From Candidatus Scalindua japonica (GTDB lineage: Bacteria; Planctomycetota; Brocadiia; Brocadiales; Scalinduaceae): a stretch of DNA of 64,000 bases. The position numbers and the translations under genes were made by a program. The notes below the pieces were generated by a model that worked only from the letters and a program-made list of their open reading frames with translations, was not told where the DNA came from and ran no database searches. Each line of letters begins with the position of its first letter. The stretch's first letter is position 1. The stretch is taken from the NCBI RefSeq assembly GCF_002443295.1, contig NZ_BAOS01000001.1, positions 248,001-312,000 of the forward strand, written 5' to 3'. Below are positions 1 through 64,000 of this stretch, one piece after another.

Positions 1-285
1 GTAGAAATTTTCCCATTCATGCTCTTCAAATATGCGTTGTTTACTTTCTTTGCCGGGGGAATAGTGCCATTAGACTTTTTTCCTGAATTTTTGGACCCAT
101 TGGTTAAGTTTCTTCCATTTCAATACATGCTTTATTTCCCGACTACTATTCTTCTTGGACGTGCTTCATTAGCGGAAGCCCATTCGATAATAATAGTTCA
201 ATTGATCTGGGTTGTAATAATGGGTAGCATTTGCACTCTTATGTGGAATGCCGGTAAGAAAAAATTGATAATTCAGGGAGGATAA
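1..285 (+). CDS. ABC-2 family exporter permease, C-terminal part (cut by window edge)
   Basis: The reading frame is already open at base 1 and ends at TAA 283-285, so the start lies outside the window. The visible part is very hydrophobic, with two or three membrane segments and a short Lys-rich cytosolic tail. The pattern of a PLDFFP loop followed by an LPFQYMLYFP stretch is typical of the ABC-2 permeases of the DUF990 group (ABC2_membrane_6). These act in pairs with an ABC ATPase to export an unknown substrate. The next gene starts 3 bp downstream and is a second permease of the same type, so the two probably form a heterodimer. The ATPase is expected upstream of the window. The family call is from pattern recognition. 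Confidence 0.75.
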   Translation, partial: VEIFPFMLFKYALFTFFAGGIVPLDFFPEFLDPLVKFLPFQYMLYFPTTILLGRASLAEAHSIIIVQLIWVVIMGSICTLMWNAGKKKLIIQGG

Positions 286-287
286 GT

Positions 288-1088
288 GTGGAGTCAATAA
301 AAATATATTTTTCACTGTTTGCGACATCCATAAAGGCGAGGATGGAATATAAGGCAAGCTTTCTCTTCTATATATTTGCCATACTATCTTTCTATGCAGG
401 GCAATTTGGTTTACTGTTTATACTTTTGAACCGCTTTCATGAAATAAAGGGTTGGACTCTGGGTGAGATGATTTTCCTGTATTCACTTCACGCCTTTGCT
501 TTTGGATTTACAAACCTGATATTTTCACAACTGGTAAATTTTGACAAAATGATTGTAGACGGTGAATTTGATAGAGTATTGGTAAGGCCTCTCAGTCCTT
601 TAGGACAGGTGGTGTTTTCGAAATTCGAGGTATCGACAGCCGCACATCTTATTATCGGTTCCACTGCACTCTATTTTGGTTCACATGTTGCAGATCTGGA
701 ATGGACCGTTTATAAGGTCCTGATGTTTCCTGTGGTTGTACTTGGGGCGGTTATGATTGCCGGAGGCTTACGCCTGATGGTAACATCGGTTGCTTTCTGG
801 ACATTGAGAAACAGGACTCTTGTTCACACCGTTATTTTTTCAAGCAAGGAGTTTATTAATTATCCTGTAAGCATATACAATCTGGGAATGCAGTTTTTTT
901 TGACATTTATATTTCCAATAGCGTTTATAAATTTTTATCCGGCACATTTCTTTTTAGACCGCTCAGGTACAGGCCTCCTTCATCCGGCTCTGGAAATGGG
1001 AACTCCAATAGCAGGCGCTGTAGTTATTACCGTTTCAATATTCTCATGGAAAGCAGGGGTAAATCATTACCAGAGTACTGGATCATGA
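288..1088 (+). CDS. ABC-2 family exporter permease (DUF990-type)
   Basis: This 266-residue membrane protein has about six hydrophobic segments and no soluble domain. Motifs such as FDKMIVDGEFDRVLVRPLSP near residues 85-104 match the cytosolic loop of ABC2_membrane_6 permeases, where a dGe.drlLlrPlnp pattern is usual. The start is GTG at 288, chosen because a good ribosome site (CAGGGAGG, 274-281) lies just upstream and overlaps the end of the preceding permease gene. The tight spacing indicates one operon and translational coupling. It is likely the second permease half of an exporter whose substrate cannot be inferred from the sequence. Confidence 0.8.
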   Translation: MESIKIYFSLFATSIKARMEYKASFLFYIFAILSFYAGQFGLLFILLNRFHEIKGWTLGEMIFLYSLHAFAFGFTNLIFSQLVNFDKMIVDGEFDRVLVRPLSPLGQVVFSKFEVSTAAHLIIGSTALYFGSHVADLEWTVYKVLMFPVVVLGAVMIAGGLRLMVTSVAFWTLRNRTLVHTVIFSSKEFINYPVSIYNLGMQFFLTFIFPIAFINFYPAHFFLDRSGTGLLHPALEMGTPIAGAVVITVSIFSWKAGVNHYQSTGS

Positions 1089-1279
1089 GAATATTTCTTA
1101 AATATGAATCCAATTATCGGTATTATTCCGAGATTCTCATATTTCATAATAATGTTGATTTGTGTAGAGAGTGAAGGCCATTTATGTATGGAAATCAATT
1201 GACAAGAGGAATACATAGAGTAAAATTAATGGTTTTATAGTATATTGAAGATTTCGTGTTTGTAGAAAGGGGTTTAAAA

Positions 1280-1561
1280 ATGGGTACAGCAAAAGCGCGC
1301 CATATCCTTGTGTCCAGTCAGGAAGAGTGCCAAAAGTTAAAAGAGCAGATCGAGGCTGGAGCAGACTTTGATGAGATAGCTAAGGAGCACTCACAATGCC
1401 CTTCTGGCCAGAGCGGAGGGGGTCTAGGTGAGTTTAGTCCCGGACAAATGGTTAAAGAATTTGACCAGGTAGTTTTTAACGATGAAGTTGGAAAAGTCCA
1501 TGGTCCTGTTAAAACTGATTTTGGATATCATCTGATCGAGATTACAGATCGGATGGAATAA
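1280..1561 (+). CDS. Parvulin-type peptidyl-prolyl isomerase
   Basis: This single-domain parvulin (rotamase, PF00639-like) of about 93 residues catalyses cis-trans isomerisation of prolyl bonds. It begins with ARHILV, the usual first strand with the active-site His. It then has the FDEIAKEHSQCPSG and GGGLGEFSPGQMV segments and ends with VKTDFGYHLIEI, all hallmarks of the family. No signal peptide is present, so a cytosolic role like E. coli PpiC (Par10) is likely. ATG 1280 is preferred over the upstream GTG 1256 because GAAAGGGG (1265-1272) sits 7 bp before it. It appears to be a single-gene unit. Confidence 0.9.
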   Translation: MGTAKARHILVSSQEECQKLKEQIEAGADFDEIAKEHSQCPSGQSGGGLGEFSPGQMVKEFDQVVFNDEVGKVHGPVKTDFGYHLIEITDRME

Positions 1562-1714
1562 GTGTCTATAGCTTGTGGTTACAGGCATACGGTTTTACAT
1601 TATTATTAAACACAAGAAAATAAGCCTTTGATCAGGCTGTTATCGCATAATATGTGTGTTGGTTATCCGGTAATGTATACTTTATCAATACACAATAGCT
1701 TAGCAGGAGCAGAG

Positions 1715-1987
1715 ATGAATATATATGTTGGAAGCCTATCTTATGATACCACAGAGGAAGAAGTTCGGAATATTTTCGAGCCGTATGGGGAAATAGCAAG
1801 TATATCTATCATTACGGATAAATTTTCCGGTAAGTCAAAAGGCTTTGGTTTTGTAGAAATGCCTAAGCAGGAAGAGGCAGAAGAGGCTATAAAGTGCTTA
1901 AATGAAAGTGAAATGAAAGGTAGAAATATTAAAGTAAATGAGGCGCATCCCAGAGAAGAGCGTTCAAAACGCAGGGAAAGATATTGA
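1715..1987 (+). CDS. RRM-domain RNA-binding protein
   Basis: This 90-residue protein consists of one RNA recognition motif. RNP2 is IYVGSL near the N-terminus and RNP1 is KGFGFVEM near residue 43, both with the aromatic residues that stack on RNA bases. A short basic tail (EERSKRRERY) follows. Such small RRM proteins are known in cyanobacteria, planctomycetes and some proteobacteria, often tied to cold or stress responses. ATG 1715 was chosen because CAGGAG lies just upstream and the RRM begins immediately; an earlier in-frame start would add 29 residues unlike the family. A strong terminator-like hairpin follows. The RNA target is unknown. Confidence 0.9.
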   Translation: MNIYVGSLSYDTTEEEVRNIFEPYGEIASISIITDKFSGKSKGFGFVEMPKQEEAEEAIKCLNESEMKGRNIKVNEAHPREERSKRRERY

Positions 1988-2012
1988 TTCGCTTTGTTGT
2001 TAACATGAAAAG

Positions 2013-2057
2013 AAGAAAGCAGTGGTCGTCAATCTGTGGCGTATCACTGCTTTCTTT
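2013..2057 (+). terminator. Rho-independent terminator after the RRM gene
   Basis: A perfect 12-bp inverted repeat, AAGAAAGCAGTG at 2013-2024 with CACTGCTTTCTT at 2045-2056, encloses a 20-nt loop and ends in a T-rich run. It lies 25 bp after the RRM stop codon. Confidence 0.7.
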
Positions 2058-2092
2058 ATGAAGTTTGTTCTGCAGAAATTACTTGATCAACA

Positions 2093-2539
2093 ATGACCGC
2101 GTCCATTCGTACCCTGAATATTTTAGCCGCCTTCGTCTGGTATGTTGGAGGCATAGTATTACTAATAAAGGGGACCACTATGCTGGTTGAGGCATATTTG
2201 CTGAAACCTGAGCAGAACTGGCCCTGGCTGGCTGTTACAGTAGGGCCTGTCATTGGCAGCATCAAGGGTAAGTTCATATTTCGTAAAAGTTGTCTCAAAA
2301 ACCTTACGAGAATAAATACTCTTAACCAACCAAAAATCTGGCAATTTTTCAAACCCTGGTTCTTTGCTGTATTAGCCATAATGATAACGTTTGGCGCGAC
2401 TATGGCGAGAATGGCACATACACAACATAACTATTACTTTTTAATAGCAGTTTCCATAGTGGATGTTGATATTGGCATTGCCCTTCTATGGAGTAGTCAT
2501 ATATTCTGGAAACAGAAGGCATTTTCAAAGAGATATTAA
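2093..2539 (+). CDS. Small integral membrane protein, unknown function
   Basis: I do not recognise a named family. The 148-residue product has about four hydrophobic stretches (near residues 8-28, 45-60, 88-105 and 115-135) separated by a basic loop containing KFIFRKSCLKNL. It carries a WYVGG motif early and an ALLWSSHIFW motif late. Coding is supported by the hydrophobic pattern, a stop codon (2537-2539) directly abutting the ATG of the next gene, and an in-frame stop just before the ATG at 2093. There is no clear ribosome site. The close junction suggests co-transcription with the phosphatase gene downstream. Confidence 0.6.
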   Translation: MTASIRTLNILAAFVWYVGGIVLLIKGTTMLVEAYLLKPEQNWPWLAVTVGPVIGSIKGKFIFRKSCLKNLTRINTLNQPKIWQFFKPWFFAVLAIMITFGATMARMAHTQHNYYFLIAVSIVDVDIGIALLWSSHIFWKQKAFSKRY

Positions 2540-3451
2540 ATGCTGAAAGCATCTATTGATTTAGGAACAAATACCTGCCTTATGCTTATTGCAGAGGTTG
2601 AGTCCGGAGCTGTAAATAAAGTCCTTGCTGATCATGCCAGAATTGTTCGCCTTGGAGAAGGGGTAGACAAAAAAGGATATCTTCAGTCGGATGCGATGGA
2701 AAGAACGTTAACGTGTATGGATGAATATAGAAAAATAGTTTCTGAAGTGGGGATATCTCCTATGGATGTGGTATGTGTCGCAACCAGTCAGGCAAGAGAT
2801 GCTGAAAATGGAATGGGATTTTTTGCTGGAGTAGAGAAGGAGTACGGATTCAGGTTCCGGGTTATTTCGGGTCAAGATGAAGCTCGATTAAGTTTTATGG
2901 GTTCTCTGCTTCCGGGTATGGCACCATCTAGTCATGCAGTTGTAGATATAGGAGGTGGAAGTACAGAATTTGTAACAGCAAAGGAAGATCGAAGTGTAGA
3001 CCTGGGGTCTGTGCGTTTTACGGAAAGATACCTGATCTCCGACCCGGTAATTGATGAAGAGTTTCGCGTCTGTCTTAGTGAAATAGATAATAAGCTTGAG
3101 GAACTTGTGGATTGGAGATGCTCTATTCCTGCAAACATACAAATGCTTGCAGTGGCTGGAACAGCTACAACGCTTGCATCCTGGCATTTGGGACTCAGAG
3201 TGTTTGATGCTGCTGAAGTTGAAAATGTCAAATTTACAAATCAAGACTTGCTTCGAATGGTCAATAACCTTAAGCGAATGACGGTAGCGGAGAGACGTGA
3301 ACAAGCAGGCATCGAACCAAAACGAGCAGACGTCTTGCTTGCAGGGGCGATGATTATGTGGAGGACAATGGAGAAATTGGATTTTCAGACTTGCAGTGTA
3401 AGCTCAAGGGGTTTGAGATATGGGGTGTTAATGGGTAATAATTCAATATGA
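2540..3451 (+). CDS. ppx: Ppx/GppA family exopolyphosphatase / pppGpp phosphatase
   Basis: This 303-residue protein of the actin-like ATPase superfamily hydrolyses polyphosphate chains or pppGpp. The first motif is IDLGTNTCLMLI at residues 6-17, the phosphate-1 loop. The phosphate-2 motif DIGGGSTEF lies near residue 136, and a late AGTATTLA motif near residue 216 is also typical. The length matches the short, single-module Ppx proteins of about 300 residues and not the two-domain E. coli enzymes of 500 or more. The ATG follows the TAA of the upstream membrane protein without a gap. Exopolyphosphatase and guanosine pentaphosphatase activities cannot be told apart from sequence. Confidence 0.88.
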   Translation: MLKASIDLGTNTCLMLIAEVESGAVNKVLADHARIVRLGEGVDKKGYLQSDAMERTLTCMDEYRKIVSEVGISPMDVVCVATSQARDAENGMGFFAGVEKEYGFRFRVISGQDEARLSFMGSLLPGMAPSSHAVVDIGGGSTEFVTAKEDRSVDLGSVRFTERYLISDPVIDEEFRVCLSEIDNKLEELVDWRCSIPANIQMLAVAGTATTLASWHLGLRVFDAAEVENVKFTNQDLLRMVNNLKRMTVAERREQAGIEPKRADVLLAGAMIMWRTMEKLDFQTCSVSSRGLRYGVLMGNNSI

Positions 3452-3464
3452 GAGAAACTCAAAG

Positions 3465-3887
3465 TTAAACATTCTTTAACTGTTTCAGCATTGGTGCGTA
3501 AAGCCATTCTACCCCGTTATTATCTGCCAGGTCCTTAATCATCGTATAGTATTTATTATAGATGTCTTGCGCCTTTTCTTTGTAATCAGGATTACAGAAA
3601 AATACCCGACAACCAAGCGTTCGGTGTTCTCTGATTGAGCATTGACTGTTTATGAGAAAGGGGCATATATTTTTGTCCGGATCAAAAGAGGGTACTTCCA
3701 CATTTTTCCGAATATAGTCTGTTTCAATGGTTGATGCATATAATACGTGGTCAAACTCATCGAAACTGCAGCAGGTACCACATGCAACACAACCTGGGTC
3801 GATACTTGCAAGCTCCGCTTCGAGCTTTTTGTATATTTCATTAATATCAGAGTTGTTTTCAGGATGATGATCCAACATGGATCCCAT
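3465..3887 (-). CDS. YkgJ-like cysteine-cluster protein
   Basis: This protein has a CVACGTCC motif near its N-terminus and a later cluster, CPFLINSQCSIREHRTLGC, followed by FFC. That spacing defines the YkgJ family (PF03692), a putative zinc- or iron-binding fold, sometimes an Fe-S protein. The biochemical role is not established. I chose ATG 3887, which gives about 140 residues; an in-frame TTG at 3947 would add 20 residues that look like non-coding leader. It converges on the ppx gene with a 13-bp gap. No other Fe-S gene lies next to it. Confidence 0.8.
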   Translation of the reverse strand: MGSMLDHHPENNSDINEIYKKLEAELASIDPGCVACGTCCSFDEFDHVLYASTIETDYIRKNVEVPSFDPDKNICPFLINSQCSIREHRTLGCRVFFCNPDYKEKAQDIYNKYYTMIKDLADNNGVEWLYAPMLKQLKNV

Positions 3888-4167
3888 TTTAGTATATATT
3901 GTTTTGAAAATACAGATATAAACTGAATCTAAACAGTAAATTTCCAATATCTGGTAAACTCTGTTGCTAATATAAATAAATTATACAGGATTAAATTTTT
4001 CTTGAAATCAATCTCTTTCAGTGGTAGCCTCTTGATTCATTTATGTATATATAACATGTATCAAGTAGAATTAAAGTGAATCTATTAAGTCTAAATGTTG
4101 GAGACTATGATAAAATTGCGGATGAATTAGAATTCTGGTTAAAAGACTAACAGGAAAATTGAAAAGA

Positions 4168-5502
4168 ATGAAAAAAAATAATAATTCGATAAGGGAATGT
4201 TTGCTAAACAAGATAGAGAAAAGGGAGGCTGTAGTAGGGATCATTGGTCTGGGTTATGTGGGTTTGCCGCTGGCAATTCATTTTGGGCAACAGGGGTTCA
4301 AGGTAATTGGTTTTGATGTGGACGAACGTAAAATTGAGATGCTTTATCAAGGGCAGTCCTATATAAAGCACATAAAAATGGACCATATCAATGAGAAAAT
4401 AAAGGAGGGTGAGCTTGAAGCGACAGTTGACTTCACGCGTCTTGGTGAAGCGGATTGCATGCTGATCTGCGTACCTACTCCACTTACTGATAAGATGGAG
4501 CCTGATCTGAGTTATGTTCTGGACACTACAAATTTTATTGCTGATAACCTCCGCGCGGGACAAATTGTTATTTTAGAAAGCACTACATATCCAGGGACTA
4601 CGGAGGAAGCTCTTCTTCCAAGGTTGGAGACTGATGATATGAAGGCTGGGGAAGATTTCTTTCTTGCTTACTCTCCGGAAAGAGAAGACCCCGGTAACAA
4701 GAAATTTGATGCCGCCAATATTCCAAAGGTTGTCGGTGGGGTCACCTCTTCCTGCCTGGAGATTGCGTCAGCTCTCTATAATTGTATTACCCAGGTGGTG
4801 CCGGTATCATCGACTGGGGCTGCTGAGATGACAAAGATTCTGGAGAATACGTTCCGTTCTGTTAATATTGCTCTGGTAAATGAGTTGAAGGTGCTGGGGC
4901 ATAAAATGGGTATTGATATTTTTGAAGTTATCAATGCTGCGGCAACAAAGCCGTTTGGTTATACGCCATTTTATCCCGGACCGGGACTTGGTGGGCATTG
5001 TATTCCAATTGATCCATTTTATCTCTCCTGGAAGGCCAGGGAATACGACTTTGTGACTCGTTTTATTCAACTGGCAGGTGAGATTAATGTGTCTATGCCA
5101 TACTACGTAATAGACAGGACTATGGAGGCTTTAAATCAGCATGAGAAAAGTCTCAAAGGCAGTAAGGTATTGGTGCTCGGTGTTGCATACAAGAAGGATA
5201 TTGATGATGAAAGAGAATCTCCCGGTTATACAATAATGAAGATGTTGTCAGAGAAAGGTGCTATTGTAAGCTATAATGATCCCTGGATTCCGGTGTTGAA
5301 ACCGACCAGAAAATACAACTTCCAAAAAAAGTCCACCCCTCTCACTCCTGATGTATTGCGGGAAATGGATGCCGTAATTGTTGTTACCGATCACAGCGCT
5401 TATGACTATGCTGATATAGTTAAGCATTCAAATGTCATTGTAGATACTCGTAATGCAACCGATAAAATTGATGGGGCTGATGGAAAGGTGTTTTTTGCTT
5501 GA
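4168..5502 (+). CDS. Nucleotide-sugar dehydrogenase (WbpA/WecC type)
   Basis: This protein of about 444 residues oxidises a UDP-sugar C6 alcohol to the acid in two NAD-dependent steps, feeding surface polysaccharide synthesis. The N-terminal Rossmann motif IGLGYVGLPLA binds NAD. The catalytic cysteine is in GLGGHCIPIDPFYL (Cys about residue 278). The C-terminal UDP-sugar binding domain contains VLGVAYKKDIDDERESP. The PIDPFYLSWKARE context fits UDP-N-acetylhexosamine dehydrogenases (WbpA-like) better than UDP-glucose dehydrogenase, but substrate is inferred. ATG 4168 is preferred; TTG 4159 is an alternative, with AGGA at 4152-4155. No glycosyltransferase neighbours are present. Confidence 0.9.
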   Translation: MKKNNNSIRECLLNKIEKREAVVGIIGLGYVGLPLAIHFGQQGFKVIGFDVDERKIEMLYQGQSYIKHIKMDHINEKIKEGELEATVDFTRLGEADCMLICVPTPLTDKMEPDLSYVLDTTNFIADNLRAGQIVILESTTYPGTTEEALLPRLETDDMKAGEDFFLAYSPEREDPGNKKFDAANIPKVVGGVTSSCLEIASALYNCITQVVPVSSTGAAEMTKILENTFRSVNIALVNELKVLGHKMGIDIFEVINAAATKPFGYTPFYPGPGLGGHCIPIDPFYLSWKAREYDFVTRFIQLAGEINVSMPYYVIDRTMEALNQHEKSLKGSKVLVLGVAYKKDIDDERESPGYTIMKMLSEKGAIVSYNDPWIPVLKPTRKYNFQKKSTPLTPDVLREMDAVIVVTDHSAYDYADIVKHSNVIVDTRNATDKIDGADGKVFFA

Positions 5503-5527
5503 GAGTGCAACATTCATTTACCTTATA

Positions 5528-5572
5528 GACGCCTACATTCTCGATACACTGAAGAATGTAGGCGTTTTTTTT
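5528..5572 (+). terminator. Terminator, copy 1 of a repeated hairpin family
   Basis: A 12-bp perfect stem, ACGCCTACATTC (5529-5540) with GAATGTAGGCGT (5554-5565), is followed by eight T residues. Two relatives with nearly the same sequence occur after the PEP-CTERM genes at 60168 and 61200. Confidence 0.85.
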
Positions 5573-5652
5573 ATGTATTGAAAAAATAAATACCTTTAGT
5601 TTTAACGTGAGTATGATCATTTAAAACAGTAACAAAATCAGGGAGGATTTTG

Positions 5653-7218
5653 ATGATTGAGAATAAAGATTATTCTGATAGTTTTTGTGTGCCGCGTTAT
5701 CGTGAGCTTGTCAGGCGATATTGCAGTGTTAAAGAGGTTGGAAGTCTTAAATATAGTGTAAAAGGAAAGAAGGTAAAGGAGCAGTTAGTTAACTGCATAT
5801 GGTCTGAACAGCTTATAAAGAAGGATAATTTATTTACAACAGATGGATTGAGAGTAGAGATCATATCTTCCGGTATATGGAACCTGGAGGCGGGGCCGGA
5901 TTTTAAGGATGCTGAAATACTTCTGGAAGGAAAGGGGACAGTTAAAGGTGATGTTGAGATTCACGTGTGTTCCGGTGATTGGGCACGTCATGGACATAGT
6001 CAACAGAAGGAGTATGATAATGTCTGCCTGCATGTCTTTATGTGGAATGACAGAAAGGAGGAGTATCTCTCAATAAACAATCGCCTGGTCCCTCAACTTG
6101 AGCTTTATGATTATCTGGAATACGAATTGGATAAGCTTGCTGATATGATAGATATCGAAGATTATCCACACACTGGCAGCGCCAATGCCGGTCCATGCCG
6201 GAAGAGATTGAATGCTATTCTTCACGGTGATAATTGGATTGGGCAATTTCTGGATTTTGCCGGTGATGAAAGGATATTAGCGAAGACGGACAGAATTGTA
6301 ACACAGCAGAAGTCAAAGACGTATGAGCAGGTTTTGTATGAGGCGATAATGGAATCGCTTGGTTATAAGAATAATAAAGAGCAGTTTTTACGTTTAGCGG
6401 CTCTCGTTACAATCAATGAGATTAAGAGATTAATACCTTCTGACGTTTCAGTAGATGAAAAAAGCAGGAGAATACAGGCATTACTGCTTGGTGTTTCCGG
6501 ACTATTGCCCAGTCAGAGATCAAAATATACAAGCGTTAAGGATGAGCATACTCTTGAATATATTACCGACATAGAACAGATATGGTCAAATATCAGAAAT
6601 GATATCAATTGTGAAAAAATGGATGGGGAGTCATGGAAATTTAAGTATTCCAGGCCGGGCAACTATCCAACAAGAAGGATCGCAGCAATCAGCCGTCTTC
6701 TGGCAGAAAATTCTGAAACCGGGATTTTCAGAGTGATAGTGAACACTTTTGAGAAGGCGGACACAATCGGGAATGAAGTAGCTGGGATAAAAACAGTCAT
6801 CAAAGACACTGAGTCTGTTTTTCTGGAATTATACGACGACCATTGGTCTTACTATTCTACGTTTGGAGGGATACGATTAAAAAAGAAGCAGAGGCTGGTC
6901 GGCAGAGAACGAGCTGCTGTAATATTCATAAATATAACTATTCCAGTACTGTTAGCATACGCAAGAAAAAAGAATGATTCTGCGTTAGAAGAGAAATTAT
7001 TTAAAGCTTATAAACAACATGCGAAACTATCGCCAAATAATATTACAAAGTTTATGAATTATAGAATTCTTGGAAAAAATTATAAGGAAGTGAGCATCGT
7101 TAATTCCGCAAGACGTCAGCAGGGACTCCTGCAGATATTTAAAGACTTTTGCGAAAGTGACGACATTGCATGTGAAAGATGTGTGCTTATGCAATCAATT
7201 AATTCAATAATCTCCTGA
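5653..7218 (+). CDS. DUF2851 family protein
   Basis: This 521-residue protein matches DUF2851 by its N-terminal half. The motif TTDGLRVEIISSGIWN is followed by LEAGPDFKDAEI and a GDVEIHV..DWARHGH segment, which together suggest a metal or nucleic-acid binding core. The function is unknown. A C-terminal cysteine pair, CERC, plus nearby Cys could bind zinc. ATG 5653 is chosen because GGGAGGA (5641-5647) is at normal distance; TTG 5650 would also be in frame. It is flanked by the terminator at 5528 and converges with the rseP operon, so it is probably monocistronic. Confidence 0.8.
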   Translation: MIENKDYSDSFCVPRYRELVRRYCSVKEVGSLKYSVKGKKVKEQLVNCIWSEQLIKKDNLFTTDGLRVEIISSGIWNLEAGPDFKDAEILLEGKGTVKGDVEIHVCSGDWARHGHSQQKEYDNVCLHVFMWNDRKEEYLSINNRLVPQLELYDYLEYELDKLADMIDIEDYPHTGSANAGPCRKRLNAILHGDNWIGQFLDFAGDERILAKTDRIVTQQKSKTYEQVLYEAIMESLGYKNNKEQFLRLAALVTINEIKRLIPSDVSVDEKSRRIQALLLGVSGLLPSQRSKYTSVKDEHTLEYITDIEQIWSNIRNDINCEKMDGESWKFKYSRPGNYPTRRIAAISRLLAENSETGIFRVIVNTFEKADTIGNEVAGIKTVIKDTESVFLELYDDHWSYYSTFGGIRLKKKQRLVGRERAAVIFINITIPVLLAYARKKNDSALEEKLFKAYKQHAKLSPNNITKFMNYRILGKNYKEVSIVNSARRQQGLLQIFKDFCESDDIACERCVLMQSINSIIS

Positions 7219-7240
7219 GACTCCTGACTTTCTTAACCTC

Positions 7241-7912
7241 TTAAGAAAGATGCAGTAACCTCATTATGTCGTTCTTTGTCGCGTAAACCATTAACGATAG
7301 CACCAACCCCATACCAATGTAATTGGCAATTGCCATTGTTTTTTCACTGATTGGAGAGCCCTTAATCTTTTCTATGCCAAGGAACATGAGATGCCCTCCA
7401 TCCAGAACAGGGACCGGCAATATATTTATTACTGCCAGATTAATGCTGATGATAGCCATGAAATACATTAGTTTGCCGATTCCGGACTTCGCGGATTCGT
7501 AGGAGGCTTGAGCTATCAGGACCGGGCCTCCCAGGGCCTTAGTTGATAATTTCTTTGAAACAAATCCCTGTATGGTCAGATATATTCTTTTAATATTTAT
7601 AACCGTTTTATGCGTGCCTACTACACATGCTTTCGCAATGCCATATTTCCTGACAATCTTTTTTTCACTGAATTTAATTCCCAGCAGACCGTGAGCATTC
7701 TCTTTGTTCTTCTGGGGCTTGATTGTCTTTGTAATGGTTTCGTAGTTATGTGTCCACGCAATTTCAAACTCATTACCCTGACTGGCGGTAACAATAGCGA
7801 GAAGCTGACTCCACTCAGAAACATTCTCTCCGCTTATTGATGTAATGTTATCACCCGGTTTAATACCTGCTGTTGCTGCAGGGTAACCTTCAACGGTTGA
7901 GTCTACTGTCAA
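7241..7912 (-). CDS. rseP: RseP site-2 protease, C-terminal part (separate frame)
   Basis: This segment carries a PDZ-like stretch (VDSTVEGYPAATAGIKPGD) and then the second half of the RseP catalytic core. NILPVPVLDGGHL supplies the zinc-ligand Asp of the LDG motif, and two membrane helices surround it. The frame stays open upstream to 7981, where it would join the N-terminal part through a -1 shift; in that stretch it reads IKLSKLGEETVKEF and SEGIFPHYGL. No convincing ribosome site precedes TTG 7912, so independent translation is doubtful. Taken with the upstream part, the full protein would be about 600 residues, long for RseP because of extra PDZ repeats. Confidence 0.8.
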   Translation of the reverse strand: MTVDSTVEGYPAATAGIKPGDNITSISGENVSEWSQLLAIVTASQGNEFEIAWTHNYETITKTIKPQKNKENAHGLLGIKFSEKKIVRKYGIAKACVVGTHKTVINIKRIYLTIQGFVSKKLSTKALGGPVLIAQASYESAKSGIGKLMYFMAIISINLAVINILPVPVLDGGHLMFLGIEKIKGSPISEKTMAIANYIGMGLVLSLMVYATKNDIMRLLHLS

Positions 7913-7977
7913 TCCGTAGTGTGGAAAAATTCCTTCAGAAAACTCCTTAACTGTCTCTTCTCCCAGTTTCGATAATT

Positions 7978-9054
7978 TTATTTTTTTGTTCCATCATCTT
8001 TTTTTACCTCTAATGTGACAATGCCATCCGGTGACTCTTTTATTGTATTTATTAACCCTGAGAAGCCATGAACATCCTGTGAATTTACCTTAACGATCTC
8101 ATCTCCCTTTTCCAGTCCGAGGGAGTGCGCAAAACTGCCTTTTTTTACGCCATCAAGCTTTGATGTGGCGCATGACAGACCAATCATCCAGCGAGTAACA
8201 ATAGCCGGTGTTACCTTAATGTTAGTGTCCTGGCCTTTACGTAAGACAGTAAGATTAAGTTCTTTGCCAGGATTTGCATTGACTATTTCTCTGAAATCGT
8301 TTGCTGAGTTAATCTTCTTACCATTAACTTCTAATATTTTGTCATTAGCATGCAATTCTGATACTTGCGCAGGTGCATCCGCATTTTCTACAGTAAATAT
8401 TTTGTTTACTTCCAATGTGCTTGCCGGCGCGATTCCAATGCGCTGCACGCCCACAGAAGCATCATACTTAGGCACTACATTGACATCGAATGTTTCATTG
8501 TCTCTTTCAATCTCCATGTTTATGCCTTCAGAAGAGCTGTTGAGTGCTACAGAAATGAAGATGTCCTCAAAGTCCGGGTCCTTAACGTTATCAATCCTGA
8601 CGATTTTATCTCCAGAACGTATTCCCGCTTCCCAGGCGGCCCCTCCCGGTATAGTCTGTCCTATTTCTGCTGTTATGAAAGGGACGCCTATCCTGAAGGC
8701 AACAATAAAGACAAAAAATGCTAAAATTGTATTACAAGCGACACCGGCTACGAGTACCGCTGCACGCTGCCATGGTTTCTTAGACATGAACTCCCACTCT
8801 TCACCTGTGTTTGACTCCTCTCTCTGTTCCCCGGCAAGTTTTACATATCCTCCCAGTGGTATGAGTGAAACTCTGTAGTCAGTTTCACCATACTGTTTTC
8901 TGATGATTGCCGGGCCAAATCCAAGTGAAAAAGCATGTACTCTTACACCTATCTTCTTTGCTACTAAAAAATGACCGAGTTCATGGATAAATATAAGTAA
9001 ACCTATTCCAATAATTACTAAAACTACATTAGATGATATTCCTATGAAAGGCAT
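7978..9054 (-). CDS. rseP: RseP site-2 protease, N-terminal part with PDZ repeats
   Basis: This 358-residue part begins with the membrane-embedded zinc motif HELGHF (near residues 24-29). It continues through membrane segments and at least three PDZ-like units, around IPGGAAWEAGIRSGDKIV, QVSELHANDKILEVNGK and FAHSLGLEKGDEIVKVN. RseP cleaves anti-sigma factors and signal peptides within the membrane. The frame hits TAA at 7978-7980 directly after an A7 run, so the LDG half of the active site is missing and is found in another frame downstream. ATG 9054 overlaps the end of dxr by 13 bp, which implies translational coupling. Confidence 0.88.
   Translation of the reverse strand: MPFIGISSNVVLVIIGIGLLIFIHELGHFLVAKKIGVRVHAFSLGFGPAIIRKQYGETDYRVSLIPLGGYVKLAGEQREESNTGEEWEFMSKKPWQRAAVLVAGVACNTILAFFVFIVAFRIGVPFITAEIGQTIPGGAAWEAGIRSGDKIVRIDNVKDPDFEDIFISVALNSSSEGINMEIERDNETFDVNVVPKYDASVGVQRIGIAPASTLEVNKIFTVENADAPAQVSELHANDKILEVNGKKINSANDFREIVNANPGKELNLTVLRKGQDTNIKVTPAIVTRWMIGLSCATSKLDGVKKGSFAHSLGLEKGDEIVKVNSQDVHGFSGLINTIKESPDGIVTLEVKKDDGTKK
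7981..7987 (-). other. rseP: A7 run at the rseP frame change, phased like a -1 slippery heptamer
   Basis: On the minus strand the zero frame reads ACA AAA AAA TAA, so the seven adenines sit in the X_XXY_YYZ phase of the classical A_AAA_AAA site, with a stop codon next. A -1 slip here, or one extra A in the transcript or genome, joins both halves of rseP exactly. A sequencing or assembly error in a homopolymer is an equally simple reading. Confidence 0.6.
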
Positions 9055-10190
9055 ATTTTTGTCTCCTTACGCGCGTATTCATCCGCATCTATGATATCCT
9101 GTAAAGTAGGGTCTTTAATATAATTATGTTCTTTCATAACGTATTCCACTGCCCTCGTGATATCGGTAAATTTAATTTTATCTTCTAAAAAAGCCTGGAC
9201 TGCTATTTCATTTGCCGCATTAAATGTAGCGCCCATAGTACCGCCTTTTTCAACTACTTCGTATCCTAATCTCAGTGCCGGGAATTTGTCCATATCAGGT
9301 TTATGGAAATTCAAAGTACCCAGCTTCGCGAGGTTAAAAGATTTGACATTGCCATTTACTCTGTCAGGGTATGTCAGCGCAAATTGTATAGGCACCTTCA
9401 TGTCAGGTAATCCCATCTGGGCAATGACAGAGCCATCACAGAACTCAACAAGCGAATGGATTATTGACTCAGGGTGTATGACTACTTCAATTTGAGTGGC
9501 ATCCAGATCAAAAAGCCATTTTGCTTCAATTACTTCAAGGGCTTTGTTCATCAGTGTTGCGGAGTCAATAGTTATTTTATTTCCCATGTTCCATGTCGGG
9601 TGGTTGAGCGCCTCCTCTTTTGTAACTTCCGATAGTTTCTCCTCAGGATGGTTGCGGAACGGGCCACCTGAGGCCGTAATTATTATCTTTTTAACTTCTT
9701 CACGGCGTCCGGCTCTTAATGCCTGAAGTACCGCACTGTGTTCGCTGTCAACAGGGATGATACTCACTCCATATTCTTCTGCCATTGGCATAATCAATCC
9801 ACCTGCCATGACTAAAGCCTCTTTGTTGGCCAGGGCCAGGGTTTTTCTGTTTTTGACTACCTCAATAGCAGCGGGGAGTCCGGCCCCTCCCACTATAGCC
9901 GAAAGGACTATATCAACATTTTCTCCGGAAACCATCTCTCTTACGCTATTTTCACCTGTAAGTATTTGTACACCGTTACCACTCAGATTGTTTCTGAGCA
10001 GCTCAACACACCTTTCGTCCGCGAGAGATACGTTTTCCGGCTTAAACTCGTTAACCTGTTCTGATAGTAGTTTCCATTGTGAATTTGCAGACAATGCCAC
10101 AACATTATATTTATGCTTCAGGTTTCTTATAACATCAAGTGCGCTTGTTCCAATAGAACCTGTTGAGCCAAGAATAACTACATTTTTCAT
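9042..10190 (-). CDS. dxr: 1-deoxy-D-xylulose 5-phosphate reductoisomerase
   Basis: This 382-residue enzyme catalyses the NADPH-dependent second step of the MEP isoprenoid pathway (DXP to MEP). The N-terminal NADPH motif is GSTGSIGTSALDVI. The central region has ANKEALVMAG and VDSEHSAV with metal-binding Asp and Glu. ASGGPFR then MGNKITIDSATLMNK complete the active site. The length is normal for the family. It lies between ispG (2-bp gap) and rseP (13-bp overlap), a compact operon in which two MEP enzymes are co-expressed. The product supplies precursors of quinones and undecaprenyl carriers. Confidence 0.96.
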   Translation of the reverse strand: MKNVVILGSTGSIGTSALDVIRNLKHKYNVVALSANSQWKLLSEQVNEFKPENVSLADERCVELLRNNLSGNGVQILTGENSVREMVSGENVDIVLSAIVGGAGLPAAIEVVKNRKTLALANKEALVMAGGLIMPMAEEYGVSIIPVDSEHSAVLQALRAGRREEVKKIIITASGGPFRNHPEEKLSEVTKEEALNHPTWNMGNKITIDSATLMNKALEVIEAKWLFDLDATQIEVVIHPESIIHSLVEFCDGSVIAQMGLPDMKVPIQFALTYPDRVNGNVKSFNLAKLGTLNFHKPDMDKFPALRLGYEVVEKGGTMGATFNAANEIAVQAFLEDKIKFTDITRAVEYVMKEHNYIKDPTLQDIIDADEYARKETKICLS

Positions 10191-10192
10191 AA

Positions 10193-11242
10193 TTATATCG
10201 TTTTGATCTCTTCCAATAACGCGGAGACCATTTCGCCTTCCGGAACCTTTCTTATTTTTTCGCCTTTTTTAAATAAAAAGCCAACTCCTTTTCCACCGGC
10301 AATTCCTATGTCGGCTTCCATTGCTTCTCCGGGACCGTTAACAATGCATCCCATAACTGCAATCTGCACGGACTGTTTTTGCGCAGGGAGTCTTTTTTTC
10401 ACTTCATTAACAATATTGAGAAGGTCTATTTCACAACGTCCGCAAGTCGGACACGATATTATTTCTGGATCCGTACTTTTTGACAGTCCAAGCGCTTCAA
10501 GGATCTTATATCCAGCTTGCACTTCCTGATGAGGAGGACCTGTGTAAGAGACCCTTAATGTATCTCCAATTCCTTCTGAAAGCAGACCGCCAATACCAAT
10601 TGCAGATTTTATAACAGCGTCATCCGGTGCTCCTGCAGCGGTAATACCCAGATGTAAAGGATAGTCACACTGTTTTGCTATGGATCTATACGCGTCCATA
10701 GTTTTTTGGACATCAGATGCTTTAAGTGAGACTACAATATCTTTAAACCCCAACGATTCAAAATGTTCACAATACTTTAACGTTGTTTTAACCATTAACT
10801 CCACAAGGTCTTCATTGTGGCCATTATTGCTTCTGATAGAACCGGAATTGACTCCTATTCTTATTGGGATACCTTTGTCCTTTGCGAGACGTACAATCTC
10901 CTCAAGCTTTTCCCTGTTTTGCATATTGCCGGGGTTGATACGGATCTTGTCTACACCTTGTTTAATGGCTTCAATGGCGAGATTGTGTCCAAAATGAATA
11001 TCAGCGACTAACGGTATGTTTATTCTCTTTTTGAGTTCGCCAAGACATCTGACTGTTTTTACATCAGGAACAGCGACTCGAATTATCCTGCATTTTAGTG
11101 TTTCCAACTCGTGGATCTGCTTTGCTGTTGTTTCGATGTCATCTGTATGGGTATTTGTCATTGATTGAATAGCAATTGGCGAATTTCCACCAATCTCTAT
11201 AGATCCAACAGAGACAGTTCTAGTTTTACGTCTATTTGTCAT
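10193..11242 (-). CDS. ispG: 4-hydroxy-3-methylbut-2-enyl diphosphate synthase (IspG/GcpE)
   Basis: This 349-residue enzyme converts MEcPP to HMBPP with a [4Fe-4S] cluster, late in the MEP pathway. The N-terminal TIM-barrel part starts with VGSIEIGGNSPIAIQSMTNT, as in the family. The C-terminal cluster-binding part has CPTCGRCEIDLL and MGCIVNGPGEAMEADIG, which supply the three Cys ligands and the Glu. The length is that of the standard two-domain bacterial form. It is the first gene of the minus-strand operon ispG-dxr-rseP. Candidate promoters lie 10-70 bp upstream. Confidence 0.96.
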   Translation of the reverse strand: MTNRRKTRTVSVGSIEIGGNSPIAIQSMTNTHTDDIETTAKQIHELETLKCRIIRVAVPDVKTVRCLGELKKRINIPLVADIHFGHNLAIEAIKQGVDKIRINPGNMQNREKLEEIVRLAKDKGIPIRIGVNSGSIRSNNGHNEDLVELMVKTTLKYCEHFESLGFKDIVVSLKASDVQKTMDAYRSIAKQCDYPLHLGITAAGAPDDAVIKSAIGIGGLLSEGIGDTLRVSYTGPPHQEVQAGYKILEALGLSKSTDPEIISCPTCGRCEIDLLNIVNEVKKRLPAQKQSVQIAVMGCIVNGPGEAMEADIGIAGGKGVGFLFKKGEKIRKVPEGEMVSALLEEIKTI

Positions 11243-11252
11243 ATAAAAGCGG

Positions 11253-11314
11253 TCTATAATTAACTTTATCGATTTTAGTCAAATCCATTCTAACAGTTTT
11301 TTCTATAAACTCAA
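11253..11314 (-). promoter_or_regulatory. Candidate sigma-70 promoters for ispG-dxr-rseP
   Basis: Two minus-strand matches are visible. TTGAGT (11309-11314) is 16 bp from TAGAAT (11287-11292). TTGACT (11277-11282) is 18 bp from TATAGA (11253-11258). They precede ispG at 11242 and nothing else. Confidence 0.4.
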
Positions 11315-11462
11315 GTTATTATAATATTACACTCAACCAGGCCGGGCACTAATAGATTCGTGGTAGACCAGGTTGATTATTTTGTTTTGAAAAACTCTTT
11401 CGGTCTATTTGTCATAATGTTTCTTATTTTTTAATAGTATAAGCAGGTCTTAAACAAAATAC

Positions 11463-11490
11463 TTGACACTTTTATATCACGGTTTATGAT
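11463..11490 (+). promoter_or_regulatory. Strong sigma-70-like promoter
   Basis: TTGACA at 11463-11468 and TATGAT at 11485-11490 are separated by 16 bp. AGGAGG at 11531-11536 follows. The divergent region 11243-11568 thus serves ispG on one strand and the ferredoxin membrane protein on the other; I see nothing else in it. Confidence 0.6.
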
Positions 11491-11568
11491 ATATTTAACG
11501 CCTTAAACAGGCGGTTATTTTGAAGAAAACAGGAGGATTTTAGGGATTTTACCGTACGTATGCCTTGA

Positions 11569-12906
11569 ATGTTTCAGGCGATTACGTACTTGCTACTGAA
11601 ATGGGAGAGTATTTTGGCTGTAATAACAGAAGATTCGATACAGAAAACCGGTGAATCACCGGTATCAAAAAAAAAGAAATCATCATGGATCACGTCACTC
11701 AGGTTCAGATGGTTTTCACAAATTTCGTTTTTTATTTTGACAATTTACGTTGGATGGTCGTTTTATCTGTTTGTGCGATATTGCGAATCAGGCGGTGTTA
11801 CTGCTTTTGTGGCAAGACCGCCAGGTGTAGAGGCGTTTTTGCCGATAGGCGCATTTATGGGTTTGAAGTATTTTCTGGGTACCGGGGCGGTAGACCCTTT
11901 GCATCCAGCTGGCTTTATAATATTTGCTTCTATTCTGGTAACATCGTTTCTTTTCCAAAGAGGTTTTTGCAGCTGGATATGTCCGGTTGGAACAATGTCT
12001 GAGTGGGCATGGAGATTTGGTGATTGGGTAAAGTCTAAATGCGGCAGGGGGGTCAGCTATTGGTTGGAAAAGTTTCCGGTTAAACTTACATGCGGCCTTA
12101 GCATGATAACTACACCGATTGTCGCCTTGATGCTTCTGAATATGATAACGTTTGCCTCATTTAAATCTCCGGGTATGAAGTTTATCTTTCCTTTAATGAT
12201 TGCGGCTATTATCATACCCTTTGTCCTGCCCAGGAAAATCTGGCCAGTCCGTGTGGAAGATGCTATCGCGCGTGCCTGGAAGTATACCCTTTTGGCTTTT
12301 TTTACCGTAAACATAGTGATAAAGATGTCAGCAGCTCAGATTGGGATGATATTTGAGAAAGCCCCGTATATGAAAGTTGCAGATATTAAAATGATGCACT
12401 TTTTTCTTAATCTTTCCATGCTTGCGATAATTATATTGTCTGTGATTTTTGTTTTCTCCATCTTTAATAAGAATTACTGGTGCCGGTATTTTTGTCCGTA
12501 TGGCGCATTGATAGGTGTCCTGGGATGGGCGAGTCCAACCAGAATAGTGAGAAACAAAAAAACGTGTGTTGACTGCAGTAAGTGTACGGTTGCTTGTCCT
12601 GTTCATATAGAAGTTGAGAAAAAGAACATTGTTTATGATGTAGAGTGTCTGGGATGCTATGATTGTGTTGATTCGTGTCCTGTAAGTGGAGCGCTTGATA
12701 TGAAACTCCTGGGTTTTGGTAAAAAGATCCACTATGCTGTCTATGCCGGTCTCGTAGTTGGGCTATTTGTAGTTTTTATGAATACCGCACGATTTACCGG
12801 ATACTGGCATAATAATGTGTCGGTACAGGAGTACACGGAATTGGTTCAGGACCTGGACAACCCCAGGTTTAAACATCAGCAAGGTAAATTTGAAATAGAA
12901 GAGTAG
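11569..12906 (+). CDS. NapH/NosR-like 4Fe-4S membrane protein
   Basis: This 445-residue protein has five or six membrane helices, two CxxxCP motifs in membrane loops (CSWICPVG and CRYFCPYG), and a cytosolic ferredoxin domain with CVDCSKCTVACPVHI and CLGCYDCVDSCPVSGAL. This layout fits NapH, NosR C-terminal and MauN/CcoG-like proteins that pass electrons from quinol or ferredoxin to periplasmic partners. No FMN-binding NosR domain is visible. ATG 11569 follows a stop codon and has no ribosome site; TTG 11614, preceded by GGGAG, is an alternative start. The strong promoter at 11463 supports independent expression. The partner enzyme is not evident nearby. Confidence 0.82.
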   Translation: MFQAITYLLLKWESILAVITEDSIQKTGESPVSKKKKSSWITSLRFRWFSQISFFILTIYVGWSFYLFVRYCESGGVTAFVARPPGVEAFLPIGAFMGLKYFLGTGAVDPLHPAGFIIFASILVTSFLFQRGFCSWICPVGTMSEWAWRFGDWVKSKCGRGVSYWLEKFPVKLTCGLSMITTPIVALMLLNMITFASFKSPGMKFIFPLMIAAIIIPFVLPRKIWPVRVEDAIARAWKYTLLAFFTVNIVIKMSAAQIGMIFEKAPYMKVADIKMMHFFLNLSMLAIIILSVIFVFSIFNKNYWCRYFCPYGALIGVLGWASPTRIVRNKKTCVDCSKCTVACPVHIEVEKKNIVYDVECLGCYDCVDSCPVSGALDMKLLGFGKKIHYAVYAGLVVGLFVVFMNTARFTGYWHNNVSVQEYTELVQDLDNPRFKHQQGKFEIEE

Positions 12907-12915
12907 CTTTCATTT

Positions 12916-13494
12916 ATGCTGGATAAAAATAATATTTTTCATGACCTTATAGTAGAGGTAAGAGCTTTAACGGTTTCTCACGATCCCACACCTCTTTTTG
13001 ATGATCTGCAACTTGAATCTCTTGATGGTGAATGCCATTTTACGTCATCAAGAAGGACTTTGTTAATGATGAGCAGGGTTATTGAAGACACTTTGAAGTT
13101 GCATAAAAAGCGGTGTTTATTGTATTCCGGTTTTCAGGAATTAAGCAGGTTTAATGAGCACCGTGAAAGATATACTAAATTAGCGGCCTGTGCGGACCAG
13201 ATATTCGTTGTAGGTGTCGCTGACGTACATGTTGCGGACATTGCGGAAAATGTGCATGTCAAGACAAAGAACGCGGATATAATTCGTAATAATTGGATTT
13301 CAATTATCACAAGTAAGACTATCAATATTTCGTTGATAGCGCAGGAACTGACTTCACAGAACCATCATGAAGGGTACATTGGCTTTTACACAAACAGTAA
13401 ATCCCTTACCGAAAAGGCCGTTGATTTATTAATTAATAACAATGTACTGAGTGATGATCCTGTCCCTGGAAAGCAAACCAGTTTTAACATTTAG
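12916..13494 (+). CDS. DICT-like sensory domain protein
   Basis: This soluble 192-residue protein resembles the DICT sensory domain. The features are an SRRTLLMMSRVIED segment, a YSGFQELSRFNEHRERY segment, then LAACADQIFVVGVAD and a short C-terminal strand-helix region. DICT domains usually sit next to GGDEF or kinase domains; here the domain is alone, so it may act in trans. It starts 10 bp after the ferredoxin membrane protein and probably shares its transcript, so a redox-sensing role is possible but inferred. The family call rests on pattern recognition without a profile search. Confidence 0.55.
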   Translation: MLDKNNIFHDLIVEVRALTVSHDPTPLFDDLQLESLDGECHFTSSRRTLLMMSRVIEDTLKLHKKRCLLYSGFQELSRFNEHRERYTKLAACADQIFVVGVADVHVADIAENVHVKTKNADIIRNNWISIITSKTINISLIAQELTSQNHHEGYIGFYTNSKSLTEKAVDLLINNNVLSDDPVPGKQTSFNI

Positions 13495-13521
13495 CTATCA
13501 TTTTGTATAAGCATGAAAAGT

Positions 13522-13567
13522 CTCTCTTTCGAGAGGGTTCCAATCGCGTAGTCCTCTCGAAAGAGAG
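13522..13567. terminator. Perfect 15-bp inverted repeat, terminator-like
   Basis: CTCTCTTTCGAGAGG (13522-13536) pairs with CCTCTCGAAAGAGAG (13553-13567) around a 16-nt loop. There is no T run, so it may be a processing or attenuation site. The core CTCTCTTTCGAGAG recurs in the hairpin at 52671-52700. Confidence 0.5.
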
Positions 13568-13585
13568 GTCTGCCTCAATATCATA

Positions 13586-14284
13586 ATGTCAGATTCTAAA
13601 ATAACCATTCTTGCCGTAAGTACTCACCCTGATGATGTGGAATCCGGTATGGGGGGCAGTATAATAAAATTCATGAAACTTGGACATGAGGTTCATATTG
13701 TAGATCTTACAAATGGAGAACCTACACCGCATGGTACTCCGGAAATAAGGCATGAAGAGTGTAAAAAGGCAACTGATATACTTGGCGTGTCTGGCAGGAC
13801 AAATCTGGGCCTTACAAATCGTTATCTCTTTGATAATAAAGAATCAAGACATAGACTGGCTGAAGTTATTAGAAGAGTGAGGCCTCATATCATGTTTCTT
13901 CCCTGTTGGGAAGATGCCCATCCTGATCACATACAGGCAACACAGATAGGTGAGGCGGCAAGGTTCTATGCTAAACTTACAAAGACAGATTTAGCAGGTG
14001 AACCGTGGTATCCAGGTCGTATTCTATATTATTTGTGGTCTCACCAGAGAGTGCATCTCTCGCCGGCTTTAATTATTGATATCAGTGATGAGTTTGAAAG
14101 TAAAGTTGAGGCTGTAAAATCCTATAAGTCACAATATGCATATACTGAAGAAAGATGGCATGCGGTAAATGGAGCAATGCGTTCTTGTGGTCAGTACTTT
14201 GGATCATTAATCGGAACACAATACGGTGAGCCATTTGCAAGTCGTGAGAAATTAGGATTAAGAGATATAAGGGATTTAATATGA
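13586..14284 (+). CDS. PIG-L/LmbE family deacetylase (BshB1-like)
   Basis: This 232-residue zinc-dependent deacetylase carries the THPDDVESG metal motif near residue 13 and the second metal motif HPDHIQAT near residue 112. The fold is that of the LmbE family, which removes N-acetyl groups from amino sugars. The length and the VDLTNGEPTPHGTPE segment are close to bacillithiol enzyme BshB1 proteins, but no bshA or bshC is present in the window. The real substrate could be another N-acetylglucosamine derivative. The hairpin at 13522 separates it from the DICT gene. Confidence 0.85.
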   Translation: MSDSKITILAVSTHPDDVESGMGGSIIKFMKLGHEVHIVDLTNGEPTPHGTPEIRHEECKKATDILGVSGRTNLGLTNRYLFDNKESRHRLAEVIRRVRPHIMFLPCWEDAHPDHIQATQIGEAARFYAKLTKTDLAGEPWYPGRILYYLWSHQRVHLSPALIIDISDEFESKVEAVKSYKSQYAYTEERWHAVNGAMRSCGQYFGSLIGTQYGEPFASREKLGLRDIRDLI

Positions 14285-14338
14285 AGGAATTCAGGAACTC
14301 CCCAATTTCATAATTCTTGAATACCTTAATTAAAGACA

Positions 14339-15346
14339 ATGAATACATTTCAAGTTGGCAAGTTAAATACCAAATTTCTGGATGAACTGATAGGCAGTAT
14401 TGGGGAAAATGACCCAAGGGTTATTGTAGGACCGAAAGTCGGTGAAGATGCTGCCGTAATAGATTTTGGCGATAAATATCTTGTTTCAACAACCGATCCA
14501 ATAACCTTTACATCCCATAAGATAGGGTGGTACATGGTTAATGTAAACGCAAATGATATCGCGACAATGGGAGGGGTTCCAAAGTGGCTACTTACGTCTA
14601 TCTTTCTGCCGGAAAATAAAACGGACAGCGCATTAGTTAAGGAAATATTTTACGATATTGAAAAAGCTGCGGAAGAGCTGGGCATTGTTGTTTGTGGTGG
14701 ACATACAGAAATAACTCAAGGTTTGGATCGTCCAATCGTTTCCGGGAATATGCTTGGCGAAGTAGATAAGGATAACTTAGTGACAAATTCTCGTGCCAGG
14801 GCAGGAGATCAGATTATATTGACCAAGGGTATTGCAATTGAAGGAATGGCACTCCTTGCGAGAGAAAGAGAAAAAGAGTTATCCGGGAAATTTGGCAATT
14901 TATTTGTCGAAAAGGTCGGTAACTTTTTGCTTGATCCGGGGATCAGCGTTGTCAAAGAAGCGCATATTGTTAATCAAGTGGCTGATATTCGCGCGATGCA
15001 TGATCCAACGGAAGGTGGTCTGGCAGCCGGATTGAGAGAACTTGCAAGTGTTTCGAACACGGGTGTACTGGTGTATGAGGAGAAGATCCGGTATTTAGAG
15101 GAAACAAGGATATTGTGTTCTGAGTATAATCTTGATCCATTGGGTGTGATTGCCTCAGGTGCATTGTTAATAGTAGCAGGCCCTGATGATAAAGACGCGG
15201 TGATAAGCGAGCTTGTACAAAATGATATAGAGTGTTCTGTGATAGGTAAATTGACTGATAAGGAGTACGGGTTGAAAATAATAGTTGATGGAACTCCGAG
15301 AGAGTTGCCTTATTTTGAGGTGGATGAAATTACAAAGGTTATCTAG
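14339..15346 (+). CDS. AIR synthase-related ATPase (HypE-like)
   Basis: This 335-residue member of the PurM/HypE/ThiL/SelD superfamily has the N-terminal GPKVGEDAAVIDFGD nucleotide motif, NANDIATMGGVPKW, a GGHTEIT motif and the MHDPTEGGLAAGLRELA motif. It is most like HypE, which dehydrates a carbamoyl group into cyanide for NiFe hydrogenase. The HypE C-terminal tail that ends in the reactive Cys (PRxC) is absent; this protein ends in EITKVI. No other hyp gene is nearby. It is therefore best called HypE-like with unknown reaction. Confidence 0.78.
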   Translation: MNTFQVGKLNTKFLDELIGSIGENDPRVIVGPKVGEDAAVIDFGDKYLVSTTDPITFTSHKIGWYMVNVNANDIATMGGVPKWLLTSIFLPENKTDSALVKEIFYDIEKAAEELGIVVCGGHTEITQGLDRPIVSGNMLGEVDKDNLVTNSRARAGDQIILTKGIAIEGMALLAREREKELSGKFGNLFVEKVGNFLLDPGISVVKEAHIVNQVADIRAMHDPTEGGLAAGLRELASVSNTGVLVYEEKIRYLEETRILCSEYNLDPLGVIASGALLIVAGPDDKDAVISELVQNDIECSVIGKLTDKEYGLKIIVDGTPRELPYFEVDEITKVI

Positions 15347-15398
15347 TTCTTCAAAGTTTCAAGCCTGGTTACCGCTATCCCGTATGGTTATTATTCGC

Positions 15399-15427
15399 TT
15401 GACACATAGAGGTGTTGTTTGTAGAAT
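15399..15427 (+). promoter_or_regulatory. Strong sigma-70-like promoter for hflKC
   Basis: TTGACA (15399-15404) and TAGAAT (15422-15427) are 17 bp apart, with hflK starting about 100 bp downstream. Confidence 0.6.
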
Positions 15428-15524
15428 TGCCAAAATCGGTATATTGTGGTTATTTAGTTGTAGTATTGCATGCCTAACCAATTGTTAGCTTGATATTTAG
15501 GTGGTCTTGTATGAAAGATAAATT

Positions 15525-16520
15525 ATGAATGGATACGGTGATCAACCCGAATTCAGGTTTGATAAAATACAATTTGATCCTTTTAAGAAGTATATAATTC
15601 CAATAGCCTTTGTTATAGGTATTATCATACTTGGGTATTCTTCAATATTTACGGTTAAGGCAAACCAGGAAGCGACAATATTGAGGTTTGGTAAGTATAT
15701 GGAGACTGTTGGACCCGGATTGCATTTTAAACTGCCTTTTGGTGTTGACAGGGTATATGCAGGTGAAGTTAAGCGTATATATAATGAAGAATTTGGTTAC
15801 AGGACTCTTCGTTCCGGCAGGGAGAGCATGATTGATTATAATTTCAGGGGTGCAAGTGAAGTTTCTCTTATGTTGACTGGAGATAGAAATTGTGCTGTGG
15901 TGCATTGGGTCGTAAGATATAAGATAAAAAATCTGAAAGATTTTCTTTTTAATGTTCGAAATGTAAAAAGTACTATCAGAGATGTTTCTGAAGCAGTCAT
16001 GCGGAGAATCGTAGGTAACAGGTCTATTGATGAGGTGTTGACTATTGGAAGAAGGGGAATAGAGGGTGTTGCAGAGAAGGAAATAGAGTCATTTCTGGAT
16101 AGTTACGGCTGTGGAATTGATATACAAGTTGTCAACCTGAAGGGTGTTAACCCGCCAGAGCAGGTTAAAGACGCATTTGACGCTGTTAATAAAGCGGTAC
16201 AGTTGAGGGACCAGATTACAAACGAGGCCGAAGGTAAGAAGAACAAGGTAATACCGGCAGCAATGGGAAAGAAGGAACAGGCAATTAGAGAGGCTGAAGG
16301 GTATAAGATAAAGAGAATTAACGAGGCTACTGGAGATACTAAGGCGTTTCTTGCTGTCTGGAGAGAGTATGAGAAGGCAAAGGACGTAACAAGGAGGAGG
16401 CTTTACCTTGAAACCATGGAAAAGGCGATTCCGAAGTGTGATGAAGTGTATATAATCGATAAAGACCAGAAAGGGATTTTACCAATACTCAAACTGGGAG
16501 AGAGTAAGGTGTTGAAATGA
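15525..16520 (+). CDS. hflK: SPFH membrane protein HflK-like
   Basis: This 331-residue protein has one N-terminal membrane helix (about residues 25-45) followed by an SPFH/prohibitin domain (VKANQEATILRFGKY) and a C-terminal coiled region. HflK and HflC form a cage around the FtsH protease and modulate its activity on membrane proteins. The N-terminal FDPFKKYIIP segment is short, lacking the Gly-rich tail of E. coli HflK. The downstream gene overlaps by 4 bp (ATGA), confirming the paired operon. Assignment as HflK and not another SPFH protein rests on gene order and the partner. Confidence 0.85.
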   Translation: MNGYGDQPEFRFDKIQFDPFKKYIIPIAFVIGIIILGYSSIFTVKANQEATILRFGKYMETVGPGLHFKLPFGVDRVYAGEVKRIYNEEFGYRTLRSGRESMIDYNFRGASEVSLMLTGDRNCAVVHWVVRYKIKNLKDFLFNVRNVKSTIRDVSEAVMRRIVGNRSIDEVLTIGRRGIEGVAEKEIESFLDSYGCGIDIQVVNLKGVNPPEQVKDAFDAVNKAVQLRDQITNEAEGKKNKVIPAAMGKKEQAIREAEGYKIKRINEATGDTKAFLAVWREYEKAKDVTRRRLYLETMEKAIPKCDEVYIIDKDQKGILPILKLGESKVLK

Positions 16521-17470
16521 CGCAAAAATCACAGGCATTTATAACAATAGCTATAATTACGATAGTCGTTATTATTATCATAGTCAGTAGCTCTTTTTAT
16601 GTAGTTGATATTAAATCACAATGCGTAATCACCCAATTTGGAAGGCCTGTTAAGGTTGTACAAAAACCGGGGTTAAATGTAAAAACACCTTTTATTCAAA
16701 AAGCGAAATTTTTTGAAAAGCGCATTATAGAGTGGGATGGAGAGCCCAGTGATATCCTGACAAGAGATAAGGAAAATATCGGTATTAATACCTGGGCCCG
16801 TTGGAGAATTGTTGACCCTTTAAAATTCTATACCTCATTAGGGACGGAAAGCAGGGGGCAGGGTGTGTTGGATGAAGTTATAGAATCATCCGTTAAAAAT
16901 ATTGTAAGCTCGTATCCGTTAAATGAGATTCTCAGGAACACGAATCGGAAACTCGAATATACAACAGTAGAGTTGGAAAAGGCAGAAATGGACAAAAAAG
17001 TCCGAGTTTCTCATGGAAGATCCAGTTTGGTCGGTGAAATAAATAAAATGGCAAATGAAGGGTTGCGTGAAAGATATGGTATGGAACTGGTTGATGTCAG
17101 GATAAAGCATGTTAATTATGTTCCGGCGGTTATTCCTAAAATATTTGACAGGATGCGTTCAGAAAGAATAAGGATTGCAAGTAAATATGAATCTGAAGGC
17201 AGGAGAGAAGAGGCTGAGATTTTGGGGTATATGAAAAAGGAGTTGGAGAAGATAGAATCTGAAGGTTATAAAATAGCGGTTGAGACAAGAGGTGAAGCTG
17301 ATGCTGAGGCAATCAGAATATACGCGGACGCTTACAAAAAAGCCCCTGAATTTTATTCCTTTACAAAGACTCTCGAAACATATGAAAAGACAATTGACGA
17401 AAATACCCGTTTGTATTTGAGCACAGATAGTGAATATTATAAATATATTAATGATTTTATAGAAAAGTAG
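16517..17470 (+). CDS. hflC: SPFH membrane protein HflC-like
   Basis: This 317-residue partner of HflK begins with a membrane helix (residues 8-28) and the SPFH segment YVVDIKSQCVITQFGRPVK. The central part contains ILTRDKENIGINTWARWRI and the region ERYGMELVDVRIKHVNYVPA, both typical of HflC. The C-terminal coiled coil contains AEILGYMKKELEKIESEGYK and GEADAEAIRIYADAY, also as in HflC. It overlaps hflK by ATGA, so translation is coupled. It acts at the membrane with FtsH. A 258-bp stretch without genes follows, in which I see no clear signal. Confidence 0.88.
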   Translation: MTQKSQAFITIAIITIVVIIIIVSSSFYVVDIKSQCVITQFGRPVKVVQKPGLNVKTPFIQKAKFFEKRIIEWDGEPSDILTRDKENIGINTWARWRIVDPLKFYTSLGTESRGQGVLDEVIESSVKNIVSSYPLNEILRNTNRKLEYTTVELEKAEMDKKVRVSHGRSSLVGEINKMANEGLRERYGMELVDVRIKHVNYVPAVIPKIFDRMRSERIRIASKYESEGRREEAEILGYMKKELEKIESEGYKIAVETRGEADAEAIRIYADAYKKAPEFYSFTKTLETYEKTIDENTRLYLSTDSEYYKYINDFIEK

Positions 17471-17728
17471 GGCACTTCTGTAGGATTGCTATCGGGCATT
17501 ATGTGGGTGATTATATATCAGTTAATGAGCACTTCATGCTAGAGTAAAAAAGTATTGTTATAGATGCAGTTTGATTTAAAATTTGATATACACATGCCTG
17601 GTCGTATTTCACACTTACCACCATTATATTTAACCTGCTGCTGACTGATATTTTGTCTGCGAAGTCGCAAATATTACTTACCACCTCATTGATATAAACG
17701 TAAATTATCTTCCGTTAGATAAAAATTA

Positions 17729-19090
17729 ATGCGTCTAAAACCTCATTTTGTTTATGAAAATAAAACTATTTTTGTTTATTTTCTAACGATATCAGGAATA
17801 ATACACCTGATTCTCATCTTTTCAACTTCTAGTATAAGTCATTTACTGAGACCGGTTCTTGATATTAACGATTATGGAACGAAGGACAGTAACTATGTTG
17901 TAGAGATAGACCTTGGATCCGATGAACAGAAAGAAGAAAAAGAAGAGCCGGTAGAAGAAGAAGAAGAAGAGATGGTAGAATCCGATGTACGTGAAGAGAA
18001 GAGAGATCTCTTTGTTGATACATCTGGAGAAACCGTTGATGAAGAACCACGGGCTGAGACTAATAAAATAGGAGAAAAAGGGTCTGTCGCGAGAGACAAT
18101 TATACAGACGAAAATGATATAAACGATAAACCACGACTAGAGAGTGAAACTGTTTTTCCTGGAGAAGTTCCTGATGAGTTTGCGGCAACAGCGCCTCAAG
18201 TCTCAGGTTTGCCGGTTAATGTTGGTCTTGCTGAGCCGGTTACGGACGCGAATGAAGAGATTGCTGAGAAACAGGTTGAAGATGAAACCGTAGCCAGCAT
18301 GCCTGAAGTCGATCAGAGAGAAGATCAATCTGATACCGATGCAGTTGAGGGGAGGGATCAGGTAGAAGAAGTGTCTGTCGTCGAGGATGCAGAGGTTGTT
18401 GAGCATGAAGAGGTGAGCTCTCAACCTCTGAGTAGTCTAGATACAAAACCGGTAGAGAATATTGAAAAGGTATATTCTGACGTATTTGATTCTGACGTTG
18501 TTGTATTTGAACCGGAATCAATAAAAAGAGATGATACAGATGCTGATGTGGGAGATAAAGAGGTTGTTGATCCTGTTGAAGAATATACAAAAACAGCATC
18601 TATTCCAAAAACAGTTATGAAGGAGCTGGTTAGCGGTAAGACGGAGAGTGTCGCGAGTAAGCCGCGGAAGCAATCGAAACCTCCTGAACGCCAGATAGAA
18701 AATGTGCCGACGGGTGATGATGCTCCATTCTTTGAAGATAATATATCAAATGCGCCAATGACCGGAGCTCCTTCATTTAATGTAAAAAAACACGAATATG
18801 CTCAATATTACAAACATATAAAAGATAAAATAAGGTTGTACTGGTTATTGCAGTATGGTACAGATGCATCTATTAATCAGGTAACCAGCGGTTACAAACC
18901 TATAGTTGTTACTTTTAAGGTGCTTCCTTCCGGTAAAATAATGAATGTTGAAATTGTGGACTCTGCTGGCAACGAGCTATTAGCTTCTAAAATTAGAAAG
19001 TCAATTCAGAACACGGCTTTAAATACATTTCCGGATTATATTAACGAAAAGCAAATAGATGTTAAATTTAGTTACTTTTTTTTTGATTAG
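17729..19090 (+). CDS. tonB: TonB family energy transducer, acidic linker
   Basis: This 453-residue protein has an N-terminal membrane anchor (residues 13-32), a very long Glu/Asp-rich linker (about residues 60-330) and a C-terminal TonB-like domain (about residues 350-453) containing VVTFKVLPSGKIMNVEIV. TonB couples proton flow through ExbB-ExbD to outer membrane transport. Known linkers are usually Pro/Lys-rich; this one is strongly acidic, with EEEEEE runs near residue 75. The gene lies just before exbB and exbD, as expected. ATG 17729 is preceded by no strong ribosome site. TolA-like function is the main alternative. Confidence 0.8.
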   Translation: MRLKPHFVYENKTIFVYFLTISGIIHLILIFSTSSISHLLRPVLDINDYGTKDSNYVVEIDLGSDEQKEEKEEPVEEEEEEMVESDVREEKRDLFVDTSGETVDEEPRAETNKIGEKGSVARDNYTDENDINDKPRLESETVFPGEVPDEFAATAPQVSGLPVNVGLAEPVTDANEEIAEKQVEDETVASMPEVDQREDQSDTDAVEGRDQVEEVSVVEDAEVVEHEEVSSQPLSSLDTKPVENIEKVYSDVFDSDVVVFEPESIKRDDTDADVGDKEVVDPVEEYTKTASIPKTVMKELVSGKTESVASKPRKQSKPPERQIENVPTGDDAPFFEDNISNAPMTGAPSFNVKKHEYAQYYKHIKDKIRLYWLLQYGTDASINQVTSGYKPIVVTFKVLPSGKIMNVEIVDSAGNELLASKIRKSIQNTALNTFPDYINEKQIDVKFSYFFFD

Positions 19091-19102
19091 GGAGGCGATA
19101 TA

Positions 19103-19738
19103 TTGGAATGGTTAGCGGGTGGTGGCCCATTAATGATACCATTATTTATCTGTTCGATTGTGGCTCTTGCCGTTATCTTAGAGCGTATGGTCAGCCTTCG
19201 TAGAGGGCGTATTATGAGGCCGGAACTTATCGAAGTAATTAGCGCGATCAGGGGTCCGGAAGATATTCAGATAATTTATAACAGATGTAATGTAATAAAG
19301 GGGCCATTTTCAAATATAATTAAACGTGCAATTTCAAATACGCATCTGTCAAGGGAAGAGAAAGTACTGGATATTCAGGCAACCGGCAGGCAGGAAGCAC
19401 GTTCCCTGGAGAGAATGTTAGTAGTATTGGAAATTATTACTGCAATTACACCGCTTCTCGGGTTGCTCGGCACTGTGCTTGGTATGAGTCAGGTGTTTGA
19501 CGTGATCTCAGAAGTAGGGTTAGGGCAGACAAAGGCATTTTCCGGTGGTATAGCACAGGCATTAAGAACAACCATAATCGGGCTGGGAGTAGCGATTCCG
19601 TCTTTAATCGCATACAGCAGTTTTGACAGGAAAGTAGATAACCTGATACTGGAGATGGAAAAATACTCAATGTTGCTTTTGAATAAAATCTATTCTGTTG
19701 ATAAAGAGGGAAAAGCTATTGGTCCCGGCGCTAAGTAA
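19103..19738 (+). CDS. exbB: MotA/TolQ/ExbB proton channel
   Basis: This 211-residue protein has three membrane helices: residues 5-25, about 110-135 and 150-175. The motifs TPLLGLLGTVLGM and GIAQALRTTIIGLGVAIPSL are diagnostic of the ExbB/TolQ family, which forms the proton channel that powers TonB or TolA. TTG 19103 is the start, with GGGAGGCGATA immediately upstream. It is 12 bp after tonB and 2 bp before exbD, so all three are one operon. The length is near the usual size. Confidence 0.92.
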   Translation: MEWLAGGGPLMIPLFICSIVALAVILERMVSLRRGRIMRPELIEVISAIRGPEDIQIIYNRCNVIKGPFSNIIKRAISNTHLSREEKVLDIQATGRQEARSLERMLVVLEIITAITPLLGLLGTVLGMSQVFDVISEVGLGQTKAFSGGIAQALRTTIIGLGVAIPSLIAYSSFDRKVDNLILEMEKYSMLLLNKIYSVDKEGKAIGPGAK

Positions 19739-19740
19739 CC

Positions 19741-20142
19741 ATGCAATTTCGAATAAAACGATACATAAAACCGGTAATAAATATTGCTTCGTTAGTGGAC
19801 GTGCTTTTTCTGCTTTTAATATTCTTTATGGTAACTTCTGCATTTGTGGAACAGCCGAATATTAAATTAGAGCTGCCTGCTACAAGGCATTCTGAGGTTA
19901 GTAAGATTGACAGGGCAGTGTTAACTATAACTCGTGATGGGCAACTGTTTTTACATGATAAACCAATTGATAAGAATAGCCTTGAAAAAGAACTAAGAAG
20001 AATGATTTTGGACACGGGAGATGAAGTGTTGGTTTTAAAAGCCGATAAAATGGTGCTTTACGGAGATGTCGTTGACATCATGGATAGCGCTAAGGGGGCA
20101 GGTTTTAAGAAAGTAGTTGCTCCAACGATCATGCAGGAATAA
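19741..20142 (+). CDS. exbD: ExbD/TolR biopolymer transport protein
   Basis: This 133-residue protein has one membrane helix (about residues 15-35) with the conserved Asp in ASLVDVLFLLLIFFMV, the proton-binding residue of the family. A periplasmic domain with VLVLKADKMVLYGDVVDIMD follows. It partners ExbB and TonB. The start is ATG 19741, 2 bp after the stop codon of exbB, so translation is probably coupled. Length and motif order are normal. Confidence 0.93.
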   Translation: MQFRIKRYIKPVINIASLVDVLFLLLIFFMVTSAFVEQPNIKLELPATRHSEVSKIDRAVLTITRDGQLFLHDKPIDKNSLEKELRRMILDTGDEVLVLKADKMVLYGDVVDIMDSAKGAGFKKVVAPTIMQE

Positions 20143-20230
20143 GATTATTGATACAGAGGATTCTAAATTTGGCAGTGGCCAGCATTTGGTTTTTACCTAA
20201 GGCGTAATTGCACAGGAAGGAGTATAGGGT

Positions 20231-21019
20231 TTGTTGGGTAGTAATTTTAAGGATTTAGTAGAATTAATGGAAACACTCAGGGGTAAAGACGGATGTCCCT
20301 GGGATCAGGAGCAGACGCATGAATCTTTGAAATCGTGTTTGATCGAAGAGGTTTATGAGATTGTTGATGCGGTAGACTCAAAAGATTCTGATCAATTAAA
20401 AGAAGAACTCGCGGATCTGTTTTTTTTAATAATCTTTTATTGTAAAATTGCAGATGACAGTAATAATTTTGATATCAATAATATGTTAGAAGCCTGTTTA
20501 GAGAAAATGACAAGAAGGCATCCTCATGTTTTTGGTGATAAGACGGCGAGAAATGCAAGTGAGGCATTGGGCCAATGGAATGAAATAAAGAAAAAAGAAC
20601 GAGAGACAAAACAAAATGGTGGTAACGATAATAAATCAATAGTTGATAATGTGCCAAACCATATGCCCGCATTGCAAAAGGCACAGAAAATTCAAAAAAA
20701 AGTTGCGCGTGTAGGCTTCGATTGGGAAGTAATTGAGGACGTAATAGCAAAGGTCCATGAAGAGTTAGAGGAGGTCAAAGAAGCAATCAGTAGTGAGAAA
20801 AAAGAGTTGATTGCTGAAGAGATAGGTGATTTGTTGTTTGCGGTAGTAAATCTCTCGAGGTTTCTCAAATTAGATTCGGAAGATTTACTGCGAAAAAGTA
20901 TATCTAAATTTACAGGCAGGTTTAAAAAAGTAGAAATGCGGGTTGCTGCTTTAGGAAAAAATATAGAAGAGTGTTCATTGAAAGAGTTGGATGCCATTTG
21001 GAATGAAATAAAGAGTTGA
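20231..21019 (+). CDS. mazG: Nucleoside triphosphate pyrophosphohydrolase MazG
   Basis: This 262-residue protein is a two-module MazG that hydrolyses NTPs to NMP and pyrophosphate, limiting damaged nucleotides and (p)ppGpp toxicity. The N-terminal module has the metal-binding EEVYEIVDA and EELADLFFLIIF helices; the second module has EELEEVKEA and EEIGDLLFAVVN. The motif GCPWDQEQTHESL near the start is diagnostic. TTG 20231 is the start, supported by GGAAGGAG just upstream; it is followed by a second TTG. The gene stands alone between exbD and the long spacer before amt. Confidence 0.94.
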   Translation: MLGSNFKDLVELMETLRGKDGCPWDQEQTHESLKSCLIEEVYEIVDAVDSKDSDQLKEELADLFFLIIFYCKIADDSNNFDINNMLEACLEKMTRRHPHVFGDKTARNASEALGQWNEIKKKERETKQNGGNDNKSIVDNVPNHMPALQKAQKIQKKVARVGFDWEVIEDVIAKVHEELEEVKEAISSEKKELIAEEIGDLLFAVVNLSRFLKLDSEDLLRKSISKFTGRFKKVEMRVAALGKNIEECSLKELDAIWNEIKS

Positions 21020-21819
21020 TTTGTTCCAGGATTCTTAAGTGTGGGCTTGCGGCAATGGTTTCGAAACCACTGAATCAGATGATAGTGATTGTCATTGCTT
21101 TCTGATAAATTGAAACAGAGTCTGTCGATTTTATTCGCATAATTTTGTTGACTTTATAGGGGAAACTACAATATAATCCCCAAAAATACAGGTACTTACT
21201 AATTGTTTGACTGAATATGAAGTTACGCTGTGGTGGTCAATGATAGATGGTCATTTCATGGTGCAGCAAGTAATAATCCTGATGTGCTTTGAACGGCTTA
21301 TTTCTTCCTGAGAGGCTGTTTTGTGCCAGCAATAAGTGAGTGTTTGCTATCATAATAAACACGATAGTTATTAAGTAAGGTATTGTATAAAATGGTGTTA
21401 CAAGTGTTGTTTGTTCTGTCTTGAGTTTTGGTATATATGTTGCAATATATCACTAATTCGTTTCTTCATATAGTTTTATATTAGTAGTTTAGGGTTGTTA
21501 GATACTTTATTTCATACACGTTTGTAACCAGATATGCAAATTCTTAACCTAACTACATGCCAAGAGAAATATTCCTTCCACACAATGTTGTCATTAATTT
21601 TCGTTGTGCTGAAAAAAATATCTACTTTTAGTGAGCTTGGCAAATATTGTAACAGGGAAGGGCTTTAGCGTTTGTCACTGTTCGATGCCTCTCAGTGTGA
21701 TGTTGTAACATGTCCAACTGGCAGGCTGTAGAAGGGTACCGATGAATCAGAATTGTTTGTCTTTTACTTTATTTATATCTAGCAAAAAGTAATGGGAAAT
21801 AGAAAGGGGGAAAGTATAT
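21020..21819 (+). promoter_or_regulatory. Long spacer upstream of the first amt gene, with candidate promoter
   Basis: This 800-bp AT-rich stretch holds no convincing gene. TTGACT (21148-21153) and TATAAT (21172-21177), 18 bp apart, form a plausible promoter about 640 bp before amt. A GAAAGGGGG ribosome site lies at the 3' end, close to ATG 21820. I saw no sigma-54 site with both GG and GC elements. The length suggests regulation or an untranslated leader. Confidence 0.4.
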
Positions 21820-23208
21820 ATGCGTTTTAAGCAGAAAAATGTGATTTGGTTTCTGTTAATTTTGGTTGCTGCTGTTTTCCTGATGTGTGGCGTTTCGAAT
21901 GCTGCTGATCCAACAGGGGATAAAACTTTTGCATTGGACATCAGGGGCATAAGCATGTCCAATAACTTTACTTGGATTCTTATTTGTGGTTTTGTTATAT
22001 GGTTTATGCAGGTAGGTTTTGTCTTGTTAGGGGGCTTATTGCCTGCCAAGAATGCGCTGAACTACATGACTCACTGTTTTATCGCCACTACTCTTGGTGT
22101 TATCATTTACTGGTTCGTTGGTTTTGGAATCATGTTTGGTGGGTTTGAGTTTCTGGGGCATCATGTGGGAAAAGGTAATCAGTTCATTGGCTTGAGTGGT
22201 TTTATGTTGTTAGGTGATGCATACGACGTTAGAGTGATTCTGCTGTTTATATTCCAGGCTGTTGTGGCAACATTTATAGGCAGTATAATTGCAGGTGCAG
22301 TTGCTGAAAGAATGAAGCTCTGTTCTTATATTCTTATGTTTTTCTTCGTATATATATTCATATATCCGGTATATGGACATTGGGTATGGGGAGAAGGTTG
22401 GTTGTGGGAACTGCCTTACGGTGCTGGTTTGAGAGACTTTGCTGGGTCTGGAGTAGTGCATGCAATTGGTGGAACAATCGGGTTTGTCGGCGCTGCATTT
22501 CTGGGGCCTAGAGCCGGCAGGTATAATGAGGATGGTTCATCAAATACAATACCAGGCCATAATGTCGGTTATATGATTGTTGGAACAATACTCCTTGCAT
22601 TTGGTTGGCTGTTTTATGATGCGGGAAGTACGTTGGCTGCAGGTGATTTGAGAATGTCAGTTGTTGCTGCTAATACAGCTCTTTCCGGATCAATTGGTGC
22701 TGTTACCGTTCTTTTCCTCACTTATCTGTTATCAGGACATACTGATGTTGGTGAGGCGTGTAATGGTGCTTTGGCCGGGTTTGTTGCTATTTCTGCCGGA
22801 TGTGCTTATGTTGCGCCTTGGGCCGCAGTTGTAATCGGATTTCTTGGGGCTGTGCTCTACTTGATTTCATTCTGGGTTATCGGAAATAAATTTAAGGTTG
22901 ATGATCCGCTGGGCGCATGTTCTGTTCACGGTGCAAACGGTTTCTGGGGGTTGATTGCTCTGGGTATCTTTGCTGATGGTTCATATGGTGGAGTGTATGG
23001 GGTGATAACAGGACATTATGGGCAGTTAGTATCGCAGATCATTGGCGCAGCAGTTGCGTTTGCGTGGGCAGGTATAATGGCTTTCATATTGTTTAAATTG
23101 ATCGGTGGTAAAAACAGCAAATCAAAGATGAGAGTGTCTGAAGAGGTTGAAAAAGATGGACTGGACATTCATATTCATGGTACGGCGTGTTACCCTGAAC
23201 AGCAATAG
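21820..23208 (+). CDS. amt: Ammonium transporter, Amt family (SVHGANG type)
   Basis: This 462-residue protein has an N-terminal signal-like helix (residues 8-27) and eleven further membrane segments. The two pore histidines are in GSGVVHAIGG and CSVHGANG. The second motif differs from the classical VHGVGG. The ammonium-binding region GLRDFAGSG is present. It is expected to carry ammonium across the membrane for anammox metabolism or assimilation. The short cytosolic C-terminus has DIHIHGTACYPE. It is followed by a hairpin, so it may be transcribed apart from glnK downstream. Transport versus sensing cannot be decided from sequence. Confidence 0.92.
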   Translation: MRFKQKNVIWFLLILVAAVFLMCGVSNAADPTGDKTFALDIRGISMSNNFTWILICGFVIWFMQVGFVLLGGLLPAKNALNYMTHCFIATTLGVIIYWFVGFGIMFGGFEFLGHHVGKGNQFIGLSGFMLLGDAYDVRVILLFIFQAVVATFIGSIIAGAVAERMKLCSYILMFFFVYIFIYPVYGHWVWGEGWLWELPYGAGLRDFAGSGVVHAIGGTIGFVGAAFLGPRAGRYNEDGSSNTIPGHNVGYMIVGTILLAFGWLFYDAGSTLAAGDLRMSVVAANTALSGSIGAVTVLFLTYLLSGHTDVGEACNGALAGFVAISAGCAYVAPWAAVVIGFLGAVLYLISFWVIGNKFKVDDPLGACSVHGANGFWGLIALGIFADGSYGGVYGVITGHYGQLVSQIIGAAVAFAWAGIMAFILFKLIGGKNSKSKMRVSEEVEKDGLDIHIHGTACYPEQQ

Positions 23209-23229
23209 GATGTTATAAGTACTTAAAAA

Positions 23230-23269
23230 AATAATAGCCACCTGCTACACAAGGCGGGTGGCTATTATT
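23230..23269 (+). terminator. Hairpin terminator after amt
   Basis: AATAATAGCCACC (23230-23242) pairs with GGTGGCTATTATT (23257-23269) in a 13-bp stem. The T run is weak, so termination may be partial. Confidence 0.6.
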
Positions 23270-23883
23270 GTAGTTTCTGGTCAGCAGAAGTCGTGTTTTA
23301 ATGATAATTAAGATGTGAATCACTTTCAGTTTGACCAATGGTTGCACTGTCTACTCTTTGCTTAATAAGATTTTTTTTTCGACATACATACCCACTTACA
23401 TACCTTAGCGTTTTAGCCGTTTCATAATTATTGGTGTTGTGCTGCAGAAAAGAATACTGTTGCTTTTTTACATTAAATAATAATGCGGGAAACCGCATCG
23501 CTTCTTAATAGAATAATATTAATATATTGCATTTTTTTAACTATGACGTTAATTAATGTTGATATGGTAAATAATATTACTTTTGATTTAATTTTCACTG
23601 TCAGTTATAGGTGTAATTATCGCTTGAAATAAGGTGTGGCGGTTTTGCGAACGGCATATATAAGCCATAATTACAAGATGTTCATAACGGTGCATATGGA
23701 GCATTTATATTTGTAATGTATTGTTATGATGTGGCTTAGGGACTTTGTAGTTTGTGGTAATTATTGTTTGGTATATGTATTGCTATATGTTTTCTTAATA
23801 ATTTCTAGTTGTTGATCAGATGTTTATCATACATTTTATTTTTAAATCTTTTTGTGTAAGTAACTAATAGAATTGCTTTCATT
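23270..23883. other. Spacer without convincing genes
   Basis: This 614-bp AT-rich stretch shows no coding signal I trust on either strand and no clear RNA gene. A 66-codon minus-strand frame at 23298-23498 has low-complexity composition and no ribosome site. Confidence 0.4.
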
Positions 23884-24249
23884 ATGGAATCGTTATCTAA
23901 CTCAAAATCATTGACAAAAATTAACTCTTCAGAAAGTAGTAATGATCTGTTGATAGCAGGTTACAATAGTTTGTTGCTGAGTGCTAATAACAGGGTAGAA
24001 AGGGATTTCTCTCTATTATTGATAATTTATGTCGACTATTTTTGTATTTCTGTATTACATTTTTTTCTAAAAGGCTTGCGGGGTTTTGGAAATAGCGACT
24101 TTAGTAAAAGGTCGAATGTTGTTTATATGCCAGTTGTTTTTTTTGTGGAGGATAAAGAATATATTTCCAGTCTGTCTTTCTTGAAGAAAGAGCAGTTAGG
24201 ATTCAGTGGTTTATCAAGAAGCTCTTATCGTAAAACCGTGTTGCAATAG
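23884..24249 (+). CDS. Orphan open frame, 121 codons, possibly non-coding transcript
   Basis: I do not recognise the product. It is Ser/Leu-rich with one hydrophobic stretch (LLLIIYVDYFCISVLHFF). No ribosome site precedes ATG 23884. The frame ends exactly in the left arm of a good terminator (24232-24274), so a transcript probably ends here. Either a small unknown protein or a regulatory RNA would fit; the evidence for translation is weak. Confidence 0.3.
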   Translation: MESLSNSKSLTKINSSESSNDLLIAGYNSLLLSANNRVERDFSLLLIIYVDYFCISVLHFFLKGLRGFGNSDFSKRSNVVYMPVVFFVEDKEYISSLSFLKKEQLGFSGLSRSSYRKTVLQ

Positions 24250-24274
24250 CTCTGCTGTGGTAACGCGGTTTTTT
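24232..24274 (+). terminator. Rho-independent terminator between amt and glnK
   Basis: AAAACCGTGTT (24232-24242) pairs with AACGCGGTTTT (24262-24272) with one G-U pair, followed by T residues. It isolates the upstream transcript from glnK, whose own promoter must lie in 24275-24517, where I see no strong match. Confidence 0.7.
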
Positions 24275-24517
24275 ATTGTTTTTTTATAATGAGATCATGA
24301 TGTATAGATTGTACTTGCTCTGAAAAAGTATAAATTTAATAATTTGAATGCCTGACAGCGTCTCAGACTCTAGACGTGTTATCTGGACTGGTTTATCGTA
24401 TTGAGAGAAGAGGTGGGTCTTGTTTGTTGAAAGAAAGGGGGGAGCTTTAAATCGGTAGTTTGTTGTAATTAAAAATAAATATTTTATTATTTAGTGCTTT
24501 AATAGGAGGTAGCTGTA

Positions 24518-24856
24518 ATGAAAAGAGTTGAAGCAATTATCAGGGATGAAAAATTAAGCGGTGCCAAGGAAGCATTAAAAGCCCTGGGTGTGGCTGGTAT
24601 GACAGTTACGGAAGTAAAGGGACACGGTACTCAGAAAGGTGTTACTGAAGTGTATCGTGGCAGGCAGTATTCGGTAGATCTGCTGGCTAAAATTAAGATT
24701 GAAGCTGTTGTTGATGATAATGATGTAAAAAAGGTTACGGATGCTATTTGTGAAGTAGCAAGGACTGGTAGTATCGGAGACGGAAAAATATTTATTTCTA
24801 ATATAGAAGACTGTATTCGAATAAGGACTGGTGAGTCGGGAGCAAAGGCAATTTAA
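24518..24856 (+). CDS. glnK: P-II nitrogen regulator (GlnK/GlnB)
   Basis: This 112-residue P-II protein binds ATP/ADP and 2-oxoglutarate and typically plugs Amt channels through its T-loop. The T-loop contains VYRGRQYSVDLL with Tyr at the usual uridylylation position. The GTGSIGDGKIFIS region and the C-terminal CIRIRTGE match family signatures. ATG 24518 follows AGGAGG at good spacing. It lies 97 bp before an amt gene, the usual glnK-amt order. Modification state cannot be inferred. Confidence 0.95.
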   Translation: MKRVEAIIRDEKLSGAKEALKALGVAGMTVTEVKGHGTQKGVTEVYRGRQYSVDLLAKIKIEAVVDDNDVKKVTDAICEVARTGSIGDGKIFISNIEDCIRIRTGESGAKAI

Positions 24857-24953
24857 TAATTTTTATTTCACAAGTAATTTGCTGGTAATACGAATTATTT
24901 GTTAATGTAACTAATTAAACCAAAATATTTGATAGCAAAAGGAGGTTACGCGA

Positions 24954-26285
24954 ATGAGAAAGTTTAGTTATATTTCTATTTTGATGATGGTCTTTATGGT
25001 GGTGGCATCCCAGACGGGATGGGCAGATGAAGCCACTCTTGATACAGGTGACAATGCCTGGATACTTACCTCTTCCGCCCTGGTGCTTCTTATGACACCT
25101 GGTCTGGCATTCTTTTATGGTGGAATGTGTTCCGTAAAAAATATCAATAATATGATCATGATGGTCTTTTTATGTATGGCCATAATCAGTGTTCAGTGGG
25201 TGTTCTGGGGATATACGCTCTCTTTTGGAACAGATCATGGAAGTTTTATCGGCGGCCTAGGAATGGCAGGTTTGCGTGGTATTACTCCGGATTCACTCTC
25301 CGGTACATTATCTGAATATACGTTTGTTGCGTTCCAGGCAACGTTTGCCATTATTACATTAGGTCTTATATTAGGCGCTGTTGAAGGGCGTATGAGATTT
25401 AGTGCATGCATGTTGTTTATCCCACTTTGGGCGACGGCCTGTTATGATCCGGTTTGCCACTGGGTTTGGGGTGGTGGTTGGTGTGGAAATATGGGAATAC
25501 TTGATTTTGCCGGTGGTACAGTTGTTCATATAAATTCTGCTGCTGCAGCACTCGCACTATGTCTATTCCTTGGAAAACGTAAAAAATCAAACATAAGACC
25601 TCCCGCAAATGTTCCTATGATAGCGCTTGGCGCGGGACTTCTCTGGTTTGGTTGGTTTGGGTTTAATGCCGGTAGTGAGTTGGCTGCAGATGGCAGGGCG
25701 GCATTTGCCTGGGTTATTACTAATACTGCCGCTGCTACTGCCGCATTCACATGGATTGTATGCGAATGGATCCACCGCGGGAAACCAACACTACTTGGTA
25801 TGGCATCCGGTGCAGTTGCGGGTCTGGTTTGTATAACTCCGGCAGCTGGGTTTGTCGGACCTCTCGGCGCAGTTCAGATGGGAATTATGGCTGGAGTAGG
25901 TTGCTATTTTGCTTGTGTGAAAATGAAAGCAGCTATCGGTTATGATGACGCATTAGACGTTGTTGGTGTGCACGGAGTCGGTGGAACTATAGGAGCATTC
26001 GCCACCGGGCTTTATTGTACAAAATTTGTTACAGGTCCTGATGGTGTTGACGGTTTGTTTATTGGCTGGAGTGCTGAAGGTTTCAACCAGTTAGGCTTAC
26101 AGTGTGTAGGATTCCTGGCAACATGGGCCTACGCTTTTGCTGTTACTTGCATAATCTGCTTTATAGTTAAATATACAACAGGATTAAGGACAACTGAAGA
26201 AGCGGAGGATAAAGGCCTTGACCTGGCTCTTCATGCTGAAGCTGCTTACCACTTTGAAACGGAATCAACAGGTACATTGAAATAA
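24954..26285 (+). CDS. amt: Ammonium transporter, classical Amt type (VHGVGG)
   Basis: This 443-residue protein has a cleavable-looking N-terminal signal and eleven membrane helices. It is closest to canonical AmtB among the four copies: pore His in FAGGTVVHINS and VHGVGGTIGAF, and FQATFAIIT near the Phe gate. It starts at ATG 24954 after GGAGGT. It is downstream of glnK on the same strand, so the pair forms a standard unit in which GlnK controls the channel. The other three Amt proteins carry VHGANG. A strong terminator follows at 26369. Confidence 0.95.
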   Translation: MRKFSYISILMMVFMVVASQTGWADEATLDTGDNAWILTSSALVLLMTPGLAFFYGGMCSVKNINNMIMMVFLCMAIISVQWVFWGYTLSFGTDHGSFIGGLGMAGLRGITPDSLSGTLSEYTFVAFQATFAIITLGLILGAVEGRMRFSACMLFIPLWATACYDPVCHWVWGGGWCGNMGILDFAGGTVVHINSAAAALALCLFLGKRKKSNIRPPANVPMIALGAGLLWFGWFGFNAGSELAADGRAAFAWVITNTAAATAAFTWIVCEWIHRGKPTLLGMASGAVAGLVCITPAAGFVGPLGAVQMGIMAGVGCYFACVKMKAAIGYDDALDVVGVHGVGGTIGAFATGLYCTKFVTGPDGVDGLFIGWSAEGFNQLGLQCVGFLATWAYAFAVTCIICFIVKYTTGLRTTEEAEDKGLDLALHAEAAYHFETESTGTLK

Positions 26286-26368
26286 GCAGGCCTTTGATTG
26301 AGTTGTTGTCAGTTATTAACCGTTGATATTTACCTGTGTAATTAAACTTGGTGGAATTGATGGGATTT

Positions 26369-26407
26369 AAAAGGCGCTGGCTTTTTTATATAGTCAGCGC
26401 CTTTTTT
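26369..26407. terminator. Bidirectional terminator
   Basis: AAAAGGCGCTG (26369-26379) pairs with CAGCGCCTTTT (26395-26405), with T residues to 26407 and A residues on the other side. It ends the glnK-amt unit and overlaps the stop codon of the convergent minus-strand gene. Confidence 0.85.
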
Positions 26408-26858
26408 TATCAGAAAGAAATTTGAAGCCTCTCAGATTATAGTTACAGACAGGGCATTTCCTGATAAAGAGATACATAACAATTAGGAAAGTCGCCCACA
26501 ACCCCGCAGTAAATAAAACAAGTATAATATCTGCAAAGTCCAGTTTATGAAGCCTCCTGGGTACTACAGTTTTTTCACAGTATGGACAGAATGTTTTTTC
26601 TGGGTTCCCTGTTGAGTATATTTTGCTCTTGTTTGATTCAGGAATGAATCTGCTGACGTTAAGATTGGTAAACTTAAGCGGCTTTAGTTTATTGCGTATT
26701 GAGACGTATTTTCCTGCTATAAAAAGCTCTATGCGAAATCCTCTTGGCTGTCTATATCTCAGAAGATTGTTTTCAAAAAAACATACGGGGTCTTTTGCAA
26801 TTTTATTTAGGGTTTGTAATTTTGTGCCAATGTTGTTTATAAACATCTTAATATTCAC
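26394..26858 (-). CDS. Zinc-ribbon membrane protein, unknown function
   Basis: This 154-residue protein is not a family I can name. It has two CxxC pairs, CPYC and CPVC, separated by one hydrophobic helix (DIILVLFTAGLWATFLIVMYL). They may form a zinc ribbon split by, or adjacent to, the membrane. The N-terminal half has charged, mixed strands. GTG 26858 is a plausible start, 27 bp after the kinase gene stop. ATG 26846 is an alternative. Being last in the minus-strand series after a kinase suggests a membrane-tethered partner or substrate of that kinase; this is inference. Confidence 0.6.
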   Translation of the reverse strand: MNIKMFINNIGTKLQTLNKIAKDPVCFFENNLLRYRQPRGFRIELFIAGKYVSIRNKLKPLKFTNLNVSRFIPESNKSKIYSTGNPEKTFCPYCEKTVVPRRLHKLDFADIILVLFTAGLWATFLIVMYLFIRKCPVCNYNLRGFKFLSDKKRR

Positions 26859-26885
26859 AAACCTGTCAAGACGGAGGTAAATTCC

Positions 26886-27701
26886 TCATATACCAGATAA
26901 CTCAGTTTTTAATTGCTCTACTGTTGCTATCCTGTTTGACGGATCTTCCTCCAGAAGCCCCAAAGTTATATCATTTAATTTTTGTGGAATAGCGTTATTA
27001 ATTTCTATGGGAAGCTGGGTGGTTTGCGCTCTTACCTTCCCGGTTAACACTTCGAAAAGTATCAATCCCATAGTGTATAAATCAGTTTTGCCATCAATTT
27101 TTACCTCTTGCAGAACAGCTTTTTCACCCTTGTCATCGGTAACCTCTCTTAATAAGTCATTCATGCGTTTCTGTTCCGGTGATGCATATTCTACTGTCAA
27201 TCCTTTAATGAGTTCACCTTCTTTTATTGAAAGTTCTAAGTCAATCAGGCCCACTACTCCAGTGGCTGAATTGAGGATCAGGTGGCCCGGTTTAATATCT
27301 GCATGGACATATCCTTTTGAATGGAGATATTGTAAAGGTTCGGCAGTGCTTACAAAATATTTGACTACATTTGCTATCTCGCTGGAATCAGGCACACCTT
27401 TATGTTTGTAATATTCTACTAGATCCTCACCTTCAAAATTTTGTAATACAATGTAATACTCTTTCAGGACGAGTTTGTCGTTTTCATACAATTCTCCTCT
27501 TCCTGTACCAGCCTCATATCGTTTCGGGACCTGCGGATGAGAAAAATTTTTCAATACATCATACTCGCGATCATAACTGTAAGTTGGTGAGTATTTCATT
27601 CCCCATTCACCGTTTCCCGGTTTAGTCAGTATTCCATAATTAGCCCTGTGACCGGGTCGGTATTTAAAATTTTCAAATTCATAATTTCCTATTTTATACA
27701 T
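26886..27701 (-). CDS. Atypical protein kinase (HxDxKxxH / DLE)
   Basis: This 271-residue protein has a protein-kinase-like fold without a membrane segment. Lys36 (GMKY) and Glu46 fit the VAIK-Lys and alpha-C Glu. The catalytic loop reads HADIKPGH (residues 133-140), where the metal-binding Asn is replaced by His140. The DFG position reads DLE (154-156). ASPEQ (173-177) replaces APE. The G-rich loop is weak. Activity is thus uncertain: it could be a kinase with altered metal use or a pseudokinase. It starts 23 bp after amt on the same strand, an unusual neighbour. A paralogue lies at 32476. Confidence 0.75.
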   Translation of the reverse strand: MYKIGNYEFENFKYRPGHRANYGILTKPGNGEWGMKYSPTYSYDREYDVLKNFSHPQVPKRYEAGTGRGELYENDKLVLKEYYIVLQNFEGEDLVEYYKHKGVPDSSEIANVVKYFVSTAEPLQYLHSKGYVHADIKPGHLILNSATGVVGLIDLELSIKEGELIKGLTVEYASPEQKRMNDLLREVTDDKGEKAVLQEVKIDGKTDLYTMGLILFEVLTGKVRAQTTQLPIEINNAIPQKLNDITLGLLEEDPSNRIATVEQLKTELSGI

Positions 27702-27724
27702 TTGAATCCTTTCGAATTACCTTA

Positions 27725-29152
27725 TCAATTAAAGCCCGGATAGCATGGAATTCCGTGTTCATAAAGATCAATGCCGGTGTTCTCTTCACTTACCGGTACT
27801 CTTAGTCCGATTGTTTTCTTTATTATGTAGAACAGAATGAAGCCAAGTCCTAATGTCCATACCAAAAGGACAACACAACCAATAAACTGAGACAATAGTT
27901 GCCAGCCGGAACCCGTTATCAGTCCTTTAACGCCCAGATAAGAGCCATCAGCAAAAATACCGACAGAAAGTAACCCCCAAAGACCATTGGCCCCGTGTAC
28001 GGAGATTGCTCCAACCGGATCGTCTATCCTGAGCTTATTCTCTACAAAGTGCAGACTTGCTTTTAAAATGAAGACAGCAATAATACCAATAACTACTGCA
28101 GCCCAATGTGAAACATATGCACCGGAGGCGGTTATAGCAACGCAACCAGCCAAAGTGCCATTACATGTCATTACTATGTCATATTTGCCGGTGTCATAAT
28201 ATGTGATGTACATAAGCGATACACCACCTGCACATGCAGCAAGAAATGTATTTGCCGCGATTATGGAAACCCTTAGATCGGTTGATCCTAAAGTGCTTCC
28301 CGCATTAAATCCGAACCATCCAAAAAGTAGAAACAGTGTGCCGAGGACAACGAAAGAAAGATTATGGCCATGAAACATGTTTGGTGTGCCATCAGGGTTG
28401 TACTTGCCAAATCTAGGGCCGACCATCCATGCTCCGACAAGAGCAATTAAGCCGCCTATTCCGTGGACTACGCCCGATCCCGCAAAATCCCTCAATCCGG
28501 AACCGAAAGGAAGATTAGCAAGCCAGCCTCCTCCCCAAACCCAGTGGCCATAAATAGGATATATTATTCCGGACAGTACAATACTGCATATAACATGTGC
28601 ATTAAATTTGATTCGTTCAGCAACTGCACCTGCTACAATAGTGCAGGCTGCAGCAGAAAACATCATTTGAAATAACCATAACTGTGATGTTGAGAAATCA
28701 AATGAACCGAAAGAGAGAAAAAAACCGCTGAAGCCGACAAGCATATTACCTGCGTCAAGTCCCATGCCCAGGTGAGATCCTCCAAACATTAATGCAAAAC
28801 CAAATGACCAGAAGATAATGCCGCCGACACAAAAATCCATAAAACTCATTGTCAGGTAATTCAATGTATTTTTCTTTTGAAGAAAACCTGCACCCAGAAA
28901 AGCAAAACCGGCCTGCATATTAAAGACAAGAAATCCGCACAACAATGTCCATGCAAGATCAATGGAAATCTTAACCCCGGTTATGTCTCTGACGTCTGAA
29001 GAATGTACTGAATAACTACTCGCAATATCAGAGGCTTCTGCTGAATGAAGTATGGTAAAAAACAGTAAGCTGCTCATAATAATAACAGGAGCCACAGTGT
29101 ACCATCGTATTATTTGTCTTAATAATCTACATGTATTGTTTCTTTTAAACAT
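27725..29152 (-). CDS. amt: Ammonium transporter, Amt family (SVHGANG type)
   Basis: This 475-residue Amt protein has an N-terminal hydrophobic leader and about eleven membrane helices. Its pore motifs are DFAGSGVVHGIGG and ISVHGANGLWG. The motif NEWFGFNAGS type segment (WFGFNAGSTLG) is typical. It resembles the 21820 and 29716 proteins more than the classical 24954 copy. It lies 144 bp after a P-II gene and 23 bp before an atypical kinase gene, all on the minus strand. The spacer before it contains a long inverted repeat that may uncouple its expression from the P-II gene. Confidence 0.92.
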   Translation of the reverse strand: MFKRNNTCRLLRQIIRWYTVAPVIIMSSLLFFTILHSAEASDIASSYSVHSSDVRDITGVKISIDLAWTLLCGFLVFNMQAGFAFLGAGFLQKKNTLNYLTMSFMDFCVGGIIFWSFGFALMFGGSHLGMGLDAGNMLVGFSGFFLSFGSFDFSTSQLWLFQMMFSAAACTIVAGAVAERIKFNAHVICSIVLSGIIYPIYGHWVWGGGWLANLPFGSGLRDFAGSGVVHGIGGLIALVGAWMVGPRFGKYNPDGTPNMFHGHNLSFVVLGTLFLLFGWFGFNAGSTLGSTDLRVSIIAANTFLAACAGGVSLMYITYYDTGKYDIVMTCNGTLAGCVAITASGAYVSHWAAVVIGIIAVFILKASLHFVENKLRIDDPVGAISVHGANGLWGLLSVGIFADGSYLGVKGLITGSGWQLLSQFIGCVVLLVWTLGLGFILFYIIKKTIGLRVPVSEENTGIDLYEHGIPCYPGFN

Positions 29153-29178
29153 TATATTCCATATTATATTTGAATCTA

Positions 29179-29239
29179 AAGGAGATCAGACCATCTCTAA
29201 TCATTCTATTGCGTGAATAGAGTCAGCGCTGATCTCCTT
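29179..29239. repeat. Inverted repeat between glnK and amt (minus-strand operon)
   Basis: AAGGAGATCAG (29179-29189) pairs with CTGATCTCCTT (29229-29239), 11 bp perfect, and encloses a second small hairpin (TCTATT / AATAGA). There is no T run. On the minus strand it may act as an attenuator or mRNA stabiliser between the P-II and amt genes. Confidence 0.5.
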
Positions 29240-29296
29240 AAATTCAGAGAACTGATTAACAATTAAACTCAGAAAATTACTTTGAGAATGGTTGTC

Positions 29297-29635
29297 TCAG
29301 ATTGCAGTATCGCCCTGTTCACCAGTACGGATCCTGTACACATTAGAAATTTCAGAAACAAATATCTTTCCGTCTCCAATACTTCCGGTCTGTGATTCTT
29401 CAATAATGGTCTGAACCACTTGATCTACCGCATCATCTGAAACTACCAGCTCAATCTTTATCTTAGGCAGCAGGTCAACACGGTATCTCTTTCCTCTCCA
29501 TACTTCACTGACACCTTTCTGGTTACCATGACCTTTCATTTCTGCAACAGACATTCCGCCATAACCCTTCTCTGTAAGAGCATCCTTGATGATGTCAAAC
29601 TTTTCGGGACGGACTACCGCTTCTATCTTTTTCAT
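29297..29635 (-). CDS. glnK: P-II nitrogen regulator (GlnK/GlnB)
   Basis: This 112-residue P-II protein is a second copy. T-loop VWRGKRYRVDLLPK keeps Tyr at the modification position but has Trp at the earlier Tyr position found in the first copy. TGSIGDGKIFVSEI and VYRIRTGE are conserved. ATG 29635 is chosen because AGGAGG lies 7 bp upstream; the upstream TTG at 29653 falls inside the ribosome site. It is placed between two amt genes on the minus strand, so it likely regulates one or both. Confidence 0.95.
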   Translation of the reverse strand: MKKIEAVVRPEKFDIIKDALTEKGYGGMSVAEMKGHGNQKGVSEVWRGKRYRVDLLPKIKIELVVSDDAVDQVVQTIIEESQTGSIGDGKIFVSEISNVYRIRTGEQGDTAI

Positions 29636-29715
29636 AAAGTATACCTCCTTCAAACTAAAAATATTGCGTTGAAAAATTATTTAAAAAATAAAGTTTGATA
29701 CAGCAGATATGTATC

Positions 29716-31266
29716 TTACTTTTTTGGTTTAGCATAGATCCATCTGCCAAGTTTATCAGAATAAATCTGTTCCCTGCTTGAATCTTTTGCCATTGATTCT
29801 TCCAGTATGGCCATGTCTCTGTGAACATTCTCCTCGATATCTACAGAGCCGAGTTGAGAAGTAAGTTCGTCTTGAGCAGGATAACATGGTGAGCCGTGTA
29901 GATGTATATCGACTCCTTCGAATTCAATAAGCTCAGACACACGCAGACCAAAGGTTAATTTTAGAACACCGAACAGAAGTGATCCACAGGCAAATGCCCA
30001 TCCAATAGCAGCTGCAGCGCCAATAATCTGAGACTGGATCTGTCCACCTGAACCGGTGATTAAGCCACTCACACCTCCGTATGTACCGTCCGCGAAAATT
30101 CCAATTGCAAGCATGCCCCAGATACCGTTAGCGCCATGCACAGCAACTGCACCAAGAGGATCGTCAATCTTCAGCTTTGATTCAACAAATATTACCGTAC
30201 CCCACATTATCGCTCCTGCCAGTATACCAATTGTCACGGCAGCCCAAGGTGGGACGTACGCGCAAGGTCCGGTTATTGCAACTAATCCGCCAAGTGCACC
30301 GTTACATACCATACCGAGGTCTATGAATCCAAATGCGATCCATGATACAAAAATTACCAGGGCGGCACCACCGGCAGCACCTAAGAATGTATTAGTCGCT
30401 ACAACTGAAATTCTCAAGTCTGTTGCGCCAAGTGTACTTCCGGAATTAAAACCAAACCATCCAAATGCAAGAAGCAATGTACCGACAACTACCAGGGTAA
30501 GGTTATGACCTGGAATGGCATTGGCAGTTCCGTCAGGGTTAAATTTGTTTTTTCTAGGTCCAAGAAAGAACGCTCCAACCAGGGCAAGCATTCCACCCAC
30601 AGTGTGCACTACTCCTGATCCCGCGAAATCTACACAGCCTGCGCCATACGGTAAGCTTGCGAGCCAGCCTCCGCCCCACATCCAGTGTCCATACACAGGA
30701 TAGATTATGGCACATACAAAAACACTATAAACCACATAAGGCGCAAACTTCATACGTTCCGCAACAGCGCCAGCAATTATGGTAACCGCTTTAGTACAAA
30801 ATACCATCTGGAATAGCCAGAGCATTACCGTTTGAACATCATAACTTCCACCGGCAAGGAAGAACCCACTCCACCCCATAAACCAGTTTCCTGATTCCAG
30901 TCCAGGGCCGGCCTGAGAGCCTCCAAACATAACAGCAAAGCCGCACATCCAGAAAAGCAACGCGCCAACAAAACCGTCTACGACACAGTGTCCCATATAG
31001 CCCAGCATATTTTTAGATTGCAGAAATCCACCGAGCAAAGCAAAACCCGCTTGCATCGAAAATACCAGGAATGCGGCGACAAGGGTCCATGTAAAATTAA
31101 TAGAATATTTCAGGCCGTCAATACTATCGCTATAAGTGCTCTCACCACTCGGATCACCAGCAAATACTATTTTGGAACCAAAATATACCAGACATGATAC
31201 GCTAACTAAAAAAAATACTAAGTTCAGCCATTTCCAACTGCCAGACTTCCTAAACAACAAGTTCAT
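29716..31266 (-). CDS. amt: Ammonium transporter, Amt family, with long C-terminus
   Basis: This Amt protein of about 516 residues is the longest of the four. An N-terminal leader (WLNLVFFLVSVSCLVYFG) precedes the usual eleven helices with DFAGSGVVHTVGG and VAVHGANGIWG. The extra about 55-residue C-terminal cytosolic tail, starting near ELTSQLGSVDIEEN and ending in LGRWIYAKPKK, is charged and could bind a partner such as P-II. ATG 31266 was chosen because AAGGAGGGGGAA is directly upstream; the ATG at 31320 would place this site inside the coding region. It heads the amt-glnK-amt series on the minus strand. Confidence 0.92.
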   Translation of the reverse strand: MNLLFRKSGSWKWLNLVFFLVSVSCLVYFGSKIVFAGDPSGESTYSDSIDGLKYSINFTWTLVAAFLVFSMQAGFALLGGFLQSKNMLGYMGHCVVDGFVGALLFWMCGFAVMFGGSQAGPGLESGNWFMGWSGFFLAGGSYDVQTVMLWLFQMVFCTKAVTIIAGAVAERMKFAPYVVYSVFVCAIIYPVYGHWMWGGGWLASLPYGAGCVDFAGSGVVHTVGGMLALVGAFFLGPRKNKFNPDGTANAIPGHNLTLVVVGTLLLAFGWFGFNSGSTLGATDLRISVVATNTFLGAAGGAALVIFVSWIAFGFIDLGMVCNGALGGLVAITGPCAYVPPWAAVTIGILAGAIMWGTVIFVESKLKIDDPLGAVAVHGANGIWGMLAIGIFADGTYGGVSGLITGSGGQIQSQIIGAAAAIGWAFACGSLLFGVLKLTFGLRVSELIEFEGVDIHLHGSPCYPAQDELTSQLGSVDIEENVHRDMAILEESMAKDSSREQIYSDKLGRWIYAKPKK

Positions 31267-31425
31267 TTCCCCCTCCTTAATAAGGTAAAAAGTACACAAG
31301 TAATATAAGCGGCTAATCATCTGTAAAAGGCTGATTATACGCTAGATAAATACTTATGTTAATAAAAAAAATCACTACTTGAAATAATTTTTATTTATCA
31401 GTAAAGATTAAATTTCTTCACTGTT

Positions 31426-31460
31426 TATCAAGAAAATAATTCATCAAATCTTTCTTGATA
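31426..31460. promoter_or_regulatory. Inverted repeat upstream of the minus-strand amt series
   Basis: TATCAAGAAA (31426-31435) and TTTCTTGATA (31451-31460) form a perfect 10-bp inverted repeat with a 15-bp spacer. It lies in the 279-bp spacer 31267-31545 between metallophosphoesterase and amt genes. It could be an operator or a hairpin; nothing else is clear in the spacer. Confidence 0.4.
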
Positions 31461-31545
31461 GTGCGAAAATTGTTTACTCAGTATTGCAAATATATATCAC
31501 TTTGATCTCCTTAAGAAAAAAATTCTTATAATAATTTACAAAAGT

Positions 31546-32466
31546 TCAAATCCCTTTTACTATTCGTTCTGCAAGGTCAAATGGAAGGGTTGCCTTAAGG
31601 ACTTTCTTCTTTACAACCTCTGTATTATATGCTGCTTTTTTCAGAGAAGCTTGTTTTGCCATAGTATCGTAGATCATGTAAGATGCTTTTGGTGTACCGT
31701 CTCTTGGCTGTCCGACAGAACCTGGGTTAATATAGTAACGATGACCGGGTTTCAGTAAAACATCAAATGTTTCCAATCTCTCCATTGATTGTCTTTCAAC
31801 CAGCATAAGCCTGTTGTCGAATTGATCTGTTGGGATAAAGACAGAAGCAGAAATATCTCTTTTTTGTTTAGTATATAAATATCCAGAAGGTTTGTGCGTA
31901 TGGCCGGAAATTGTTATGCTTGAATGTAGTATGTCATAGTTCAAAGATGACGCATTCTTTACATACATATAACCTTGAGGGTATACCGGTGTACTGTGGA
32001 CCAGTTCGATTCCGAATTTCCTTATTTTCTTTTTATACCATAAGGACTCAAGGAATCTGGCATTTGGTTTATGCAGGACCTTAGTTGTCCACTTTGCGGC
32101 GTTTCCTGCTGAAGCAGCCATTATGCTGCAGAGTGAAGGCTGGCCAATGACCTCTCTGTCATGATTGCCAGCTATTACATTAGCTTTTTTGCCCATCGAA
32201 AAAATATAATCGGTAATGTTTTTCTTTTCGGTATCATCAAGGTCTAATTCCTGTATGATCGTTTGAATCTCTTGTTTCAAAGCGGGTTTACCGTTCTTTA
32301 AAAACCTGATGATAGTACAACATTCATTGGGGCTTGGTCCATATCCGACAATATCACCAGGTATAAATATTCTATCTATCTTTTCGTTATTATTATAAAG
32401 ATCAGAAAAGACTGAGGCCAGTGCTTCAAGGTTACTGTGTATATCTGATATGATTAAAAATTTCAT
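31546..32466 (-). CDS. Metallophosphoesterase (YfcE/MJ0936-like)
   Basis: This 306-residue calcineurin-like phosphoesterase has the metal motifs in order: SDIHSNLEAL near residue 8, GDIVGYG near residue 38, GNHDREV near residue 99, and GHTHKP near residue 190, then NPGSVGQPRDG near residue 252. Such enzymes cut phosphodiesters or remove phosphate groups, including from nucleotides or proteins. It has a 50-residue insert between the GD and GNHD motifs. It is 9 bp downstream of an atypical kinase gene and shares its operon. A paralogue is at 33661. Substrate is unknown; reversal of kinase action is possible. Confidence 0.88.
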   Translation of the reverse strand: MKFLIISDIHSNLEALASVFSDLYNNNEKIDRIFIPGDIVGYGPSPNECCTIIRFLKNGKPALKQEIQTIIQELDLDDTEKKNITDYIFSMGKKANVIAGNHDREVIGQPSLCSIMAASAGNAAKWTTKVLHKPNARFLESLWYKKKIRKFGIELVHSTPVYPQGYMYVKNASSLNYDILHSSITISGHTHKPSGYLYTKQKRDISASVFIPTDQFDNRLMLVERQSMERLETFDVLLKPGHRYYINPGSVGQPRDGTPKASYMIYDTMAKQASLKKAAYNTEVVKKKVLKATLPFDLAERIVKGI

Positions 32467-32475
32467 TTTTCTGTA

Positions 32476-33297
32476 TTATAGTAAAGATTCTAATGACTGT
32501 TTCAGCTGCATTGCCGTAGCCACTCTATTAGATGGATTTTCTTCCAATGTTGACATAATAATCTCTTCCAGTTTTGGAGGCATTGATTTATTAAATTCAC
32601 TCGGGCGGATTTTCTTTTCGTGCCATTTTTGACCTGTCAATATTTCATAAAAAATTGAGCCCGTTGAATATATATCGGCCTTTCCGTCTATAGATAAAAA
32701 GAACGAAATTGCTTCCAGCGGTACATTTTCAGGTACTCCTCTAAGTTGTTCAACAAGGGTATGTTGCTCCGGAGAAGCATAATCCATACTAATCCCTTTT
32801 AAAACACCCGATTTTCTTATTGCAAGTTCGAAATCAATCAAATAAACTAAGCCTGTATCCGGTTCCAGTAGCAGGTGTCCGGGCTTTATATCGCAGTGTA
32901 CAAACTCTTTTGAATGCAGATAATTTAACGGATTACAAACGCTTATGAAACATTTAATAACATCATCTACAGGAGGGAACCCCCCTGCTTTCATTTTATA
33001 ATAATCGAGCAGATCAGTATTGCTTGTATGTTCGAGGACTATAAAGTGTTGTTTCAGCACAACTTTTTCGTCCTTATATAAAGTTTCCTGACCAAAATCA
33101 TAAGCCTTGGGAATCTGTTTATGTTCTAATTGTTGCAAGACATAATACTCATCTTCAAAGCTCAGGTGGGGGCAATACTTGATACCCATGTTTTTAATAT
33201 CTAAAGTATCATCTTCTTCTAATTTTGCATAATTTGACTTGTGCATATCTGCAACTGATTTGAATGAGTCAAATTTGTAGTCCTTTATAGTGTACAT
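32476..33297 (-). CDS. Atypical protein kinase (HxDxKxxH / DFE), paralogue
   Basis: This 273-residue protein has the same layout as the kinase at 26886. Lys40 (GIKY) precedes an acidic alpha-C region. The catalytic loop HCDIKPGH (residues 134-141) again has His for the metal-binding Asn. DFE (155-157) replaces DFG. ASPEQ follows. The C-lobe contains DGKADIYSTGSIFYEILTG and ends in an EENPSNRVATAMQLKQSL segment like kinase helix I. No membrane helix is present. It precedes the metallophosphoesterase by 9 bp, so the two form a kinase-phosphatase type pair. Confidence 0.75.
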   Translation of the reverse strand: MYTIKDYKFDSFKSVADMHKSNYAKLEEDDTLDIKNMGIKYCPHLSFEDEYYVLQQLEHKQIPKAYDFGQETLYKDEKVVLKQHFIVLEHTSNTDLLDYYKMKAGGFPPVDDVIKCFISVCNPLNYLHSKEFVHCDIKPGHLLLEPDTGLVYLIDFELAIRKSGVLKGISMDYASPEQHTLVEQLRGVPENVPLEAISFFLSIDGKADIYSTGSIFYEILTGQKWHEKKIRPSEFNKSMPPKLEEIIMSTLEENPSNRVATAMQLKQSLESLL

Positions 33298-33660
33298 AAT
33301 ATTATAACTTGTTTCCGATTGATAATCGATTTAGTTAATACAATAATACGTAATAATCTGCAATTCATAAGAACTTTATTATTGACTGGATATCAAAGTG
33401 AAATGAGATCTGACTCTCAGCTATTTTCTTAACAATAATCGATTAATACCGTTGTGACAACATAAAAAATTATATAAAATCAATAGGTTGATGTTTTTTA
33501 ACGTTTGCTATTACAATGTAGCAAGATGTATCGATATCACAGGTTAAGGTTTACCATTTACCTGGCGCGTTGTGCATATTATCCTGTTTTCATTTGTCGG
33601 ATATCATACATTATCGAAGTAAAAAGACTAAATTGTTAACTCTATTTAAAAAGCAAGAAT
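33298..33660. other. Divergent spacer between the kinase and metallophosphoesterase genes
   Basis: This 363-bp AT-rich divergent region must hold promoters for both flanking units. I see no strong -35/-10 pair or repeat and no open frame worth reporting. Confidence 0.4.
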
Positions 33661-34575
33661 ATGAGATTCCTTATTATATCAGATATCCACAGTAACCTGG
33701 AAGCACTGGCCGCTGTTTTTTCAGAACTTCACAATCAAAATGAACATATAGACCATGTTTTAACACTTGGTGACATTGTCGGCTACGGTGTAAACCCCAA
33801 TGAATGTTGTACAATCATTAAATTTTTAAAGAGCGGAAAACCTGCTTTGAAAAAAGAAATAGAAAAAATAATTCAAAGTATTGACATAGCCGCTTCTGAA
33901 AAAGAGAATATAACTAAATATATTTTCTCTCTGGGCAAAAAAGCCACCGTTATTGCTGGTAACCACGATCAGCGGGTCATTGGTCTGCTAAATACGGTAA
34001 TGGCTTCCTCAGCTGGTATATCAATAAATTGGACAAAAAAAATAATCCACGATGACAATATTCGTTTTCTTAAATCTCTATCACTCATAGAAAAGCTATC
34101 TAAATTCAAGATAGAGTTGGTCCACAGTACATCTAAATGTCCTCAAGATTATGTATATGTAATGAATTCGATCTTATTAAATTACAGTGTATTATATTCA
34201 AAAATAACATTTGCCGGACACACACATAAACCGGCAGCATATTTATACACTAAGCATAAAAGTGACGTACATGCTTCCGTGTTTATACCAGCAGACCAAT
34301 TTGATAAAAAACTCATGCTGGCAGAACGAGGATCGGCAGATAGATTGGAAACATTCGATGTTTCCTTGAACCCCGGCCAGCGTTACTACATAAATCCAGG
34401 TTCCGTTGGTCAGCCACGAGACGGTTTTCCTATGGCTTCATACAAGATTTACGATACGGAAACAAAGAAAGTCTATATGGAAAAAGCAGAGTACGATATC
34501 GAAGGTGTCAGGAAAAAAATCCTTGATGCCGGACTCCCTTTCGATCTTGCTAACCGTATAGTGTCTGGAATTTGA
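33661..34575 (+). CDS. Metallophosphoesterase, paralogue of the 31546 gene
   Basis: This 304-residue protein is similar over its full length to the minus-strand copy at 31546. It keeps SDIHSNLEAL, GDIVGYG, GNHDQRV, GHTHKP and NPGSVGQPRDG, so all metal ligands appear intact. The main differences lie in the GNHD-following helix. ATG 33661 has only a weak AAGCAAG upstream. It is transcribed away from the kinase, so it may be expressed separately. The inverted arrangement indicates a local duplication. Confidence 0.88.
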   Translation: MRFLIISDIHSNLEALAAVFSELHNQNEHIDHVLTLGDIVGYGVNPNECCTIIKFLKSGKPALKKEIEKIIQSIDIAASEKENITKYIFSLGKKATVIAGNHDQRVIGLLNTVMASSAGISINWTKKIIHDDNIRFLKSLSLIEKLSKFKIELVHSTSKCPQDYVYVMNSILLNYSVLYSKITFAGHTHKPAAYLYTKHKSDVHASVFIPADQFDKKLMLAERGSADRLETFDVSLNPGQRYYINPGSVGQPRDGFPMASYKIYDTETKKVYMEKAEYDIEGVRKKILDAGLPFDLANRIVSGI

Positions 34576-34887
34576 AGTCATATTAAAACTTTGTTAAGTA
34601 GCAAAAAAAGTGCCAAGTGGCTAATTTAGTAGTGTGTAAACATTCAAAATAGATAATGATTTTTGTTTATGTTTTTTTAGGAGGTATTGCAAATAAGATA
34701 TATGCATGTTTAAGATCTTTATATTAGAGTACTTGTAGCGCCAGCCGTGACATTTTCTTTGCTGAAATATTTTATGTATTTGATTTGATATATTATTTAA
34801 TTTGTTTATTATTGAATTAATTATTGTCATAAGTTAAAAAATGCTGTCAGATTTCAGCCACAAATTACAAATTACTGGTTCCTGGAT
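34576..34887. other. Spacer without recognisable features
   Basis: This 312-bp very AT-rich stretch follows the metallophosphoesterase. A short GCCA/TGGC hairpin near 34613 is too weak to call a terminator. No coding signal is convincing on either strand. Confidence 0.35.
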
Positions 34888-36072
34888 ATGTTAGATAAAA
34901 GCCGTGTTATAGGGAAATTATTGAGAATATACTTTATGAATAGACAAGGATTTTTTAAAAAGGTTGATTTGATTATTGTTCTGTTGTTGTCATGCATAAG
35001 TGTTTTTACTGTGTTATTTGTTTCTAATTCAATTTATGCTGCGACTGAGGTGCTTTTCTCGCCGGGAGGGTCGATTAAAGACACAATAATAAAGAATATC
35101 AGTTTATCAAAAAACTCTATAGATGTTACGGCCTTTACGTTTACGGCAGGTGACATTGCGGAGGCGTTGTATCGGGCAAAAGAACGTGGAGTGAAGATCA
35201 GGGTGGTTATTGACCGGTCCCAAGAGGCAAAGTTCTATCCGGTGATAGAGTTTCTTAAGCAGGAACAATTTAATCTGCAATTTCTACAAGGTAATATCGG
35301 GGGCTCCATGAACAATGCATTTGCAATTTTTGATGATAAACTTCTTGTGACTGGCTCGTATACATGGACGGAATATTCTGAGAAATTCAACTATGAAAAT
35401 GCGGTTTTTATTGATCAGCCCGATGTAGTAGGGAAATATAAAAAAGAGTTTGAGTCATTATATGATAAAAGTGTTGTGCAGGGAGCTGGCAGGTTTGAGG
35501 TGGTTGCTGCTGCTGCTGTATCAAATAAGATTAAGGATCCGGCAAAACATGGAAATGTGAGTAATAAGGGAGAAAATGTTGAAAACAGCACAACGTACAA
35601 AGATGATGTTGTCAAATTTGTTATAGGAAAAAATATTGAGCATTTAAATATCCCTGAAGATAAACATGAAAACAAAGTTGATAAACAGTTGCAAACTATT
35701 AAAGAACCATTAAAAAAGTTTGTTACTATCTCTTTCGATGAACTTGATGATAAATTAGGTAGTGGATGTACGCTCGAAAAATCTGAAAAGATTCGCCTCT
35801 GGAAAGATGAATTCGAAGGGAAATATATCAGATGGACAGGAAGAATCAGTTTTAGAGGATATGCTGTTTACGACTGGAATAAACTCGGCATAAGCCATAA
35901 TAATGATAGTAACATAGATGTTAATCTCAGGTTTGATTATACGAAACAGAGAAAAGTAATGAAATTGAAAGTTGGTGATATCATAACTTATACTGGCAGA
36001 TTGGTATCACTTAGTAGTGCATTCTCTTCCTATAGGGTTGAAGATGCGGATGTGCTACAAGTAATAAGATGA
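34888..36072 (+). CDS. Secreted PLD-fold protein with degenerate HKD motif and OB-like C-terminus
   Basis: This 394-residue protein has an N-terminal signal or anchor (about residues 27-50). The single phospholipase D domain (residues 52-200) resembles Nuc-type endonucleases, but the HxK motif is MNNAFAIFD at 141-149, with Asn for His and Ala for Lys. Asp149 and the later GSYTWT..NYEN pattern remain. A variable linker follows, then an OB-fold-like region (about 285-394) containing KYIRWTGRI and VGDIITYTGRL, similar to tRNA_anti-like domains. Loss of catalytic residues implies binding and not cleavage. ATG 34936 is an alternative start. Confidence 0.72.
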   Translation: MLDKSRVIGKLLRIYFMNRQGFFKKVDLIIVLLLSCISVFTVLFVSNSIYAATEVLFSPGGSIKDTIIKNISLSKNSIDVTAFTFTAGDIAEALYRAKERGVKIRVVIDRSQEAKFYPVIEFLKQEQFNLQFLQGNIGGSMNNAFAIFDDKLLVTGSYTWTEYSEKFNYENAVFIDQPDVVGKYKKEFESLYDKSVVQGAGRFEVVAAAAVSNKIKDPAKHGNVSNKGENVENSTTYKDDVVKFVIGKNIEHLNIPEDKHENKVDKQLQTIKEPLKKFVTISFDELDDKLGSGCTLEKSEKIRLWKDEFEGKYIRWTGRISFRGYAVYDWNKLGISHNNDSNIDVNLRFDYTKQRKVMKLKVGDIITYTGRLVSLSSAFSSYRVEDADVLQVIR

Positions 36073-36321
36073 TGACTGAATCATTCTCACCATGCCATTT
36101 CGTATAGCATGCTGTATGGAGAATAAAGTGACGCATCTGATTGTTCCAGCCCGTCGAAGGCAGCAATCTCTTTGAGTCTGGACATTAAAAAGAATAAAGG
36201 CGGATTAATTTACAGATTTTGCTTCTACCCTGCTTTTCCCACTCTCTTGTTCACATATCCCCGTTAAGCATAAAACGTTAAGATCGATAAGATATTTGTC
36301 TGCAAAAGCCTTGCCTGTCTC

Positions 36322-36870
36322 GTGATAGCCATTTGCCTGTTTATCACTCAAACCATAACCCGAATATCACCTGGTGTGGCGTCTGTTTTTGTAGCTATGC
36401 TACTTTTTGTAATATCAAAGGTTGATGTAGAGCAAATGCTTGAAGAGATCGAATGGGATACCCTGCTCTTTTTTTCAGGTCTCTTTGCTCTGGTTGGTGT
36501 GCTGGAAGAAAAGGGGGTGAGTGAATGGCTGGCTCATAATGTGTTTCTGCGGGCGGGTGATATTCCTTATTTTATTGTGTTAATGGTATTATGGGTGTCG
36601 GGTTTAACAGCCGGATTATTGAATAATATTCCTTTCACCATTGCCATGGTACCTATCGTGAAACTCATGCAGGAATCAAATCCAATTCCCAATAATATTC
36701 TCTGGTGGGCGTTGGTCCTTGGGACCTGTTTTGGAGGAAACCTGACAATACTTGGTGCTTCGGTTAATATCGTTACCGTAGGGATTGTAAAAAAATATAA
36801 GCATAATATCAGTTTTCTTGAATTTATGAGATCAGAAACCAGACTGTCAGGATCCTTAAAGAAAAAATAA
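36322..36870 (+). pseudogene. ArsB/NhaD-type anion permease, truncated remnant
   Basis: The 182-codon frame corresponds only to the C-terminal half of an ArsB/NhaD-type ion transporter. EWDTLLFFSGLFALVGVLEE and GLLNNIPFTIAMVPI are family motifs, followed by GTCFGGNLTILGASVNIV. About half of the usual 420-450 residue protein is missing at the N-terminus, and GTG 36322 has no ribosome site. The C-terminus runs into a Lys-rich end instead of the final helix. The 249 bp before it (36073-36321) shows no coding continuation that I can read. It looks like a decayed gene. Confidence 0.7.
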
Positions 36871-37436
36871 AACTGTTTGAGTCAATGACGGAACAAGTCA
36901 TCCTGGCTGGTCGGCAATACGTTCGGGATAATGACATTATTATTACCCATTCCGCTAGTACCGTTGTGAAACGCATTTTGATCGAAGCCAAAGAATAACT
37001 GAATCGTAAATTCTCAGTAATAATTCTCAAACAGGATTTTTTGAGGACAAAACAGATGATCAGCTGGCTGACGGAAGCAGGTATTGATCATACCATAGTG
37101 CCGGAATATTTCTTGAGTCTTCAACTTGAAAAAGCCACTAAAATGTTTATCGATGCAGTATCAGTTACTCATGACAAACAAGTGGTGGCTGTGGTGGGAA
37201 CGGCAAATGTCGTCTCTTACTGCCATATTAACCATATACCGGTATACCTCTTTGTGAAGGCTCTACAACTTTCCCACCAACCCTTTACACGCCAGCATAT
37301 CTATCTAAAAGTAGTAGATATGGTACAAGACAGTTGTGTTTATCCTCTAACCAAACACTCCCATGATCTGATAGACCTCAAACTTGTAGATAATTTAATT
37401 ACTGAAAATGGTGAGGTAGGAATTGGAACCTTATAG
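36822..37436 (+). pseudogene. eIF2B alpha/beta/delta-like protein remnant with in-frame stop
   Basis: The frame open from 36822 reads IIITHSASTVVKRILIEAKE and then meets TAA at 36996-36998. It continues in the same frame through FSVIILKQDF, LTEAGIDHTIVPE and VAVVGTANVVSYCHINHIPV to 37436. This order is that of the Rossmann-like domain of eIF2B-alpha/beta/delta and ribose-1,5-bisphosphate isomerase proteins. The N-terminal part is absent and the frame overlaps the end of the permease remnant. One TTG (37041) could in theory start the downstream part, but no ribosome site is present. It is a decayed gene unless the stop is a base error. Confidence 0.6.
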
Positions 37437-37533
37437 AGCAAAGCCAATATGATTTTTGAATCTTCTATTGTGGCGCTTGAGGAAAGGAGGGGTTATTCCT
37501 TTTTGGTGTAACGTGTTGCTTCAAACAATAAGC

Positions 37534-37571
37534 ATGTAAAATTTACATCTTAAACTATGTAAATTTTACAT
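37534..37571. promoter_or_regulatory. Paired near-palindromic operator-like sites
   Basis: ATGTAAAATTTACAT (37534-37548) and ATGTAAATTTTACAT (37557-37571) are exact inverted copies, each nearly palindromic, with centres 23 bp apart. That spacing is about two DNA turns, as in cooperative dimer binding. It lies in the 364-bp spacer 37437-37800, otherwise without a gene, upstream of the gene at 37801. The binding protein is unknown. Confidence 0.5.
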
Positions 37572-37800
37572 TATCCATTCCCATTAATGAGTATTCCATA
37601 ATTCGTACCAAATATTAGTAGTTACTCTAAGTCCTTAATGAACAGATGCTTAAATGGGCCTGTTATATACAATCTTTTTCCGTTTTATATGCTTGGCATA
37701 TCTCATGCTCTAGTTGTATACCACGTGAAAACCTGAAGTGTGTTGACAACGAATTCTGTTTTTCACTTCTTATGATAAAAAATTTTGAAAGGAAAGAGAG

Positions 37801-38190
37801 TTGGAGAAATTATTGATTTGTATCGCTATTATGATTTTATCTGCAGATCCGGTTTTCGCAGAGAGCGATCCTGGCAAGGTTAAAGACAATGTGGTTTCTG
37901 CTGAGAAGAACGAACAAAGAGAAGAAAGCGCTTTTTGCAATTTTAAGAATGGCATGAATAGTTGCCTGTTGAGTTTGGTGTATTCTACTATAAAGGTGAA
38001 CATAGCGGTAATTGCCGGTGTCGTGGGAGGCGTGGCATATCCTTTAAGTTGCTTTAATAGTGGCGTATCAAAAAAAATATGGGATTCTTCAATGGGTGGC
38101 ACATATCTCATCACTGAAGATATTCTTACGGGGAAAGAGAAGCCGGAGTTATTCTTTAAAAGAGAACGAGAGGAAGCTACTGGAAAATGA
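37801..38190 (+). CDS. Small secreted or membrane protein, unknown
   Basis: I do not recognise a family. The 129-residue product has a signal peptide (residues 1-20, ending DPVFAES), a Glu/Lys-rich segment and one hydrophobic stretch (VNIAVIAGVVGGVAYPL), then SMGGTYLITEDILTGKEKP. TTG 37801 is the start because GAAAGGAAAGAGAG immediately precedes it. It is 49 bp before a receiver-domain gene, so it may belong to the following operon. An envelope location is likely; the function is unknown. Confidence 0.6.
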   Translation: MEKLLICIAIMILSADPVFAESDPGKVKDNVVSAEKNEQREESAFCNFKNGMNSCLLSLVYSTIKVNIAVIAGVVGGVAYPLSCFNSGVSKKIWDSSMGGTYLITEDILTGKEKPELFFKREREEATGK

Positions 38191-38239
38191 TGTGTCTAAT
38201 TAAAATTTTAAATGTTAATAATACTGCAAAATATACAAA

Positions 38240-38614
38240 ATGCAAAAGGTTCTTATTTGTGATCCAGACAAGTTATTTAGATGGAATTTAAGATATGTGC
38301 TCGAATCAAAAGGCTTTGTTGTACAAGAAGCTTCCAGACCAGGTGAGGCAATAAAATATGTACTGAAAGAAGGATTTGCTGTTGTTGTCTTCAATCTGCA
38401 ATCAGACGATTTAAACGGTGTGCAGATTTTCTCTGCTATAAAGGCGATTGATTATAAACTCCCGGTTATTATAGTTACAGACGGTGATGTGACATTATCT
38501 TCTGTCTCTTCTATAATTCATGAGTCATTTAGATTATTGCAAAAGCCGGTCGGCTATAATGAAATAGAAGAAGCTGTCCGTGATGCGATCCAGGTGAAAG
38601 TAAATAGTAAATGA
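38240..38614 (+). CDS. Receiver-domain protein with Asn at the phosphoacceptor site
   Basis: This 124-residue stand-alone receiver has the acidic pair in CDPD (residues 7-10), conserved Thr80 in IIVT and Lys102 in LQKPV. The expected phosphoacceptor Asp is replaced by Asn52 (VVVFNLQSDD). Such atypical receivers cannot be phosphorylated there and work through protein contacts or another ligand. No output domain is attached. It is 40 bp before the reductase gene, at the head of the probable lipid gene set. ATG 38240 lacks a strong ribosome site. Confidence 0.75.
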   Translation: MQKVLICDPDKLFRWNLRYVLESKGFVVQEASRPGEAIKYVLKEGFAVVVFNLQSDDLNGVQIFSAIKAIDYKLPVIIVTDGDVTLSSVSSIIHESFRLLQKPVGYNEIEEAVRDAIQVKVNSK

Positions 38615-38653
38615 TATGTTTCAGTATGGGCAACGGGAAGGAATCAATTTAAT

Positions 38654-39892
38654 ATGGAGAAAAGAGAAAAAATAATTTTAGTAACAGGGTCAACTGGTTT
38701 TCTCGGTAGTGCTATTACGCAAAGACTTTTAGTTTCCGGTTGCAGGCTGAGATTGTTAATAAGAAAAAGAGATAACGATATTTCTCAAATCTCATTTGGT
38801 TGGGAAAGTTTGATTAAGGAGCGGATACTGGGAGATCAGTTTGACGATTACTCACAAGAACAATACAGAGTGGTTGGTGAACGATTCAATAATGATACAT
38901 CACTTCAAGAATTGTTTTTTAGTAATGTAGAAATAATAGAGGGAGATATAACTTCCAGTAGTTTAGGATTAGAGAAACAAGAATACAGAAAGTTGTGTAA
39001 TGAGGTAGAGGATGTCTTTCACTGTGCCGCAGTGACTCATTTCGAAATGCAGGGAGCTGATGAGCACATGGACGTTAATGTAAGAGGGACAGAAAACATG
39101 CTGCAGTTTGCTAATTCCGGTAAACAAAAGCGGTTTCATTATGTAAGTACCGCGTATGTGGCTGGCCAACAGAATTGCATCATTTACGAAAATGAGATGG
39201 TAAACGAGCCTCTATTTAATAATGAGTATGAAAGGAGTAAATTCGTTGCCGAGCGGCTTGTGATTGAGTATGCAAAAAGCAATGATATCCCATATACGAT
39301 ATACCGTCCGGGTATAATAGTAGGAGATTCTAAAACCGGGGCTACTTGTAGATTTGACAACCTATATCTTTTTGTGAAGGTGTTGTTCAATATAAAAAAT
39401 TCTTTTATTAAGCGTAAAAGTGGAGATTTAAACAATATTACCATCAGGGTGCCTGGTGATCCTGATACCCTGATTAATCTTGTTCCTATCGATTATGTCG
39501 CTGATGCTATAGTTGTAATTTTAAAAAAGAGAGAGAGTATAGGGCAAATTTATCATATTACAAATCCAAATCCACCGCGACTCTGTGAATTAAGGGATTT
39601 GGTAATTACCCTCCTGAAAATCAAAGGTATGCATGTGGAGATTGATAGAGAACTTGAAAAGCAAAGCCTGAGTGCCGTAGAGAAATTGTTCCTTCGTCAG
39701 ACAAGGTCTTATTACTCGTACCTTTTTAGCAGATTACGATTTGATGATTGCAACACTCAGGATGTTTTAAAAAGCACCGGTATTATTTGTCCTGTAATGA
39801 CAACAGAATTAATCACTGTATTAATTGATTATGCTGTTTCTCATAATTGGGGAGAAGAAGAGCGAGCCGTGTTGCAAAACTTACATGTTTAG
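38654..39892 (+). CDS. Thioester / fatty-acyl reductase-like NAD(P) enzyme
   Basis: This 412-residue protein of the extended SDR type (NAD_binding_4) begins with ILVTGSTGFLGSAI, the nucleotide-binding motif. DVFHCAAVTHF, VNVRGTENML and the active-site YERSKFVAE motif (Tyr and Lys) follow. This family reduces acyl-CoA or acyl-carrier thioesters to aldehyde or alcohol. A short C-terminal extension has a Tyr-rich segment. It is followed 6 bp later by an SCP2 gene, so lipid metabolism is the likely context. Substrate is inferred. Confidence 0.8.
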   Translation: MEKREKIILVTGSTGFLGSAITQRLLVSGCRLRLLIRKRDNDISQISFGWESLIKERILGDQFDDYSQEQYRVVGERFNNDTSLQELFFSNVEIIEGDITSSSLGLEKQEYRKLCNEVEDVFHCAAVTHFEMQGADEHMDVNVRGTENMLQFANSGKQKRFHYVSTAYVAGQQNCIIYENEMVNEPLFNNEYERSKFVAERLVIEYAKSNDIPYTIYRPGIIVGDSKTGATCRFDNLYLFVKVLFNIKNSFIKRKSGDLNNITIRVPGDPDTLINLVPIDYVADAIVVILKKRESIGQIYHITNPNPPRLCELRDLVITLLKIKGMHVEIDRELEKQSLSAVEKLFLRQTRSYYSYLFSRLRFDDCNTQDVLKSTGIICPVMTTELITVLIDYAVSHNWGEEERAVLQNLHV

Positions 39893-39897
39893 ACAAT

Positions 39898-40317
39898 ATG
39901 ATTGAGATAAAACCGGGTAATAGTAAAAAACGACCGAATATTGCAAATGGAATCACTCCGGTGGAGTATTTTGAGCAGTTGATTTTTCCACGTGTAAACC
40001 TATGCCCTTTACCCAAAATTGAGAGTCTTAATACTGTTATCAGGTTTGACATAGATGGTGACAGCGGTGGTAGTTGGACTATTAGAGTAGAATGTGGGCT
40101 CTTAAAACGTGTTGTAAGAAATTTTCCAGATACTGGATTGCTGATTAATGTATCGGGATTACGTCCGGTGTCAACATTTCAAATGGATAGTAAAACCTTT
40201 GTGTCTATTTTAAAGAGGGAGTTTACACCGCAAAATGCTTTTTTCAAGAGAAAGGTCAAGATATCAGGAGACATAATGATTGCCCTTAAGATGAATGTTC
40301 TTGTTAATTATTTATAG
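39898..40317 (+). CDS. SCP2-like lipid-binding protein
   Basis: This protein of about 139 residues starts MIEIKPGNSKKRPNI. It contains VIRFDIDGDSGGSWTIRVE and a late segment FKRKVKISGDIMIALKMN, both typical of SCP2 sterol-carrier domains, which hold hydrophobic ligands in a pocket. No cysteine or membrane helix dominates. ATG 39898 was chosen over an earlier in-frame start inside the reductase gene because it begins 6 bp after that gene. A very stable hairpin follows at 40321. A lipid-carrier role in the gene set is inferred. Confidence 0.65.
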   Translation: MIEIKPGNSKKRPNIANGITPVEYFEQLIFPRVNLCPLPKIESLNTVIRFDIDGDSGGSWTIRVECGLLKRVVRNFPDTGLLINVSGLRPVSTFQMDSKTFVSILKREFTPQNAFFKRKVKISGDIMIALKMNVLVNYL

Positions 40318-40320
40318 TGA

Positions 40321-40378
40321 TCATTCCTTTCTTTAGAGAAGATTCCGGTGCCGGAGTCTTATCAAAAGAGAGGAATGA
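40321..40378. terminator. Long hairpin between SCP2 and RND genes
   Basis: TCATTCCTTTCTTT (40321-40334) pairs with AAAGAGAGGAATGA (40365-40378) with one G-U pair, and inside it AAGATTCCGG (40339-40348) pairs with CCGGAGTCTT (40351-40360) with one G-U pair. No T run follows, so an RNA-stability or attenuation role is as likely as termination. Confidence 0.55.
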
Positions 40379-40432
40379 CAGTTGTTGGAAAGTGTAACAG
40401 ACAACAGTAAATGCGGGTACGAATAACTTAAT

Positions 40433-42760
40433 ATGGAGTGGATTGCAAAAATAATACTGAAATATCGTATAGTGTTTCTTGTCCTGATAGGGCTTTTAAC
40501 CGGTTTGTTCGGGTATTATGCAATTAAATGTAAGACTGATAATTCCATTGAAGTATGGTTGAAACATAACGATCCGAAGCTTGATTATTATTACGACTTT
40601 ATAGACAAGTTTGGGGATGATGAGTTTCTTATAATCGCACTTGATGGTGATGATCTTTTTACCGGTAAAAAGATTAAGTTAATTAATGATATAGCAACAA
40701 GATTGGAGTCGATTAAAGGTGTAAGGAGCGTAATGTCTTTAGCAAGTGTTTACAAGGATAAGTTGTCAGCCCCCTATTTTAAAGAGGTTTTAAAGAGTAA
40801 CAGGGCAAGATCCGTCATTGAGGTTTTTAAAGAAAAGATTTTAGATGATCCGATGTACATTAATAATGTGGTATCAACCGATGGTGAAACAACTGCAATT
40901 ATAGCGACAGTGGCAAAGGGATCACCGGAATCAAGAGTGAAACTGGTAAAAGAAACCAGGGAGATACTGAGGGTAGTAGAAATTGAAAATAATAATGGAT
41001 CGTCTCAGCCTGTATTACGAAAAGGAATGGGTAAGGTAAATGACCCACAGAAAGGTTTCTTTCTGGCGGGCCCATCAATCGTAAATACAGAACTGGATCG
41101 AATGTCACAAAAAGACATGAGGACTTTCACTCCTGTAATGTTTGCAGTGGCGTTCGTTATACTTGTAGTACTTTTTAAAAATATTTCCGGTGTATTAATT
41201 CCAGCTATAACGATCAGCATTAATATTATGTGGACAGTTGGCTTGTTTGTTATTTTTGATAATAAGATGAATATGGTATCAGGGATGCTTATACCCCTTA
41301 TTTTCGTAATTTCTCTGGCTACTACAGTACACATACTAAACAGGTTTTATCAGGAAGTTAAGCTTTCGGGGGACAGGAGAGAAAGTATACAGAAAACAGT
41401 CAAATACATATGTGTGCCCTGTTTTCTGATGTGTGTTACTACTTCAATTGGCTTCCTTTCACTGATAGCCAGTGATGTAACTCCGGTAAAAACTACCGGC
41501 ATATTTATGGCTGCAGGAATAATGATGTCATTCTTTGTCTGTATAACTCTTGTTCCGGGCATGCTTTCTCTTTTTCCAGGATGGATGAGCAGGCCCTTCA
41601 TGAATATTCACAAAGAACGTGGATCAAGCAATAAGGAATTCTTGGGCATCTACGGGTTTATTGGAAAGTTTGTTAAGAATAATACGATATATATTTTTGT
41701 TTTGAGTTTGGTGTCTGTTGGTATTGCGATTTATGGAATCACAAAGATTGAAGCTGAATCCAGCATATTTGAGTCGTTTCCTGAGAGCAGTGAGATAGCA
41801 AGATCAACGGAACATATTGAGCAGAAATTAATGGGACTTATTCCCATGGACATAGTTATTGATGCCGGAAATATGGGAGGCATTTTTCAGCCGGATGTTC
41901 TTGTAAAGATTGAGAAATTACAAGACTATTTAAAAGGAATACCTGAGGTGACTAAGAGCGTTTCTGTAGCGGATTATGTAAAATATCTAAACAAGTTACT
42001 CAATAAAGATAACCCCGATAGTCAGGTGATAACAAAGGATAAGGCGATTGATTATGTAAAGCTGGCCTCGCTTCATGGAGACAGTATAGTCAAAAGCCTT
42101 TACACGGAAGATCACAACGAAGGACGTGTTTCTGTAAGGATGCAGAACGTAGGTTCGTCCAGATACAAGTCGATAGTAAATGATATCGAAGGATTCATAA
42201 AGGTAAATTTTCCATTAAGTGTTGGTTGCACAATTACGGGCATCATTTCACTTATTATGGATATGCAGGGATACTTGATTGAAAGTCAGATAAAGACATT
42301 CACTCTGGCCTTTGTCATGATTTTTATATGCATTGCACTGCTATTGAAATCGGCAAGGATTGGCATGATGAGTATGATACCCAACCTGATTCCCATTGCT
42401 ATTACCCTGGGTGTTATGGGATACGTGGGCGTAAATCTGGATGTTGCGACAATAATGATTGCGAGTGTCGCGATAGGGATATCGGTTGATGATACAATCC
42501 ATTTTCTCTATCGTTTCAAAGAAGAATTTAAGAAAGACAGGGATCATTACCTTGCAATTCAGCGTACACTCTCCGGAGTAGGCAGGGCACTGATTTTTAC
42601 TACCATTGTTGCAACATGTGGGTTCCTGGTTTTTTGTCTTTCGAACTTTAAGGCCATTCAATATTTTGGATTGCTGACTGGTATAACAATGGTTAGCGCA
42701 ATTGTCGCTGTTTTACTTATTTTACCATCATGTATTTTATTATTTAAACCAAGGTTTTAG
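40433..42760 (+). CDS. MMPL/RND family transporter
   Basis: This 775-residue protein has twelve membrane helices in two six-helix halves, each preceded by a large periplasmic domain, as in MMPL/RND exporters. The first membrane helix starts at residue 12. The first half has GMLIPLIFVISLATTVHI; the second has MIASVAIGISVDDTIHFLY, where the Asp pair supports proton coupling. Many such proteins move lipids or hopanoids across membranes (HpnN-like). It follows the reductase and SCP2 genes and precedes an acyl/aryl-CoA ligase, so lipid export is plausible. ATG 40433 is the start. Confidence 0.85.
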   Translation: MEWIAKIILKYRIVFLVLIGLLTGLFGYYAIKCKTDNSIEVWLKHNDPKLDYYYDFIDKFGDDEFLIIALDGDDLFTGKKIKLINDIATRLESIKGVRSVMSLASVYKDKLSAPYFKEVLKSNRARSVIEVFKEKILDDPMYINNVVSTDGETTAIIATVAKGSPESRVKLVKETREILRVVEIENNNGSSQPVLRKGMGKVNDPQKGFFLAGPSIVNTELDRMSQKDMRTFTPVMFAVAFVILVVLFKNISGVLIPAITISINIMWTVGLFVIFDNKMNMVSGMLIPLIFVISLATTVHILNRFYQEVKLSGDRRESIQKTVKYICVPCFLMCVTTSIGFLSLIASDVTPVKTTGIFMAAGIMMSFFVCITLVPGMLSLFPGWMSRPFMNIHKERGSSNKEFLGIYGFIGKFVKNNTIYIFVLSLVSVGIAIYGITKIEAESSIFESFPESSEIARSTEHIEQKLMGLIPMDIVIDAGNMGGIFQPDVLVKIEKLQDYLKGIPEVTKSVSVADYVKYLNKLLNKDNPDSQVITKDKAIDYVKLASLHGDSIVKSLYTEDHNEGRVSVRMQNVGSSRYKSIVNDIEGFIKVNFPLSVGCTITGIISLIMDMQGYLIESQIKTFTLAFVMIFICIALLLKSARIGMMSMIPNLIPIAITLGVMGYVGVNLDVATIMIASVAIGISVDDTIHFLYRFKEEFKKDRDHYLAIQRTLSGVGRALIFTTIVATCGFLVFCLSNFKAIQYFGLLTGITMVSAIVAVLLILPSCILLFKPRF

Positions 42761-42857
42761 TCGGAGCCGGACTCCTTGCTAGATGTCCTCGGTGCCTTTT
42801 ATCCGGGGAAGCAAGGTATAATCACCTCCTTCCTGGGAGGAATTCAGAGACAGTTAT

Positions 42858-44021
42858 TTGTCACGTAATATCTTACAAAAAATGTTAAATCTGAACAAAG
42901 TTGATCAATTTCAATCTCCGAACTCAAAGTGGTTTGGTTTATCAACTGATGAATGGTTGCCGTCAGTTGTATCAAGACACTTTGATTCTGACCATGGAAG
43001 TCAATACTGGCTTGACAAAGAGAAAGAGTTGGGGATTGATGCGAGAAAAGAGATAAAGACCCTTGATGATTTAAAGATTCTCGGGCCAATGTGTGAAGAT
43101 GATTTACGGAGATATCCCATTGAGCATTTCATTCCAAAAATATTTCTGGACAAAAAAAGTGATTTTATATTAGGTGAAACAGCAGGTACTACTGGCAGGC
43201 CCAAGGTAACTGCTTATCGCAGGGAGGAATTTCGTGCGATCTTCGTTGACTGGTTCGCTTTTATTGCCGAAAAGCGTGATTTTCCTACTGGAGGAAATTG
43301 GTTGTGGATTGGACCGAGTGGTCCGCACATAATTGGTAAGGCAGTAGGGCCTGTTGCGAATGGAATGGGAAGCATGGATCCGTTTTCTATAGATTTCGAT
43401 CCGCGATGGGCAAAAAAAATGCAGCCTGAGTCAATCGGAAGTAAACGTTATCTTGAACACGTATTGGAGCAGGCGATGGATATTATAGAGACACAGGGAA
43501 TAGACGTCTTATACACCACTCCTCCGGTTCTCGCGGGATTAGCATTGCGCATGAGTGATCAAAAGCGTAGGGCCATAAAAGGTGTACATTACGGTGGTAT
43601 TTCAATAGGAACAGAGTCATTGAAGTGCTTCAAAGAGGAAAATTTCCCCAATGCTGTTCACATTTCAGGATATGGTAATACGCTTTTTGGTTTATGTCTC
43701 GAAATAGAAGCGTCATCTACTTATGACCTTGATTACTTTCCGCTTGGTCCCAGGATGATAGTACAGGTGGTTGAAATGGCTGATGGTAATGTGCCAGGTA
43801 GTGAGCGTTTGTCAAAGATCGTTAATTATGGTGAAGAAGGCCAGGTAGTTTTTCACAGGTTAGACGAAAGCTTTTTTATTCCAAATATGTTTGAACGTGA
43901 CAAAGCTGTTCGGATACCCCCAACATCGACGGCAATTGATTATGGTATTACTCAGGATGGGGTCAGGAACCCGACACTTTTGGAAAATAATAATACTATG
44001 GTAAAGACCGGATTATATTAA
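42858..44021 (+). CDS. PaaK-like acyl/aryl-CoA ligase (ANL superfamily)
   Basis: This 387-residue protein resembles phenylacetate-CoA ligase type enzymes that adenylate a carboxylic acid. The motif ETAGTTGRPKVTAYRRE is the AMP-binding P-loop, and GYGNTLFGLCLE near residue 273 matches the later active-site motif. The small mobile C-terminal domain of classical ANL enzymes is short or lacking. TTG 42858 is the listed start; GGAGG at 42836-42840 is about 17 nt away and is locked in a small hairpin, so ATG 42882 is an alternative. It closes the lipid gene set. Real substrate unknown. Confidence 0.75.
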   Translation: MSRNILQKMLNLNKVDQFQSPNSKWFGLSTDEWLPSVVSRHFDSDHGSQYWLDKEKELGIDARKEIKTLDDLKILGPMCEDDLRRYPIEHFIPKIFLDKKSDFILGETAGTTGRPKVTAYRREEFRAIFVDWFAFIAEKRDFPTGGNWLWIGPSGPHIIGKAVGPVANGMGSMDPFSIDFDPRWAKKMQPESIGSKRYLEHVLEQAMDIIETQGIDVLYTTPPVLAGLALRMSDQKRRAIKGVHYGGISIGTESLKCFKEENFPNAVHISGYGNTLFGLCLEIEASSTYDLDYFPLGPRMIVQVVEMADGNVPGSERLSKIVNYGEEGQVVFHRLDESFFIPNMFERDKAVRIPPTSTAIDYGITQDGVRNPTLLENNNTMVKTGLY

Positions 44022-44104
44022 GGTGAAAATAAGTGCCTGAAGTTAAGAAACAGGCATGGTTTAAGCTGTTTAAACCGTTCAAATTTTTTTAGAAAGGCCA
44101 TGAA

Positions 44105-46114
44105 ATGAAATTATCACAAACAAAAGTTGAATTACTTGCCCCGGCCGGTAAGTGGGATGTATTTATGGCCGTGATTGGTGCGGGGGCTGACGCGGTATAC
44201 ATTGCTGGCAAGCAGTTTAATATGCGTATGCATCGTTCTGATTTTAATTTTACGGACGAGCAGCTTGCGCTGGCAGTTGCATATGCGCATGAGCGGAATG
44301 TAAAGGTATACGTGACAGTAAACAATCTTATCAGTGATGCTGAAATGGACGGACTATATGATTATCTGAAATATCTTCAGGATATTAAAGTAGATGCTAT
44401 CATAGTACATGATCTGGGAGCTATTAACCTGGTCAACGAAAAGAAACTCGATATACCGATGCATGCCAGTACGATGATGAATGTGCATAGTGTAGAGATG
44501 GCGACCGAATTGAAAAACCTGGGTGTATCAAGGATTATTACGTCTCGTGATATTACCCTCTTTCAGGTAAAGGAGATAGGAGAAAAGGTTGGAATTGAAA
44601 CAGAATATTTTGTTCACGGTGATATGTGTGTGAGCCAGAGTGGACAATGTCACTCCAGCGGAGTGATATTTGGTAAAAGTGCGAATCGTGGTGAATGTAT
44701 GAAACCATGTAGATGGAAGTATAGTATTGTAGAAAGCAAATCCGGTGAGGAGATTGGAGACTTACCAGACGGTTATCTGCTTGCCATGAAAGATATGTGC
44801 ATGTTCCAGCATATCCCGGAAATGATTCAGGCAGGAGTAAGTTCTTTTAAGATAGAGGGCAGGATGCGGCATGAAGGTTTTCTCAAGCCTATTGTCACGT
44901 TATATCGGAAAGCTATTGATGATTATTTAAGTTCACCATTTACGTATTGGCACAAGATAGAGGATTTTGAAAAAATGTATAAAGACAGAGTAAGAGATTT
45001 TACCACTTCAATGGCATTCTCTTACGCAACATCAAATGTATTTGATTATTCTGGAAGCAAAGAACCACTGTTTTTGAGCCGTGGAGCAAGAGAAAAAAAC
45101 TTAACATTAAATGACCTGGATCAAAATCCGTTTGAGACGGATAATAGGGGCCCGGAAAACGAAAAGTCTCTGGCGGTAAAAGTTTCAAACATTAATGCGG
45201 TCACAAAGGCATTGACTGCGGGCGCTGACTACGTATATCTGGCGGCTGAGGTGTCACCTGTCAGAGGAGAAGGGTGGACGAAGGAGGGTTTGCGGGATGC
45301 GGTTAAGATGGCACATGATATGGGTAGGAAGATTGTATACGGTACACCGCGTATATGCACTTTACGTGAATTATCAGAGATTGAATGGCTATTTGATGTA
45401 GGAGAGAAAGTTGGAGTCGATGGTGTGCTGGTCCATAACCTGGGTGCTTTGCACTGCGCGAATCAATTTAGTCTGAACATAATATCTGATTTTTCATTTA
45501 ATATTTTGAATAAAGATTCTATTAAAATGCTGGAAAAATCCGGTGTAAAAAGAGTTACTTCTTCTATTGAATCGTCATTCAATGATCTTTATGAACTCGC
45601 AAAGCACTCAGCGATTCCGGTAGAGTGTATAGTACATGGATCTCTTCCAGGTATGTTGCTGGAACATTGCCTGCCGGCAATGTTGGTGACTAAGACAAAC
45701 GCAAAAAGCAGCTGTAGATTGCCATGTCGTTATATTAACTATGCGCTGAAGGATGAGAAGGGTGAAATCAGGACGATAGAGGTAGACCAGTATTGCAGGA
45801 ACCATATTATGTTTGCGTCAGATTTGTGCGTGCTGCCATATCTGAACTCATTCCTGATGACAGATGTTGAAGTGTTCAGAATAGAAGCACAGTATTATGA
45901 GGATGATCTGATGGAAACAGTAGTAAATCACTATCGGAGACGTATGGACTTATTAATGGAGAATCCGAGTGTCTTTCTTCCTTTACCTGAATCTGAATGG
46001 AATAACCTGTTGGAAAAGAGTTCAAAGGGTCTCAGTTTATGCGCCTATTCCCAGGATGTAACTCGTTCAAGAAGTACACTGGAAGTGATGAAGACCGCGA
46101 CCCAGGCCAATTAG
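44105..46114 (+). CDS. U32 family peptidase (collagenase-like, RlhA/TrhP family)
   Basis: This 669-residue protein begins with VELLAPAGKWDVFMAVIGAG, the U32 barrel motif. It continues through DAVYIAGKQFNMR, MHASTMMNVHSVEMA and YFVHGDMCVSQSGQCHSSG with the conserved Cys residues, and KPCRWKYSI. A second, shorter module repeats the barrel after about residue 355, ending with SSCRLPCRY. Proteins of this type include RNA hydroxylation factors (RlhA, TrhP) as well as presumed peptidases, so the exact activity is not set. ATG 44105 follows AGAAAGGCC. It seems independent of neighbours. Confidence 0.88.
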   Translation: MKLSQTKVELLAPAGKWDVFMAVIGAGADAVYIAGKQFNMRMHRSDFNFTDEQLALAVAYAHERNVKVYVTVNNLISDAEMDGLYDYLKYLQDIKVDAIIVHDLGAINLVNEKKLDIPMHASTMMNVHSVEMATELKNLGVSRIITSRDITLFQVKEIGEKVGIETEYFVHGDMCVSQSGQCHSSGVIFGKSANRGECMKPCRWKYSIVESKSGEEIGDLPDGYLLAMKDMCMFQHIPEMIQAGVSSFKIEGRMRHEGFLKPIVTLYRKAIDDYLSSPFTYWHKIEDFEKMYKDRVRDFTTSMAFSYATSNVFDYSGSKEPLFLSRGAREKNLTLNDLDQNPFETDNRGPENEKSLAVKVSNINAVTKALTAGADYVYLAAEVSPVRGEGWTKEGLRDAVKMAHDMGRKIVYGTPRICTLRELSEIEWLFDVGEKVGVDGVLVHNLGALHCANQFSLNIISDFSFNILNKDSIKMLEKSGVKRVTSSIESSFNDLYELAKHSAIPVECIVHGSLPGMLLEHCLPAMLVTKTNAKSSCRLPCRYINYALKDEKGEIRTIEVDQYCRNHIMFASDLCVLPYLNSFLMTDVEVFRIEAQYYEDDLMETVVNHYRRRMDLLMENPSVFLPLPESEWNNLLEKSSKGLSLCAYSQDVTRSRSTLEVMKTATQAN

Positions 46115-46228
46115 CATAAGGATGGAACAAATTTCAAATGAAAAATGGTGATTATACTATAAAATATATACTGATTATCTGTACTATTTACCAAAACCAT
46201 TTTACTGAATCATGAGGAATACCATAAA

Positions 46229-47449
46229 ATGAAAAAATTTGTGATAATTACTGATTTTCTTTTTTTTATTATTCTTGTCATTCTATTGAGCGAAGCTATT
46301 AATGGGGAGGTGATAGAAGATGAGAAGTCGCAGAAGGACCCCATAATAGAAAAGATAAGAGAGGCAATGGAATTGTCATATCAAATGGATAGAGAACGTT
46401 CTGAAAAAGTTTTTGATGAGGCAATCAATAAATGGCCTGATGATCCTGAACCCTATCTTTTTAAAGGTGGTCTCTATCTGAATATGTTTCAGAACCTGAA
46501 TAATACAACGGAGGAAGAAGTTGAGAGGTTGAAAGAGAAGATACTTTTTTTCAACAATAAAGCTATAGAAGTTGCTCACAAACAGATTAAGACAAACCCG
46601 GATGATGAGGGCGCTCAGTATTGTCTTGGAGGTGCGACAGGTAATATTGGAAGATTTTATATATTGAACGGTCAAATGTGGAAGGCTTTCTGGAAAGGTA
46701 AAAAAGGTTATAAAATACTGAAAAAAATTGTTGATAAAGATGAGGAGTATCACGATGCGTATCTTGGTCTGGGTATATATAACTATTTTTCTGCTATTAT
46801 GCCTAAATTTGTTAAAGCGTTATCATTTCTTCTTGGTGGCACGACGGGTGATAAGGATGAGGGTATCAGACAGCTGGAACTTGTCCGTGATAATAGCTCT
46901 TTACTTTCTGTAGAAGCGAGAAAAATACTCCTGAGAACTTATCGTGGTGAGGAGGATTGGGACGGGTTTTATCATAACTCTAAATGGCTTGCGGAACACT
47001 ATCCGGAAAATATTTATTTTCAGGTACCATACGTTTATGGACTGACGCAAAACAAACAAATTAGTGACGCGAAGAATCATCTGAACAGTGTGAATGCTAT
47101 GCTGCAAAATGATCCTTCTCGACTAGCACGTGATATGCGTGTTAAATATTGCCGATACGTGGGACTTTTACATTACAAGCTTGGTGACTATGCGAAGTCA
47201 GAACAGTCCTATATGAAAGCACTGGAACTCAGCCGAGATGTTTTTCCTCCCACCAGGATATGGGGTGAGGACTATTATTATCTTGCTGCTTCTAATGCCA
47301 GACTTGAGAGAGAAAAAGAAGCGTTTAAATACCTGAGGAAAGCTATTGATAAGGAATGGAAAATAGATAACCTGGAAAATCTACCCGAATGGAAACCATA
47401 CAAGCAAAACCGGGAGTTTCTTCTTATAATTGGTAAAATAGATAATTAG
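46229..47449 (+). CDS. Secreted TPR-like repeat protein
   Basis: This 406-residue protein has a signal or anchor segment (residues 5-25) and then helix-turn-helix repeats. Segments such as NKWPDDPEPYLFKGGLYLNM and GLLHYKLGDYAKSEQSYMKA look like TPR units. A non-repeat segment with GLGIYNYFSAIMPKFVKALS is also present, seen in some uncharacterised planctomycete proteins. TPR proteins scaffold complexes, often in the periplasm. ATG 46229 has a weak upstream AGGAAT. No operon link to the neighbours is clear. Confidence 0.75.
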   Translation: MKKFVIITDFLFFIILVILLSEAINGEVIEDEKSQKDPIIEKIREAMELSYQMDRERSEKVFDEAINKWPDDPEPYLFKGGLYLNMFQNLNNTTEEEVERLKEKILFFNNKAIEVAHKQIKTNPDDEGAQYCLGGATGNIGRFYILNGQMWKAFWKGKKGYKILKKIVDKDEEYHDAYLGLGIYNYFSAIMPKFVKALSFLLGGTTGDKDEGIRQLELVRDNSSLLSVEARKILLRTYRGEEDWDGFYHNSKWLAEHYPENIYFQVPYVYGLTQNKQISDAKNHLNSVNAMLQNDPSRLARDMRVKYCRYVGLLHYKLGDYAKSEQSYMKALELSRDVFPPTRIWGEDYYYLAASNARLEREKEAFKYLRKAIDKEWKIDNLENLPEWKPYKQNREFLLIIGKIDN

Positions 47450-47552
47450 TCTGGAAAAGCTGAAATCAGATTTACCGTTTGAATAAAGAAGTTTGACATG
47501 TTGGCTGATATTTTAATGATTGTAATATGCTCAGGCTTAACTTGATATAACC

Positions 47553-48854
47553 ATGCAAAATCAAGAATCATTTATTGGCCCAGAGGAAATAATAAGAAAA
47601 AAAAGTGAATTTTTGATTCCCTGTGTCTATCATTTTTATCAGGAACCAGTACAGATGGTCAGAGGAAAAGGGCAATATCTCTATGATCATTCAGGAAAAA
47701 AATATCTGGACTTTTATGCCGGGGTTTCAGTATTAAATGCGGGGCACTGTCATCCTGAAATTATCGACAAGATCTGTGAGCAGGTAAAAACACTTCAACA
47801 TACCACAACGATATATCTAACACAGCCAATAGTAGATCTTGCCGAAAGACTTGCACAGATAACGCCTCCAGACTTGAGAAAAAGTTTTTTCTGCGCAAGT
47901 GGGTCTGAAGCTAATGAGGGTGCGTTATTGCTTTCCCAGATATATACCGGTAGACACGAATTTCTTTCACTTTATAACGGTCTGCATGGAAGAACTAAAT
48001 TGACTATGAGCGTGACAGGATTAAAGTTCTGGCGAACTGATACGAATCCTGTTGGCGGAATCAGCTTTGTTCCTGATGCTTATTGTTATCGATGTGTTTT
48101 TAAACTTGAATACCCTGATTGTAATATTGAATGTGCAGGGCAGATAGAAAAGGTAATAGAAACCTCTACATCGGGTGAGGTTGCGGCATTTATTGCAGAG
48201 CCCATACAGGGTAATGGTGGCATTATTACTCCGCCTGACGAATATTTTAAAGTGGTGAAGGAGATATTGGATAAGCATGGTATATTGTTTATTATAGATG
48301 AAATACAGACTGGTTTCGGGAGGACCGGAAAGATGTTTGCAATTGAGCATTCAGGTGTTGAGCCGGATATTATGACATTTGCCAAAGCAATATCTAATGG
48401 AACACCGGTTGGAGGGTTTATTACATCGGATAAAATTGCGTCTTCTTATAAAAGACCTGGAGCGTCTACATTCGGAGGAAACCCTGTAACAAGCGTGTCC
48501 GCATTAGCTACTCTTGACGTTATAAATAAATATAATCTGGTTGATAATGCAAAAACGATGGGTGAATATCTCAAAGAAAAGCTGAAAGAACTTCAAGAGA
48601 AACATACATTAATAGGTGATGTCAGAGGTAGAGGGTTGATGCTGGGTGCAGAGCTTGTTAATCAGGATAAAGAACCTGCGGTTCAGGAGGTTGATATGAT
48701 CCTGGAATATATGAAGAATAAAGGGGCGCTTATAGGAAAGACAGGGAGTAGTCGTAATGTTCTGGCTTTTCAGCCTCCTTTGATAATCGATAAAGATAAT
48801 ATTGATGAATTGACTGATATATTGGACGGTGCTTTGAATTCTGTTGAAAAGTAA
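47553..48854 (+). CDS. Class III PLP aminotransferase (AGXT2/ornithine-type)
   Basis: This 433-residue fold-type I enzyme has NAGHCHPEI, the phosphate-binding CASGSEANEGALLLSQ, EPIQGNGGIITPP and DEIQTGFGRTGKMFAIE. The PLP lysine is in FAKAISNGTPVGG (Lys278). The family includes 4-aminobutyrate, ornithine and alanine-glyoxylate aminotransferases; AGXT2-like is the closest impression. The sequence HGRTKLTMSVTG is typical of the alanine-glyoxylate group. It lies between the TPR gene and cytochrome b and could be in the same direction of transcription. Amino donor and acceptor remain inferred. Confidence 0.88.
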   Translation: MQNQESFIGPEEIIRKKSEFLIPCVYHFYQEPVQMVRGKGQYLYDHSGKKYLDFYAGVSVLNAGHCHPEIIDKICEQVKTLQHTTTIYLTQPIVDLAERLAQITPPDLRKSFFCASGSEANEGALLLSQIYTGRHEFLSLYNGLHGRTKLTMSVTGLKFWRTDTNPVGGISFVPDAYCYRCVFKLEYPDCNIECAGQIEKVIETSTSGEVAAFIAEPIQGNGGIITPPDEYFKVVKEILDKHGILFIIDEIQTGFGRTGKMFAIEHSGVEPDIMTFAKAISNGTPVGGFITSDKIASSYKRPGASTFGGNPVTSVSALATLDVINKYNLVDNAKTMGEYLKEKLKELQEKHTLIGDVRGRGLMLGAELVNQDKEPAVQEVDMILEYMKNKGALIGKTGSSRNVLAFQPPLIIDKDNIDELTDILDGALNSVEK

Positions 48855-48955
48855 CAGTAATCGGAGCCCGTAGTATCCGTTTCCCCAAAGGGCTTAATTA
48901 TCTAGCCAGAATTACAGTTCGGAGTAAAACCTGCGGGAAAAATAAAAATAATATA

Positions 48956-49603
48956 ATGAGCATCAAAGATTGGTTTAATGAACGTTACCAGATTCAAGGG
49001 GTAATTGAAAAAAATGTTACTGAGAAGTTAATTCCGAGGGGGCTAAGTTGGTTTGGTTGCATGGGTGGTCTGGCGCTGGTTGCCTTTGTAATTCAGGTTG
49101 GTACGGGAATTTTTCTTATATTCTACTATGTTCCTTTACCCAGTGAAGCATTTAACAGTGTTCAGTACATAAGACACGCGCTCCCGTATGGGTGGTTGAT
49201 ACAGAAGGTACATGCCGTTACTCCTCACTTCATGATATCACTTGTATTTGCGCATATGTTAAGAATTTTGTTTAAGGGGATCTACAAGAAACCGCGTGAA
49301 CTGCACTGGGTTTCCGGAGCTTCGCTGTTAGTATTAACCTTAATTATCTGTTACACCGGTAGCCGTCTTCCGGCTAATGATTTGTCATATTGGGGTATAA
49401 ACTCAGTTGGAAGTGAAATCGGGATGCCAACCGTGGTGGCTGACCATGCAGTGGGTGATTATCAAGATGAGGGAATAGTTTCTACGCGTAGTTTCGTTGC
49501 ACTTTATGCGTTACATATTGCCTGTATACCTCTGTTGATGTGTGTTTTCATGGGGTTCCATTTTTTGATGGTATGTAGAACAGGTATTTCAGGGCCATTG
49601 TAA
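48956..49603 (+). CDS. Cytochrome b6-like subunit of a quinol-cytochrome c complex
   Basis: This 215-residue protein corresponds to the N-terminal, haem-carrying half of cytochrome b. Four His ligands are visible: two in KVHAVTPHFMISLVFAHMLR spaced 14 apart, and two around LHIACIPLL and GFHFLM spaced 15 apart, the b6 spacing. LSWFGCMGGLALVAFV and GSRLPANDLSYWG are also as in cytochrome b6. The second half is encoded by the next gene, as in b6f complexes. It transfers electrons from quinol within the membrane. Next to multihaem cytochrome genes it suggests an anammox-type bc-like complex. Confidence 0.92.
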   Translation: MSIKDWFNERYQIQGVIEKNVTEKLIPRGLSWFGCMGGLALVAFVIQVGTGIFLIFYYVPLPSEAFNSVQYIRHALPYGWLIQKVHAVTPHFMISLVFAHMLRILFKGIYKKPRELHWVSGASLLVLTLIICYTGSRLPANDLSYWGINSVGSEIGMPTVVADHAVGDYQDEGIVSTRSFVALYALHIACIPLLMCVFMGFHFLMVCRTGISGPL

Positions 49604-49742
49604 CTAAAAAGAAGTTAGACATAAACTACACGAATTGTTACAGATTTATTTTTGGGTTACGGTAATGGATGGTCCAGGCACGATCGTTGAACTATGAGAG
49701 ACGATTCTTTTGCCTCTCGTCCTTCGTACTATTTAATAAACC

Positions 49743-50153
49743 ATGGTGGACTATAGACAAGGAAGAAGTGAAGAAGAACTGGAACCGTTCTTTCCTAATG
49801 AGATACTCAGGCATACTTTGCTCACTTTTCTTCTTCTAAGCGCAATTATGCTGGCTGTTTTATTTCTTCCGGAATCATTTCAGAAATCAACAGAGGAATT
49901 TGCTTCGCATCGAACCAGACCTGTGTGGTTTTTGCTTCCATTCTATTCTTTTTCAAATTTAGTAACTAATAAGATCTGGTGTATTACTATTCTTACCATT
50001 TATGCAATAGTATTTATTACTGTTCCGTTTCTTAATAGAAATCAGGAACGAAGTTTATGGAAGAAACCACTCTTTCTGTCCCTGGTCATTATTAATCTGT
50101 TAATGATCATTGCTTTGGGTATTGTAGATAGCAATTTTATTAATTTACACTAA
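49743..50153 (+). CDS. Cytochrome b subunit IV-like protein
   Basis: This 136-residue protein has three membrane helices. It begins with an acidic soluble part, then FFPNEILRHTLLTFLLLS, a segment like that before helix E of subunit IV, and RPVWFLLPFYSF, which matches the Qo-site PEW-like motif (here PVW). Glu of PEWY is replaced by Val. It pairs with the b6-like protein to form a full cytochrome b. The 139-bp spacer from the b6 gene holds no gene. ATG 49743 has a weak ribosome site. Confidence 0.75.
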   Translation: MVDYRQGRSEEELEPFFPNEILRHTLLTFLLLSAIMLAVLFLPESFQKSTEEFASHRTRPVWFLLPFYSFSNLVTNKIWCITILTIYAIVFITVPFLNRNQERSLWKKPLFLSLVIINLLMIIALGIVDSNFINLH

Positions 50154-50159
50154 AAACAA

Positions 50160-51230
50160 ATGATTTATAAACATACAGATTTTAAGCTATTTTTACGCAT
50201 CTTTAGCATTTTGGTTTTCCTTGTTATAGCTGCCACAGGCTGTAAGATCATTGAAAATCTCCATCCTGAACTCGTTAAGAGGGGAGAAGGGTCAGTGAGA
50301 TCAAAGGAATGCGGTGAGTGCCACATTGACATTTATAAGGAGTGGGCAGGGTCATTGCACTCTAAAAGCTACACTAGTGAAGAATTCAGGGTTGCCACTA
50401 ACAATTACGAATTTGAATTTTGTATCAGATGCCATGTTCCCAAAACGATATTTACATCATTAAAAAATGATACAGGTGATAATACAGAAACTTCAATAAT
50501 AAAACCGGAAAATGGTGAAATAGAGGAGAGAGATTATAATCTAAGTGACGGTGTCAACTGCCAGGGGTGCCATCTTACTGTAGATTGTAAATTGTCAGGT
50601 CCGCATGCGGGAATTGCTCCACATCCAACTGAGAAGAATGAGGACCTGTATAAAAGGAGTGAACTTTGTGGCAAATGTCATGTTGATACATTTGAGGAAT
50701 ATTTAAAGTATGTTGATAATAGCAATGATGAAACATGTCAGGATTGCCATATGCCTGCTGTAAATCGTAAACTGATCCAGAATGAACCCTGGCAGAAATT
50801 ACATGTTAAGAAGGAGGGAAAGGCACATACGTTTTCCCGTTTAAGTGCTATAGAGAGAAATAAAGAATTTGTAGAATTGAAATTTACTGATATCAAAAGA
50901 GATAAAAATAAAATCACCGGTAATGTAGAGATTGTCAATACCAGGGTTAAACACTCTGTTCCAACCGGGAAATATGGATATAAAGAAATTGTATTATTAA
51001 TCAATCTTAACGATAATCTTGGGAGAATAATATGTTCAACACAAGAGAGTATGTTTCTGGAAATGAATACACAATTGAAACCTGGAGAAAAGAGAGTATT
51101 CAAATTTCATTTTGATATGGATGATATAAGTAGTGAACATATGGGATTAGAGGCTGTTCTTTTTAGAACGAACTTTGATAGAACCGATAAAACAGAGTTT
51201 TCAAAAGCGGAGTTGTATTTAGGGATATAA
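50160..51230 (+). CDS. Pentahaem cytochrome c lipoprotein (cytochrome c554-like)
   Basis: This 356-residue protein has a lipoprotein signal (IAATGC lipobox near residue 28). Five CxxCH haem motifs are visible: CGECH, CIRCH, CQGCH, CGKCH and CQDCH. The spacing and the ECHIDIYKEWAGSLHSKSY segment fit cytochrome c554 family proteins. The C-terminal domain (from about residue 230) has no haem motif and looks like a beta sandwich. It starts 6 bp after subunit IV, so it probably forms the periplasmic arm of the complex. Redox partner inferred. Confidence 0.92.
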   Translation: MIYKHTDFKLFLRIFSILVFLVIAATGCKIIENLHPELVKRGEGSVRSKECGECHIDIYKEWAGSLHSKSYTSEEFRVATNNYEFEFCIRCHVPKTIFTSLKNDTGDNTETSIIKPENGEIEERDYNLSDGVNCQGCHLTVDCKLSGPHAGIAPHPTEKNEDLYKRSELCGKCHVDTFEEYLKYVDNSNDETCQDCHMPAVNRKLIQNEPWQKLHVKKEGKAHTFSRLSAIERNKEFVELKFTDIKRDKNKITGNVEIVNTRVKHSVPTGKYGYKEIVLLINLNDNLGRIICSTQESMFLEMNTQLKPGEKRVFKFHFDMDDISSEHMGLEAVLFRTNFDRTDKTEFSKAELYLGI

Positions 51231-51273
51231 TAATGAACGATTATAGTGATATAAGGATTTCTGAATTTCTATT

Positions 51274-52620
51274 ATGTTACAAAATATTAAAAAAAGAGAT
51301 AAGAAGACAGTCATAATACTATCCATAGTAACAACTTTGTCTATAATATGTTGCGTTGCATTAGTAGTAATAACAGCACAAAAGCCCTGTTCTCCCGAAT
51401 TCTGTGCAAGATGTCATAGTATGAAACCAGCATATAATTCATGGGATGAAACAGTATCCTGTAATACCGGATGCCTGAGTTGTCATACACATGATAATAG
51501 CGGCAGGACATTGTCGGCAGAAATTGAGGATAGTAACTGTGCGAATACAGAATGTCATTCTATTGAAAAACTCTTATCTGAAATATCAAGTTACAAGAAT
51601 ACGTTTTCTTTTAATCACGAAACGCACTTGAAGCAGTATCCCACCAATCTTAAATTAATGTGTACCGGATGTCATTCTTATCAAGGTGAAAATGTACAGG
51701 GAGCCGTGAAAACTAAACATTTTGATATAGATGAAGATGCGTGTTTTGTCTGTCATTTTATAGAGAGAGACACTCCTCTGCTTGCTGTTGATGGAAAAAC
51801 AAGAGTTGATGAATGTTCTCTGTGCCATAAGGATGTACAGAAAAAGTTCAAAATATATGAGAAGGAGTTTGATCATCTGAAATATGAGAAGGAGCTGAAA
51901 GTATCATGTACAAACTGTCACTTTGATACTGTTCACAGAGGTAGTAATGTAGAAGAGAAGAATTGCTACCGATGCCATACAAGGATCCCTGAAGAGTACC
52001 GGGGAGCAGAGAAAATGCACCTCGATCATGTGGAGAGACATAAGGTACAATGCTTCCAGTGTCATAACGGTTTTCTGCATAAGTGGAGTGATGAATACAT
52101 AAACAATGTTCTGCCTGAGAGGAATACGGTTATCGGAATGGAGAATTATACGATGACCTCGGTCGTCACTGGCAAAAAAAGGGGGGTTGCTTCTGTTAAT
52201 ACAAAGAAACAAGGGTCTATCTTTGATAAAGAGCCTTATTTAATACAGAGAAAAATATATGCAGGTAAAGGTGGTTTCGGAATAGAGGGGAGTCCTGACC
52301 CGATGTATCTTGCTACGGTAAACTGTACTTCATGCCATAAAACTAAAGATATGAGTGTCCATCCTGTGGCCTGTAACATCTGCCATCAAAAGGGATTTCA
52401 TAAAACAATGGCAGAACAGAAGGAATATATTGCGCGAATGTTAGCTTCGTTATCAAAAGCGCTTACAGAATCACAGAATCGTGGGGCATCAAGATTGCTG
52501 ATCGAAGAAGCAATACACAATTATGACTTGATTGTAAAAGACGGCAGCTTCGGGGTACATAATATTAAATATGTTAAAGATTTGATAACATACAGCATTA
52601 AAAGATTAAAATCTAATTGA
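51274..52620 (+). CDS. Membrane-anchored decahaem-type cytochrome c, NapC/NirT-like N-terminus
   Basis: This 448-residue protein has an N-terminal membrane anchor (TVIILSIVTTLSIICCVAL) followed by CARCH and CLSCH, as in NapC/NirT quinol dehydrogenases. Further CxxCH motifs are CTGCH, CFVCH, CSLCH, CTNCH, CYRCH, CFQCH, CTSCH and CNICH, making ten. An eleventh, CANTECH, has four residues between the cysteines. The anchor and NapC-like start suggest it takes electrons from the quinol pool or from cytochrome b. It is 43 bp after the pentahaem gene and ends before a strong hairpin. Confidence 0.92.
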   Translation: MLQNIKKRDKKTVIILSIVTTLSIICCVALVVITAQKPCSPEFCARCHSMKPAYNSWDETVSCNTGCLSCHTHDNSGRTLSAEIEDSNCANTECHSIEKLLSEISSYKNTFSFNHETHLKQYPTNLKLMCTGCHSYQGENVQGAVKTKHFDIDEDACFVCHFIERDTPLLAVDGKTRVDECSLCHKDVQKKFKIYEKEFDHLKYEKELKVSCTNCHFDTVHRGSNVEEKNCYRCHTRIPEEYRGAEKMHLDHVERHKVQCFQCHNGFLHKWSDEYINNVLPERNTVIGMENYTMTSVVTGKKRGVASVNTKKQGSIFDKEPYLIQRKIYAGKGGFGIEGSPDPMYLATVNCTSCHKTKDMSVHPVACNICHQKGFHKTMAEQKEYIARMLASLSKALTESQNRGASRLLIEEAIHNYDLIVKDGSFGVHNIKYVKDLITYSIKRLKSN

Positions 52621-52670
52621 TGTTATAACTGCAAGCTCAGGTCGGGTTTATTGCCCCGCACACTGGCTGA

Positions 52671-52700
52671 ACACTTTCCTCTCTTTCGAGAGGAAAGTGT
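52671..52700 (+). terminator. Perfect 13-bp hairpin with UUUC loop
   Basis: ACACTTTCCTCTC (52671-52683) pairs with GAGAGGAAAGTGT (52688-52700) around a 4-nt loop. A T-rich stretch (TTTGCTGTTTTTT) follows at once. It separates the second and third cytochrome genes and could reduce read-through into the third. Confidence 0.75.
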
Positions 52701-52753
52701 CTTTGCTGTTTTTTCAAGAACTAAATTATTTTGTTAAATACATAACTATTCAT

Positions 52754-53950
52754 ATGTATAAATATATTTTAATTTACCGTTTGTTTATAACACTGATTTC
52801 ATTATCTTTCTTTTCTGAAAGCAGTATTGGTTTTGGTGGAGAAACATTACGAAAGAGTGAACGTATTCAGGAATTAAAGAGGATGGATACCTGTACGGTG
52901 CGATGTCACGTTAATTATATGGCATACGAAAATAAATTTGAAGTTACTGGAAGACCTGAAATTTTCAGGCACCAGACACATTCATTTGAACAGCATCTGG
53001 ATTGTACATCCTGCCATGATAATAGTGAGGTTAATACTGAGAACCATGGCAAATTAATAATAAAAAAAGAGAACTGCCTTCAATGTCATCATGTTGAACT
53101 GAAGGGATCTGAGTGCAATAGATGTCATAAGGGAATTGATGAGTATCCTATGAAATATAAAGAAAAACGATTTATACATGGGTTTACCGTGGAAAGTGGT
53201 GTTGATTGTAGTTTATGTCACGTTGAGGATCAGAATGCAACATTGACAAATGAAGAGATCAATTGTGTAAAATGCCACCATACTACACCGAACCTGGATT
53301 GTGTTAAATGCCATAAAGATGATATGGATAGCTATTTTAATACTGATCCACAGAGGAGAGGTAGTCTCTCATGGACTGTCTCTTTCAGACATACACAGCA
53401 CACTGTGCAGGATTTGTCATGCAGGGAGTGCCACTCCATCAGTCATGATAACTATACTGGTATTCTGGAATACGACCTCAATTGCAGTAAATGCCACCAT
53501 ATATCTGATGGAAAAAGAGGCTGTATTGAATGCCATAAAATCCCTTCAGATTTTATTAACGGGAAGCCCGGCATAGGTGAGGTTACTCCTCTACCGGATA
53601 TGATGTTCAGGGCAGTTAAATGTGATGATTGCCACAGGTATAATGATAAAAAATTAAAATTCAGGGGGGTAGAGGAGTACTGTATAGAGTGTCATAATGA
53701 GGATTATGGTAAGCTGTACAAAGCGTGGACACAAACAATCAAGGACAGATTGATAGAAATCAACCGTCAGGTACAAACTAAAGTTGAGGGCCGTAGTAAT
53801 TGGGGTGAAAGTGGAGCAGATGACCGGAAAAATATGGACACGTTTCCGGAGAAGGCGGGGTCGATTGTAGATGTAATAACAAAATACGGAATACATAATT
53901 ATAACCTGACAAGAATACTCCTGGATAATCTTGAAGAGAAAATACAATAA
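52754..53950 (+). CDS. Secreted cytochrome c with eleven or twelve haem motifs
   Basis: This protein of about 398 residues has a signal peptide (YKYILIYRLFITLISLSFF). CxxCH motifs: CTSCH, CLQCH, CNRCH, CSLCH, CVKCH twice, CRECH, CSKCH, CIECH twice and CDDCH, eleven in all. A twelfth, CTVRCH, near the N-terminus has three residues between the cysteines. ATG 52754 is chosen because an earlier GTG lies inside the preceding hairpin. The number of haems is high for one chain. It probably moves electrons within the periplasm or anammoxosome and partners the cytochrome b genes upstream. Confidence 0.9.
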   Translation: MYKYILIYRLFITLISLSFFSESSIGFGGETLRKSERIQELKRMDTCTVRCHVNYMAYENKFEVTGRPEIFRHQTHSFEQHLDCTSCHDNSEVNTENHGKLIIKKENCLQCHHVELKGSECNRCHKGIDEYPMKYKEKRFIHGFTVESGVDCSLCHVEDQNATLTNEEINCVKCHHTTPNLDCVKCHKDDMDSYFNTDPQRRGSLSWTVSFRHTQHTVQDLSCRECHSISHDNYTGILEYDLNCSKCHHISDGKRGCIECHKIPSDFINGKPGIGEVTPLPDMMFRAVKCDDCHRYNDKKLKFRGVEEYCIECHNEDYGKLYKAWTQTIKDRLIEINRQVQTKVEGRSNWGESGADDRKNMDTFPEKAGSIVDVITKYGIHNYNLTRILLDNLEEKIQ

Positions 53951-54179
53951 TTTATACATTAATCATGAGAGGTGCTGAAACTGAGGATGGCAATAGGGTA
54001 CCGTGGATGTCATATTGCCATTCGCACCCCATGTGGTTACATTTCTGTCTGATGTATTTTTGCATTGTTATTTATTGACATAAAACTAATAAGGGGTAAA
54101 ATACGAAAATTATACAATAAATAACAGTCTTGAGTACTTCGGGTAACATTATTTAGGAGAGTAGGGAGGGAGAGTCGCA

Positions 54180-54476
54180 ATGAAGTGCTTAGTTTTTTCT
54201 GTAATAATATTGTCTGTTGTTGGATGTGCTTTAATGAAACCGTCATCTACTTCTACTGCGCCAACAAAGCACCAGATTATTTATAGTTGGTCAAAAATCT
54301 CAAAATTTGATTCAAAAAAAGATGTAGAACGTATTCTGGGTGCCCCTTCTGATATCCTTTATAGTGAGGATACAGAAATATGGAAGTATGATTATGATAT
54401 CTCCAGATCATTTGGAACGGTAAGTTTTCGTAGAAGCGATAATCGTGTATGGTTTTTCTCAAAACCTGCATTCTAG
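54180..54476 (+). CDS. Small lipoprotein (BamE/SmpA-like)
   Basis: This 98-residue protein has a lipoprotein signal with lipobox VVGC at about residue 16. The mature part has DSKKDVERILGAPSDILYSE and WKYDYDI, the KxdVxxilGxPxxxxxxxxxxxWxY pattern of SmpA/OmlA (BamE) domains. BamE supports outer membrane protein insertion, but many stand-alone SmpA-like proteins have unknown roles. ATG 54180 has a good ribosome site (AGGGAGGGAGAG). It appears monocistronic. Confidence 0.8.
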   Translation: MKCLVFSVIILSVVGCALMKPSSTSTAPTKHQIIYSWSKISKFDSKKDVERILGAPSDILYSEDTEIWKYDYDISRSFGTVSFRRSDNRVWFFSKPAF

Positions 54477-54582
54477 CAAGAGATATAATTTGATTGTTCA
54501 TGTTAGTGCGTTTATAGGTACGAGAAAGTTATTATAAGATACTTAATTAAATAAGATAAAAAATATTTTATGGATTTTTAAA

Positions 54583-55272
54583 ATGAGTTTTGGATACTAT
54601 TTGATCAAGAAAGGCAAAATAAAGAAGAAGGATTTAGATGTTGCACTTAAGCTTAATACTGAAAAAGGTATAAGGTTAGGAGTCCTGGCTATAGATGATG
54701 GCCTGTTGACTGAGCCGCAATTAAATATTATTCTGAAGCGGCAGAGAGAGATTAGTGATGCTGGTTTATTTGGAGAAATAGCAATTAATATGAATCTCTT
54801 AAGTAAAGAACAGGTTAATGTACTTTTAGAAAAGCAAAAGGAATACGATAGGATAATAAATCAGATAATGGTATTATCTGGCGCCATTAGCAATAGCGAA
54901 AAGGAAAAAGAGTTAAAACTATTTTACAATATGATAGTAGGCAAGGAAGATTTGGAAGCAGCACAGAAGAATAAAATTGAAAAAAGCCTGAAATTAGGCG
55001 CCTTGGCTATAAAAAACAGCCTGTTGACTGAACAGCAATTAAGCATTATTCTGGAGCGGCAGAGAGAGATTAGTGATGCTGGTTTATTTGGAGAAATAGC
55101 AATTAATATGAATCTCTTAAGCAAAGAACAGGTTAATGTACTTTTAGATAAGCAAAAGGAATATGATAGGATAATAGGTCAGATATTAGTGCTATCTGGA
55201 GCCATCAGCAATAGCGAAAAAGAAAAAGAGTTAAAACTATTTTACAAAAGTGTATCAAAGAAGGAAAATTAA
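54583..55272 (+). CDS. Duplicated GspE N-terminal-like (T2SSE_N type) protein
   Basis: This 229-residue soluble protein is made of two near-identical halves with an offset of 106 residues. Each contains LxxGxLAIxxxLLTExQLxIIL followed by GLFGEIAINMNLLSKEQVNVLL, which resembles the N-terminal domains of type II secretion/type IV pilus ATPases (helical T2SSE_N/MshEN). Alone, without ATPase, it may bind cyclic di-GMP or a partner protein; the MshEN consensus residues are not fully evident. No secretion genes are nearby. The start is ATG 54583. Confidence 0.65.
   Translation: MSFGYYLIKKGKIKKKDLDVALKLNTEKGIRLGVLAIDDGLLTEPQLNIILKRQREISDAGLFGEIAINMNLLSKEQVNVLLEKQKEYDRIINQIMVLSGAISNSEKEKELKLFYNMIVGKEDLEAAQKNKIEKSLKLGALAIKNSLLTEQQLSIILERQREISDAGLFGEIAINMNLLSKEQVNVLLDKQKEYDRIIGQILVLSGAISNSEKEKELKLFYKSVSKKEN
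54733..55247 (+). repeat. Tandem repeat with 318-bp period inside the gene at 54583
   Basis: Unit 1 (54733-54929) and unit 2 (55051-55247) are nearly identical at DNA level over long runs, for example from 54739 to 54842 against 55057 to 55160. The identity at synonymous positions indicates a recent duplication. Confidence 0.85.
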
Positions 55273-55923
55273 ATTACTCACTTACTTTTTTAATCGGAAG
55301 CATGAAATACACCAGCATTTGATGGATATGCTTTTCATATATTAAGTATATTTTTACAGAGAGGTAAAGGCAACAACTGCCTCACCAAATATAAGCTTTG
55401 GCCTGGACTTCCAACTCCGAAATAAACGAAAATTTTTTTTCTGCCAACCAACAACCGTTTCTGGTTTCGATTATGCCTTCCTCTTTATCAACAAAACCAG
55501 GGTCTTTATTCAACATTCCTCTTGAAATATTTTATTTTGATAGTATGGTTAAGTATAGTTATCAAAAAAAATATTAATTAAATTATTTATCATTTGTAAA
55601 TGCGACATAGTGAAAGTACGTAAAATTCTTTAGGTTAAGATTGGTAGGGAGAAAGCCTGTGAGAATAGTACATGCACATGAAGCCGGTAAAATAATCACA
55701 AATAGATCTTTATATCTAAGCTTCGGTGGGTCCAGAGGAAGGTCTACCGTGGCTTTTTTTAATTTTACGTATTTGTCCATTATTTCTTAAAACATGTTAT
55801 AGAGGCATTATAAAACGTAAACCTTTAGTAATCATGGACAAGAGTACACAAAGTTAAACGGCTAAAAGAGTTTATAAGTGAAGCAATTTCGTAACTGTTC
55901 ATATATAATAGGAGGTAAATACC
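55273..55923. other. Spacer with a possible minus-strand gene remnant
   Basis: The 651-bp spacer holds no complete gene. A 44-codon minus-strand frame at 55382-55516 starts MLNKDPGFVDKEEG and ends VQAKAYIW; composition looks coding-like. A second minus-strand frame at 55583-55780 is Leu-rich with no ribosome site. Both may be remnants. AATAGGAGGTAAATACC ends the spacer as ribosome site for the next gene. Confidence 0.35.
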
Positions 55924-56361
55924 ATGCACAATAAGTTGTCGAAATTAATATCTACAATATTCATTATCATTATTTTATGTTATGTATCGGTTTCAAGATT
56001 AAGCCATGCAGGCCCAGAGGATTTTGGTACAGTTAACAACATGGAAGATAAGCGTATGAAATGCCTGCAAGTGGTTGCAGAAACAACAATTGAGATGCTC
56101 ATTGCAAGTAGAAGTGTAATTGCTAAGAATCAGGAACTCATAAATATTGATCCGGCAACAGGAAATTATTCCATGAAGGGTTTTGTACCTGCTGTGGCAG
56201 GTTCACAGATAGCTAATGATTTCAGCCTGATGACCGGGCATAAATTAAAACAGACAAGTCTCAGAGTAAGGAATCTTTCAAATTCACCTGATGAATGGGA
56301 GAGGAAGGTATTGAAATTATTAGAGTTACCTGAACATCCGGAAAGGTGTTGGCATTGGTGA
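55924..56361 (+). CDS. DUF3365 (Tll0287-like) haem-sensor protein, N-terminal part
   Basis: This 145-codon frame has a signal peptide (KLISTIFIIIILCYVSVSRL) and the N-terminal part of a DUF3365 domain (VAGSQIANDFS..LKQTSLRVRNLSN). It stops at TGA 56359-56361. The rest of the domain, with the haem-binding CLQCH, is in frame +1 directly after. A one-base change near 56338-56346 would restore a single protein of about 220 residues. Tll0287-like proteins bind haem c through CxxCH and sense redox state or ligands. GGAGG stands before ATG 55924. Confidence 0.7.
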   Translation: MHNKLSKLISTIFIIIILCYVSVSRLSHAGPEDFGTVNNMEDKRMKCLQVVAETTIEMLIASRSVIAKNQELINIDPATGNYSMKGFVPAVAGSQIANDFSLMTGHKLKQTSLRVRNLSNSPDEWERKVLKLLELPEHPERCWHW

Positions 56362-56362
56362 A

Positions 56363-56587
56363 ATGGTGGAGGTAGATGGTAAGAAAAGATTCAGGTTCAT
56401 AAAGCCGATCTATGTTGATGTGGGATGTTTACAGTGTCATGGTAAAAAGAGAGAAATTCGTCCGGAAATTAAACAGTTTCTGGAAAGCAAATATCCTTTT
56501 GATCAGGCATTTGAGTATAAAGAGGGAGAACTTCGTGGCGGGATAAGCATAAGTATTTCACCAGAACTATTAGGTATAGAAAAATGA
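56363..56587 (+). CDS. DUF3365 haem-sensor protein, C-terminal part with CxxCH
   Basis: This 74-codon frame continues the DUF3365 domain: [19 protein letters not shown] is read upstream in the same frame, then [16 protein letters not shown]. The CLQCH motif would hold haem c. It ends with [14 protein letters not shown], the usual end strand of the domain. No ribosome site precedes ATG 56363, so on its own it is unlikely to be translated. Its stop overlaps the histidine kinase start (ATGA, 56584-56587), so the two genes form a sensor-kinase pair. Confidence 0.7.
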
Positions 56588-58566
56588 AGTTCACGAGATT
56601 TGGTACTAAACTTTTTTATTTATTCCTGTTGGTGTCGCTTTTGCCTCTCGGTATTGCAGGCGGGATAGTTTACCTGTATATGCACGACAGCATGAAAAAA
56701 GAGGTACTAAAGCAGCTACGGTCTAATGCGTATAGTCTTAATAGTCAGTTGGATCTCTTATTGTCAAAAAGAAGATTCAGGGTTGCAGATATTAGTTCTG
56801 ATGGTTTTATCAGAGATTGCGTCGAAAAGGTATCTTACCAGCCGCCTGATTATTCTCAGATTATCGAAAAGTTAAATACTCACCTGATTGTAAATATGAA
56901 ACGCTTAGACCCTGATATTCTTGAAATACAGATTCTCAACCATACAGGTAAGGTCATCGCTTCAACCTCTCTGGAGCAAGTAGGTAAAGACTGCTCTCAT
57001 AAAGACTACTTTAGAATCCCGTTTCTTTCACACGAGCAAATGGGCCCATATTTTGCTGATGCAGCAGATCCTTCTGAAAATCATGAAAGACTAAAGTTAG
57101 TATTTTCGTCAATTCTTACAGATAAGCTTTTTCAAAAACCTCTGGGTGTTCTTGTAACTAAGGTGAAGGGTACAATACTTCAAAACATTCTTCATGCAAC
57201 GGTACCTCAATCGAACGAAAAAGATTTTGTTGCACAGTATAGTGCAATTTATATCGTGAACAGCAAAATGTTAATGATAGCAGGCTCAAGCGATACTGCA
57301 GAATTCAGTGCTGGAAATACTATAGATACACCAGAAGTGCAGCGGGTGCTGGATACAAAAAGGGAATTTTCCGGAATATGTAAAAATTATAGGGGTGTGC
57401 AGGTGTTTTCTATGGCATTATATGTGCCTGAGACGAACTGGGTAATTCTGTCAGAGAAAGACGTCAAAGATGCATTTCTGCCATTAGCGAGGATCACGTA
57501 TATTTTTGCTATATCCGGATGTGTGGCACTACTTCTGGTATTTATATTTGCATTTGTTGTTTCAGGTAAAATAAATTCAGCCATAAGAAATCTGTTAGAG
57601 GGAATCAGAAGAATTGCAAGAGGTGATTTTGCACACCAGATAGCAGTTATCAGGAGTAAGGACGAAATTGGCGAACTGAGTGAGTCATTTGTACAAATGT
57701 CCAAAAAACTAAAAATCTCACACGAGAAATTAGAGGAACATAGTCGAACACTGGAACAAAAAGTTGAAGAAAGAACAGTTGAATTAAGAGAAGCAGATAG
57801 GATGAAAACTGAATTTTTATCTTTAGTTTCGCATGAATTAAGAACACCACTTGCAGCAGTATTAGGTTATGCGAAAATTATAAACAAAAGATTTAGCGAT
57901 GTTATCTTTCCTAATGTCAGATCTGAAGATGATAAGGTTGCGGTCTCAATTGGAAAGGTTAAAAATGGCCTTAACACAATAATTTCAGAAGGTGAGAGAT
58001 TAACTGAGCTTATAAATGATCTCCTTGACATGGCAAAAATTGAGTCTGGAAAAGCCGAGTGGGAGATGAAGCCTGTTTCAGTTGCTGAAATTATTGAACA
58101 AGCAACAATAATAACCAGCAGCTCCTTTGAATTGTATGGACTTGAGCTGCTAAGTGATGTTGATGAAGGGCTGCCTGAGGTTGTGGCAGACAGGGATCGG
58201 CTGGTGCAGGTGATGCTTAATCTTATTTCTAATGCTATGAAGTTCACAGAAAAGGGATCTGTACTATGCCGTGCAAGGAAGAAAGATAACGAGATAATAA
58301 TAAGTGTAAAAGATACTGGCACAGGAATATATGATGCTGATCAGAAGACGATATTTAAGAAATTCAAGCAAACAGGAACTACTACTAAAGGCAAGCCGAA
58401 AGGGACTGGGCTTGGACTTCACATCTGCAAAGAGATTGTAAATCATCATGGTGGCAGGATATGGGTGGAAAGTGAGCCAGGGAAGGGAAGTACCTTTTCA
58501 TTCACTCTGCCAATCCCCTGTGGTTGTGGACCACTCACATGTACAGGCGCAAGTGATAAGGTATAA
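56584..58566 (+). CDS. Membrane sensor histidine kinase with extracytoplasmic domain
   Basis: This 660-residue protein has an N-terminal membrane helix (13-32), a large periplasmic domain to about residue 300 of Cache type, a second helix (about 305-328), a HAMP domain (330-383), a coiled linker, a HisKA domain with SHELRTPL (His417) and a catalytic domain with [21 protein letters not shown] and [12 protein letters not shown]. All phospho-transfer motifs appear intact. The tail has Cys-rich CGCGPLTC. It overlaps the haem-sensor frame by 4 bp, so it probably reads that sensor. No response regulator is next to it. Confidence 0.92.
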
Positions 58567-58692
58567 TCGGCTAACGATCAGATTATAGTTAGTGACTACA
58601 GTGGAAAGAATAAGTACACTAAAAGCATGTAATATTTGTCTTATGTTCTTTTATATCAAGGTTTAACATGAAACAGTAGGTTTAATAGTATC

Positions 58693-58955
58693 ATGATTGA
58701 AGAATGCGTGCATTTTAACTCTGACGGTTTAAAGCTTGAGGGTGTTTTGTCATATGATGAAAACGTTATGAGCCCACCACTTGCTCTTTTGTGCTCACCT
58801 CACCCTCACCACAGTTTGCACAAAATATCTTTAATGACAACAGACAACAAAATGCGTATACAAACCCCGATTTTCTATCAATGTGCAGGAATCATATAGA
58901 TGAAGTCATGGGAGAGTATGGTTCTGATACTTCAGGTGATAAGGGTGGTATATAA
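58693..58955 (+). pseudogene. Chimeric remnant: alpha/beta-hydrolase N-terminus joined to another reading frame
   Basis: From ATG 58693 the frame reads the start of a dienelactone-type alpha/beta hydrolase (LKLEGVLSYDEN, LALLCSPHPHH) and then loses similarity and ends at 58899. From about 58812 another frame gives coding-like text (NAYTNPDFLSMCRNHIDEVM, then EYGSDTSGDKGGI) ending at 58953-58955. The most economical view is a deletion that fused remnants of two genes. Neither part would fold alone. Confidence 0.5.
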
Positions 58956-59370
58956 AGAAGTGGTGGAAATGGTAGGTGTTTTACTAGCTCACTCAAGTTG
59001 ATTTTCGTGAATACCACTGAAAGTATTGACAAAAGTTTAGCTTTGTTATCATTTCTTTTTAACACCATTCATAATATCAAGCGTAATCAGGTGGTCAAGC
59101 TAATATGTTATAATCCTTTCATCTTGTTGCTCTACATTCCCGAAATCGCTATAACTAAACATCGCCTTACCACACTACGTAGTGTTTAAACGTGACAAAA
59201 CGTGGCTTTGTTGTTGACAAATAAAAACGTTTATGGTTTACTACGTCGATCAATAGGGGTGTAAACAGATTAATTAGATACATATTGAGATGGATCCTAC
59301 AATTTAGCACATGGGTCTCGCATTGTCCCTTACATTTTATTTATCAGTGAGTAGAGGAGGAAAAGAGAAT
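58956..59370 (+). other. Spacer carrying upstream block A of the PEP-CTERM genes
   Basis: This 415-bp spacer contains the repeated block at 59011-59125 and a Met-initiated 63-codon frame at 58998-59189 that I reject as a shadow of the repeat. The ribosome site GAGGAGG precedes the next gene. Confidence 0.4.
59011..59125 (+). repeat. Repeated upstream block, copy A
   Basis: It shares with 60319-60435 the ordered elements TTGACAAAAG, TTTGTTATCATT, AACACCATT, CAAGCG.AATCAG.TGGT and CCTTTCAT. Both copies precede PEP-CTERM genes, about 250 and 100 bp away. TTGACA (59026-59031) might be a -35 element. Confidence 0.6.
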
Positions 59371-60135
59371 ATGGAAATAATTAAGTCATATTATAATATT
59401 AAGCCTAAAGTCGTATTGTGCATAGTGCTTATATCGCTATTTTTAATCCCACTTATTACGTATGCGACCACAATATACAATATTAAGGATGACTGGAGTG
59501 ACACAAATAACCCCAATGGCGTATGGTCATTAAATAGGAATGGAGCACTCTTAACCGCCAGGATTGCTGGAGGTGACAGTTGGGGTTCCCCACAGCAGGC
59601 GTGGGGATCAGGGCAAAGTTTCGAAAACATTTTTAAGAGTAATGGTACCGAACAGTTCACCCACGACTGGCAGCAGGACGACATAGTTACACACACACCC
59701 AATAGTACGTCACAGTTCCATGAAATAAAATGGACAAGTCCAGAAGATGGCGTATTTTCAATATCAGGAGCAGCTTGGTCAACACGTGCGTTAAGTAGAA
59801 CGAATATATGGTCACTGCACAGCAACGGTAACCTCCTCACACAGGGTGTTCTCCAATTTGGCCCCACATCAAGAGCGAACCCGTTCTTATTTGAGAACGG
59901 AAGTAATGGGAGTTCCGTCATTCAAAACCTATCGTTATTTAAAGATGACACCATACAGTTGCGAATACAAAATATATCTGGCTTAGGAGATTATGTAGGT
60001 CTTAATCTGCAGATCGAAGGCGGGCCAGCAGCAGTTCCAGAACCCGCAACAATCGCCCTTCTCGGTATAGGTTTAACAGTACTTGCAGGAGCAGAAGTAA
60101 GACGCAGACGAAAAAAGAAAACAATTAATAGCTAG
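59371..60135 (+). CDS. PEP-CTERM exported protein
   Basis: This protein of about 254 residues has a signal (KVVLCIVLISLFLIPLITYA), a beta-rich, Gly/Asn/Ser-rich middle with four WSL or WS repeats, and a C-terminal PEP-CTERM signal: VPEPATIALLGIG followed by a helix and ARG-rich RRRRKKK. The signal directs exosortase (EpsH-type) processing and export in Gram-negative bacteria with exopolysaccharide. ATG 59371 is chosen after GAGGAGG; the earlier ATG 59311 adds residues before the signal. The middle has no domain I can name. No exosortase gene is in the window. Confidence 0.85.
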   Translation: MEIIKSYYNIKPKVVLCIVLISLFLIPLITYATTIYNIKDDWSDTNNPNGVWSLNRNGALLTARIAGGDSWGSPQQAWGSGQSFENIFKSNGTEQFTHDWQQDDIVTHTPNSTSQFHEIKWTSPEDGVFSISGAAWSTRALSRTNIWSLHSNGNLLTQGVLQFGPTSRANPFLFENGSNGSSVIQNLSLFKDDTIQLRIQNISGLGDYVGLNLQIEGGPAAVPEPATIALLGIGLTVLAGAEVRRRRKKKTINS

Positions 60136-60167
60136 GTAATTATATTTCAATATAGTTTCATTATACA

Positions 60168-60211
60168 GACGCCTGCATTCTTCATACAACGAAGGATGTA
60201 GGTGTTTTTTT
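60168..60211 (+). terminator. Terminator, copy 2 of the repeated hairpin
   Basis: ACGCCTGCATTC (60169-60180) pairs, with G-U pairs, to GGATGTAGGTGT (60194-60205), then seven T residues. Flanks also match copy 3 at 61200. Confidence 0.8.
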
Positions 60212-60318
60212 ATGTCTACTACATACCACACTCACCAGTAATATACTTGTGTGTCCTGATGTTTAGGCTTCACATTACAATGAACCCCATTATATCACCG
60301 CAACTGTAAGTCTTATTC

Positions 60319-60435
60319 AATACCATACCATTGACAACATTGACAAAAGCCTGGTTTGTTATCATTCCTCATAAACACCATTTAGATACCAAGCGGAATC
60401 AGTTGGTAAATCTGAAGTGTCACAGCCTTTCATTT
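60319..60435 (+). repeat. Repeated upstream block, copy B, in the spacer 60136-60531
   Basis: Counterpart of 59011-59125, with the same order of conserved elements including TTGACAAAAG, TTTGTTATCATT and AACACCATTT. The 396-bp spacer holds no gene; it also contains terminator copy 2 and ends in an AAGGAGG ribosome site. Confidence 0.6.
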
Positions 60436-60531
60436 TTCAATCAGTATTTTAATTTTCTTGTTGATTTATTAATTAAACACTATAGGCTTCTGTATATATA
60501 ATTGTACATTTCAATTAAAGGAGGGTGTATT

Positions 60532-61167
60532 ATGAAGAAGCTTCTCATCTTGGTTTTTGCATTTCTGCTTTGCAGTCCTACCTCACAGGCAACATTAATT
60601 GACAATCTTGATGGTACAATTACAGACACAAATACCGATCTAATGTGGCTTCAAGATACTAGGTATGCCATGACAAGTGGATATGATCATGATGGTAATA
60701 TGGACTGGTATGAAGCAATGGAATGGGCAGAGACACTAAGCTTTGGAGGTTTTAACAACTGGAGGTTACCGTCCATGGATGTCAATGGTGACATGGTTAT
60801 AGTGGATGGCTCCAGTGTAAGCGCAACAGAGCTCCTAGACAACGAATATGCCTATATGTACTACTTTAATGGCATTACCCCGTTTATCCCTGACGTCTTT
60901 ACTAACTTCGCACCTTCTGGGTTACGGAATTACTGGTCTAGTACATTATCAACAACCGATCTAGATAATGCCCATCATTTTCTTTTTGTTAACGGCGGCC
61001 AGAGCGAAATGGACAAGGAATATGGGGGTGGCTATCTTTGGGCAGTGCGTGACATAAATTCTGTTCCAGAACCCACAATAATCACCCTCTTCTGCATCGG
61101 CATAGTGGGACTTGCAGGTGCGGAAGTAAGACGCAGACGGAAGAAGAAAGCAGTTGTTAAAAGCTAG
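60532..61167 (+). CDS. PEP-CTERM exported protein with DUF1566 domain
   Basis: This protein of about 211 residues has a signal peptide (LLILVFAFLLCSPTSQA) and a DUF1566 (Lcl C-terminal) domain: DGTITDTNTDLMWLQD, NNWRLPSMDVNGD and NYWSSTLSTTD are its signatures. It ends in VPEPTIITLFCIG, helix and RRRRKKK, a PEP-CTERM sorting signal. DUF1566 is common in surface proteins; ligand unknown. ATG 60532 follows AAGGAGGGTGT. It has the same upstream block and terminator as the preceding gene, so both may be co-regulated surface proteins. Confidence 0.88.
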   Translation: MKKLLILVFAFLLCSPTSQATLIDNLDGTITDTNTDLMWLQDTRYAMTSGYDHDGNMDWYEAMEWAETLSFGGFNNWRLPSMDVNGDMVIVDGSSVSATELLDNEYAYMYYFNGITPFIPDVFTNFAPSGLRNYWSSTLSTTDLDNAHHFLFVNGGQSEMDKEYGGGYLWAVRDINSVPEPTIITLFCIGIVGLAGAEVRRRRKKKAVVKS

Positions 61168-61199
61168 GTAATTATTTACTAAGATTGATTCATTATACA

Positions 61200-61243
61200 G
61201 ACGCCTACATTCTTTATACACTTAGGGATGTAGTCGTTTTTTT
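61200..61243 (+). terminator. Terminator, copy 3 of the repeated hairpin
   Basis: ACGCCTACATTC at 61201-61212 faces GGATGTAGTCGT at 61226-61237, imperfectly paired, with a T run to 61243. The surrounding spacer 61168-61479 holds no gene. TTGCGACA and ATGCGACA repeats lie just before the next gene. Confidence 0.75.
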
Positions 61244-61479
61244 ATGTCTATTATATCCCAATACATCTCACCAGCAATATCCCTGTATGCCCTTAATTTA
61301 AGTTTTTACATATTCAATCTGTAACATAGGGAACTTTGAAACAGAATGGTTAAGTGAGCAAATATTATTATCAAAACCTGTCGCCTTCCCCCTAAAAAGA
61401 CGACACCTCCCTACTTTCACTCTTCGCAAGTCCTTATTTTTCGGTCAATGGAAAAAATATATTGCGACAAATATGCGAC

Positions 61480-62007
61480 ATGTCATACCAATATAAACGG
61501 GAACCGTTAACACCAGATGAAGCCAACCGACTGGCTAATGCTTGCAAAACCCACGACGAAAAACTGATCATATGGACTTTGCTCGACACAGGATTAAGGG
61601 TTGCAGAATTTTCGAATCTTCAGAGAGACAACATTGATTGGCAGGGACACAGAATTACAATCTACGGAAAAGGTGAACCATACGGAAAGAAAACGAAACG
61701 GAGAGTCATTCCTCTAACTCAACGTACACAAACACTGCTTGAGGGACATTTCTCTTTACACGAAACGCTCGGTATAGGTGTCCGCACAATGCAGAGAATT
61801 GTGAAGAGAGTTGCAAACAGTGCCCATATATCAAGAGATGTAACACCCCATGTGTTACGTCATACCTTTTCTGTTACCGCTGTTCAGAAAGGTCTCTCGC
61901 TCCCCTCTTTACAGCGGATACTTGGACATGATCACTTAACAACCACAGAAATATATTTAAACTTAAGCCCCGAAGATGTTGTGAGAGAATTTAACGAGAA
62001 GTGGTAA
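61480..62007 (+). CDS. Short tyrosine recombinase (catalytic domain only)
   Basis: This 175-residue integrase has the tyrosine-recombinase catalytic set: Arg40 (DTGLRVAE), Lys64 (YGKGEP), His124-x-x-Arg127 (HVLRH), His150 (LGHDH) and the nucleophile Tyr159 (TEIYLNL). It lacks the N-terminal DNA-binding SAM-like domain of XerC/XerD or phage integrases (usual length about 300). All catalytic residues are present, so it may be active in an archaeal-type short form. ATG 61480 is chosen; TTG 61462 is in frame. No attachment sites are proven. It separates the PEP-CTERM genes from the surface genes at the end. Confidence 0.85.
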   Translation: MSYQYKREPLTPDEANRLANACKTHDEKLIIWTLLDTGLRVAEFSNLQRDNIDWQGHRITIYGKGEPYGKKTKRRVIPLTQRTQTLLEGHFSLHETLGIGVRTMQRIVKRVANSAHISRDVTPHVLRHTFSVTAVQKGLSLPSLQRILGHDHLTTTEIYLNLSPEDVVREFNEKW

Positions 62008-62042
62008 AGATTCACTTTGTTCAATACTCACTTGCAATAAAA

Positions 62043-62070
62043 AAGGCGAGACGCATAAGCGCCTCGCCTT
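62043..62070 (-). terminator. Terminator for the minus-strand surface gene
   Basis: AAGGCGAG (62043-62050) pairs with CTCGCCTT (62063-62070), with an inner CGC/GCG pair. On the minus strand the T run CTTTTTT follows, as expected for termination of the gene that stops at 62096. Confidence 0.8.
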
Positions 62071-62095
62071 GTACTACTCACGTATTAAAACTTTC

Positions 62096-63703
62096 TTACT
62101 TCTTTCCCTTATCATGAGGAGCTACTATCTCTACTGTCGTATCTGAACTGTTACCTATATCGTCAGTAGCCGTAACTGTAATCGTATACACCCTACCTAT
62201 TCCCTGGCCTTTACGCTCAGACCTGAGCTGTAGAGTTATTTCACCAGTAAACTGGTCTATCGCTGGTGTTGTATAGTCAGGAATCGTGTTACCATCACCG
62301 TCAGTATCTGGCGGTTCGCTGCTTGCTACCGTAGCTGAAAGAGTTACCAATCCGCTGTTATCAGAAGCAGTTGCCTGAATGACAACATCTACCATCTGGT
62401 GATTTGGTGGCCAGAGTATTCCACCTTGAATAACCGTTGCATGTATCTTCGGATTGGTTGTATCTTCCACTATAACTTCAATGTTTGCAGATTCTGGAAG
62501 ATTGACACCATCACTGGCTTCTAATGTGACTATATGAATACCAACTGGTAAGCCTCCATATATGGTGTGTGGAATTAAGTTTACTGGAGCCCCACCTACA
62601 TTGGTCGCAATAGAACTGGACTCGAATATGGTCGCCACTTCAAACCATTTGTAATTAAGGGTTTCACCATCAAAGTCAGCCACTGAACCACTTAACTCAA
62701 TATCTCCTCCTACCTCAAATGTTCCTGCACCAGCTGGAGCAACAACTGGAGGTGAGTTTGCTATGGTCAAAACCATTACATCAGTTACTGGTGTGTTGAT
62801 ACCATCTTCTACCTCTAATGTCAGTGTGTGTTCACCTATACTAAAAGCTGACAAGGTGGATAAATCCAATGGGGCTGCTCCACCTGAAACAAGTGTTGAA
62901 GAGAGCAACACAGTAGAACCTTCTAACCACCGATAATTAAGTGAATCTTCAACATCTATATCGTTAGCTATTCCAGCTAATGTAGTACCTGATTGTTCGC
63001 TTGTAAGAATATCAAGATTATCACCTGCATCTGCTGTTGGTGGAGTATTAACACTGCCAGAACAACTGAAATCCCAGTTCGTATTATTTTGATTTACTCC
63101 TATAGAATCACATGCAGTAATGGTCTGTAAATCTATTTCGTGAGAATCACTGACATTTAGGAAATTAACCGTCGTTGATGGAGTATCTAGGTTCCATTGA
63201 GTACCAGATATCGTTGACGCAAGCACTATCAAATTACCAGATGAACCGTTAACATTAAAAGTAGCGATAGTATGCGTTCCTAAAGTATAAAAGGATAACT
63301 TCAGAACACCTGATTCTGCGTTAAGTGTGTCACAATAGAGTGCATCACTAAATGTAACACCTTCTGAATGTGTGTTTTGGACAGTAAGTATATTAAAAGT
63401 AGATAAAGTCCCACGTGTAGTTACTGACTGTCCATTGGTAGTAGAATTGAGAGTCACTGTACCTGCGCCTGAATCAAATGTTCCTGCTCCAACATTTGAC
63501 CAGTTACCACTGAGATTAATTGCACCTGTCGTCGATTGAAGAATTCCTTCATTATTAACGTCTCCATTTATATTTACAGCATTCGTATTAACGTTAACCG
63601 TATGGCCAAATGGTATTGTAAGTCCAGCTGCGTGAACTGAGCTAGTGCTTATAACACCAATTAAGGCAACTGTTAATACAATAATAATTTTTATTTTAGA
63701 CAT
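62096..63703 (-). CDS. Secreted Ig/PKD-like repeat protein (adhesin-like)
   Basis: This protein of about 535 residues has a signal peptide (IIIVLTVALIGVISTSSVHA). The first 200 residues are Asn/Thr/Ser-rich with short beta repeats like autotransporter or filament proteins. Two Ig/PKD-like units follow, each with an NYRW or NYKW motif (near 250-320 and 330-420), then a third beta domain with IHATVIQGGILWPPNHQMV, seen in other secreted proteins. It ends KGKK with no anchor. ATG 63703 follows a GGAGGG site and lies 1 bp after the upstream gene stop, so the two are translated together. Adhesion is inferred. Confidence 0.8.
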   Translation of the reverse strand: MSKIKIIIVLTVALIGVISTSSVHAAGLTIPFGHTVNVNTNAVNINGDVNNEGILQSTTGAINLSGNWSNVGAGTFDSGAGTVTLNSTTNGQSVTTRGTLSTFNILTVQNTHSEGVTFSDALYCDTLNAESGVLKLSFYTLGTHTIATFNVNGSSGNLIVLASTISGTQWNLDTPSTTVNFLNVSDSHEIDLQTITACDSIGVNQNNTNWDFSCSGSVNTPPTADAGDNLDILTSEQSGTTLAGIANDIDVEDSLNYRWLEGSTVLLSSTLVSGGAAPLDLSTLSAFSIGEHTLTLEVEDGINTPVTDVMVLTIANSPPVVAPAGAGTFEVGGDIELSGSVADFDGETLNYKWFEVATIFESSSIATNVGGAPVNLIPHTIYGGLPVGIHIVTLEASDGVNLPESANIEVIVEDTTNPKIHATVIQGGILWPPNHQMVDVVIQATASDNSGLVTLSATVASSEPPDTDGDGNTIPDYTTPAIDQFTGEITLQLRSERKGQGIGRVYTITVTATDDIGNSSDTTVEIVAPHDKGKK

Positions 63704-63704
63704 A

Positions 63705-64000
63705 TTATAGCCCTCCATTGAGGCGAGCCTCTATTTTTGCCAATCTTTCTTCTAGTTTCTTGTTGTGTTCGTGGAGTTGTTCAATATAGATATGGGCCTT
63801 CTCCAATTCTTCTACAATACCCTTACGATGTGCGCCGACTTCAACTACTTCCATACCGTCCTCATTCACCTTTGCCTTGGGAACAGCCGCGAGATGTTTG
63901 TTATTCCACATAAATTCAGCATGTTCTTTAATTGATTCTAGCTTATAATCGGATTCAAATACATAATCAGCATGCAGCGAAACTCCACTCTGGAAAATAG
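63705..64000 (-). CDS. S74/tail-fibre-like protein, C-terminal part (cut by window edge)
   Basis: The frame is open to base 64000 and reads ADYVFESDYKLESIKEHAEF, then LAAVPKAKVNEDGMEVVEVG and a C-terminal coiled coil (EELEKAHIYIEQLHEHNKKL). This is the pattern of the S74 intramolecular chaperone domain at the end of tail fibres and other trimeric surface proteins. The coiled coil aids trimer folding and is often cut off. Its stop codon is 1 bp from the start of the 62096 gene, implying one operon. The bulk of the protein lies outside the window. Confidence 0.75.
   Translation of the reverse strand, partial: IFQSGVSLHADYVFESDYKLESIKEHAEFMWNNKHLAAVPKAKVNEDGMEVVEVGAHRKGIVEELEKAHIYIEQLHEHNKKLEERLAKIEARLNGGL

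Follow-up and report, generated by a model that had tools for sequence, protein, structure and literature searches.

Three-prime ends of PEP-CTERM genes in Candidatus Scalindua japonica as DNA modules, probably exchanged by recombination between genes for unrelated exported proteins

INTRODUCTION

How do exported proteins with unrelated bodies come to end in the same sorting signal, and what exactly do their genes have in common? The question is raised by two neighbouring PEP-CTERM genes in a 64,000-nucleotide stretch of the genome of Candidatus Scalindua japonica (the window), whose translations also include, by our reading, several ammonium transporters and multihaem proteins, as would fit an anammox planctomycete. 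An earlier note on this DNA had read the upstream and downstream ends of the two genes as a cassette into which different exported domains are exchanged. Here we follow the parts of these genes through the genome and through related species, and we propose a model for how the 3' ends have travelled.

RESULTS

Two neighbouring genes with unlike cores and alike ends

The two genes and the parts around their 3' ends are as follows.

59371..60135, + strand: PEP-CTERM gene 1, 254 aa, with putative signal peptide, orphan core and sorting signal
60532..61167, + strand: PEP-CTERM gene 2, 211 aa, with putative signal peptide, Lcl_C (DUF1566-type) core and sorting signal
60034..60132, + strand: sorting signal of gene 1, class A, VPEPATIALLGIGLTVLAGAEVRRRRKKKTINS
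60130..60213, + strand: conserved 3' UTR and predicted intrinsic terminator of gene 1 (model R1), including AGC-TAG-GTAATTAT
61162..61245, + strand: 3' UTR and terminator of gene 2 (R1 match)
60214..60265, + strand: conserved DNA past the terminator of gene 1, ending CTCACCAGTAATATACTTGTGTGTCCTGATGTTTA

In translation both N-termini are hydrophobic, and both C-termini show the PEP motif, hydrophobic stretch and basic cluster that characterize TIGR02595 and PF07589. The signal of gene 1 scores 25.6 bits against TIGR02595 (cut-off 16) and 25.9 bits against PF07589 (cut-off 20.7); that of gene 2 reaches 16.5 bits, over the TIGR02595 cut-off, and 20.4 bits with PF07589, just below it. The cores are unrelated, with zero similarity on comparison, in keeping with the differing middles that the earlier note had described. 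For the core of gene 1, relatives sought in 39 related genomes were found nowhere outside the tail region, a PDB search gave no match, and an AlphaFold model built without an alignment was uninformative (pLDDT 37).

The ends are a different matter, and most of what had been claimed for them holds. Signal-coding DNA of the two genes (60034-60126 versus 61063-61155) is 78% alike, and the upstream block reported at 115 bp is indeed present before both, 76% alike over 112-115 bp (59011-59128 versus 60325-60436; E 3.5e-13 in the 4.8-Mb genome). The terminator, too, is common to both: a 17-bp stem at 60167-60207 in gene 1 has its homologue at 61199-61239 in gene 2, with one stem mismatch, GTAGTCG, which recurs in a paralog on contig C4 and in no other copy seen. 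The sequence AGCTAGGTAATTAT likewise occurs in both genes (60130-60143 and 61162-61175), but its placement after the stop has to be corrected: it opens with the final codon, AGC, and the stop codon, TAG, before GTAATTAT. Similarity between the genes runs on past the terminators to about 60265.

Conservation of gene parts across the genome

Is this pattern a peculiarity of two neighbours? From the genome to which the window belongs (G000; 4.81 Mb, 47 contigs) 33 PEP-CTERM genes were collected, giving 528 gene pairs, and their DNA was compared pairwise and part by part: the signal, the 100 bases after the stop (UTR), the 350 bases leading up to the start (5' flank), the DNA further downstream and the core. 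With similarity called at E<=1e-3, the sorting signal is alike in 132 of the 528 pairs, the 3' UTR and terminator in 65, the 5' flank in 7 and the DNA further downstream in 5; core DNA is alike in only 1 of 496 pairs. The sister species G004, with 23 PEP-CTERM genes, gives 211 of 253 pairs for the signal, 22 of 253 for the UTR and 5 of 253 for the core; one group of its 5' matches was discounted, since these genes stand in tandem arrays and the matching DNA is only the tail of the PEP-CTERM gene before. The unlikeness of the cores is apparent also at the level of Pfam families, with Lcl_C and TSP_C well over their cut-offs, PKD just over and a VWA-like domain under its cut-off.

Over the 33 genes, flanks are far more conserved than cores, as the cassette reading would have it. 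Other PEP-CTERM genes of the genome nevertheless lack these flanks to a large extent, which counts against that reading: about half are without the UTR, and most are without the 5' block, which holds only for a subset. The cassette reading thus stands for its 3' half, both genome-wide and through the mosaics described below; its 5' half does not extend beyond the subset.

The 3' UTR and the predicted terminator

Thirteen UTR copies align over 84 positions that comprise the 17-bp stem and a U run. In this alignment 95% of the pair cells are standard and 6 of the 17 pairs have changed on both sides; slid controls are 41-59% paired, and the real stem lies well above shuffled and slid controls alike. 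Stem and U run are therefore predicted to form an intrinsic terminator whose pairing has been kept in the relatives. Known RNA families searched for in the region gave no match.

A search of the genome with the R1 model returned 15 strong copies (E<=1.2e-6), 14 after PEP-CTERM genes and 1 at a core-less relic, as well as two weaker copies likewise after PEP-CTERM genes. One weak match in the window (5496-5572) is a near-identical terminator after a nucleotide-sugar dehydrogenase gene, which is not a PEP-CTERM gene. Because R1 was built from such copies, plain BLASTN with the 3' end of gene 1 and matches in other species are the more independent evidence: BLASTN found largely the same places, and in the sister species most strong R1 matches follow PEP-CTERM genes, with several weaker ones after other genes. 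Some 45-60 bp past the terminator are common to about seven copies in the genome and to sister-species copies.

The relic (C34:75504-75867) consists of the 5' motif, a start region in which ATC takes the place of the expected ATG, a short ORF with a basic tail, and the UTR with its terminator. A second species has the locus too (G008:C102), and the two are 87% alike over 400 bp.

The junction of stop and UTR varies at several loci. Two of the strong R1 copies are displaced from their stops. In C13_80619 (C13:80105-80619) the stop codon is split from the terminator by an element of 377 bp whose inverted ends are 16 bp long (AACACCGATTTTCTCA); no further copy of it was present in the loci fetched. 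The UTR of C10_129680 lies about 210 bases 3' of the stop. At C24:17539 a short ORF resembling a transposase fragment starts soon after the PEP-CTERM stop, where the UTR would be. At G004:C155:45941 and G004:C30:11494 TAG has become CAG and the frame continues into the conserved UTR (..KSQVIIYQH).

The 5' block

Upstream of the genes, four further features were delimited.

58803..59128, + strand: repeat that recurs upstream of the PEP-CTERM paralog on C4 (335 bp, 81% alike)
59011..59128, + strand: 5' block copy 1, CATTGACAAAAG...ATATCAAGCGTAATCAGGTGGT, a probable promoter/regulatory region
60325..60436, + strand: 5' block copy 2
60397..60555, + strand: 5' flank of gene 2 through codon 8, 85% to the 5' end of C13_79350

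Copy 1 is the last 118 bp of the longer repeat, which starts in the truncated 3' end of an ORF for a small HTH protein (in-frame tail 58803-58956); the ORF is intact upstream of the C4 gene. In all, the block precedes 5 of the 33 PEP-CTERM genes (gene 1, gene 2, C4_456357, C23_1270 and, in part, C13_79350) and 3 of the 23 in G004. It is found also at the C34 relic and at two non-PEP-CTERM sites, C29:149847, where it precedes a small ORF that begins with a hydrophobic stretch and seems to be frameshifted, and C13:139081. The block contains TTGACA-like hexamers, and a consensus scan gave no convincing promoter; by eye, its alignment shows no sigma-54 -24 GG / -12 GC pair at the proper spacing. 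We take the block to be a probable conserved promoter region.

Beside the block at both C23 and C13:139 kb lies a 1.1-kb element (98.6% identical between the two) with 27-bp inverted ends, encoding a Y1 transposase and a DnaA-type HTH protein.

Signal classes and DNA descent

The signals fall into two classes, A (PEPTTxALLGIG...AGAEVRRRRKKK) and B (PEPSLxLLxGISLVGLVGVGAVRKIKQK), and genes of both classes carry the same UTR. Nearly all of 19 RRRRKK tails in two species use the arginine codons in the order AGA-CGN-AGA-CGN, a pattern that points to inheritance of the DNA and not to convergent evolution at the protein level. Concerted evolution was not found among class-A signals, whose similarity is 0.786 within genomes and 0.782 between G000 and G004 (p 0.12). 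Since modules are no more alike within species than between the two, most of them must be old; the module family probably predates the species G000 and G004, and exchange has probably been occasional. With no genome-wide homogenization, only the copy between gene 2 and C4 described next is demonstrably recent.

Mosaic genes

Four comparisons reveal genes in which the module, the core and the 5' flank have different closest relatives. The clearest involves gene 2 and C4_456357, on another contig, through the following feature.

61063..61286, + strand: 3' module of gene 2, starting at V-P-E-P and reaching about 47 bp beyond the stem of the terminator; 220/224 positions match the C4 paralog

Over these 224 bp the two genes agree at 98.2%, against 61% of nucleotides (39% of amino acids) in the core and 40% in the DNA past the module (Fisher 3e-32 and 2e-48 for the contrasts), and the edges are abrupt, at the V-P-E-P codons and at 61286. 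What happened here is that the 3' module was copied between genes while the cores stayed put, and not that a core moved between fixed flanks. Because a copying tract cannot extend into unlike cores, every model predicts sharp edges at V-P-E-P, and such edges do not tell which enzyme was at work.

In the second mosaic, the 5' end of the same gene 2 (60397-60555) is closest to C13_79350, at 89% over 135 bp, compared with 68% for C4; the cores of C13_79350 and gene 2 are unrelated. The third spans two species. G000_C13_131351 and G009_C3_223923 (sister species) have orthologous cores, 75% alike in amino acids and 80% in nucleotides, joined to signals of class B and class A, respectively, which are 63% alike in nucleotides (p 2e-4). 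Similarity is 80% in the core, with 87% in its final 75 bases, and drops to 63% once the V-P-E-P codons are reached; the two genes differ in their N-terminal parts as well. In the fourth, the flank past the C4 module is 85% alike to that of C13_79350 and the module itself 72% (p 0.001); the DNA in common between these two continues for a further 200 bp past the unit. Neither C13_80619 nor C13_131351 has a recognizable signal peptide, and such recombined genes look decayed.

DISCUSSION

A model for the spread of the 3' module

Based on these observations, we propose as the probable explanation that the 3' ends of PEP-CTERM genes are DNA modules exchanged by recombination and thereby joined to unrelated exported domains. 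It is observed that the modules are shared and, in this genome, almost confined to PEP-CTERM genes; the mosaics are observed as well. In the genus, many PEP-CTERM genes would end in one inherited module of about 225-240 bp, which would run from the PEP motif, hydrophobic stretch and Arg/Lys tail through the stop, the UTR and the terminator to the 45-60 bp beyond. Dispersed copies would exchange DNA through ordinary homologous recombination or gene conversion, and such an event could put a new exported domain in frame with a complete tail that says, in effect, 'sort me and stop here'. In a subset of genes a second segment, the probable promoter block, may join the exchange.

What would become of the tagged proteins? 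By the established model of the family, they would be cut by one of two exosortases and delivered to the exopolysaccharide or surface. The genome encodes two such enzymes (PF09721 matches of 220 and 130 bits). One, C45:135611, lies within an EPS locus that also encodes FemAB-type and amidotransferase partners; the other, C13:199049, lies about 7 kb from a class-B gene, and its best match, though below cut-off, is to the VPDSG-specific model. It is our guess that the two exosortases serve the two signal classes.

The same data can be read as whole-gene duplication, in which cores diverged fast beyond recognition while selection kept tail and terminator. PEP-CTERM proteins have been described as among the fastest evolving of their genomes (Haft 2006, PMC1569441), the cores of gene 2 and C4 are still recognizably related, and tandem pairs on C1 and C13 have most of the linker in common. 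We nevertheless consider duplication unlikely. Lcl_C, TSP_C and PKD are different families, and an orthologous core at 75% amino acid identity carries the other signal class in another species. The mosaics already disfavour the idea, and between gene 2 and C4 it would have to leave a stretch that extends past the terminator at 98% beside a core at 61%.

The module might instead be a small mobile 'sorting tag' of about 225 bp, whose in-frame insertion at the ends of genes for exported proteins would enrol new proteins into the exosortase pathway. The unit is discrete, with similar 3' limits in several copies (equivalent to about 60265-60276) and abrupt edges at both ends in gene 2 and C4, and a tyrosine recombinase ORF adjoins it (61462-62007). 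Only the catalytic part of the recombinase family is matched by this ORF (profile positions 95-259 of 263), and it has only weak relatives, near one other copy in this genome and one G004 locus. Against such a tag, most copies have no related recombinase gene nearby, C13_79350 and C4 remain alike past the unit, and the 5' block shares no inverted ends with the 3' flank (only one shuffle test in 80 gave p below 0.02, with p 0.003, which we take as chance). Beyond the discrete limits the sequence offers no positive sign of mobility, and we regard the idea as improbable. Selection alone, with the exosortase constraining the signal, termination or a regulator constraining the UTR and zero exchange, is more doubtful still: the covarying stem and signal DNA equally conserved within and between species agree with it, and it can account for old modules staying alike, but the synonymous AGA-CGN-AGA-CGN order and the conserved DNA past the terminator need common descent or DNA copying, and it is insufficient for the 224-bp tract of gene 2 and C4.

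Exchange of modules by recombination, the reading that we prefer, has practical consequences. A recent copy event with defined edges makes the recruitment of new domains to the bacterial surface testable by comparison of strains, and the common UTR provides a DNA handle for finding PEP-CTERM genes in this group.

Comparison with known systems

Elsewhere, genes for surface proteins are known to recombine at conserved ends that flank variable cores. The genes described here resemble them in their conserved ends, unlike middles and paralog mosaics; they differ in that nothing found here points to phase or antigenic variation, an expression site or a site-specific recombination signal.

The Proteobacterial counterpart of the upstream block would be the sigma-54 motif (PrsK/PrsR) that precedes PEP-CTERM genes there (PMC1569441). 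Both are DNA blocks upstream of several PEP-CTERM genes, whereas the block here stands at few such genes and also at non-PEP-CTERM sites, and has no -24/-12 pair visible by eye.

The closest relation is to the PEP-CTERM/exosortase (EpsH) system itself (TIGR02595 / PF07589), with which this genome has in common the sorting signal and the exosortases, one of them in an EPS locus. Haft 2006 (PMC1569441) described the signal as a module of roughly 24 residues on unlike proteins, expanding by paralogy, so the modular idea is old. That work reports species-rich clades, whereas class-A signals here are not more alike within than between two species. It inferred the spread of the tail from proteins and left the DNA route undescribed; the words 'terminator' and 'recombin-' are absent from its text, and our search of the open literature found nothing on PEP-CTERM with gene conversion and nothing relevant by title on PEP-CTERM with terminator. 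Here the module is traced in DNA, together with the stop, the UTR, the terminator inside it and some DNA beyond. New, then, are a DNA unit that includes stop and terminator, the mosaics that it has formed, and one recent copy event.
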